A stretch of 24,582 nucleotides of DNA, taken from IMG/VR virus record IMGVR_UViG_3300043395_003969, positions 1-24,582 of that record, one strand, 5' to 3'. Positions within the stretch are counted from its first letter, which is position 1; each line of letters starts with the position of its first letter. The position numbers and the translations under genes were made by a program. Under the pieces are notes generated by a model that had not been told where the DNA came from, did not search any database, and saw only the letters and a program-made list of their open reading frames with translations. Shown here piece after piece: positions 1 through 24,582 of this stretch. The DNA is from a virus.

Positions 1-610
1 CTCGCCAATCGTCCTGCTCGTCTAAAAAATCCAAAATCGTGCCGGTACGCGGCCACGAGCTGTTTGATATGTCCAATACCTCTCCCGTTTCGCGGTCGAA
101 CGTAGGCTTGAGCGAGTGCATCAATTCGTCAATTGTTTCCTTCGGAATTGGACCGGTCAGCGTTTCTCCTGACCTTATCCATTCCGAGACTCGCTTAATA
201 CGATCATCGGGGTTTAACCCGTTCGCTTGAGCAGCCGACGATATTATCCAATTCTCAGCCCTGTTTCGTGCGTTTTGGCTAGGTGAAAGCAAATCCAAAG
301 CCGCGTTCGATGTCCGTGCCTTCTTCGCTTTTGCGAGCAACTTCGCCAGCATCCCGCCGCCGATCAGATTCGTCGGATCGAGTATTGTCTCGGCGGCAAA
401 TCCGCCCAGATCGCCAGCGTCGGGTATCCAGCCTTGGTCCTCATTCGGCCCGACCAGTCCGTAGTGCTCCAACAACTGCCGGCCGCTGACCCCTTGTTGC
501 GGATCGAACAGCGCGGGAAATGGGTTACGCCCAGCTAATGCGGTCCGCGTCAGGCGGCCCGGTGTGTCGAGTACGTCACCAGCGTATCCGAGAATATCGA
601 GCAGATTCAT
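1..610 (-). CDS. Large phage protein, probably virion-associated (5' part; runs off left edge)
   Basis: The frame is open from an ATG at 610 to the window edge, so about 203 N-terminal residues are visible. The ATG overlaps the stop of the preceding small gene (ATGA) and has AGGG seven bases upstream. The visible protein begins with a short hydrophobic stretch, then a segment LTRTALAGRNPFPALFDP and a segment ETILDPTNLIGGG followed by a Lys/Ala-rich helix. From memory, proteins with a similar opening occur downstream of portal genes in podovirus-like and metagenomic phages and are often very long internal virion proteins; I cannot confirm that without a search. No catalytic motif is visible. 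It is the last visible gene of a translationally coupled string with the portal, which supports a structural or DNA-ejection role (inference). Confidence 0.7.
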   Translation of the reverse strand, partial: MNLLDILGYAGDVLDTPGRLTRTALAGRNPFPALFDPQQGVSGRQLLEHYGLVGPNEDQGWIPDAGDLGGFAAETILDPTNLIGGGMLAKLLAKAKKARTSNAALDLLSPSQNARNRAENWIISSAAQANGLNPDDRIKRVSEWIRSGETLTGPIPKETIDELMHSLKPTFDRETGEVLDISNSSWPRTGTILDFLDEQDDWR

Positions 611-834
611 TCAGCATCCCTTTGTACCGGACGTGTCACGACTGCCTTGAGTATGAATCTGCAATTGTGCTGCGAGGCTTTCTTTACCGTGATCTCTTCA
701 AGAAGCCCGTCACATTGCTCAATAGTCAAAAGCAAATTGGCGATCTTTCTGGGAATTGATTTCCATTCCACCGACATGACCTCATCTGAAATGATGAATT
801 GTGTCGGCGCGTTTTGCGTGACGGGTAGAGTCAT
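607..834 (-). CDS. Small hypothetical protein (75 aa)
   Basis: Short acidic-to-neutral protein of 75 residues starting MTLPVTQNAP. Its ATG at 834 overlaps the stop of the upstream 64-aa gene by four bases, and its own stop overlaps the ATG of the next gene; AGGA lies about eight bases before the start. This double overlap is the main reason to believe it is real. I do not recognise a family. No signal peptide, membrane helix or metal motif is visible. It lies between the portal gene and a large presumed virion gene, so it could be a small head or connector component or an assembly factor (inference only). Confidence 0.65.
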   Translation of the reverse strand: MTLPVTQNAPTQFIISDEVMSVEWKSIPRKIANLLLTIEQCDGLLEEITVKKASQHNCRFILKAVVTRPVQRDAE

Positions 835-1025
835 TGCGATTTTCCTGGTGGCACTGGAACGGGCCGAGAATACTCGGCACGTTCATCCTCTGTCATCGCG
901 TACCACGGCGCGTCCATTTGGTCGCGGAGCGCATCCGCATCGTCGTTGTCGCCTAGGCCCGCGTCGATCAGCCGAAGCAGGTCATCGTACAATTCGCGAT
1001 AAGTGTGGGCGGCAGGTGACATCAT
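831..1025 (-). CDS. Small acidic hypothetical protein (64 aa)
   Basis: Acidic protein of 64 residues rich in Asp, with a central segment LIDAGLGDNDDADALRDQMD. Two in-frame ATGs lie side by side: 1025 overlaps the portal stop codon (ATGA), and 1022 has AAAGG at a slightly better distance, so the protein may be 63 residues. The stop overlaps the next start. Small acidic proteins placed directly after a portal gene are common in podovirus-like phages, but I do not recognise this one and propose no function. Confidence 0.65.
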   Translation of the reverse strand: MMSPAAHTYRELYDDLLRLIDAGLGDNDDADALRDQMDAPWYAMTEDERAEYSRPVPVPPGKSQ

Positions 1026-3412
1026 GCCTTTCCATTGGTCTTCGGCCGCGCCGCTGCGCGGCGTTTGACATCGGCCATCAGCGCCTGCTCCGCCAAGTCC
1101 TGCCGGAAGCCAAGCGCGTCCTGAATCCGTTCCTGTTGGAATTTCTCCGCCTGATGCTGCATCGCCTGGATGTGCGACGCTCGTTCCCCCAGCAACTTCG
1201 TTTGCAGCGAGGCCATTTCAGCCGCTTGGCCTTGCGCCTGAGACTGAGCGTCCAACTCCTTGGCTTGCAATTCAAGCTGTTTGCCTTGCAAGTCCAGCGT
1301 TTTACCTTGGAGCTCCATTTGGCCGCGTTGCAGATCAGTCTGTCCCTTGGCCATTTCGATTTGCAACTTGGGATCAGGCTGCGGCGGGGCAGGGGGTGGC
1401 AACTGGAATTGATCAACCCGCATGTCGTGGTACTCGCCCCATTTCTGGACGAAGCCGTTGAAGCCGGTCACGTCTCCCGTGGCTTGCATGTGGGCTTGGA
1501 TCGCCGGCATGATCACCTGGCCAAACTGCTGGAGATTGGCGACATCGCGATCCCGATCGGGCCGCCGAATGCTGCTGGCAGCGACCGTGTATTTCATTTC
1601 GCGCACGACCAGCTCGATGTCCGTGCTCATCACGAATTGTTCCCAGAGCGTCTTGCCCAGCGGCCCCAGCAAGGGCGCGACGTCATCGCCGGAGATGAAC
1701 CAGCGGGCACAGAACGCCTCCAGCGACGACAACGCGCTTTGCCACTCGACCACTTTGCGGCGCATGTGATCGGGCCGAACTCCGACTGCTCGCGATTTTT
1801 GGATCGCGTCTTCGGCTGAGCGAGACTGAGTCCCGCCTGGATTCATGCCATAGGCCATTTCCGTCAGGCCGGTGCGCTTGTCGAATAGCTCGCTGACCAG
1901 TTCGATGATCTTCCACACGTCGAACCGAGTTTCCGGCTGCGTCAGGACCTGGATTGCCTGACGCACGTCGGCCACGCCAACCGGCGTGGGAATGATGGTC
2001 TGATCCAAGCCCTCTTGAAGGTACTTGGTGTAATGATCGACATGCGGTCCGGCGACAGCCCAGAAATCGCGACTCGACGAGTAGATGCGATTGGCGGCCC
2101 ACGGCACCAAGAAGTTCAGAAACTTCAGTTCGCCCAGTCCAGGAGCGATCGGCGGAATCGGCCAGCTCGATTCATTGTCCTTGTAGAAGTCAAGCACCTC
2201 AACCGGCCAGCGATCGTCGGCCCAATACGGAATCGGCCAGGCGAAGGCTTGTCGGACTTCTTCATCGGTGAGCCCTTCGTTGTAGGGGCCGCCATGACGC
2301 AGCGCCATGCTGGTGCAATTGAGAGGGTAGGGGACCGAGGGGGCGATGCAGAGGTAGGCGTAGTCCCCGACAACTTCTTCGAGTCGCTCGCGCACGGGGA
2401 GATGCAGGCCGCTCAGCCGCGTGCCCGGACCTGACTTCGAGAAGACTTCGTACCAGACCACAAGGTCGTTGCTTTGCCCGTCCTGTTTGTGATCGAAGCC
2501 GGCCTCGCCGTAATGCCAGTTGGATTCGAGAGAGGCTCGTCCTTTGAGGCTGTCCTTTGGCAGCCGGAAGCGGCGCTCAAGCTCCCAGTGAGCATCCACT
2601 CGGCGGATCGCGATCCACTTGGCGTCCTCCAAGCGGGTGAAGTCCGGGTCGATCAGCAGATTCTCCGGCCGCTCGCGGAATGATCCCGTCAGCAAATGCT
2701 CCGACGTCGGCATCTTGTACGTCTTGGTCATCATCACGCCGCGGCCTTTGACCAAGGCATCGACCAGTGCCAGTTCGCTTTCGCCGATCAGGCCACTTTT
2801 TTGCTCGCGCGGCGTGTAGTTCAGCCACGTTTGCAGCAGGTAGGCCACTAGCGAATCGGTCATCTCCGATTGCGATTGCATCGGCGCTAGTTGGTGGATC
2901 ATCTGGCTGAGCTGCAAGGCCGGCATCAACGCCTGCAAAGTGCCTGGGTCAGGCATCGGCGGTGTGGGCAACGGCGCACCAGTTTGCGGATCAATCTGGG
3001 GCTGTCCCTGTTGAGCGATTGCCTGTTGAAAGGCTTGCATCTGCTGCTCGGCCCCGGCCAGATATTGCATCATCTCGTCCGGCAGGCGCAGCATGCGCTT
3101 CGGCTCGACATTCCGAAATGGCACGTCCCACATCAGATTCGGCGCGAAGATCGCCACGAACTCGAATGCTTTGTTGAGCGAAATGCGGAATTTGGGAGCC
3201 TTGACGCCGCGCCAGAATTTCCGCTCGTATTGCGGATTCCACATCGCCGCGGCGCTCTTCGAGTAGAACATCTCGCATTCGGCCGAGACTTCGTTCCAAT
3301 GCGAGCGGGCGCGCTTGGCAGCCTCGAATTTGGAGACCCAGCCTGTGACCAATGGCCGCAGGAACTCGAAACCGGGCGCCAGTGTAAGATCGGCCGCTTC
3401 GGTGAAAGCCAT
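1022..3412 (-). CDS. Portal protein (796 aa)
   Basis: The portal forms the dodecameric ring at one capsid vertex through which DNA is packaged and ejected. Size and architecture fit the large portals of podovirus-like phages. An N-terminal region (about 30-100) contains HWNEVSAECEMFYSKSAAAMWNP and a segment resembling the start of the portal core; a long middle region holds the wing and stem; the last ~130 residues are a Gln/Glu/Lys/Leu-rich coiled coil with repeated LQ-G-K/Q-LELQ-type units, like a barrel or crown domain. A GTG at 3421 extends the frame by three codons, but GGAG (3421-3424) lies eight bases before ATG 3412, so I chose 3412. It ends in an ATGA overlap with the next small gene. 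The call rests on length, composition and synteny with the terminase; individual motifs are weak. Confidence 0.82.
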   Translation of the reverse strand: MAFTEAADLTLAPGFEFLRPLVTGWVSKFEAAKRARSHWNEVSAECEMFYSKSAAAMWNPQYERKFWRGVKAPKFRISLNKAFEFVAIFAPNLMWDVPFRNVEPKRMLRLPDEMMQYLAGAEQQMQAFQQAIAQQGQPQIDPQTGAPLPTPPMPDPGTLQALMPALQLSQMIHQLAPMQSQSEMTDSLVAYLLQTWLNYTPREQKSGLIGESELALVDALVKGRGVMMTKTYKMPTSEHLLTGSFRERPENLLIDPDFTRLEDAKWIAIRRVDAHWELERRFRLPKDSLKGRASLESNWHYGEAGFDHKQDGQSNDLVVWYEVFSKSGPGTRLSGLHLPVRERLEEVVGDYAYLCIAPSVPYPLNCTSMALRHGGPYNEGLTDEEVRQAFAWPIPYWADDRWPVEVLDFYKDNESSWPIPPIAPGLGELKFLNFLVPWAANRIYSSSRDFWAVAGPHVDHYTKYLQEGLDQTIIPTPVGVADVRQAIQVLTQPETRFDVWKIIELVSELFDKRTGLTEMAYGMNPGGTQSRSAEDAIQKSRAVGVRPDHMRRKVVEWQSALSSLEAFCARWFISGDDVAPLLGPLGKTLWEQFVMSTDIELVVREMKYTVAASSIRRPDRDRDVANLQQFGQVIMPAIQAHMQATGDVTGFNGFVQKWGEYHDMRVDQFQLPPPAPPQPDPKLQIEMAKGQTDLQRGQMELQGKTLDLQGKQLELQAKELDAQSQAQGQAAEMASLQTKLLGERASHIQAMQHQAEKFQQERIQDALGFRQDLAEQALMADVKRRAAARPKTNGKA

Positions 3413-3514
3413 CTTGGACACTCCGTTGTCGCGTCTGTAACGCTATCCGGGCGGCGTTGTGTCGCCCGAAGCATCATCGTCGCGCGCCGGAGAATCAGCA
3501 AGGTTTCGCGTCCG

Positions 3515-4015
3515 TCATGTGGCCTGCGCCGTTTTCTGCTTTGCATCGCGCTGCGGTTTGGCCGCTTGCTCCTCTTCGTGGACGCGCCGCTGAATCTCTT
3601 TTTGACGCTCCGTCCTAAGTTCGGATTCGACAGCGGCGATTTGGCGCTCAATCTCTTTGACATGCAAGTTGCCGTGACGGGCGATTGGCCGCTCACCTTC
3701 GCAATAGTCCCAACACCCCCCCAGTTTCATTTTGATCAGATTCTCATTGGCCTCCAAAAAAGGATGATCCTTGTAATGCACGCCGTATCGAAATTCCCGT
3801 TGTACGACCGCGTGCTGAAATAGTTCCAAGCCAACGACTCCGGGACTGTCCTGGCGAGTCACCATTGCGGCGATCGCCTGTTGGGCATTCCCGTTGGGGA
3901 AAAACAACACGACGGACCCGATGTTGGGCGTTGGAATCGGCATCCGCTTTTGGTTGTCGAGAGTGACAAGACGGGATCGCAAATATTCCATGTGGTCGTT
4001 CGTAATCTCTGACAT
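3515..4015 (-). CDS. Hypothetical phage protein between terminase and portal (166 aa)
   Basis: Protein of 166 residues. The first ~115 residues look globular, with a beta-rich segment around IPTPNIGSVVLFFPNG and a conserved-looking GGCWDYCEGERP segment near 98-109. The last ~50 residues form a charged Gln/Glu/Arg/Lys helix, probably a coiled coil. GGAG lies six bases before ATG 4015, in the context CAACGGAGT that also precedes the portal gene. It lies 44 bases after the terminase stop and 102 bases before the portal start. I do not recognise the family; a head-assembly or packaging accessory role is inferred from position. Confidence 0.75.
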   Translation of the reverse strand: MSEITNDHMEYLRSRLVTLDNQKRMPIPTPNIGSVVLFFPNGNAQQAIAAMVTRQDSPGVVGLELFQHAVVQREFRYGVHYKDHPFLEANENLIKMKLGGCWDYCEGERPIARHGNLHVKEIERQIAAVESELRTERQKEIQRRVHEEEQAAKPQRDAKQKTAQAT

Positions 4016-4059
4016 GATCTACTCCGTTGAGGGAAGGGGAGGGAACTGAGGAAATCCTT

Positions 4060-5844
4060 TCAGGCTCGATAACCGGGACCCCAATGCACGTAGTCGCCGT
4101 CCGTCTTGGCGGCTTCGGCTGCCTGAAGTTCCTTAACGGCAGCCAAAATCGGGTTCTGATAAAGAGTCTGATCACTTGGCTGTTGGTAGGCAACTCCCGT
4201 GTCAAACAAGGAGCAAATAAAGGTGCCACCGTATTCGAGGCTGGCCATCGCGTCGTGCTTGCGCGGATTGGATGGAATGTCGAGCATGACTTCCGAGTCG
4301 CGACGGCTCGTGTCGAGCTTGCGTTTGTAGGTGCCGAACTCCTTTTTCGTGATGGGCGTCTTCTCTTCGACGAACAGCAACGTCGGCATGCCATCCGGTT
4401 GCACGGTCAACATCCGCCGAATGGTGCGGAACCGCGTGTGCGGTTGATTGCAGCCGGGATGAAATCCGCTCATCGTCTGGCGAGACACGAGCCGCTCCTT
4501 CCGAAAGCACATCTCGAAGTGCTGAAAGACAGTGTCGTCGCGCCCCACGCTGGTTTGCTTGCCGATTTGCTGATCCATCACGAAAGCTTCGTAAATCATC
4601 CCCAGCATCGCCGTCTTGAGCGCTTGCGCGATCGCGTCAGCGTTCTGCCGCAACAGGATCATCTCCCACTCCACGATCGCGATATCTCCGACATGGACTC
4701 CCTCGAAATCGGGCGGTGGCACGACCCACGAATGACAGGCCGTCCGGGAAAAGCTAGGGTCGAGCGACAAATACCGCGTCCATTCTCTTGGAAACCGGCC
4801 ATCGCGCATCATGATCTCGGTGAGTTTGCGACGGACGGGGTGAATGCTGGCCTGCATCATGGCATCCAGAGCTTGGTGGCGCAGGCAATGCACGACGGGC
4901 GCGAATTGCTCGTACATCAAGCGGCTGGTCAACAGCAGATCGCCGCGGGATCGGCGCGAGACTTCGTCGTCGTCTTCCATGCGCCCCAAAGCTTCCGACT
5001 TGCCCTTCGAGCTGATGAAGGGGTTTTGCTCCATGTCCAGCCGGAACCATTCAATCTGCGGATCGGGCTCACCTTCCGCCTCTTCGGCCCGGTCCATCAA
5101 GCCTAGCAAGGCGTCGTTGCGGTCTTGTGGCCAGACGGACCACAGGAACCAGCCTTCCATGTCGATCAAACGATCTTGGAATTCCTTGAGGTGATCCGGG
5201 ACCTGGATATCTTCGTCGATCCAAATGCCCGCTACAGCTTCGCCCGGCTGGGCAGTGACTTGATTGCTGGGGTAGTAGACCACCGTGGCCCCGTTGCGCA
5301 GCCGAAACAGTTTCCACTGCTGTTCGGCGTGATTCTCCCAAGCGATCCCGCGCCGGCCGCCCTCAATCATGTCTGCGGTGATCAAGGGGGGCGTCAATTT
5401 GGCTTCATCCTCGCGCGCGGCATCGTCGGGATCAGCGCGATTCCAGATGCGCCATTTGTTCGTGACGCGATCCCGAATACACATCAGCGTGCCGCCTTGG
5501 CCGGGCTCAAACAAATATTTGTAGAGCACGCGGGCGTGTGCCCAATTCCAGCCGATCACCCAATATGTGCGGGGCGCCTTCGCTGTCGCCACGCGCCACC
5601 GCGGCTGGATCGTTGTTCCATCGGACAAGGTGATGCGGCGGCCGGTAATCCGGCTCACGAATTCCATCGAGACGCACACCGTTTTGCCGGACCGCTTTCC
5701 GCCACTGACCAAGCACTCGCTGGCTTTGGACCTGTGAAACGGTTCCTGCATGGGCCAGGGCCGATAGAGCAACAGCGGATGCTGCTCATCGTGTTCGATG
5801 GCATCCAGCAAATGCCCAATCCGTTGGAGCCTTGCGTCGCTCAT
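4060..5844 (-). CDS. terL: Terminase large subunit (ATPase-nuclease, 594 aa)
   Basis: The packaging motor that cuts concatemeric DNA and pumps it through the portal. The N-terminal ATPase domain has a Walker A loop SGGKRSGKT (47-55) and a Walker B strand GIWIDEDI (206-213, with D210 and E211). The C-terminal RNase H-like nuclease domain shows the expected acidic residues: D362 in YLSLDPS, D424 in FVMDQQIG and D531 in RKHDAMASLEYGG. Length is typical for TerL. ATG 5844 shares its A with the stop of the upstream gene (TAATG) and has GAGG seven bases ahead, so translation is coupled. No key residue appears missing. Identification as TerL is firm; the packaging type (cos, pac or terminal repeats) cannot be told from this sequence. 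Confidence 0.95.
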   Translation of the reverse strand: MSDARLQRIGHLLDAIEHDEQHPLLLYRPWPMQEPFHRSKASECLVSGGKRSGKTVCVSMEFVSRITGRRITLSDGTTIQPRWRVATAKAPRTYWVIGWNWAHARVLYKYLFEPGQGGTLMCIRDRVTNKWRIWNRADPDDAAREDEAKLTPPLITADMIEGGRRGIAWENHAEQQWKLFRLRNGATVVYYPSNQVTAQPGEAVAGIWIDEDIQVPDHLKEFQDRLIDMEGWFLWSVWPQDRNDALLGLMDRAEEAEGEPDPQIEWFRLDMEQNPFISSKGKSEALGRMEDDDEVSRRSRGDLLLTSRLMYEQFAPVVHCLRHQALDAMMQASIHPVRRKLTEIMMRDGRFPREWTRYLSLDPSFSRTACHSWVVPPPDFEGVHVGDIAIVEWEMILLRQNADAIAQALKTAMLGMIYEAFVMDQQIGKQTSVGRDDTVFQHFEMCFRKERLVSRQTMSGFHPGCNQPHTRFRTIRRMLTVQPDGMPTLLFVEEKTPITKKEFGTYKRKLDTSRRDSEVMLDIPSNPRKHDAMASLEYGGTFICSLFDTGVAYQQPSDQTLYQNPILAAVKELQAAEAAKTDGDYVHWGPGYRA

Positions 5845-6266
5845 TAACCGCCCTCAACCGCCGATATGGCCGTCGTTTCGACGATGTTGTTTTGATTGAC
5901 CTCGGCCGTTTTGCGTTGCTCTTCCAGAAACTGAGCCAATTCCGCTTCCAGCCGCAGCCGTTTTTCGGCCAGAGTCAACAGCCCCAAGTCTTCCTCGACC
6001 TTCTGCTTCTCTGTTTGCAGGCGCAGTCTCTGGAGTTGAAGCATCAGCGTGCCGGCTGCGTCGTGCTCGCCGCTGTTGATGAGCCCATCAATACAGGTCC
6101 GCAGCTTGCCGGCGATTTCTGCGCTTCCGCCGACCTTCTGATCGAAGGCGGCGAAGAAGTCCTTCACCGTCTCCATCTCAGGTCGATTCGCTCGCGCCGC
6201 CAAAACACGTTCGGCAATACCTTGAGCTTCAGACGGAATGGTGGCCAGCGCTGACGGTCTCGACAT
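5844..6266 (-). CDS. Small coiled-coil protein, possible terminase small subunit (140 aa)
   Basis: The frame is open back to 6341, but ATG 6266 has a good AAGGAC/AAGGG sequence just upstream, while earlier starts lie deep in the preceding gene, so I chose 6266 (38-base overlap with the upstream gene). The protein begins MSRPSALATIPSEAQG, followed by a helical segment (VKDFFAAFDQKVGG) and a long C-terminal heptad-like helix rich in Leu, Glu, Gln and Arg (about residues 65-125). Its place directly before terL, with TAATG coupling, and its size match a small terminase subunit, which recognises DNA and oligomerises. I see no clear N-terminal helix-turn-helix, so the assignment is inferred from position and remains tentative. 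Confidence 0.6.
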   Translation of the reverse strand: MSRPSALATIPSEAQGIAERVLAARANRPEMETVKDFFAAFDQKVGGSAEIAGKLRTCIDGLINSGEHDAAGTLMLQLQRLRLQTEKQKVEEDLGLLTLAEKRLRLEAELAQFLEEQRKTAEVNQNNIVETTAISAVEGG

Positions 6267-7842
6267 GACCCTTGTCCTTCCTGGCGTTTTCGATCGCCGG
6301 CATGTAGGCGACCCAAAATGTTGTGTTGCCCCAGGTCGCAAGATTCAAGCCCAACTCGCCGAACCATTGTTGTGCGGCCGCCCGAATGCTCGCGCGTGAC
6401 GCTCCCGCGCCCAGCAGCACGCCGTGCGGAGCCAGATGAAACACCCAGTGGGAAATAGCCTGCCAGACGCTGTCTCCATAATCCGACAAGACGACGATGT
6501 CGAGCTGTTCGCAGTCCAGATATCGCTTGGCCGCATCCGAGGCGCTGGCTTCATCTAAAATGCGCGCACGGTCTTTAATGCCGGCCAGGTTCTCGTGCCG
6601 CAGGTTGCGAAAGCTGTCGATGCAGTAGACGTAGCTCCCTTCCGGCGCCCCGGCGAGCAATGACACGACTTCCTCGCCCGCGAAATTGCCGGCCACAAGC
6701 ATCCTCAGTGGGCGACGCAGCAGTTTACCCAGTTCGCGCGCGGCATCGTGCAGGCACTCTGCATCCGCTGAGCTAAGTATTTGGCCGACGATTTTGTGGC
6801 CGTAGACCATGCAATGCGGTTGCTCAGCCGGCGCAGGGACAGGAGGAATCTCCTCGGCGGGCAGGGGGTGAATCGGTTCCGGCCTGCCGAAATCCACTTC
6901 TCTCATCTCTTCCCGAACGCTGATCGGGTTCAAGACAGCCTCCTGATAGATTGCGCTGACGTGCTCCAGACAGACAGGTTCTGGCGTTCCCACGCATTTC
7001 TGTTTCCAATGGCCGGCCCAAGCGTCCCAGTTGCAAAACACGGCGTCCTGGCCGAGCTTCGCCAGAGCGGCCAATTGAATCTCGCGCGTGTTCGTCACGT
7101 CCTCGGTGCTGGCCTTCTGCGTTTGCATCTGATCTGTGAACTCGTACCAAAACCAACTTTGCATGCGGATGCTGCGGAGCGTCTTCGGGAGATCTGCCTT
7201 GCCATCCCGAAACGCAATCAACACATCCTCCAGCGGACGAGTTTCGATGGGCAGCAAGTCAAACGCATTGGTCGAATAGATGATGCAGCCGGTTGGCCCG
7301 GCCGCGATGGGCTGAATCCCACGCATTTGCGCCGCGTGGGTTCGGCTGTACGCCTCAAAGCGATAGCCGCTGTGTTTTTTCTCGTCCGGCCCGACAGTTT
7401 CGTCGCTCTCGCAATAGAACACGTACACATTTTCTTCGCCGCGATGGACCGGATGCGGCGGCGGGCCACAGTAGGGAGCGCAGACGACTGTTGGGAGCTC
7501 GCGCTTTAAGCGCTCGAACACGAAGTCAAAGCTGGTGTCCCAGAACGGCTTGGCCCACGGGTAACGTGGAGAATCCAGATTCAAGTCCGGTTGATTGTCG
7601 TTGTCGAGCATGAACACCATGTCGAAACCGCCATCGCGAGCTTCCTTGGCAATCCGGTTGCGCTCCATTGTCAGGGGCACGTCACCGTATTTGCGGACTT
7701 GCACCCGGCTAATTCGCGGGTCGGCTTTGATGGTCACGGCGAGCCGCATCAGCCAGAACGCCAAATCAATCTGGACGGTAGCGATGCCACCGTTCCCACC
7801 GTAGGCCAGACACGCCACCAACACATCGACTTGCGATTTCAT
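6229..7842 (-). CDS. Glycosyltransferase-like / Rossmann methyltransferase-like fusion (537 aa)
   Basis: Two probable domains. Residues 1 to ~250 look like a GT-A nucleotide-sugar fold: an opening beta strand VDVLVACLAYGG, a helix with ERNRIAKEA (60-67), and a DxD-type site FMLDNDNQPD (77-86) that would bind a metal and nucleotide sugar. Residues ~340-510 look like a Rossmann fold of the class I methyltransferase type: MLVAGNFAGEEVVSLLAG as the glycine-rich loop, YCIDSF as the next acidic strand end, and LDIVVLSDYGD as a later strand. ATG 7842 follows GGAG by nine bases. The gene lies between the capsid genes and the terminase, so a role in modifying capsid, DNA or the host surface is possible. 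The family assignments are by eye; substrate and activity are unknown. Confidence 0.7.
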   Translation of the reverse strand: MKSQVDVLVACLAYGGNGGIATVQIDLAFWLMRLAVTIKADPRISRVQVRKYGDVPLTMERNRIAKEARDGGFDMVFMLDNDNQPDLNLDSPRYPWAKPFWDTSFDFVFERLKRELPTVVCAPYCGPPPHPVHRGEENVYVFYCESDETVGPDEKKHSGYRFEAYSRTHAAQMRGIQPIAAGPTGCIIYSTNAFDLLPIETRPLEDVLIAFRDGKADLPKTLRSIRMQSWFWYEFTDQMQTQKASTEDVTNTREIQLAALAKLGQDAVFCNWDAWAGHWKQKCVGTPEPVCLEHVSAIYQEAVLNPISVREEMREVDFGRPEPIHPLPAEEIPPVPAPAEQPHCMVYGHKIVGQILSSADAECLHDAARELGKLLRRPLRMLVAGNFAGEEVVSLLAGAPEGSYVYCIDSFRNLRHENLAGIKDRARILDEASASDAAKRYLDCEQLDIVVLSDYGDSVWQAISHWVFHLAPHGVLLGAGASRASIRAAAQQWFGELGLNLATWGNTTFWVAYMPAIENARKDKGHVETVSAGHHSV

Positions 7843-7916
7843 CTGTCAACTCCGTTTGAGTAAGGGGAGGCGGAATTGACCACACTCTGACGATCTTACG
7901 ACAGGTTGCAAGCCTC

Positions 7917-7956
7917 GAAACAAAAACGGCCGCCGAACAGAAGTTCGACGGCCGCC
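7917..7956 (-). terminator. Intrinsic terminator after the capsid genes
   Basis: On the minus strand a 12-bp stem (7943-7954 with 7927-7938, one G-U pair, four-base loop 7939-7942) is followed by GTTTTTGTTT. It lies 60 bases beyond the stop of the decoration-like gene and 75 bases before the start of the glycosyltransferase-like gene. It would cut or reduce transcription between the highly expressed capsid genes and the downstream packaging genes. Confidence 0.8.
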
Positions 7957-8014
7957 TCCCGATGAGAGTCTTCTCAGACCCTCCCTCATCTCTTTCGGCC
8001 CGGTCAGCCGATCG

Positions 8015-8653
8015 TCACGCGAAACCGAAATTCGTATCCGCCAACACATCGGCATCGATTTGTGCGGCGGTCTTCGCCGACATCGCAACGCCAAACCGGT
8101 TCACGATCGCCTTCGTGTGCGACCCATCGGTTGTGCCCGTCGATGTCGAAGTCAGCGCCATTGCCTGAACGCGGCCGGAGGTAACTGACTGACTCGTCGC
8201 CGCCGTCAAGGCAATCAACTTATCTCCCGCCGCAATCGCGTTCGTCGCATCGCCGGCCAGCCCGTTCAGAACCAATGTTGGCCCCTTGACGACGATCCAA
8301 AACAGATCGTTGTTGGCCACGCCGCCCGCGGGCAAGAATTCGTCTACCACGCCCGCGCATTCCTGTGCGTCCGTAGTGCAATAGCCGTCAACCTGTTTGC
8401 CGCGGTAGCCGGCCTTCCAAGTCACGACGCGCTTCGGCAGCAGGGTCGTGCCGGAAACGTTGCGCACCAGCATGCAAGTCACCTGCCGATTGCTGCGCCG
8501 GGTCTTGGCGCCCGTACTCAAAGTCGGATCGACGTCGTCGAAGACTTTCGTCGTCCCTTCCAAATGATCTGCCATGCCTGAGGTCAGCGTTCGTGCGGCA
8601 TTGCCTGCCAACCACGTTTTGCCGCGAAGCGGCAGTCCGCCTGTGACGTTCAT
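8015..8653 (-). CDS. Capsid decoration-like or minor head protein (212 aa)
   Basis: Beta-rich, Gly/Ala/Thr/Val-rich protein without membrane segments. The middle part (about residues 60-135) alternates short strands and turns: KRVVTWKAGYRGKQVDG, then AGVVDEFLPAGGVANND, then LFWIVVKGPTLVL. This pattern, and position directly after the major capsid gene, fit a small beta-sandwich capsid decoration (cement) protein; I cannot assign a named family. The C-terminal ~40 residues are more helical. ATG 8653 is preceded by AAGGGAG at nine bases. An intrinsic terminator follows the gene. A head-fibre or head-tail connector role is an alternative. Confidence 0.7.
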   Translation of the reverse strand: MNVTGGLPLRGKTWLAGNAARTLTSGMADHLEGTTKVFDDVDPTLSTGAKTRRSNRQVTCMLVRNVSGTTLLPKRVVTWKAGYRGKQVDGYCTTDAQECAGVVDEFLPAGGVANNDLFWIVVKGPTLVLNGLAGDATNAIAAGDKLIALTAATSQSVTSGRVQAMALTSTSTGTTDGSHTKAIVNRFGVAMSAKTAAQIDADVLADTNFGFA

Positions 8654-8673
8654 GAGAGGTTACTCCCTTCAAG

Positions 8674-8698
8674 GCCGGTCGATGTTAAGTTGACCGGC
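8674..8698. other. Hairpin between major capsid and decoration-like genes
   Basis: GCCGGTC (8674-8680) and GACCGGC (8692-8698) form a perfect seven-bp stem that extends inward by weaker pairs. No T-tract follows on the minus strand, so it is probably not a full terminator; it may be an RNA processing or 3'-stability structure for the capsid transcript (inference). Confidence 0.4.
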
Positions 8699-8777
8699 GC
8701 GACCAAAAACGGCTCCACTGAGCCTGGGACTCACCGAGAAGACAGACCACGCGCCTGCTTCTCCAAACCAACGCCGC

Positions 8778-9899
8778 TCAGGCGTAATTCTTCAGCTTGC
8801 CGAAGTGCTTGGGGCTGTATTGGGCGTTTCCGAAGAAGCCCGTGCCCCAGATGGTTGACCAGTTGGTGCGCGGGTCTTCGGTCGGACCCTTGGTCCAGAA
8901 CAAATCCGGCATCAAGCTGATCAGAGTCATCTTGTCCAAATTCAAGCAGTACCCAGTGTTGGCCGGGCAATCGAAATCCGGCTGGATGGCACAGCCGTCT
9001 TGGTTCAAGGTGTTACCCTTGAAGCCGAGATCGTTCGCCGCGCTGTGGGGAATCTCGATACGACGAATGACTTCGTTGTGGTTCTTGTAGCCCTGCATCA
9101 GGTTGCTGGCCAACAAGCAGATGTCCGGCATTCCTTCCTGGGAATTGGTGACGGTCAGGAAGGTGATCATCGCCCCGATGGCGCGCCAGCAGTTGTCTTC
9201 CCATTGAGTGCTGCCACCGGTGCCCCAATTGGTGGAACTCCAGTTGACCAGCTTTGGAGACAAGAAGTCGAACTCGGCGTTGCCTGAGCCATACGGCCAG
9301 TCCTTCGCCACCGTTGCGTTGGGGCTCGTCGTCAACACTGAGGTCCAGGTGCCACCCTGGTTCCCTAAGGCTGTGCTCAAGGCTCCCAAGCCGTAAGTGT
9401 CGCTCGGCTGTGCCACGATATCGCCCGCCGCACAGGCGCCGGCGCCCATGAAGGTTTCCAGGCCATGCACGGCGTTGCCGCGCCCGGCCTCTTCGCCATC
9501 TTTGAAGAGTTCACCGTTGAACGTGTTGGTGATCGACTTCATCAGCCGCGACTGTTTGGTCGCGAACAAATTGATGAGCGCCTCCATGCCGCTGTTCATC
9601 GCGCCTTGTTTCATCGAAATCGCGTCCGTCGCGTTGTAACCGCGCCAGTCGATGGAAAGCTGGCGGAACGCATCGTGATTGGCGAAGTCGATGGTGCCAC
9701 CGTCGCCGTAGGCTTCCACCGGCGGCTGCGAGAATTCCACCTGCCAGCGGCATTCGTCGCCGCTGCCGTTGTATTGAATGCGGCCCTTCTGACGCAGCAG
9801 CGCCAGCATCAAGCGGGAACGCAACGTGAGGTCGCTGGCGCCCTTCATGTACTTAGGCATCGTGGAATTGATAATGCCTACAAATTCGGACGAAGGCAT
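8778..9899 (-). CDS. Major capsid protein, HK97-fold type (373 aa)
   Basis: Forms the icosahedral shell. The length and layout fit an HK97-type capsid protein with little or no N-terminal scaffold extension: an N-terminal arm (1-40), a beta-hairpin E-loop-like region rich in Gly and aromatic residues (about 40-85, including YNGSGDECRWQVEFSQPP), a long spine-helix-like stretch (about 95-140) with MSGMEALINLFATKQ-like composition, and a beta-rich C-terminal half ending in NYA. AAGGAGC lies nine bases before ATG 9899. The scaffold-like gene precedes it and the decoration-like gene follows, a normal head-gene order. HK97 fold is inferred from size, composition and synteny. Confidence 0.85.
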   Translation of the reverse strand: MPSSEFVGIINSTMPKYMKGASDLTLRSRLMLALLRQKGRIQYNGSGDECRWQVEFSQPPVEAYGDGGTIDFANHDAFRQLSIDWRGYNATDAISMKQGAMNSGMEALINLFATKQSRLMKSITNTFNGELFKDGEEAGRGNAVHGLETFMGAGACAAGDIVAQPSDTYGLGALSTALGNQGGTWTSVLTTSPNATVAKDWPYGSGNAEFDFLSPKLVNWSSTNWGTGGSTQWEDNCWRAIGAMITFLTVTNSQEGMPDICLLASNLMQGYKNHNEVIRRIEIPHSAANDLGFKGNTLNQDGCAIQPDFDCPANTGYCLNLDKMTLISLMPDLFWTKGPTEDPRTNWSTIWGTGFFGNAQYSPKHFGKLKNYA

Positions 9900-9922
9900 G
9901 ACAAGGCTCCTTCCTTACAGAC

Positions 9923-11209
9923 TCACGCAGCGGCCGAGTGCCCCGCCTGCGCGCGAAAATCGTTGAGAAACATCTGGTCCAATTCCCCCTGACTGACGGC
10001 GATCGGGCCAGCGGGGGATTGGACAACATTCGCACCAGCACTGGGAACATGGGTGGCATTGGCCAAAGCGGCATTCAGAAAGCTTTGCTGCCGCTGTTGA
10101 TTGATTTGTTGAGGAACGACCTGCTGGGGAGGCACGAATGGCTGTGCCTGTTGGACTGCCGGCGCCGGTTGTTGCCCCGGCTGAGCCGCACGTATCACCG
10201 CGAGTTCGGTGAGGTCGCGACACAAATTCAAAAGATCTCCGGTTGTCCCGGTCCACGACTGCTGTCGCTGCTTGAATTGCTGCGTGAAATACTCGCCGGC
10301 CGGACTCAACATCTGCCCGCCGTTCGCATTCGCCTGGTAGAGCCAGGTCTGGTTCGCCTGATCGAATTGGTTGATGCCGTTGATGTCCGCGGCCTGAGAC
10401 TGCACGGTCGCGAGCTGTTCCTTGACGCGCTGGTCAATCAAACGCTGGATCGGCTCCTGCATGGCCCCGAAGAATTTTTGATAGGGGTTCGACGCCATGA
10501 CCTCTTGCCACTGCTGGCGTTGGTGATTCACGGCCGCGTTGAGCCCGTGCAAAATCGGCGCGACCATGATTTCCATGCCCGGCCGAGGCTCCATCAGGCC
10601 GGTCTCGTCGTTGCGAATGACCATTCCTTGGTTGATCGCGAACTGCATCTCAGGGGTGAGCTGTGGCGCATTCCACAACTTCGCGAAATGGTTTTCTGGA
10701 GTCCATTCGACCTGCGGTTGCGGCTGGCCGGGCTGTTGCTGACCGGCTGGTTGTTGCGCTTGGTTGCGAAAGAAGTCCTGCATCTGGTCGGCAAACGGCA
10801 GGAGCGATTGGCCGAATTGAGCGATGGGTGCCAGTTGCTGGTATCGCTGCATCAACGCTGCCGCAACGTCGGCGTCTGTCGCCGTCGCAGGCAACTCGAT
10901 CCCCAATTGGTGAGCCTGTTGGGCCAGGCTGGGCTGAGATGGCGCGACGGCCGGTGGCGCGGTGGAAATGCCTGCGGGAGGTGGCGAACCTTCGGCCAGT
11001 GTGAAAGAAGCCTGTCCCCCCGCAGGTGCGGTTGGTGCTGGTTGAGCTTGCGCGGCTGCCGCGAACATGCCGGCCAAAGATTCGGCAGTGGGTTGAGCCT
11101 GTGGCACAACAGGGGCAGCCGTGGCGGCCTGAGCCGGCGCCGCGCCGGCTGGCATACCGGCCGGCGTGAACGTTCCGTTTCCATTCGAGTTCGGGATTTG
11201 CGGGAACAT
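9923..11209 (-). CDS. Scaffolding-like protein, Gln/Pro/Ala-rich (428 aa)
   Basis: The frame is open to 11272, but ATG 11209 follows AAGGA by seven bases and gives the sensible start MFPQIPNSNG. The protein is low in complexity: residues 10-110 are Ala/Pro/Gln-rich and probably disordered, the middle (about 120-330) is helical and Gln-rich, another Pro/Gln tract follows, and the C-terminus ends in a short helical motif (SQGELDQMFLNDFRAQAG). Capsid-proximal position, helical and disordered composition and a compact C-terminal helix are typical of phage scaffolding proteins, whose C-termini bind the capsid. No Ser/His/Asp protease motif is seen. It is the first gene of the late minus-strand string. 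Confidence 0.75.
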   Translation of the reverse strand: MFPQIPNSNGNGTFTPAGMPAGAAPAQAATAAPVVPQAQPTAESLAGMFAAAAQAQPAPTAPAGGQASFTLAEGSPPPAGISTAPPAVAPSQPSLAQQAHQLGIELPATATDADVAAALMQRYQQLAPIAQFGQSLLPFADQMQDFFRNQAQQPAGQQQPGQPQPQVEWTPENHFAKLWNAPQLTPEMQFAINQGMVIRNDETGLMEPRPGMEIMVAPILHGLNAAVNHQRQQWQEVMASNPYQKFFGAMQEPIQRLIDQRVKEQLATVQSQAADINGINQFDQANQTWLYQANANGGQMLSPAGEYFTQQFKQRQQSWTGTTGDLLNLCRDLTELAVIRAAQPGQQPAPAVQQAQPFVPPQQVVPQQINQQRQQSFLNAALANATHVPSAGANVVQSPAGPIAVSQGELDQMFLNDFRAQAGHSAAA

Positions 11210-11337
11210 GGCGGATTCCTTGAGGGAGGGGATTGGGAGAAACCGGAGGGGATATCTCCCAATTTCCACCAAACCTCAGGGAATCTTTCTGAATCATCGT
11301 TGCGAAACGACGCCAAGAGTCTTAGGTTGATCGCGAC
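11210..11337. promoter_or_regulatory. Divergent control region between late and accessory operons
   Basis: The only divergent gap in the left half; it must hold start signals for both strands or leader RNA for the minus operon. ATTGGGAGA (11232-11240) and TCTCCCAAT (11255-11263) form a perfect nine-bp inverted repeat just upstream of the scaffold gene RBS. A second near-palindrome (TCGTTGCGAAACGA, about 11297-11310) lies towards the plus-strand gene. On the plus strand TTGCGA and TAGGTT are 17 bases apart, a weak promoter match. No confident sigma-70 promoter is visible. Confidence 0.45.
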
Positions 11338-11577
11338 ATGACACAAGCCACGATCAACTTTGGCGTTTACCCACTCGGCATCATGCCGATCGACGTGTTC
11401 GCCAAACATGCGCGGGTCGCCCCGCAAACGATCCGGCGGTGGAATCGGGAAGGCCGGATCAATCCCTTCACCAGCGAACGGATTCGTTGCAGTCTCACCG
11501 CTTTGCCAAGCGGCGGCTGGGGAATCACCGAGCGGCAGTACGATGAATTCATCAAGGCGCTCAACGAACGGCTGTGA
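11338..11577 (+). CDS. Small helix-turn-helix DNA-binding protein (79 aa)
   Basis: Residues 17-45 (MPIDVFAKHARVAPQTIRR followed by WNREGRINP) match the winged helix-turn-helix of MerR/excisionase-like small DNA-binding proteins: a helix, a turn, then the TIRRWxxEGRI recognition segment. The C-terminal part ends in a helix (ITERQYDEFIKALNERL). As the first gene of the plus-strand operon next to the divergent region, it is a candidate local regulator or Xis-like protein (inference). ATG 11338 has only a weak AGG upstream; an internal ATG at 11383 would retain the HTH. Its stop overlaps the next start. Confidence 0.75.
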   Translation: MTQATINFGVYPLGIMPIDVFAKHARVAPQTIRRWNREGRINPFTSERIRCSLTALPSGGWGITERQYDEFIKALNERL

Positions 11578-11810
11578 GACTCTCGCTTAAAAAGATCATG
11601 CTCATGCTCACGCTCTCTAACTTGGTGGATCGGATTGCCACGATCACGCAACAGCGGTTTGAGTTGGCCGAACTCGTCGAGAAGCTTTTGGACCTGATTG
11701 AGGGCAATGACTCCGCTGAAGCTGCAGCCCTCCGCGACGCCGCTCGGAAGTTATTTGCTGACCATTCAGCCGACCGACGAGGCGGCCGGGAAGGGGCCTG
11801 TGATGGGTGA
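11574..11810 (+). CDS. Small helical hypothetical protein (78 aa)
   Basis: Begins with a GTG overlapping the preceding stop (GTGA); internal ATGs at 11598 and 11604 are alternatives giving 68-70 residues. The protein is mostly helical and acidic in the middle (RFELAELVEKLLDLIEGNDSAEAAALRDAARKLF, quoted in parts by eye), ending in a basic Arg/Gly tail that overlaps the next gene by eight bases. I do not recognise it; composition suggests a small dimerising helical protein. Confidence 0.55.
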   Translation: MRLSLKKIMLMLTLSNLVDRIATITQQRFELAELVEKLLDLIEGNDSAEAAALRDAARKLFADHSADRRGGREGACDG

Positions 11811-12609
11811 CGTCACCAAAATTCAATGGGCACACCATACCTGGAATCCTTGGCGCGGTTGCACGCACGCGATTTTAGCGGACGGCACGGAGCATCCAGG
11901 GTGTGCTCGCTGCTACGCCGAGGCGATGTCGAAACGCAACTCGACCGTACTCGGCGAATGGGGGCCAGGAGCTCACCGCGCTGTCGCTTCCGAGAGTTAC
12001 TGGAAGACTCCGCTTCGATGGAATCAGAAAGCGAGCGCGGCCAGAGAACGCCGGCGTGTGTTCTGCGCGAGCCTCGCCGACATCTTCGAGGATCGGGCCG
12101 ACCTAATTCCTTCGCGGGTGCGAGTGTTTCGCACGATCGACCAATGTCCTTGGCTGGATTTCTTACTGTTGACGAAAAGGCCGCAAAACATTCGGCGCCT
12201 GTGGCCTGGGTTGCTCGGTCGTAGCAACGTGTGGTTGGGAACCTCGGTCAGCGATCAGCAGACGGCCGAGGAACTCTTGCCGCAACTGATTACCTGCCGC
12301 GATCTCGCACCAGTGCTGTTCGCGTCCGCGGAGCCTTTGCTGGGACCGATCGACTTTCGCTTCAGCGTCTTTGGCGTGTCTGCGATCGAGACGCTAGAGT
12401 GGATCATCTTTGGAGGGGAGAGCGGCCCGCACGCCCGACCGTGTAACGTCAATTGGATTCGCGACGGGCTTGAGCAGTGCGAGCAAGTCCCCGTCCCAGC
12501 CTTCGTCAAGCAACTTGGGTCGCAGGTTTGCCGATATTTCTTAGCTGATCCAAAAGGCGGTGATCCGTCAGAATGGCCGCACGATTTACGAGTTCGACAA
12601 TTCCCATGA
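11803..12609 (+). CDS. Phage Gp37/Gp68 family protein (DUF5131), 268 aa
   Basis: The N-terminus carries the family signature: KIQWAHHTWNPWRGC, then a Cys pair CARCYAEAMSKR. The Cys pattern is C20-X13-C34-X2-C37, which from general knowledge of the family resembles a radical-SAM-like three-Cys cluster; most members I recall have a shorter first spacing, so the DGTEHP insertion is unusual. Later motifs also fit: VFCASLADIFED, LLLTKRP, VWLGTSVSDQ, SAEPLLGPI and IIFGGESGPHARP. The frame is open back to 11698, but ATG 11803 follows AAGGGG by six bases and starts exactly at the family N-terminus. Biochemical function is unknown; it is common in phage and mobile DNA. Confidence 0.9.
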   Translation: MGDVTKIQWAHHTWNPWRGCTHAILADGTEHPGCARCYAEAMSKRNSTVLGEWGPGAHRAVASESYWKTPLRWNQKASAARERRRVFCASLADIFEDRADLIPSRVRVFRTIDQCPWLDFLLLTKRPQNIRRLWPGLLGRSNVWLGTSVSDQQTAEELLPQLITCRDLAPVLFASAEPLLGPIDFRFSVFGVSAIETLEWIIFGGESGPHARPCNVNWIRDGLEQCEQVPVPAFVKQLGSQVCRYFLADPKGGDPSEWPHDLRVRQFP

Positions 12610-12800
12610 AACCACGACGTTTCGAGCTACAGCGACGAAAGCATGACGGAACTTGGCAGCTCATCAGCGGCCACAACACCGCGCTGATGGCCGCTGCGAA
12701 AGCCGACCGTGTCGCCGCGGATTCAATTGACCTCAACCGGTTCTACGTCCTCGACCGATTGACACAACAACGAGTTCGAGCACAGGACGTCAAACCCTGA
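12606..12800 (+). CDS. Small basic hypothetical protein (64 aa)
   Basis: ATG 12606 overlaps the stop of the Gp37/Gp68-family gene (ATGA), implying translational coupling; no independent RBS is visible, and an earlier in-frame ATG at 12573 is less likely. The protein is basic (MKPRRFELQRRKHDGTW at the start) with a compact alpha/beta pattern and ends with VRAQDVKP. It resembles small phage proteins with an RxxxLQRR...G.W opening, but I know no function. Confidence 0.6.
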   Translation: MKPRRFELQRRKHDGTWQLISGHNTALMAAAKADRVAADSIDLNRFYVLDRLTQQRVRAQDVKP

Positions 12801-12824
12801 GATAAAGAAAGGGGGCATGACGAA

Positions 12825-13043
<219 letters not shown>

Positions 13044-13052
13044 GGAAACCGT

Positions 13053-13352
13053 ATGACTCCCCAAGAACTGAAAGCCGCCGCCGCTGTCATGCTGGAGGCA
13101 GCAAACAATCCTTCTGCCACTGTGGAATATCGCACAAGGTCCTCCGCAGAACGCGGAGAACCGTGGCATTTCGCGTTGAATCCGGTCTGGGATTGGGGCG
13201 GCTACGTCTACCGCATTCGCAAGCAGAAATCGCTTGGTCAGATTGCCTACGAAGCGAATGGCGGGCCGCCAAATTGGGATCAACTCGGCGATGAATGGCA
13301 GAGACGATGGCAATCGGTCGCTGATGCTGTCCTCGCTGAACACCAGGGGTGA
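13053..13352 (+). CDS. Conserved-looking phage hypothetical protein (99 aa)
   Basis: AGGG lies seven bases before ATG 13053. The centre reads EPWHFALNPVWDWGGYVYRI, the Trp/Tyr-rich pattern of a small beta-rich phage domain often placed at the end of larger phage proteins; the rest is helical (MTPQELKAAAAVMLEAA at the start, WQRRWQSVADAVLAEH at the end). It ends three bases before the methyltransferase start. Function is unknown; a DNA- or substrate-contact role for the neighbouring methyltransferase is possible but not shown. Confidence 0.7.
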   Translation: MTPQELKAAAAVMLEAANNPSATVEYRTRSSAERGEPWHFALNPVWDWGGYVYRIRKQKSLGQIAYEANGGPPNWDQLGDEWQRRWQSVADAVLAEHQG

Positions 13353-13355
13353 ACC

Positions 13356-14300
13356 GTGATCCTTCAAGCCGACGCCATAAATCTTCCGTTGCCCGACAAA
13401 TCCGTCAATCTCGTCCTTGGCAGCCCGCCGTACCTCGACGCCCGCTTCTACGGCGACAGCCAGACGCACGCCCGAAAACTGCATGACTGGGTTGACTGGA
13501 TGCTCACCGTCACCCGCGAAGCCGTGCGCGTCAGCCGCGGACTCGTCATCTGGGTTTGCGCGGGAGTCACCAGGGACTGGCAATACCAGCCCGGCCCGGA
13601 AGGATTGCTCTACGAATGGGTGAAGCAGGGGGGAGTCGCATGGCGGCCAGCCTACTGGCGCCGCGTCGGAATCCCCGGATCAGGTGGCAAGGACTGGCTC
13701 CGGGCGGACGTCGAATACTGCCTCGCCTTCACTGCCGACAGGGGACGCATTCCCTGGAGCGACAACACCGCCAACGGGCACCCCCCGAAATACGCACCGG
13801 GCGGCGAAATGTCCTACCGGCTGGCTGACGGCGAACGCCGTAATGGGTACGGATTCACTAGCGGGACCGGACGGGGACGCAGGCAGGATGGAACCCCAAA
13901 GAAGTGCCCGAAATGGGGGCAGAACGGTCAGATGCCAGAGACCAGCCAAGACGATGTGCAGCGCGAGAAGCCCTACGTCGAACCTGTCCTGGCCAACCCA
14001 GGGAACCTCATCCGAATCAAAACCGGTGGCGGCGCCCTCGGACACAAACTCGCCCACATGAATGAAGCCCCATACCCCCTCGATTTGGCCAAGTGGTTCA
14101 TCCGCGGCTGGTGCCCACCAGACGGAACAGTCCTCGATCCGTTCGCAGGAAGCGGAACCACCGCCCACGCCGCCATCCAGCTCGGCAGAAACCACCTCTC
14201 CTGCGATCTGCGGATGTCACAATGTCTTTTGACCAAACAACGCCTCGCCCAAGGCGTCCAACGCGAATGGCACTTTACAGCAGACGGTTCAGACGGTTGA
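13356..14300 (+). CDS. DNA methyltransferase, beta-type order, N4-cytosine or N6-adenine (314 aa)
   Basis: An orphan S-adenosylmethionine-dependent DNA methyltransferase. The catalytic motif IV SPPY is near the N-terminus (23-26, in VLGSPPYLDARF) and the SAM-binding motif I DPFAGSG is near the C-terminus (261-267), the beta-class order. HMNEAPYPLDLAKWFIRGW before motif I matches the usual segment of these enzymes. SPPY is most frequent in N4-cytosine enzymes, though some N6-adenine enzymes share it. A GTG start at 13356 is supported by AGGGG six bases upstream. No restriction endonuclease is adjacent, so self-protection against host restriction or regulation of packaging or expression is likely. 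The target-recognition region (about 70-220) contains a Gly/Arg/Lys-rich stretch. Confidence 0.9.
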   Translation: MILQADAINLPLPDKSVNLVLGSPPYLDARFYGDSQTHARKLHDWVDWMLTVTREAVRVSRGLVIWVCAGVTRDWQYQPGPEGLLYEWVKQGGVAWRPAYWRRVGIPGSGGKDWLRADVEYCLAFTADRGRIPWSDNTANGHPPKYAPGGEMSYRLADGERRNGYGFTSGTGRGRRQDGTPKKCPKWGQNGQMPETSQDDVQREKPYVEPVLANPGNLIRIKTGGGALGHKLAHMNEAPYPLDLAKWFIRGWCPPDGTVLDPFAGSGTTAHAAIQLGRNHLSCDLRMSQCLLTKQRLAQGVQREWHFTADGSDG

Positions 14301-14771
14301 CCTCATTGCGGATGTCGCCCGCCAAATTCCCCAGTTTGTACAGTGTTTCCCCGCGTTTCGTTCAGCAAGTTCACTACCTTTACACCTACCATCCAGCCCA
14401 GACTTGCCGGGACCAAATTGCGAGCCCCACGTGCAAAAATCACCGCTGGCGCACCGCTGGCGCACGGAACGCCGTCTAGCTAGAGAGAACAGAGACGACT
14501 CACGGAAGTCAAACTCGCGACGGCATCAGTAGTTACGTACTTTCGGAGATTAAACGCTGGATGAACGCGCGATGAACGATCAGCAGCTACTTGACCATCG
14601 CCCGATTTTTTGGCAAAAATTCCCGACGGGGTATGTGACATAATCAGGGAGGACCAAAAGGGGGCCTACCGGGGGGGGTCTCACGCGAGGAACTGCGCAC
14701 GATCGCAGCGATTCTGCCGATTATTCACGCTCTCTTGAACATAACGCACATTATCGGACGATGTTACGTCG
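14301..14771. other. 471-base gap without a convincing gene
   Basis: No frame here has a credible RBS and protein-like sequence. It contains two tandem copies of an 11-mer (CACCGCTGGCG, 14441-14462, plus CAC), a TCTAGCTAGA palindrome near 14475, a run of eight G near 14671, and a short hairpin CTGCG/CGCAG near 14694-14709. It probably holds the promoter for the following gene, but I cannot place one with confidence. Confidence 0.4.
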
Positions 14772-15464
14772 ATGACGAAGCCACGACGCCCGCGCGCGGC
14801 CAAACAACCTGACACTCCACCGGGCAAAATGGCGCAGCAAATTGGCGACCCAATGCATCGTCGCCGGCGTCGTTGCAACCACTGCGGGATCGAGCTCACG
14901 GAGGAGAACAAGCCGACCACGGCTCTCCGTTGTCGTCGTTGTGTTGGTTTGTTTCGTCGCAAAGAGAAGTGGCGTCATAAGTTACTTCGTGGTCGGCATA
15001 TTTTGCGGGAGCTTGCTGAGGCTGAGAATCTGGAGATTTTGCGTCATCGTCTGGACGTACTCAGCTCAGATTACCCCGTATCGTATCTCTCTGAGCTGGT
15101 CCATGAGGTGCTCCGACGCTGCGCGTCGTCGCGTCCCGGTATGTTGGCTGTTGTGCTGACGATGCTACTGAAGTGTCGTGTGTTGTCGGAGTCTCTACCT
15201 CCTCCGTCTGAGGTGTGGCTTGAGGCGACTGGCGACAAGCGGGCTGGACCTGTCGGGAAGCTAGATCGGGCGATGGCTGATTGGGTTCTGCGTCATCCTG
15301 GGTTGTGTGTGGACCTGCTGCGCGAGTTGGGGTACGCGGTGACTCCCCCTGCCCGCGTGCTTCGGACTGACCCTGATGTGCGGGCGTGGCACACTCGGAG
15401 GCAGCGTGATCGGAAGCCGGCCCTCTTGGCTTGGGAGCGGTACGAGCTGGGCGGGGAAGCGTAA
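14772..15464 (+). CDS. Zinc-ribbon hypothetical protein (230 aa)
   Basis: A very basic N-terminus (TKPRRPRAAKQPDTPPGK) leads into a four-Cys zinc ribbon, CNHC at residues 35-38 and CRRC at 54-57 with 15 residues between, followed by a Lys/Arg-rich helix (GLFRRKEKWRHKLLRGRH). The remaining ~150 residues are helical with no motif I recognise. The layout suggests a nucleic-acid-binding protein. ATG 14772 has no good RBS; ATGs at 14829 and 14853 also lack one. Codon choice (many CGT, GTT and TCT) looks different from the GC3-rich neighbours, which could mean a separate origin (by eye, not computed). Confidence 0.7.
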   Translation: MTKPRRPRAAKQPDTPPGKMAQQIGDPMHRRRRRCNHCGIELTEENKPTTALRCRRCVGLFRRKEKWRHKLLRGRHILRELAEAENLEILRHRLDVLSSDYPVSYLSELVHEVLRRCASSRPGMLAVVLTMLLKCRVLSESLPPPSEVWLEATGDKRAGPVGKLDRAMADWVLRHPGLCVDLLRELGYAVTPPARVLRTDPDVRAWHTRRQRDRKPALLAWERYELGGEA

Positions 15465-15652
15465 TCTGCCGGTTGAGCGGCAGGCGTTCCCGGCAAGCCC
15501 GGCAAAGTCGTTGCAATCGTCAAATTGAGCGGCGATTTATTCCGGTCCGGGAATTTGATCGGAATTTTTCAAGTTTTGGTCGGCAGTCGGCCGAAAATCA
15601 TTGCATCGCCGGAAAATTCGCAAGCCGCCCCAAAGTGGGTGGCAGAGTGGCA

Positions 15653-15665
15653 GAGAAACCTACCA
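15653..15665 (+). repeat. GAGARACCTACCA motif, copy 1
   Basis: GAGAAACCTACCA. Other copies are at 16169-16181, 17352-17364 and, inverted, at 17416-17428. All lie between genes of the plus-strand block 14772-18897; a shorter relative (GGAGCCTACCAT) forms the translation-start context of two genes. Confidence 0.6.
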
Positions 15666-15807
15666 AACGGCGAAGCAAGACAAAGACACCGCAGCGGGGA
15701 TGGTCCCTTAACATTTGCTGGTGGCTTACAAGGCTGAGCATGTGGTTGCGGTTGAGGAGTTTATTGCTGCTGCGGCTGCACGGAACGTGAAGGCCAAGGC
15801 GGCTTAA

Positions 15808-15867
15808 TGGTGACGGCTGGCGGGTCAGTCCCGCCAGTAAACCACGGGTCCCGTCCGAAGTCGGGGC
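15808..15867 (+). repeat. Two-hairpin intergenic element, copy 1
   Basis: A 60-base element repeated at 18912-18972. Hairpin 1 is a perfect eight-bp stem CTGGCGGG/CCCGCCAG (15817-15824 with 15830-15837) with loop TCAGT. A conserved TAAACCAC-GGT linker follows, then hairpin 2, CCCGTC CGAA GTCGGG, with one U-U mismatch. Copies agree in stems and linker, while the first loop differs in sequence and length. It lies just before the RBS of the 15899 gene, so a leader RNA or protein-binding element is likely (inference). Confidence 0.65.
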
Positions 15868-15898
15868 CGCTCAGAACTCAGAAATGGAGCCTACCATC

Positions 15899-16111
15899 AT
15901 GGATCCGAATACGTGTTTGGCGCGATTCGATGCGGGAATGATGTGCCGCGATCGCGAAGAGATTGCAGAGAGTGCTGACGATATGGTCGGCTGGTTGTCC
16001 CAAGGGGGATTTTTGCCTTCGTTTGCCATCGGGGACTTCCGAGCTGAATTGAGCCGCAAAGCGCTGACGGCGTATTTCCGCGATTGTCGGCACATTGCCG
16101 AGATGCTGTGA
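15899..16111 (+). CDS. Small hypothetical protein (70 aa)
   Basis: ATG 15899 follows GGAG by nine bases; an ATG at 15884 is in frame, but it contains that RBS and is unlikely. The protein has a single Cys-poor helical domain with MMCRDREEIAESADDMV and ends TAYFRDCRHIAEML. The start context GGAGCCTACCAT is shared with the DUF932 gene at 17539. I recognise no family; it is the first gene of the ATPase cluster. Confidence 0.65.
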   Translation: MDPNTCLARFDAGMMCRDREEIAESADDMVGWLSQGGFLPSFAIGDFRAELSRKALTAYFRDCRHIAEML

Positions 16112-16122
16112 GTGTTCCATTT

Positions 16123-16147
16123 CCGCCCTTGGCGTTGTCGAGGGCGG
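16123..16147 (+). promoter_or_regulatory. Intergenic hairpin before the AAA+ gene
   Basis: CCGCCCT (16123-16129) pairs with AGGGCGG (16141-16147) around an 11-base loop, immediately after the 15899 gene. No T-tract follows. It is followed by copy 2 of GAGARACCTACCA (16169-16181) and by TGCCGCCAGAG (16191-16201), an 11-mer also seen at 17344 and 20330. Confidence 0.4.
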
Positions 16148-16168
16148 GCGTGTCAACATTCGTTGGCA

Positions 16169-16181
16169 GAGAGACCTACCA
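16169..16181 (+). repeat. GAGARACCTACCA motif, copy 2
   Basis: GAGAGACCTACCA, inside the longer match GGCAGAGAGACCTACCA (16165-16181) that differs from copy 3 by one base. It lies 47 bases upstream of the AAA+ gene. Confidence 0.6.
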
Positions 16182-16228
16182 CCAAAACCGTGCCGCCAGA
16201 GCTTTGAACATGAAAGGACAGAATCATC

Positions 16229-16909
16229 ATGGCCAGTCTTGTGTCGAAATACGCCCCAACGACGTTTGAGGACGTCGCTGGGCAAAGCGAAGCCGTAGCG
16301 AAGCTGCGGCAGTTGGAGTCTCGCGGCTGGGACGGCCGCGTGTTATGGATCACCGGGAAGTCGGGGACTGGCAAGAGCACGTTGGCCCGCCTTGTGGCCG
16401 CCAGTGCCGCCAGTGATCCTTGCTGTGTCGAGACGATCAATGCTCAGGATTTGAGTCTTGATCGTTGCCGGGAGCTGGATCGACAGTGCCGGTTCGCTCC
16501 GGTGTGGGGCGGGGTCCACGCGATCGTCGTCAACGAAGCGCATCGGCTGCGTGGCCCCGTGATGTCGTACCTGAACGACGTCCTCGAAGCGCCGCATGTG
16601 GTGCGGAATTCGTGCTGGATTTTCACAACCACGCTGGACGGGGAGCTCAAGCTGTTTGACGAAGACGAGATTGAGCGGGTGCCGTTTGGCTCGCGGACAA
16701 TTCCCCTGCGGCTGAAGTACGATGAAGGGGTGACATTGGAGTTCGCGTTGCGTTGTCAGAAAATTGCCAAAGCCGAAGGACTCGACGGCAAAGATTTGAC
16801 GGACTACGTGGCGTTGGTGCGGAAACACAATTGGAATATGCGGGAGTGCCTCAACGCGATCGACGCGGGTGAGATGCTGCCGCCAGTGACTCAACGAAAG
16901 GCAGGATAG
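16229..16909 (+). CDS. AAA+ ATPase, clamp-loader / RuvB-like (226 aa)
   Basis: The N-terminal KYAPTTFEDVAGQSEAVAKL is the typical lead-in of clamp-loader and RuvB-type AAA+ domains. Walker A is GKSGTGKST (43-51). The Walker B region is HAIVVNEAHRL (98-108), with Asn in place of the usual Asp. Sensor 1 lies at WIFTTT (130-135), and a sensor-2-like Arg in NWNMRECLNAID (201-212). I recall similar phage ATPases with the VNEAH variant, so Asn may be normal for this subfamily, but I cannot verify it. No lid or collar oligomerisation domain of a full DnaX is present. AAAGGA lies about ten bases before the ATG. A role in phage DNA replication or recombination is inferred; the actual partner is unknown. 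Confidence 0.85.
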   Translation: MASLVSKYAPTTFEDVAGQSEAVAKLRQLESRGWDGRVLWITGKSGTGKSTLARLVAASAASDPCCVETINAQDLSLDRCRELDRQCRFAPVWGGVHAIVVNEAHRLRGPVMSYLNDVLEAPHVVRNSCWIFTTTLDGELKLFDEDEIERVPFGSRTIPLRLKYDEGVTLEFALRCQKIAKAEGLDGKDLTDYVALVRKHNWNMRECLNAIDAGEMLPPVTQRKAG

Positions 16910-16913
16910 CAAC

Positions 16914-17249
16914 ATGATGGCTTGGACAATCATCAGCGGAACCGAATACGAGCTGATTCCGCCGCGGCTCATTAACGCGCTCTACGCTTACGGCGATGAA
17001 GGCCGGCCGACAGGCGATTTCTTGCGGGCGGTGCTGGAAAACGACTTGAGAACCGCGATCGGGCTTGGCGACTCTGAATCGCTGGCCGTGCTGCCGATCA
17101 TTTGCCGGTTCGTCTACAACGAGATGCCGGCCAAGTGCCACGGGTCGCCAGAGGTCGTGGCTACCTGGTTGGAGGAAAACGCCGACTATTTGTTGGACGA
17201 TGACTGGCTCGCCGAGGACGAGGAAGAGCCGGCAAAAGCCGCCGGTTAA
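16914..17249 (+). CDS. Conserved-looking phage hypothetical protein (111 aa)
   Basis: AGGA lies seven bases before ATG 16914; a second ATG follows at 16917. Residues 24-90 have the pattern ALYAYGDEGRPTGDFLRAVL, then ENDLRTAIGLGD, then ICRFVYNEMP and CHGSPEVVATWL, which matches a frequent small phage protein (from memory: FL-AVL-NDL--A---AD-----L--I--Y-YN--P--CWGS----WL). The C-terminus is very acidic (DDDWLAEDEEEP). Function is unknown; co-transcription with the AAA+ ATPase four bases upstream suggests a shared process. Confidence 0.75.
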   Translation: MMAWTIISGTEYELIPPRLINALYAYGDEGRPTGDFLRAVLENDLRTAIGLGDSESLAVLPIICRFVYNEMPAKCHGSPEVVATWLEENADYLLDDDWLAEDEEEPAKAAG

Positions 17250-17263
17250 GTTTGGAAAACAGA

Positions 17264-17278
17264 ATGCCGAATTTGGCA
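17264..17278. repeat. 15-bp repeated near-palindrome, copy 1 (candidate operator)
   Basis: ATGCCGAATTTGGCA occurs identically here and at 21253-21267. The core TGCCGAATTTGGCA is a near-perfect inverted repeat (TGCC-AATT-GGCA with central mismatches), as expected for a dimeric repressor site. This copy lies just after the 111-aa gene and 260 bases before the DUF932 start. Confidence 0.5.
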
Positions 17279-17351
17279 TTGTGCTCACGGGAGCGAATCG
17301 CAACCAGCTCGTTGCTGGCCGTGAGCCCTTGGCGACAGTAGCATGCCGCCA

Positions 17352-17428
17352 GAGAGACCTACCAATTCTCAAACCATTTTCAGTCACACGCCCCGGCGAT
17401 TGCAGCGGGTAGCTCTGGTAGGTTTCTC
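17352..17428 (+). repeat. GAGARACCTACCA motif, copies 3 and 4 (inverted pair)
   Basis: Copy 3 (17352-17364) is direct, copy 4 (17416-17428) is inverted, giving a 13-bp stem with one G-U pair. The strand of copy 4 is therefore antisense to copies 1-3. Confidence 0.6.
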
Positions 17429-17538
17429 CCTGACTCTCGCCGGGGTCTTTTCACAGGCCGAAACGCGCTTCGGCGCGTCGCACGGTAGTTGCCGTGCCTG
17501 ATGATGGCCAGTTCCGCCAGAAACCGAGGGAGCCTACC

Positions 17539-18897
17539 ATGTTCGATTTCACGTTTGATGACATTCTGTCCGCCACGGTATCGGCCGCTGACAGTGCCGA
17601 TGCGCCGGTTGTCCTTGGCGAACAACACGACCTGAGCAAGATCAACACTGGCTCTGGCAGCGGACAGCGGACGCTGCAAAGGCAAATTGACGCGCTGAAG
17701 AGCGGCGCATATTGGGATGAAGCCGAATACGGCATTTCCCGCGAGGCTCAAATTGCCAAGCTGCAATTGGCCAATACGCCTGAGGCGCAAGCCCGTGAAT
17801 TGGAAGAGATGACTCAGCGTGCTCTTCGGCGCGCTGGTCTGGACGCAACGACTGGCCGCGTGGCGCTGATGGTCGCCGGAAAACTGCCCTGGCATGGGTT
17901 AGGAGTGAACGTTGCTGCCGCCACGACGTGGGAGCATGCCGCCAGACTGGGCGGCTTGGACTGGCTCGTCCTGAAGACGACGCTGCTGTTTCGGGACGCG
18001 CAAGGCGAACAGCACGAAGCTAAGGGCCGCTACGCTCTGGTGCGTTCAGACACCGGCCGGATGCTCGATGCGTGCGCTCAATACAAGCCGATCCAGAATT
18101 CAGAGGCATTTGCGTTTCTGGATGAGGTGCTCGGTTCCCACGGCGCCCACTACGAGGTTGCTGGGGCGCTGTTCGGAGGCGAGCAGGTCTTTATGCTCGC
18201 CCGGTTCCCCCAGCATGCTTTCTCAATCAATGGCAGCGACCGGCAAGAGGCGTTTGTCGCCTTCACCAATCCTCATACGGTTGGCAAAGCGGCGAAGTGC
18301 TTCGGGACCAGTGTGCGAATCGAGTGCGCCAACACGCACCGCATCGCATGCGGCAAGGATGCCGCCAAGGGCATCTCCATCCCGCACACCGGCGACGTCA
18401 AACGCAAGATTCGGGCAGCGCAAGAAGCATTGGGGATCACGGTCAAACAATTCGACGTGTACCGTGAAGGTTGTGAGGCGATGGTCAGCAAGCCCATGCC
18501 GATCAAGGCTTACGCCAACGACGTCCTGGATGCTGTGTTGGATATCACCGCAGCGGACGCTATGAAGGGAGCGGACGCTTTGGCCGCTGCTCTCAACGTT
18601 CACGAAGCGCAGCGCAAGCTGATGCGTGCGTCGTTCGAGAAGAAAATTGAGCGGCGCGGCGAGATTCTCCAAGATATCCTCGAACGATACGAGTCCCGCC
18701 AGAACGGTACGAACGGGATGCGAGGTACAGCCTGGGCGGCTTTCAATGCCGTCACGGACCATGTTGACCATAACCGGATTGGCCGGAACTCGTCCGACGC
18801 GGAAACTTGGCAGTCCCGGCGCTTTGAGGCCGCGCTGCTGGGGAAAGGTGACGACATGAAACAAGTGGCATTCGAGTTAGCGACCGCTGCGGTGTAG
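17539..18897 (+). CDS. DUF932 / phage-plasmid-like protein (452 aa)
   Basis: The DUF932 signature GKLPWHGLGVNV is at 114-125, followed by the family's alternating pattern: LDWLVLKTTLLF, ALVRSDTGRML, PIQNSEAFAFLDEVL, GGEQVFMLARFP and FTNPHTVGKA. About 110 N-terminal residues precede the domain and look like a separate acidic and helical extension. The frame is open to 17494, but GGAG six bases before ATG 17539 fixes the start (context GGAGCCTACCATG). DUF932 proteins are widespread on plasmids and phages, and the function is not established. The long structured leader suggests its expression is specially controlled. Confidence 0.88.
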   Translation: MFDFTFDDILSATVSAADSADAPVVLGEQHDLSKINTGSGSGQRTLQRQIDALKSGAYWDEAEYGISREAQIAKLQLANTPEAQARELEEMTQRALRRAGLDATTGRVALMVAGKLPWHGLGVNVAAATTWEHAARLGGLDWLVLKTTLLFRDAQGEQHEAKGRYALVRSDTGRMLDACAQYKPIQNSEAFAFLDEVLGSHGAHYEVAGALFGGEQVFMLARFPQHAFSINGSDRQEAFVAFTNPHTVGKAAKCFGTSVRIECANTHRIACGKDAAKGISIPHTGDVKRKIRAAQEALGITVKQFDVYREGCEAMVSKPMPIKAYANDVLDAVLDITAADAMKGADALAAALNVHEAQRKLMRASFEKKIERRGEILQDILERYESRQNGTNGMRGTAWAAFNAVTDHVDHNRIGRNSSDAETWQSRRFEAALLGKGDDMKQVAFELATAAV

Positions 18898-18911
18898 ACG
18901 TATGCTGATTT

Positions 18912-18972
18912 TGGTGACGGCTGGCGGATTGGATGCCGCCAGTAAACCACAGGTCCCGTCCGAAGTCGGGGC
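18912..18972 (+). repeat. Two-hairpin intergenic element, copy 2
   Basis: Second copy of the element at 15808-15867, again placed right after a stop codon and upstream of a small gene. Stem 1 is CTGGCGG/CCGCCAG (18921-18927 with 18936-18942) with the different loop ATTGGATG, one stem pair shorter than in copy 1. Linker and hairpin 2 are the same except one base in CCACAGG versus CCACGGG. Confidence 0.65.
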
Positions 18973-18990
18973 TGGATAATATCTACCACC

Positions 18991-19015
18991 GTCAGCCAAC
19001 GATTGATTGGCTGAC
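18991..19015 (+). promoter_or_regulatory. Nine-bp hairpin before the 19049 gene
   Basis: GTCAGCCAA (18991-18999) and TTGGCTGAC (19007-19015) form a perfect stem with a seven-base loop. It follows the two-hairpin element and precedes the RBS, so the leader of the next gene would contain three consecutive hairpins. No T-tract follows. Confidence 0.5.
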
Positions 19016-19048
19016 CCCTGCCGGGGGGTCCGGCCTGGAGATGCTGAG

Positions 19049-19288
19049 ATGAAGAGTTTCTTTGTGTTGTTCGTTTTCGTTGACGGGGCGTTTGACCGTG
19101 TGAAATCGTATCGACTGCCAGCGGCCGCCGTTGCTGCCGGGAAAAAGGCTGGTCGTTTTTGCGTCCGAGAATACCGTGGTGGCGGGAGTCGATGGCACAC
19201 CGCCCCCGACGACGTTGGCGCGATGGTCTGGCTCGATGGTCCTGATGGCTTGCGCGTGCGATCTGGAGCGATTGGAGACACGGTATGA
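19049..19288 (+). CDS. Small hypothetical protein (79 aa)
   Basis: ATG 19049 has GGAG eight bases upstream; the longer frame from 19007 begins inside a hairpin and is rejected. The start MKSFFVLFVFVDGAFDRVK is hydrophobic but not long or clean enough for a signal peptide; it looks like a buried beta strand. The rest is a small alpha/beta protein with a Gly/Arg-rich middle (REYRGGGSRWHT). It overlaps the next gene (ATGA). Function unknown. Confidence 0.65.
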   Translation: MKSFFVLFVFVDGAFDRVKSYRLPAAAVAAGKKAGRFCVREYRGGGSRWHTAPDDVGAMVWLDGPDGLRVRSGAIGDTV

Positions 19289-19491
19289 GTGTCGATTGGA
19301 TTCGCGAGACAGTCGCATCTCGCGCATTCGAGTGGCAGATCAAACAGAAGCTCTGGGAGCGGATGAACTTTGCGATCCGTGTATTGCGCGGTGAATGGAA
19401 CGCGATGAAAGTTGAAGAATTGGCCGATCACCTTTCGGAAGTGTTGGCCGAAGCCCGCGAAGATGAGCGGAAGTTTTTGGCGAGTAAATGA
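19285..19491 (+). CDS. Small helical hypothetical protein (68 aa)
   Basis: GGAG lies seven bases before ATG 19285, which overlaps the preceding stop. The protein is wholly helical and charged: VDWIRETVASRAFEWQIKQK, a short middle, then ELADHLSEVLAEAREDERKF. Its stop (19489-19491) is one base from the first attC-like element, so it either ends a further cassette or marks the end of the array. Function unknown. Confidence 0.65.
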   Translation: MSVDWIRETVASRAFEWQIKQKLWERMNFAIRVLRGEWNAMKVEELADHLSEVLAEAREDERKFLASK

Positions 19492-19492
19492 A

Positions 19493-19584
19493 GGCGAACG
19501 TCAAAGTTCAGCCGGGCGGCGCGGTTGAACTCCGAAGACAGAACACGCGCGAACGCCGCCTCGTGCTGGAACGACTTGTTAGCC
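19493..19584 (-). repeat. attC-like element 1 (92 nt)
   Basis: Bounded by GGCGAAC (19493-19499) and GTTAGCC (19578-19584). The arms GTTCAGC-CG-GGCGGCG and CGCCGCC-T-CG-T-GCTG-GAAC pair with three unpaired bases (T, T, G), all on the 3' arm of the plus strand. Read on the minus strand it begins GGCTAACAAGTCGTTCCAGC, like known integron attC sites, hence the strand given. It aligns without gaps to element 2 (also 92 nt), including ACAGAA-ACGCGC in the loop. Confidence 0.7.
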
Positions 19585-19887
19585 ATGCTTTGTTGCGGGA
19601 ATGAAATCACAACAGCCTTTTGCCCTCACTGCGGGAAAGCCAATGCGATCGTGGATAGATTGCCAATGCTTTTGAAGATGTGTGAGAGTAATCAACGAAA
19701 CAACGAAACTCGTGTGACTCAATGCGAGGGGCGGCTTGCGGACGAACGCTGCAAGGAGCATTGGGGCCGCATCGCGAAAACCAAAGCGGCGAGAGCAAAG
19801 GCGGCTGAGAAGTGGCGTCAGGCTGGCGAACAGTTACTGGCTGCAATGGCGGCGTATCAGAAGATGCGCGATGCTGAGCGTGGCTAA
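19585..19887 (+). CDS. Cassette 1: zinc-ribbon-like small protein (100 aa)
   Basis: ATG 19585 is the first base after the GTTAGCC core; its stop TAA lies inside the 3' core GGCTAAC, a classic gene-cassette feature. A longer form starting TTG 19525 in the loop of element 1 would add 20 residues. The protein has MLCCGNEITTAFCPHCGKAN at the N-terminus: CPHC plus an upstream CC pair may bind one metal ion. The C-terminal half is a charged Ala/Lys/Gln helix (AAEKWRQAGEQLLAAMAAYQ). No RBS is visible before ATG 19585. Function unknown. Confidence 0.65.
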   Translation: MLCCGNEITTAFCPHCGKANAIVDRLPMLLKMCESNQRNNETRVTQCEGRLADERCKEHWGRIAKTKAARAKAAEKWRQAGEQLLAAMAAYQKMRDAERG

Positions 19888-19973
19888 CGCTCAGGTTCAG
19901 CCGTGCGGCGGAGAGAAGATTATGAGTACAGAAAACGCGCAGTCCGCCGCTCGGCTGGAACCGCTTGTTGGGC
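19882..19973 (-). repeat. attC-like element 2 (92 nt)
   Basis: Bounded by GGCTAAC (19882-19888) and GTTGGGC (19967-19973). The arms GGTTC-AGCCG-GCGGCGGA and its complement pair over about 19 bp with one A-A/T-T mismatch and one unpaired G on the 3' plus-strand arm. Read on the minus strand it begins GCCCAACAAGCGGTTCCAGC and ends CTGAGCGTTAGCC, close to known attC ends. Its loop contains GGAG and the ATG of the next gene (19922). Confidence 0.75.
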
Positions 19974-20182
19974 GCCGGTTGTTTGGTCTCATAGCGAGGT
20001 GCAAAATGGAGCTTTCTGGTTGCAGCGATACCATGCCCTGCGTGAATTTGTTTTTGAGTCGTCAGGCGGCTCAGGCAGAAGTTGAAGCGTTTCGTATTCG
20101 GTGTCGGCAGCCGACCGATTGCGATCTTGATTGCGGTGAACCAATTCGCGTTGAGGTGTGTGAATTTGTGGTGGCTGGATAG
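19922..20182 (+). CDS. Cassette 2: small hypothetical protein (86 aa), start inside the attC-like element
   Basis: ATG 19922 lies in the loop of element 2 with GGAG (19910-19913) eight bases upstream. The 3' arm and core of the element are then translated as SAARLEPLVGRR. A later ATG at 20006 also has a good RBS (GAGG, six bases) and would give 58 residues without any element-derived sequence. The body ends with DLDCGEPIRVEVCEFVVAG, has five or more Cys and looks like a small alpha/beta protein. The stop TAG ends four bases before the GCCCAAC core. Function unknown; which start is used is not decided. Confidence 0.6.
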   Translation: MSTENAQSAARLEPLVGRRLFGLIARCKMELSGCSDTMPCVNLFLSRQAAQAEVEAFRIRCRQPTDCDLDCGEPIRVEVCEFVVAG

Positions 20183-20186
20183 CGCC

Positions 20187-20199
20187 GCCCAACAGTTAA
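20187..20199 (-). other. Array-end recombination-core-like site, left copy
   Basis: On the minus strand the sequence reads TTAACTGTTGGGC. GTTGGGC is the exact complement of the GCCCAAC/GTTGGGC core pair that bounds cassette 2, but no attC hairpin follows. The identical TTAACTGTT plus core occurs in the opposite orientation at 24164-24176, at the other side of the replication module. By analogy with integrons, this is the attI-like end of the array. Confidence 0.55.
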
Positions 20200-20217
20200 A
20201 AACGGCCTGCTCGGCCG
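20198..20217 (-). terminator. Intrinsic terminator downstream of the ParB-like gene
   Basis: On the minus strand CGGCC-GAGCA-GGCCG (20217-20203) is followed by TTTTTAAC. It lies 133 bases beyond the stop of the ParB-like gene and would end the replication operon before the cassette array. The stem is short (five bp), so strength is uncertain. Confidence 0.55.
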
Positions 20218-20288
20218 GAGTCGTGTTGTTGCGACTCACAGAGCGGTTGAGCGGCACGAGACCAATATCGGCCGTTGTCTTCACTCGG

Positions 20289-20328
20289 CCCCGCGCCCGG
20301 TGGCTCAAGCTGGGCGCGGGGTTTTTTT
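20289..20328 (+). terminator. Strong intrinsic terminator of the plus-strand operon
   Basis: A perfect ten-bp GC stem CCCCGCGCCC/GGGCGCGGGG (20289-20298 with 20312-20321) is followed by seven T. It lies between the converging plus-strand block and the minus-strand replication module. A GAGTCG/CGACTC hairpin (20218-20237) lies just upstream. Confidence 0.93.
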
Positions 20329-20350
20329 GTGCCGCCAGAGATCTCCGCAA

Positions 20351-21232
20351 CTACGACGCGATCGCCGCGGCCTTCTGCGGGAAGTACCGGGTTAACATTT
20401 GGTTGACCCGTTTGCGAATCGCTCTCCGAGTGTCGGCGTCATGAGCCGCTTCCGCCAGCGCGCGTTCGACAGCCTGCTCGAACGAGACGAGCTTCGCTTC
20501 CCAGGCCGGCGGTTTCGGCGTTTCTGGCGCGTCGATCCGCATGTTGTGCGGTCGAGTCGCTGTCTCGGCAACGGCCCGCTCAACGTCAGACGAAAGTCCA
20601 CCTGGAGCACAACGAGCCGCATCCAGCAGCGCCGCCGCTTCCGTCACGCTGCTCTTGGCCGGCGCGATTTGGGCGTCAGTGACGAGCGACTTCAAGTCAA
20701 CGCCATTCACTCGGTGGACGATGGGCGCTACCTTTTCGACTGCCGCAGCGAACTCGATATCGCGGCGCACTTGCCTGGGACTGACGCCAGTCTGCTCGGC
20801 AACTGCTTGGCAAGCGGCGGCCTGCGTTCCGAGCCGCTTCTTCGCTAGGGCTGCCATTGCCGCGCGGTGCAAGCTGATTTCGGCTTCGTTCAAGTTCCGT
20901 TTGCCGAGCTGCTGCTGCTCGATGAAATACAGCACCGCGTTTCGATCCTCGAATTTGACCTGCACGATGTCCGGCGGAGTCGGTGGCGTCCCTCGCTTGA
21001 GCCGGCCAAGCAGGCCGGTCGGCTGAGCCGCTTCAAATGCCGCCAGACGCCGCTTGTAGTCTTGCAGACGGTGATGCCCATCCACCAGCAGCTTGTGGCC
21101 TTCCCAAACGATGAGTGGCGACAGGTATCCGTGCTCGTCAATCGAGCGCCGCATGTCGTCCCGTTCCTCGTCACTCTGAGGCCGAAGCCTCGCCTCAAAT
21201 TCCGGGTCAATCAGAATGTCTTTCCAAAGCAT
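20351..21232 (-). CDS. ParB/Srx-domain DNA-binding protein (293 aa)
   Basis: The N-terminal ParB domain includes the nucleotide-binding motif LVDGHHRLQDYK (49-60), preceded by SIDEHGYLSPLIV. A RNLNEAEISLH segment and a helix-turn-helix (AAACQAVAEQTGVSPRQVRRDIEF, by parts) follow, as in ParB-family DNA binders. The C-terminus is basic and helical (RRAIRKRVNQMLTRYF). GGAGG lies eight bases before ATG 21232; the longer frame to 21268 is rejected. In phages and plasmids such proteins act in partition, transcription or replication control. It is the last gene of the replication operon. No ParA is in the window, so partition cannot be assumed. A repeated 15-bp site lies directly upstream. Confidence 0.87.
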   Translation of the reverse strand: MLWKDILIDPEFEARLRPQSDEERDDMRRSIDEHGYLSPLIVWEGHKLLVDGHHRLQDYKRRLAAFEAAQPTGLLGRLKRGTPPTPPDIVQVKFEDRNAVLYFIEQQQLGKRNLNEAEISLHRAAMAALAKKRLGTQAAACQAVAEQTGVSPRQVRRDIEFAAAVEKVAPIVHRVNGVDLKSLVTDAQIAPAKSSVTEAAALLDAARCAPGGLSSDVERAVAETATRPHNMRIDAPETPKPPAWEAKLVSFEQAVERALAEAAHDADTRRAIRKRVNQMLTRYFPQKAAAIAS

Positions 21233-21252
21233 GTGGTTTCCCTCCGAACTCG

Positions 21253-21267
21253 ATGCCGAATTTGGCA
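21253..21267. repeat. 15-bp repeated near-palindrome, copy 2 (candidate operator)
   Basis: Identical to 17264-17278 (ATGCCGAATTTGGCA). It lies 21 bases upstream of the ParB-like start codon, an expected place for an autoregulatory operator. Two other small palindromes, CCGATA-TG-TATCGG (21291-21304) and CGGCAG-TTT-CTGCCG (21302-21316), fill the rest of this 112-base gap. Confidence 0.5.
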
Positions 21268-21344
21268 ACTCCCCTGTGGAGCCGCGCTCACCGATATGTA
21301 TCGGCAGTTTCTGCCGGAGGACTTGAGCTCCGCGAGTTCACACA

Positions 21345-22754
21345 TCACACCGTCCAATCTTTCGACGGAAACGCGCGAGATGCCGCGTCAATTGCCGCCT
21401 CGCGACCGCGCGCGAGATCGGCAAACCGAGTGCATGCGGCCATCCAGGCCATCGAAACGATTCCCGTTTGCCCGTTGCGGTTCTTTGCGCAGATCACGTC
21501 GATCTCGCCAGGTCGCTCTTCGGGCTCAAAATCCGAGGGACGATGCAAGAACAAAACCTTGTCCGCGTCCTGCTCAATGGAACCAGACTCCCGTAAATCG
21601 GCCAATCGGGGACGCTTATCCTCTCTGTTCTCGATGTTCCGATTCATCTGAGCCAGCACGACGATGGGGATACCAAGTTCCTTCGCCAGTATCTTCAGCG
21701 ATTTAGTGATCGACGCCACCTCTTGCTCTCGTGGCCGATTGTTGGATGGCGGTAGGTCAGGCTGAACGAGCTGCAAGTAGTCCACCAACAGCATGCCGAT
21801 GTTCTCTTTGCGTTTAGCCCGCCTGGCTGTCGCCGCGATCGACGAAAAACGTTGGGACGGCCTGTCGTCGATCCGTAGGGGCATCTTGGAAAGCTTGCCC
21901 GCCGTCTCCAGCAAAATCTCGCGTTCTGTGGTATCGAGCCCCATGCAGTTCTTGAGCTTCCTGCCTGACACTCCACTCTCAATGGAAAGTAAGCGTTCGG
22001 ACCATTCCAGCTTGGTCATTTCCAAACTGATCATCACCGAGGGAATCCCACGCTTTCCAAGATTCAAAGACAAACACGTCGCGAATGCGGATTTACCAAC
22101 TCCTGGTCGCGCTGCGACGATCACCAGTTCTCCATCTCCCAATCCGATCAACAACTCGTCCAAATCGGCGAAACCCGTTGCCGTCCCATGTGGCTGCCCG
22201 CTGTCGATTCGCGATTGGATTTCCGCCCACGCTTCAACCATCACATCACGGATCGAGACATCGACTTCCGGGTTGTAACGTTCGGTGATGGTCCGCAGGA
22301 CCGCTTCCGCTTTGGCAGCGATCTCGTCATCGGAGCCTGTGTCCGCAACCTCCAAAACCTCTCGGCAGCCGTAAACAGCGATGCGGGATTTCCAGGACGA
22401 GGCAACCAGCGCGGCGTAGTAGGCCGCATGGGACGAGTTTGGCACCGTCGCCATGATCTCGGTAAAGTGTTTCACTCCGCCGACTTGCTCGAATTGCTTC
22501 CGCCTGTCGAGTTCGGTGGCCACAGTCACGGCATCAATGGGAAACGTCGATCGACGAAGGCTCTGAATCGCCTCCCAGATCAACCGATGCGCGTCGGCGT
22601 AGAACCAGTCGGACTCCAGCAACGGTAGGTCATCAAGCGTGTCGGCCGGGGACGGAGAAACGAGCACGCTTCCAATGACAGCCATCTCGGCTTCGAGATT
22701 CTGAGGCGGTTGACCGTTGCGCGATGATTTTGGTTGGGGATTTGTGGCTGGCAT
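21345..22754 (-). CDS. dnaB: Replicative DNA helicase, DnaB family (469 aa)
   Basis: Hexameric helicase that unwinds DNA at the replication fork. The N-terminal domain starts with the typical QNLEAEMAVIGSVL; the RecA-like C-terminal domain has Walker A AARPGVGKSAFA (about 219-230), Walker B MLLVDYLQLVQP (about 325-336) and the late motif LRESGSIEQDADKVLFLHR. Length is normal for DnaB and no key residue appears changed. A TTG at 22760 extends the frame, but GGAGG seven bases before ATG 22754 sets the start. The gene follows the initiator gene by 57 bases, an initiator-helicase order similar to lambda O-P or P22-type modules. Confidence 0.96.
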   Translation of the reverse strand: MPATNPQPKSSRNGQPPQNLEAEMAVIGSVLVSPSPADTLDDLPLLESDWFYADAHRLIWEAIQSLRRSTFPIDAVTVATELDRRKQFEQVGGVKHFTEIMATVPNSSHAAYYAALVASSWKSRIAVYGCREVLEVADTGSDDEIAAKAEAVLRTITERYNPEVDVSIRDVMVEAWAEIQSRIDSGQPHGTATGFADLDELLIGLGDGELVIVAARPGVGKSAFATCLSLNLGKRGIPSVMISLEMTKLEWSERLLSIESGVSGRKLKNCMGLDTTEREILLETAGKLSKMPLRIDDRPSQRFSSIAATARRAKRKENIGMLLVDYLQLVQPDLPPSNNRPREQEVASITKSLKILAKELGIPIVVLAQMNRNIENREDKRPRLADLRESGSIEQDADKVLFLHRPSDFEPEERPGEIDVICAKNRNGQTGIVSMAWMAACTRFADLARGREAAIDAASRAFPSKDWTV

Positions 22755-22811
22755 CGCCAAACCTCCATAAACGCTCTAGGACCGATCGTAGTAGTCGAAA
22801 CGATTCCGACG

Positions 22812-23717
22812 TCACGCCGGAACCGGCTCGCCCCGTGCAGCCTCAATGCGCACTTTCTTGAGCCATTGCTGACCCTCATCGGCCAGATAGGGGGCTGGAT
22901 TCCGGCAAGCCTTCGCAAAATAGGCGGCCGGGCGCGGTTTGGTTCTGGCAATTTCGATCAGTCCGAGCAGCGCGTCCCGTGTCTTTTCCGCATGAATCCC
23001 CAATTTCGGTCCCAGACCGTGACCCTTCCACCAGTGATACACGAACTCTTCGCGGTCAACGGCCCTTTTGAGCCCCCAGAGTTCCGCGGGCATCGCGGGA
23101 AGGCTGGCAAGCTGAGACTTTGGTTCCTGAGCTTGTGGTTCACTCGAAATGATTGAAGAAGATTCATTCATTCCTTCATTCAGACTTTCAACGCAAGTGG
23201 ACAAGGTGGACTGCGGTGGACAGTCGGTGGACTGCGGTGGACACGGAGTGGACACGGAGTGGACAGCGGGTGGACAAGAAGTGGACACGGAGTGGACAGA
23301 CTTAAACTCAGGAATGGCAACGGGTTGCTCGATCGAATCGAACCAGTCTCGGAGGTTTTGTGTATTCATCCAGATTGAGTGCGTGGATACCGCCATCACG
23401 CCGCGCTGAACCCAAACCTGAAGCGCTTTGTGAAAACCAGAATGGTCGCATCGCAACCCGCGGACGCACTCGCAGTTCGCACGACACCAAGCCGCAGCTT
23501 CCCGGATCGTCAAATCGACCCGGCGGATACCGCCTTCCAGCACTACCTTGTCCGGGTGTGAGTCGAGCAGCAACACAATCGCCCGCTGAATTCTCGCAAC
23601 GTCCTTGGAACGCATCTGGGCATCAAGGATCTTTGTGTTGCGGCCCTTGCGAATCCGAGCCACTTCAGCGTCTACATCCGCGTCAATTTGTTCAATATCA
23701 AGAGACAACTGAGACAT
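22812..23717 (-). CDS. Replication initiation protein with internal origin repeats (301 aa)
   Basis: GGAGG lies seven bases before ATG 23717; the longer frame to 23816 crosses a hairpin and is rejected. The N-terminal ~130 residues contain a probable winged helix (RRVDLTIREAAAWCRANCEC to ALQVWVQRGVMAV). A Ser/Thr/Pro/Cys-rich linker follows, encoded by ten GTGGAC repeats. The C-terminal ~100 residues (LPAMPAELWGLKRAVDREEF to YLADEGQQWLKKVRIEAAR) look like a helical helicase- or DnaA-contact domain. Position before dnaB, domain layout and iterons within the linker all match a lambda O-like initiator that binds its own gene. I cannot name a specific family. Confidence 0.78.
   Translation of the reverse strand: MSQLSLDIEQIDADVDAEVARIRKGRNTKILDAQMRSKDVARIQRAIVLLLDSHPDKVVLEGGIRRVDLTIREAAAWCRANCECVRGLRCDHSGFHKALQVWVQRGVMAVSTHSIWMNTQNLRDWFDSIEQPVAIPEFKSVHSVSTSCPPAVHSVSTPCPPQSTDCPPQSTLSTCVESLNEGMNESSSIISSEPQAQEPKSQLASLPAMPAELWGLKRAVDREEFVYHWWKGHGLGPKLGIHAEKTRDALLGLIEIARTKPRPAAYFAKACRNPAPYLADEGQQWLKKVRIEAARGEPVPA
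23197..23297. repeat. Ten phased GTGGAC iterons: candidate replication origin
   Basis: GTGGAC starts at 23197, 23206, 23216, 23227, 23237, 23248, 23259, 23270, 23281 and 23292, at spacings of 9, 10, 11, 10 and then five times 11 bases. This is close to one helical turn, so all copies face the same side of the DNA. The spacing is not a multiple of three, so protein repeats do not explain it. An AT-rich stretch (23151-23190, 27 of 40 bases A or T, with ATTC repeats) adjoins on the left, as an unwinding element would. Confidence 0.75.
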
Positions 23718-23736
23718 GAGCGAACCTCCGTGCCGT

Positions 23737-23794
23737 AAAACACGTCGAGCCTGGGCAGAGAACCGTAACTTCCCCACCCAGGCTCTTGACGTGT
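23737..23794 (-). terminator. Terminator-like hairpin in the leader of the initiator gene (possible attenuator)
   Basis: On the minus strand ACACGTC-AA-GAGCCTGGG (23794-23777) pairs with CCCAGGCTC-GACGTGT (23755-23740), a 16-bp stem with a two-base bulge, followed by TTTA. It ends about 20 bases before the initiator's start codon. Such a terminator just before a replication gene could set initiator level, but the U-run is short. Confidence 0.5.
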
Positions 23795-23885
23795 CGCCCT
23801 TGCGGGCAGAACACATTTGGACGTTCGTCGTGCTGGTTACGGCAGCGATCGGCGAACGGTATTCGATTGTCGGACCGCTTTCAAC

Positions 23886-24086
23886 TCACCCGGCGGCCTG
23901 TCCCATCAGCCACTTACCGACAAGGTTGCCGATCCGTGTCGAACTCGCTGTAGGCAACTTCGACGAACGCCTACCGTCGCGATAGACGCTCCATGTTCCA
24001 GAAAAACCACGCACCAATCCCACGCGGATCGTTGTCCCATCAGTTCCCTTCAGGCTGATCCGCACGTCAGTCTTCGGTCGTCCCAT
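23886..24086 (-). CDS. Small basic hypothetical protein (66 aa)
   Basis: AGG lies eight bases before ATG 24086; a GTG at 24095 is in frame. The protein is basic (MGRPKTDVRISLKGTDGTTIR at the start), with predicted strands followed by a C-terminal helix (STRIGNLVGKWLMGQAAG). This could be a small nucleic-acid-binding protein. It is the first gene of the minus-strand replication module, 168 bases before the initiator. Its RBS and start codon lie within one arm of a long inverted repeat. Function unknown. Confidence 0.65.
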   Translation of the reverse strand: MGRPKTDVRISLKGTDGTTIRVGLVRGFSGTWSVYRDGRRSSKLPTASSTRIGNLVGKWLMGQAAG

Positions 24087-24153
24087 TTCTTGCACCTGCC
24101 TTTCGGTAGATGCTTTATCGGCATCGCGAATGCACGAAGTGCAAGAAAATGGG
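24082..24153 (-). promoter_or_regulatory. Inverted repeat enclosing RBS and start of the 66-aa gene
   Basis: On the minus strand CCCATTTTCTTGCAC (24153-24139) is complementary to GTGCAAGAAATGGG (24095-24082) with one bulged base. The downstream arm contains the GTG and ATG starts. An inner hairpin GCAT-TCGCG-ATGC lies in the loop. In the mRNA the start codon would be buried unless the hairpin is opened. Confidence 0.55.
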
Positions 24154-24163
24154 CGCGGTACAC

Positions 24164-24176
24164 TTAACTGTTAGAT
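24164..24176 (+). other. Array-end recombination-core-like site, right copy
   Basis: TTAACTGTTAGAT. GTTAGAT (24170-24176) is the exact complement of ATCTAAC (24473-24479) at the far end of the same cassette. The preceding TTAACT is shared with the left copy at 20187-20199, in the opposite orientation. Confidence 0.55.
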
Positions 24177-24518
24177 TGCTGGCATCACTACATCTTCAGG
24201 AACTTCGACGCTCCACCCTGTCTCGCGAAACCACGCCAAGCGCTTGGCTACATTGCGTCCGTACTCATTGCCGTCCCCTGGCACGAAAAAGTCATCGCAA
24301 TCAACAACCACTGATCCGTCAATACTCCACGTCACTTGCTCAACCACTTGATTGCCGTCGGTCCCATCGCAACGCGAGAGCCATTCACCAATGACCGGAA
24401 CGCGGACAAACGGTACGTCTCGCTCCACCCAGAAATACCATTCGGAAGAAAAGACGCCGACACAAAAACGCAATCTAACAAGTCGGTCAAGCCGAGTTGC
24501 GGATGACGCTGTTTCCAT
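24171..24518 (-). CDS. Cassette 3: hypothetical protein (115 aa), start inside the attC-like element
   Basis: ATG 24518 lies in the loop of the attC-like element with AAAGGA eight bases upstream; the element's arm and core are translated as SSATRLDRLVRLR, similar to SAARLEPLVGRR in cassette 2. The stop TAA is inside the ATCTAAC core (minus strand, 24176-24170). The protein is acidic, rich in Val, Asp and Trp, with WYFWVERDVPFVRVPVIGEW as a beta-like segment and GRNVAKRLAWFRETGW as a helix. Function unknown. A TTG start at 24473, just past the core, would give 100 residues. Confidence 0.65.
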   Translation of the reverse strand: METASSATRLDRLVRLRFCVGVFSSEWYFWVERDVPFVRVPVIGEWLSRCDGTDGNQVVEQVTWSIDGSVVVDCDDFFVPGDGNEYGRNVAKRLAWFRETGWSVEVPEDVVMPAI

Positions 24519-24562
24519 AATCAAAATCCTTTGGCCGCAACCGGCTTACCTTGTCGTTATGC
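24473..24562 (+). repeat. attC-like element 3 (90 nt)
   Basis: Bounded by ATCTAAC (24473-24479) and GTTATGC (24556-24562). The arms GGT-C-AAGCCG-A-GTTGCGG and CCGCAACCGGCTTACC pair over 16 bp, leaving C and A unpaired on the 5' plus-strand arm; on the opposite strand these are G and T, the extrahelical bases expected in integron attC sites. TAACAAGTCGGTCAAGCCGA closely resembles known attC left ends. Its strand is opposite to the adjoining gene. Confidence 0.78.
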
Positions 24563-24582
24563 GGCTGCTTCAACGCCGCCCA
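24557..24582 (-). CDS. 3' end of a further cassette gene (runs off right edge)
   Basis: Only seven codons are visible on the minus strand (GGVEAAA), ending in a TAA inside the core GCATAAC (24562-24556). The stop within the core repeats the arrangement of cassettes 1 and 3, which is the only reason to call it. Nothing can be said about function. Confidence 0.3.

Follow-up and report, generated by a model that had tools for sequence, protein, structure and literature searches.

The window analysed here is the whole of the IMG/VR virus contig IMGVR_UViG_3300043395_003969, a stretch of 24,582 bases encoding a terminase-like protein, a portal-like protein, a DnaB helicase and a DUF932 protein. 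Its capsid-like, portal-like and terminase-like proteins match those of another virus contig, IMGVR_UViG_3300043429_000477, at 58%, 42% and 44%, respectively, this contig being the only known relative and one that matches the structural half of the window alone. The window is a phage contig, since terminase-, portal- and capsid-like proteins are common to it and the other virus contig and a DnaB helicase is also present. Three attC sites, three cassettes that end with them and three small ORFs are found in it, distributed in two arrays, array 1 on the minus strand and array 2 on the plus strand. Neither the locus nor attC2 gave a useful BLAST result against phages or plasmids. Two further elements lie close to array 1: a type-P5 twister ribozyme (RF02684; 46.8 bits, gathering score 37.6) at 18913-18970 (plus strand), with the DUF932 gene on one side and the small genes preceding the array on the other, and a GC-rich inverted repeat followed by a run of T at 20283-20332, seen by eye, between the array and a convergent ParB-like gene.

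Integrons are the textbook bacterial system for gene capture and expression. The attC sites of the window were identified with a covariance model, R2, trained on seven attCs with a 9-nt tail, all of them from bacterial integrons, namely that of plasmid R46 and those of three IntI-bearing Pseudomonadota loci, the IntI having been located by TIGR02249. Run over the whole window with filters off, R2 gave exactly three matches of 31.1 to 36.9 bits (E 3.1e-7 to 4.7e-9, values that are rough because of the short calibration), the next best scoring 13.0 bits. In 50 kb of plasmid R46 it gave only two matches, both within the class 1 cassette array, and in the distant relative phage IMGVR_UViG_3300043429_000477 it found no attC. 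Site attC1 (19493..19584, minus strand; 36.9 bits, E 4.7e-9) ends cassette A and has the boxes R'' GGCTAAC (19584-19578) and R' GTTCGCC (19499-19493). Site attC2 (19882..19973, minus strand), which ends cassette B, was recognised by R2 (31.1 bits, E 3.1e-7) and by arm alignment; its boxes are R'' GCCCAAC (19973-19967) and R' GTTAGCC (19888-19882), it has an extra base C at position 16 and an A opposite A at position 23, and very few shuffled sequences fold as well as it does (z -2.7 and -3.2 for its two strands). Site attC3 (24473..24562, plus strand; 36.5 bits, E 6.4e-9), at the end of cassette C, was first indicated by an arm-pairing scan and then scored by R2. Its boxes are R'' ATCTAAC and R' GTTATGC, its structure score is 14.0 vs 6.5 on the other strand, and both extrahelical bases (C16 and A23) are exactly as in canonical attCs; phage TJE1 has them too in one attC, and recombination of its attCs with attI1 has been shown (Qi 2023, PMC9892861). 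The reverse strand of every site is absent from the R2 list, and therefore the polarity of the sites is fixed as minus, minus and plus, the reverse of what the first-pass annotation had assumed.

The three elements are genuine attC sites. None of them was recovered by another covariance model, R1, for which mostly Vibrio-like attCs had been used and their loops trimmed; its one match was weak and probably spurious. We think that the trimming of loops capped the match length and that the training set was AT-rich. The attC type of the window may be of planctomycete origin. A lone attC-like site with the same L'/R' sequence as attC2 lies at 6096-6171 (minus strand) in the Halorhodospira abdelmalekii contig NZ_NRRN01000070.1 (L002), and shows only that this L'/R' motif occurs elsewhere.

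Delimited from G|TT to G|TT, array 1 consists of cassette A (389 nt, 19499..19887, minus strand) and cassette B (305 nt, 19888..20192, minus strand), the latter being the first of the array, and array 2 of cassette C (386 nt, 24171..24556, plus strand). In each of them R'' and R' close exactly over 7 of 7 bases. The pairs GTTAGCC/GGCTAAC (19578 and 19882) for A and GTTGGGC/GCCCAAC (19967 and 20187) for B had already been reported as exact reverse complements, and they are so at those positions; the pair of cassette C is GTTAGAT (24170) and ATCTAAC (24473). Only 1.9% of the 7-mers ending in AAC in the window have an exact reverse complement 90-310 nt upstream, so that three closures out of three would be expected by chance with a probability of ca. 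7e-6. The first-pass annotation had counted two cassettes, which are A and B, and to these a third closed cassette, C, has to be added on the other strand, with its own attC at 24473-24562. It was likewise right on two 92-nt elements (19493-19584 and 19882-19973), but the third element that it supposed after 20187 has no attC-like fold and is the insertion end of the array. The core it gave, G^TTRRRY, is fitted by GTTGGGC of cassette B, and also by GTTAGAT of cassette C, but GTTAGCC of cassette A is one base off; the outer R' boxes GTTCGCC of attC1 and GTTATGC of attC3 likewise depart from it by one or two bases.

Both arrays start at the sequence TTAACTG|TT, located at 20191..20199 (minus strand) for array 1 and at 24164..24172 (plus strand) for array 2. 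The hexamer TTAACT precedes just two of the 737 GTT sites of the window, and these two are the array starts; therefore both arrays begin at the same insertion-site-like 9-mer, beyond which their flanks are not alike. Read on the minus strand, the order in array 1 is TTTTTAACTG|TTGGGC, cassette B, attC2, cassette A and attC1; array 2 reads on the plus strand as ACACTTAACTG|TTAGAT, cassette C and attC3. Array 1, with attC1 and attC2 on one strand and 389 nt apart, has the attC content of a CALIN, a group of two or more attCs that share a strand, lie a few kb apart at most and have no IntI nearby, and array 2 shows one attC before the contig end. A complete integron would have intI and attI beside the array; no tyrosine recombinase domain was found in the 24.6-kb window, as the first-pass annotation had stated, and the contig is a fragment that stops 20 nt past attC3.

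That annotation had proposed integron-type cassettes within a phage, a proposal to be given up if covariance models scored none of its elements. Both of its true elements are scored by a model derived from bacterial integrons, so that the proposal passes the test set for it beforehand; the earlier observation is partly confirmed overall, and its interpretation as integron cassettes is supported. Chance hairpins or terminators that happen to resemble attCs would account for an ordinary folding energy such as that of attC1 (z -0.5 against shuffles), and arm pairing alone does give other weak candidates; with covariance E-values down to 5e-9, a closure probability of ca. 7e-6 and the insertion motif at the start of both arrays, such resemblance is, however, extremely improbable.

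The genes of the cassettes run against their attCs. ORF A (100 aa, 19585..19887, plus strand), which has a CPHCG zinc-ribbon-like motif and a Pfam match that is not significant, starts directly after attC1 and has its stop codon within the R box. ORF B (58 aa, 20006..20182, plus strand) is in frame with an ATG at 19922 in the attC2 loop, placed after GGAGAG, and ORF C (115 aa, 24171..24518, minus strand) has its start codon in the attC3 loop and its stop codon, TAA, within the R box ATCTAAC. Each of the three is antisense to the polarity of its own attC and starts beside or inside the attC loop, and all are colinear with the surrounding phage genes. The coding score of ORF A exceeds that of the antisense alternative, while ORFs B and C are uncertain by codon usage, the coding signal of ORF B being poor; in this phage, cassette ORFs and background are not distinguishable by codon usage. 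A long minus-strand frame (19607-20350) was considered as a gene and rejected, since it scored as non-coding. The attC loops at 19922-20008 (plus strand) and 24518-24473 (minus strand) hold Shine-Dalgarno-like bases and an ATG, and the frames from these ATGs cross the R box and continue as ORFs B and C (MSTENAQSAARLEPLVG... and METASSATRLDRLVRL..., respectively). It may be, therefore, judging from the continuity of these frames, that attC encodes the beginning of the cassette protein.

The direction of cassette genes was compared between bacterial and viral arrays. Viral arrays were found by means of patterns for canonical attC halves, which are blind to genes; strict attC patterns found almost nothing, and it was with relaxed canonical halves that arrays were recovered. 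Genes were called with a home-made caller that recovers the expected phage genes of the window. In the bacterial control, which consists of Pseudomonadota IntI arrays only, 83 cassette genes are sense and 5 antisense to attC, and 23 of 25 arrays have a majority of sense genes and none a majority of antisense genes. Phage arrays, in contrast, are mostly antisense: in virus contigs with attC, a set of IMG/VR records some of which may be misassigned bacterial DNA, 25 cassette genes are sense and 61 antisense (Fisher p ~2e-20 for the difference in orientation), 11 of those 25 sense genes coming from a single contig, L083. Cassettes within one array are not independent, and therefore the record counts, 18 with an antisense majority vs 5 with a sense majority, are the safer figure. 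The cassette genes of phage TJE1 are sense when scored here. Closure of R'' with R' is exact in 43 of 66 viral cassettes, compared with 8.8% of unmatched pairs, which indicates that these are real cassettes. Homology, which does not depend on the gene caller, places one DNA methylase gene and two genes with a PAPS-reductase domain antisense to their attCs.

A piece of a host integron might instead be taken up en bloc, through illegitimate or homologous recombination and not one cassette at a time by IntI, a route raised for some phages in Qi 2023 (PMC9892861). This is, however, an unlikely origin for the arrays of the window, which lie in two places and on opposite strands, each starting from the same 9-mer with no longer flank in common, and in which all genes are antisense to attC, as against the 83 to 5 in favour of sense in bacterial arrays. 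It can also be proposed that the hairpins are retained as 5' leaders that control translation or transcription of the small genes, their attC-like recombination being secondary. The start codon and Shine-Dalgarno-like bases within the loops of attC2 and attC3 would fit such a role, as would the fact that viral cassette genes mostly begin 12-27 nt past attC, but a leader would require neither breakpoints at G|TT nor an R'' and R' that close exactly at the far end of the gene, and we regard this reading as quite unlikely.

Several of the viral contigs merit separate mention. Genes with a PAPS-reductase domain are inverted cassettes in separate phage contigs, L101 and L130 (by Pfam) and L067 (by eye only), and the DNA methylase gene is an inverted cassette in L068 (IMGVR_UViG_3300032276_000002). 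Within positions 8720-11634 of the latter, cassette proteins repeat, MTDTEKDEALSGVAIDPMV... three times and ...EKIGSWLADGAPGATKK... twice, which suggests cassette duplication. In L103 (IMGVR_UViG_3300026196_000002), ca. 40 tiny genes follow one another on one strand between 2180 and 13304 with at least nine antisense attCs between them; these may form one phage cassette array of great length, in which further attCs escape recognition.

Three of the virus contigs with attC encode an IntI above the curated cut-off, and a scan seeded with two of these IntIs rendered 34 virus contigs with IntI relatives. These contigs also carry phage terminase, portal, tail, primase and integrase families. The attCs detected on them by R2 are on the strand opposite intI and nearly always upstream of it, with few downstream, which is the canonical platform, and the cassette genes, 3 sense vs 44 antisense, run with intI. 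With attCs oriented away from intI, a gene can be in line with intI only if it is inverted. The layout of the window is shared by many phages, some of which encode IntI.

Most of the phage IntIs, 25 of them, constitute one clade (97/94) that is separate from the sampled bacterial IntIs, and among 398 Pseudomonadota genomes the closest match to one IntI of the clade has 65% identity; exclusivity of the clade to phages is not proven by this, given the limited sampling and the seeding of the scan with members of the clade itself. The phage IntIs of L135 and L137 belong to a second, distant lineage, ca. 40% identical, and the attC-linked cassette genes of L135 are also mostly antisense (3:1). An attI is common to the phage clade, and as read from the contig sequences compared it is GTGTCGTTGAATTTAAG|TT with small variations. 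The window, a fragment without IntI, has TTAACTG|TT instead of a site ending in GAATTTAAG|TT or near to it, and therefore its integrase would belong to another lineage. What it shares with the phages of the clade is the direction of its genes, which oppose attC and follow the phage operon.

Comparison of near-identical phages shows that phage cassettes move. Identity between L109 and L110 is 96-99.98% across much of the two contigs, and one cassette beside attI occurs in L110 only, so that TTTAAG|TTGTGCCCC in L109 corresponds to TTTAAG|TTCGGC...attC...G|TTGTGCCCC in L110. L112 and L113 are also one cassette apart, the loss fusing one attC to the next at G|TT. In both pairs, the single-cassette difference breaks exactly at G|TT. 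These observations bear on whether the cassettes of the window are inert relics, genuine in origin but with no active integrase in phage or host. The lack of IntI in the contig, the small size of the arrays, of just one or two cassettes, and the degradation of attC1 in stem and R box would be consistent with relics. On the other hand, the three cassettes still close exactly, the three attCs still score above 31 bits, IntI may lie outside a contig that is a fragment, and near-identical phages with related layouts differ by single cassettes, so that the relic state is possible but doubtful.

In bacterial integrons the bottom strand of attC folds, and cleavage by IntI at G|TT is followed by joining of the cassette to its target. 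It is highly likely that the window holds two small integron cassette arrays in a phage, formed by circles that carried their own attC and were joined by IntI at G|TT, with genes inverted with respect to attC. Each cassette would once have been a circle closed via its own attC; IntI would bind the folded bottom strand of attC and join it, at G|TT, either to the phage site TTAACTG|TT or to the attC of a resident cassette. An empty site at this locus is seen in no related phage. Since the fragment carries no integrase, we infer the inserter of these cassettes, which would be an IntI of host or phage origin, and expression would be by read-through: phage promoters would read the operon that holds the array, and by an argument from selection genes would be expressed only if turned against attC. 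As the inverted genes are aligned with the phage operons, an integron promoter would be unneeded. It could additionally be the case that, in the inverted layout, the attC bottom strand is the non-template strand and would be exposed in transcription.

Integrons in phages are a known kind of element, as established by Qi 2023 (PMC9892861), whose excerpts describe integrons and CALINs in temperate and virulent phages and activity of IntI1 on some phage attCs. The attC arrays there resemble those of the window in residing in phages. However, the typical arrays, TJE1 and PH101, are described as bacterial-like, whereas genes are inverted in the window and in many phages here, and the phage integrases described belong to temperate phages with Vibrio, class 1 or Shewanella-host integrons, whereas many phages here have IntIs of one clade with a common attI. 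Genes inverted against attC are not reported in those excerpts, and inverted phage cassettes were not found in the literature searched, which had few subscription papers or preprints. With class 1 and Vibrio chromosomal arrays, the phage arrays have in common the attC architecture, the R''/R' closure and the G|TT breakpoints, and bacterial and phage integrons are alike in having attI next to intI and attC polarity away from intI. The integrons of Treponema (PMC3607928) are similar in that intI and cassette genes run in one direction, but there it is intI that is reversed towards attI, whereas in phage integrons intI is placed as usual and the cassette genes are inverted. Off-target insertion by IntI at attG sites (PMC10127599) likewise leaves cassette ends at a degenerate G|TT that belongs to no integron; the window differs in the use of a single 9-mer by both arrays of the phage.

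The choice of attC strand has been held to align each gene with the integron promoter (PMC8191803). Genes that run systematically against attC mean that the integron platform is usable with a different expression logic, and the inversion found in most of the virus contigs with cassettes examined here suggests that phages operate their own form of the bacterial gene-capture system. We think it rather probable that this form comprises an IntI clade and an attI of its own and genes inverted for expression from phage operons, and that through it small early genes, including those for DNA methylase and PAPS-reductase-like proteins, are shuffled among phages, the window being a cassette-bearing member that uses another insertion site. 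Direct testing is possible, since contigs of phages with IntI, attI and arrays have been identified. Phages may themselves capture, swap and spread cassettes, and, if this is true, they would provide an extra route for cassette traffic between bacteria and help to explain the fast turnover of the small early genes of phages.

Follow-up and report, generated by a model that had tools for sequence, protein, structure and literature searches.

The ten GTGGAC hexamers of this record and the AT-rich tract adjoining them probably form a phage replication origin placed inside the coding sequence of the phage's own initiator, a layout like that of lambda gene O. The window, by which we mean the whole stretch of DNA analyzed, is a partial virus record of 24,582 bp with terminase, portal, major head, and DnaB genes. 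The array, its phasing, the constraint at the DNA level, the least stable tract, and the gene order are observed directly, and this anatomy supports in part the in-gene origin suggested by an earlier note; GC skew, named there as a check, shows no clear turn at 23.2 kb in this partial 24.6-kb record. In the mechanism that we propose, the N-terminal domain of the initiator would bind the GTGGAC sites, all on one face of the helix, and about ten protomers would align as a continuous, filament-like oligomer with one protomer per turn. The strain of this assembly would open the adjoining least stable tract, and the C-terminal domain would help to place the helicase of the neighboring gene, DnaB, on the strand laid bare. 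In-gene origins are classically those of lambdoid phages. The literature searched yielded no description of GTGGAC iterons or of planctomycete phage origins, and we make no wider claim that they are unpublished.

The array lies in a minus-strand open reading frame (ORF) of 301 amino acids (positions 22812 to 23717), the putative replication initiator gene. The next gene, which starts 57 bp past the end of this ORF, encodes a DnaB-like replicative helicase (21345 to 22754, minus strand; PF03796, 8e-80; PF00772, 4.7e-25; phrog_19, 9.4e-98). We infer the initiator label of the 301-residue protein from this context. Pfam and PHROGs searches assigned the protein to no Pfam family and to no significant PHROG, with neither an O-like PHROG match at an E value of ≤1 nor a match to phrog_2509. 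No relatives were found in IMG/VR viral contigs (pattern method), INPHARED phages, PLSDB (tblastn), or the PDB, nor in searches of 294 and 392 Planctomycetota genomes. The single match among the 294 genomes falls on the repeat stretch of the protein. In the search of 392 genomes, matches at an E value of ≤0.1 (48/392) were about as many as expected by chance, and the best had an E value of 0.0012 over 50 residues. A single-sequence AlphaFold2 model of the protein was poor (mean pLDDT, 41.8). Its N-terminal domain (approximately residues 1 to 138; 23304 to 23717, minus strand) has the order HHH-EE-H-H-EE, which at this low confidence would fit a winged helix, and its C-terminal domain (approximately residues 211 to 301; 22815 to 23087, minus strand), presumed to recruit the helicase, is modeled as helical, also with low confidence. 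Between them the model places a disordered linker at approximately residues 128 to 210. Within the limits of that low confidence, this is the region encoding the iterons and the AT-rich tract, in agreement with the assignment of the array to the linker-coding part of the gene by the earlier note. The modeled domain order is compatible with an initiator without proving one.

Ten exact copies of GTGGAC occupy positions 23197 to 23297, starting on the plus strand at 23197, 23206, 23216, 23227, 23237, 23248, 23259, 23270, 23281, and 23292, with start-to-start gaps of 9, 10, 11, 10, 11, 11, 11, 11, and 11 bp. On the minus strand, which is the coding strand, the copies read [T/A]GTCCAC[Y], with a pyrimidine as the next base in all of them. 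Seven more copies are scattered elsewhere in the window. After dinucleotide shuffling of the window (200 rounds), the most frequent non-overlapping 6-mer reached at most 5 copies per 110 bp versus 10 observed; in 2000 synonymous-codon shuffles of the ORF, GTCCAC averaged 1.7 copies and peaked at 6. The ten copies at 9- to 11-bp spacing that had been reported from the letters of the sequence are all exact and far above the shuffle expectation. Part of the interval assigned to them (23151 to 23297) needs correction, as the array covers 23197 to 23297 and the remainder is the AT-rich tract.

Such an array could in principle be a minisatellite evolving neutrally, or could owe its repeats to selection on the linker peptide, and 11-bp GTGGAC minisatellites are known elsewhere (e.g., loci L007, L091, and L131). 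The ten copies here, however, are distributed over the three codon frames (2, 3, and 5 copies) and encode peptides that differ with the frame (VH, ST, and CPP), so that the conserved thing cannot be the peptide. The cores carry 0 mismatches in 60 positions versus 9 in 30 for the 5-nucleotide spacers (Fisher's exact test, 2e-5; six 5-nucleotide spacers counted, three shorter ones excluded), and this combination of invariant cores and varying spacers argues against a fresh tandem duplication. The spacings of 9 to 11 bp, moreover, hold the helical phase: at 10.5 bp, R was 0.875 (P = 0.0087 versus random gaps of 8 to 13 bp). We consider the minisatellite or peptide explanation quite improbable. 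The observations support a constraint on the array at the level of DNA rather than peptide, as was proposed when the period was first seen to break the codon triplet.

The putative DNA unwinding element (DUE) lies at 23139 to 23188, starting 8 bp beyond the last iteron in the coding direction. This 68% AT tract has the lowest nearest-neighbor stability of all 50-bp stretches in the 24.6-kb window, and the 60-bp and 100-bp minima of the window also fall in this region; the AT-rich tract noted earlier beside the array is real. Its coding strand includes GAATGAAGGAATGAATGAAT, and it bears a GAAT-like four-base repeat. When codons were shuffled with the protein sequence fixed, an equally weak 50-mer arose in 12% of trials (P = 0.123), so the tract is no independent proof of selection, and its depth as a DUE is marginal once the amino acid composition is fixed.

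The position of the array beside this tract also bears on two readings that assign it no part in replication. An operator array serving autorepression of the operon by the protein would draw on the facts that short-site arrays near the start of a gene can be operators and that initiators often autoregulate; the array, however, is situated some 420 bp into the gene, where it adjoins the least stable DNA, and we judge this reading very improbable. A plasmid-type centromere, in the form of a parC-like 11-bp repeat array falling within the gene by coincidence, seems extremely improbable. ParMRC centromeres are 11-bp repeat arrays of similar copy number and period, and the ORF at 20351 to 21268 encodes a weak ParB-like protein (phrog_1033, 1.6e-5), but no ParA, ParM, or ParR match was found among the scanned ORFs of this partial record, and a centromere would leave both the adjoining least stable DNA and the position beside dnaB unexplained. 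The centromere, the minisatellite, and the operator array each explain less than does an in-gene origin.

The GTGGAC motif by itself is no mark of an origin, because arrays of it at 11 bp are found away from replication genes as well (e.g., dispersed in Pedobacter and in a Blastocatellia MAG). A scan of genome contigs found at least 120 loci, which among the matches listed were mostly minisatellites and dispersed intergenic arrays and not initiators. Among L070 to L189, individual genomes have runs of 4 to 6 copies at 11 bp spread across many of their contigs, for the most part not in long ORFs, as in Pedobacter (e.g., L076, L078, and L104), Mesonia (L074), and Blastocatellia MAG-247 (L072, L075, and L082). 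Three close copies of GTGGAC were present in 19 of 294 planctomycete genomes, and the five of these that were inspected (L254 and L256 to L259) showed no initiator at the site. Two viral contigs carry clusters of other kinds. One of 6 kb (L272) has two facing TGTCCAC/GTGGACA clusters (positions 321 to 388 and 656 to 724) outside ORFs of at least 100 amino acids, possibly an origin, and the other (L025, positions 7293 to 8209) has many irregularly spaced GTGGAC/GTCCAC clusters within about 900 bp.

GTGGAC at 11-bp spacing does recur in the linker of phrog_2509 "replication initiation" proteins, at the nearly identical loci L005, L008, L011, and L023 and at the more distant L024 and L031. A scan of viral contigs for four copies at 11 bp returned 15 loci, with an initiator only at L005, L008, and L011 and the rest minisatellite-like or unexplained. 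Their relatives in planctomycete genomes and in named phages, among them epsilon15, Rac ydaU, and Xanthomonas CP2 (12 of the 46 phage records that matched were taken), carry other in-gene repeats, namely, GCGTTAC and TACCAACC, each at 12 bp, GTCCGCA at 11 bp, and GCAATGC at 23 to 24 bp (L208 to L210 excluded from this survey). For most of the named phages, the codon-shuffle P values of the repeats, taken locus by locus, were 0.15 to 1.0 and not significant; what supports these repeats is that they recur at one position across related genes. Most of the phrog_2509-type initiators examined share the order N-domain, in-gene repeats, least stable tract, and C-domain. At 18 of 23 loci, the least stable 50-bp stretch of the gene fell in the linker and ranked in the lowest 1% for its locus; exceptions included L205, with its least stable DNA outside the linker, and L195 and L197, with theirs in the N-domain. 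Truncated or weak partial matches (L206 and L208 to L210) were excluded from the stability and codon-shuffle sets, as were L011 and L023 from the latter (near-identical to L005/L008), and the alignment took in 16 of 19 (L199, L201, and L024 excluded).

The weak tract in the linker of phrog_2509-type loci is usually the purine sequence TAGAGAAGAGAAGAGA, often beside the in-gene repeats. A purine-rich tract, often with this 5-nucleotide repeat, was seen in the named phages (L190 to L201) and in L203, L204, L005, L008, L024, and L031, commonly directly after the in-gene repeats and usually as the least stable DNA of the locus. It encodes REEKRREE, with AGA codons even in the GC-rich Xanthomonas phages, and has the look of a DUE embedded in protein-coding sequence. 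Summed over 21 ORFs, AGR codons made up 40 of 45 arginine codons in the weak tract versus 87 of 430 elsewhere, an excess that is partly circular because choosing the least stable tract favors AGA codons by itself. The N-domain of the window protein showed no homology to that of phrog_2509 (hhalign probability, 0.2%).

GTCCAC arrays were also observed just upstream of one phrog_4617/phrog_270-like initiator gene (L273, positions 155 to 201) and within another (L275, positions 2761 to 2805). Profile comparisons found no relation among the N-domains of the window protein, phrog_2509, and the phrog_4617/270-like proteins. We advance tentatively, and with considerable doubt, a wider reading in which GTGGAC at helical pitch would be a recurrent origin module, placed in or beside genes of initiator families with sequence-unrelated N-terminal domains. 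Such a module might carry a DnaA-like filament of one protomer per turn that runs into a repeat-bearing melting tract, rather than a compact O-some assembled on long iterons few in number. The filament might be formed by a partner that the families share, for example host DnaA, or by a winged-helix fold common to them.

The host is likely a planctomycete, because the DnaB of the window is nearest to Planctomycetota DnaB (42 to 47% identity; 294 genomes of that phylum searched). A DnaB scan of viral contigs gave distant matches only, mostly 24% identical, and a separate terminase scan returned nothing. Other genes of the window encode a clamp-loader-like AAA protein (16229 to 16909; phrog_5846, 3.6e-19), a DUF5131 protein (11698 to 12609; 3.3e-55), and a DUF932 protein (17494 to 18897; 4.1e-40). 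Two genes with a DnaA C-terminal domain are present in most of 59 Planctomycetota genomes (e.g., G025 and G049).

Host DnaA is the main rival as binder of the array, given the likeness of the core to DnaA boxes and its presence alongside N-domains that are unrelated to one another. The copies would then be low-affinity boxes: DnaA would fill the 11-bp array and open the AT-rich tract, and the phage protein would only bring DnaB. The core TGTCCAC agrees with DnaA-box positions 2 to 8 save position 3, and its occurrence with three sequence-unrelated N-terminal domains is what a shared host factor would predict, although the three families came to light through a search for GTGGAC itself. Locus L005 has TTGTCCACA, which was also found 6 times in 43 planctomycete dnaA-region loci. 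The commonest matches in those regions, however, end in A (TTTTCCACA, 18; TCTTCCACA, 15; TTATCCACA, 7), whereas the final A is present in 0 of 10 and the first T in 2 of 10 window copies, which are not boxes of the TTNTCCACA type with a terminal A. Initiators of the same layout, furthermore, have repeats unlike DnaA boxes (GCGTTAC, GCAATGC, and TACCAACC). We regard the DnaA-box reading as unlikely and favor an array bound by the phage's own initiator.

An origin at this place would mean that the in-gene layout also occurs in a phage whose DnaB is planctomycete-like and whose initiator is an orphan, in a different geometry of ten sites, one per turn. Origins of uncultured phages could be sought cheaply by this combination of features: in-gene repeats placed without regard to reading frame, adjoining the least stable DNA and upstream of dnaB or dnaC. 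The comparison further suggests that in phrog_2509 initiators, as in epsilon15 and Rac, the REEKRREE-like linker is the DNA element of a melting tract.

Among known systems, the window shares the layout of most phrog_2509-type initiators (epsilon15, Rac YdaU, and Xanthomonas CP2), and those at L005, L008, L024, and L031 also use GTGGAC at 11 bp. Their tract, however, is the purine 5-nucleotide repeat TAGAGAAGAGAAGAGA, whereas that of the window is GAAT-like, and the N-domains are not homologous. The iterons of plasmids (RK2, F, and R6K) are much longer than the repeat of the window, and the candidate origin here, unlike theirs, lies inside a coding sequence. The likeness to these plasmids is in direct repeats bound by an initiator beside a repeat-bearing DUE, as described for them in the cited part of a review (PMC10797057). 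With the DnaA-box arrays of oriC, for which the same part of that review proposes a DnaA filament at the chromosomal origin, the window shares short asymmetric tandem sites beside a DUE (PMC10797057), although its copies lack the terminal A of planctomycete DnaA boxes. Lambda gene O, in the cited sections of PMC7466680, holds iterons and an AT-rich tract in midgene, with 4 iterons in lambda and 6 in Stx phages, each lambda iteron being a 19-bp imperfect inverted repeat. The analogy with lambda drawn in the earlier note holds for the layout, as the repeats lie in the middle of the putative initiator ORF and adjoin the least stable tract, beside a helicase-loading function in lambda and the helicase gene here (PMC7466680). 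Unlike lambda, the window encodes a protein without an O-family match, and the neighboring gene is DnaB itself. The iteron is also, as had been stated, shorter and more numerous than that of lambda, with ten asymmetric 6-bp cores one turn apart against four 19-bp iterons in the sections cited (PMC7466680). The in-gene layout is known; what is new is the form that it takes here, with ten asymmetric hexamers spaced at helical pitch within the gene of an orphan initiator.

Follow-up and report, generated by a model that had tools for sequence, protein, structure and literature searches.

The fragmentary virus record IMGVR_UViG_3300043395_003969 comprises 24,582 bases, and all of it was analysed here as the window. 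It holds three attC sites in two groups (Table 1), and our covariance model R3 detected nothing else above background. Array 1 (19493-20193) lies on the minus strand and consists of cassettes A and B with two attC. Array 2 lies on the plus strand and consists of cassette C and the start of cassette D. This strand assignment, which corrects the initial annotation, was read from the extra base in L'' and from the R3 scores (57.7 and 44.5 bits for array 1). The two groups are oriented oppositely and point away from each other, with a ParB-like gene, a DnaB gene and a gene for a 307-aa protein between them. The initial annotation had placed a second attC array on the other side of this replication module. 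The cassette, its attC and the second group proved genuine, but since the record stops at 24582 the stretch at 24164-24582 contains one complete attC and the beginning of the next cassette, and strictly it is not yet an array.

The nearest genes to the left of about 20,300 point rightward, and every gene beyond it points leftward. The cassette genes follow the direction of the neighbouring phage genes and therefore run against their own attC. We found no match to the integron integrase model TIGR02249 anywhere in the record, itself a fragment, so the locus does not qualify as a complete integron (intI and attI). Array 1, with its attC at 19493-19584 and 19882-19973, corresponds to a CALIN, which is defined by two or more neighbouring attC in the absence of an integrase.

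Both groups begin at the same 9-mer, TTAACTG/TT, which occurs in the window only at these two array starts (0.045 copies expected in shuffles). This boundary is possibly a secondary, attG-like insertion site. A close relative with an empty site was not found. Sister phages, identified by their terminase (about 39-48% identical), yielded none with attC, and R3 detected no site in 424 kb of the loci sharing the terminase, so these phages offered no empty site for comparison. A type-P5 twister ribozyme lies at 18913-18970 on the plus strand, just after a DUF932 gene (46.8 bits, gathering score 37.6).

Table 1. Features of the cassette groups and the replication genes between them (window coordinates).
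Feature	Position	Strand	Basis or remark
attC, cassette A, array 1	19493..19584	-	R3 44.5 bits, E 3e-9
Cassette A	19499..19887	-	matched core, GGCTAAC and GTTAGCC
Cassette A gene, ~100 aa, Cys-rich	19585..19887	+	antisense to attC; uncertain whether it begins at ATG 19585 or at TTG 19525 in attC loop
attC, cassette B, array 1	19882..19973	-	R3 57.7 bits, E 1.5e-12
Cassette B	19888..20192	-	matched core; core GTTGGGC at 20193-20187 (-)
Cassette B gene, 86 aa, MSTENAQSAARLEPLVGRR...	19922..20182	+	Shine-Dalgarno GGAG and ATG in attC loop
DnaB-like replicative helicase	21345..22760	-	PHROG 19, E 7e-98
307-aa protein, replication module	22812..23735	-	without family match
TTAACTG/TT, outer boundary of array 2	24164..24172	+	same 9-mer bounds array 1 at 20191-20199 (-)
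Core GTTAGAT, left edge of cassette C	24170..24176	+	exact complement of ATCTAAC at 24473
Cassette C (G/TT to G/TT)	24171..24556	+	matched cores and attC
Cassette C gene, 115 aa, METASSATRLDRLVR...	24171..24518	-	ORF and Shine-Dalgarno; antisense to attC; ATG 24518-24516 in attC loop
attC, cassette C	24473..24562	+	R3 56.5 bits, E 3e-12; structural finder score 8.0; folds
R'' ATCTAAC	24473-24479	+	sequence
Spacer AAGTC	24480-24484	+	unpaired
L'' GGTCAAGCCG	24485-24494	+	extrahelical C 24488; second extra base A 24495 after L''
Shine-Dalgarno AAAGGA of cassette C gene	24527..24532	-	sequence; 8 nt ahead of ATG, within attC loop
L' CGGCTTACC	24542-24550	+	sequence
Spacer TTGTC	24551-24555	+	unpaired
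R' GTTATGC	24556-24562	+	sequence
Cassette D start, cut by record end	24557..24582	-	frame ends ...GGVEAAA-stop, TAA in core GCATAAC

Anatomy and scoring of the attC sites

At 24473-24562 the components of an attC follow one another in order: R'' and R' cores with the conserved AAC and GTT, unpaired spacers, and L'' and L' arms separated by a long loop. L'' carries the extrahelical bases and is one base longer than L' owing to C 24488. We take the positions of C 24488 and A 24495 to match those of the extrahelical bases of attCaadA7. Both strands of the site fold more stably than shuffled sequence (z about -3.5). The cores GTTAGAT (24170-24176) and ATCTAAC (24473-24479) are exact complements, as noticed at the outset. 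A matched core arose in 0.3% of dinucleotide shuffles of the preceding 400 nt and in 2.3% within 1.5 kb. In all three window cassettes the 5' core is complementary to the R'' of the cassette's own attC; the chance rates at 400 nt are 0.3%, 1.7% and 1.3%, jointly about 0.003 x 0.017 x 0.013.

A structural finder built to accept only sites with an extra base in L'' gave scores of at least 8 at two places in the window only, 24473-24562 (+) and 19882-19973 (-), which it ranked first. Among 4000 shuffled windows, 40 contained one such site and a single one contained two. R3 was built from 18 other attC (16 from IMG/VR and two from bacterial arrays) with the window excluded. The IMG/VR part of this training set had been retrieved with a pattern similar in its L arms to the window sites, and the test therefore does not depend on the window, though it does on the attC subtype. 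The three sites scored 57.7 (19882-19973, -), 56.5 (24473-24562, +) and 44.5 bits (19493-19584, -), and the next-best match in the window, at 12.1 bits, came from the other strand of 24473-24562. In TJE1, a phage tested experimentally, R3 also recovered two of the three sites to which the structural finder had pointed. The proposal of a canonical-looking attC at 24473-24562 thus holds with a model score, a finder score and a fold. In the defining features that could be checked here, the window sites conform to attC and the units to integron cassettes; recombination of the sites by an integron integrase, preferably through the bottom strand, is predicted.

Two earlier models, R1 and R2, built on short bacterial attC, gave the window sites just 8-10 bits or missed them because both penalise long loops, and they were replaced by R3. 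A scan against Rfam returned no attC family match. When we searched about 400 Pseudomonadota genomes for this attC subtype, only a Halorhodospira genome matched, itself used as a centre of the search, so the cassette source may lie in another phylum. The attC of cassette A is 82% identical over 93 bp (blastn) to an attC of the viral contig G414, and this likeness suggests a common cassette pool.

Polarity of the cassette genes

The genes of cassettes B and C take their first residues from an attC arm; at the other end, the stop codon of C lies within the opposite core and that of B shortly ahead of it. The frame of cassette C runs through L'' and R'' and ends in the core at 24170, whose TAA on the minus strand is its stop codon. 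That of cassette B begins at 19922, downstream of the loop GGAG, and terminates a little ahead of the core at 20187. Cassette D repeats the pattern of cassette C, with a minus-strand frame that ends in its core. The initial annotation had seen this fourth cassette and the stop codon correctly; what needed correction is the assignment of the core stop codons, which terminate genes antisense to the attC. The usual rule that gene and attC share one orientation, which is not strictly defining, does not hold for cassettes B and C, and cassette A is likely antisense as well. A Shine-Dalgarno sequence and ATG in the loop followed by a frame of at least 80 codons occurred in 0.75% and 1.0% of shuffled cassettes. 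Codon usage favours neither strand in the window cassettes. The cassette C protein had no match in Pfam, NCBIfam, PADLOC, PHROGs, phage and plasmid tblastn searches, or IMG/VR and GTDB pattern searches, and its AlphaFold model (pLDDT 38) was uninformative.

Reversed genes recur in other viral contigs. G414 carries 14 attC, all on the plus strand, and its phage-like genes are mostly on the minus strand, with a helicase, a ParB-like protein and a pyrophosphatase encoded around the attC. A codon test there called one cassette forward, six reverse and four unclear. At least three reversed G414 genes have a Shine-Dalgarno sequence and ATG in the loop, and one of them encodes a C5 methyltransferase. 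Pfam confirmed both C5 and MT-A70 methyltransferases among the reversed cassettes; the MT-A70 genes of contigs G416 and G417 start within the attC, and L229 has a reversed C5 methyltransferase cassette.

As a bacterial control we used arrays beside intI genes located with TIGR02249. Their ORFs supported by a Shine-Dalgarno sequence were forward in 15 cases and reverse in one, and codon usage gave 17 forward and none reverse. The viral sample, 22 stretches retrieved from IMG/VR with an attC pattern free of any ORF condition, gave no forward and 13 reverse ORFs by the same Shine-Dalgarno test. However, codon usage called four of the viral sites forward, six reverse and six unclear, so the ratio of 0 to 13 overstates the contrast between viruses and bacteria. 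Strict loop starts were present at 2/2 window sites, 3/12 in G414, 3/20 ORF-blind viral sites and 0/29 sites of bacterial intI arrays; the viral samples are small and in part picked by sequence similarity to the window sites. An earlier IMG/VR loop pattern, which returned mostly Gly-Ser-Thr repeat genes, was discarded. We also dropped the idea that all phage arrays are antisense, since the cassettes of TJE1 (in our own scan) and most of those in the viral contig L134 are forward; reversal is frequent in the sample and not universal.

In L134 (IMGVR_UViG_3300027811_000005), the region 8942-13068 contains a gene for an integron integrase (TIGR02249, 428.6 bits), at least four attC behind it and, beyond these, a primase-like gene. 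Another contig, L211 (G420), has two opposed attC arrays, 3019-5083 (+) and about 14774-15857 (-), roughly 10 kb apart and with genes mostly antisense.

Proposed cassette movement and competing readings

Integrons are best known for the spread of antibiotic resistance genes. We consider it probable that the window carries phage-borne integron cassettes, one group on each side of the replication genes, with no integrase in the record sequence, and that these cassettes, whose genes are reversed and in B and C start in the loop, are moved by a host integrase. Most likely, the reversal lets phage transcription read them. An integron integrase supplied in trans by the host would fold the bottom strand of the attC and insert or excise whole cassettes at the core G/TT. 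We infer this step from membership of the attC family and from the phage attC experiments in PMC9892861. The reversed genes would be read by phage transcription with no need for an integron promoter, and since each cassette has its own ribosome site inside the attC, its gene would be translated at any position of a phage operon into which the cassette had inserted. More tentatively, reversal may make the recombinogenic bottom strand both the coding strand and the lagging-strand template, if replication and transcription are co-directional. Such placement raises excision in chromosomal integrons (PMC11023631), so these arrays are predicted to shuffle readily.

The attC parts of the window, R'', spacer (UCS), L'' with extrahelical bases, VTS, L', spacer and R', and the complementary cores are those of class 1 and chromosomal integron cassettes of the attCaadA7 type. 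In those cassettes, however, the genes run with the attC and usually end near R'', whereas the window genes run against it. Short ORFs within attC aid downstream translation in class 1 integrons (PMC8876359), and in both systems translation signals lie inside the attC. In class 1 integrons, however, the short ORF is in sense orientation and is coupled to the following cassette, whereas in the window the signal initiates the cassette's own antisense gene. The inverted Vibrio cholerae superintegron of PMC11023631 shares with the window an expected recombinogenic strand on the lagging-strand template; that whole array was inverted by experiment, whereas in the window each gene is inverted inside its own cassette.

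The strongest competitor, which we regard as rather unlikely, is that the window simply holds a phage CALIN like those reported before, with reversed genes as chance or minor variation without meaning. Phage attC are indeed known: Qi 2023 (PMC9892861) reports CALINs, clusters of attC lacking an integrase, in 17 phages, and five of six tested phage attC were active with IntI1; TJE1 carries attC that were shown to recombine. These CALINs resemble the window in having attC and cassettes with no integrase nearby, and they carry DNA methyltransferase cargo, as do some of the reversed viral cassettes seen here. TJE1 and PH101 are typical in direction according to the same paper, and some Vibrio cassettes have antisense promoters (PMC11014356). 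On the other hand, the window differs from those CALINs in its two opposed groups, its genes antisense to the attC and its start codon in the loop. Loop starts are found in both clear window cassettes, each at about 1% by chance, and several viral contigs have loop-started reverse genes, whereas none of the 29 bacterial control sites does. In our own scan, phage MW202573 from that study has attC on the minus strand and annotated genes on the plus strand, an arrangement on which the text consulted does not remark.

Repeats such as attC can break assemblies, and array 2 sits at the very end of the record, where bacterial integron sequence could have been joined onto a phage contig. We judge such a chimera very unlikely: array 1 is internal with phage genes on both sides, internal arrays are present in G414 and G420 too, and the reversed polarity differs from that of the sampled bacterial arrays.

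Hardly plausible, in our view, is that orientation was misjudged and the cassettes are forward, each attC lending its ribosome site to the next cassette much as the class 1 attC ORFs of PMC8876359 do. The boundaries alone are symmetric, and read forward the array 1 genes would begin beside one core and end in the next. But R3 prefers the called strand by 56.5 to 12.1 bits, the extrahelical bases fall in L'' only under the called orientation, and with the finder used for the window, TJE1 and nearly all of the bacterial arrays come out forward. That the hairpins are merely attC-like, for example RNA regulators or terminators of a phage operon, is a negligible prospect: stable hairpins within phage operons and the weak scores from models trained on short bacterial attC would fit it, but R3 E-values of 1e-9 to 1e-12, both extrahelical bases and matched cores in all three cassettes speak against it.

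What looks new in these reversed phage cassettes is their polarity, a gene antisense to its attC with a start in the loop. We did not find this arrangement in the literature searched, of which our coverage is incomplete. It is possible, and we put it forward as a tentative generalisation, that many phages use a distinct, phage-adapted type of cassette. Its gene would be inverted, with ribosome site and start placed in the attC loop, and the coding strand, as lagging-strand template, would be the recombinogenic one. Such cassettes would be self-translating in any phage operon and primed for fast shuffling by host integrases, and would supply rearrangeable accessory genes such as methyltransferases. 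If phages carry backward cassettes with loop starts, they could tap the cassette pool with no integron promoter. Control of cassette orientation and any tuning of phage recombination by strand placement could then be tested directly by existing attC x attI assays.

Two further arrangements were seen in other viral contigs. The MT-A70 methyltransferases of L205 (12010-12561) and L176 (6271-6843) have a common attC-encoded N-terminus, EAQRNECPLDRLVIPHG, and a common C-terminus, RRPRDGWTVWGNEV, and differ in the middle. A half attC (ATATAACAAGCCGTTCCAGCGGAC) lies shortly ahead of a Gp37/68-like gene starting MSTKIEWADEVWNPVTGC in L129 (4143), L132 (6977), L138 (4968) and L139 (2196).
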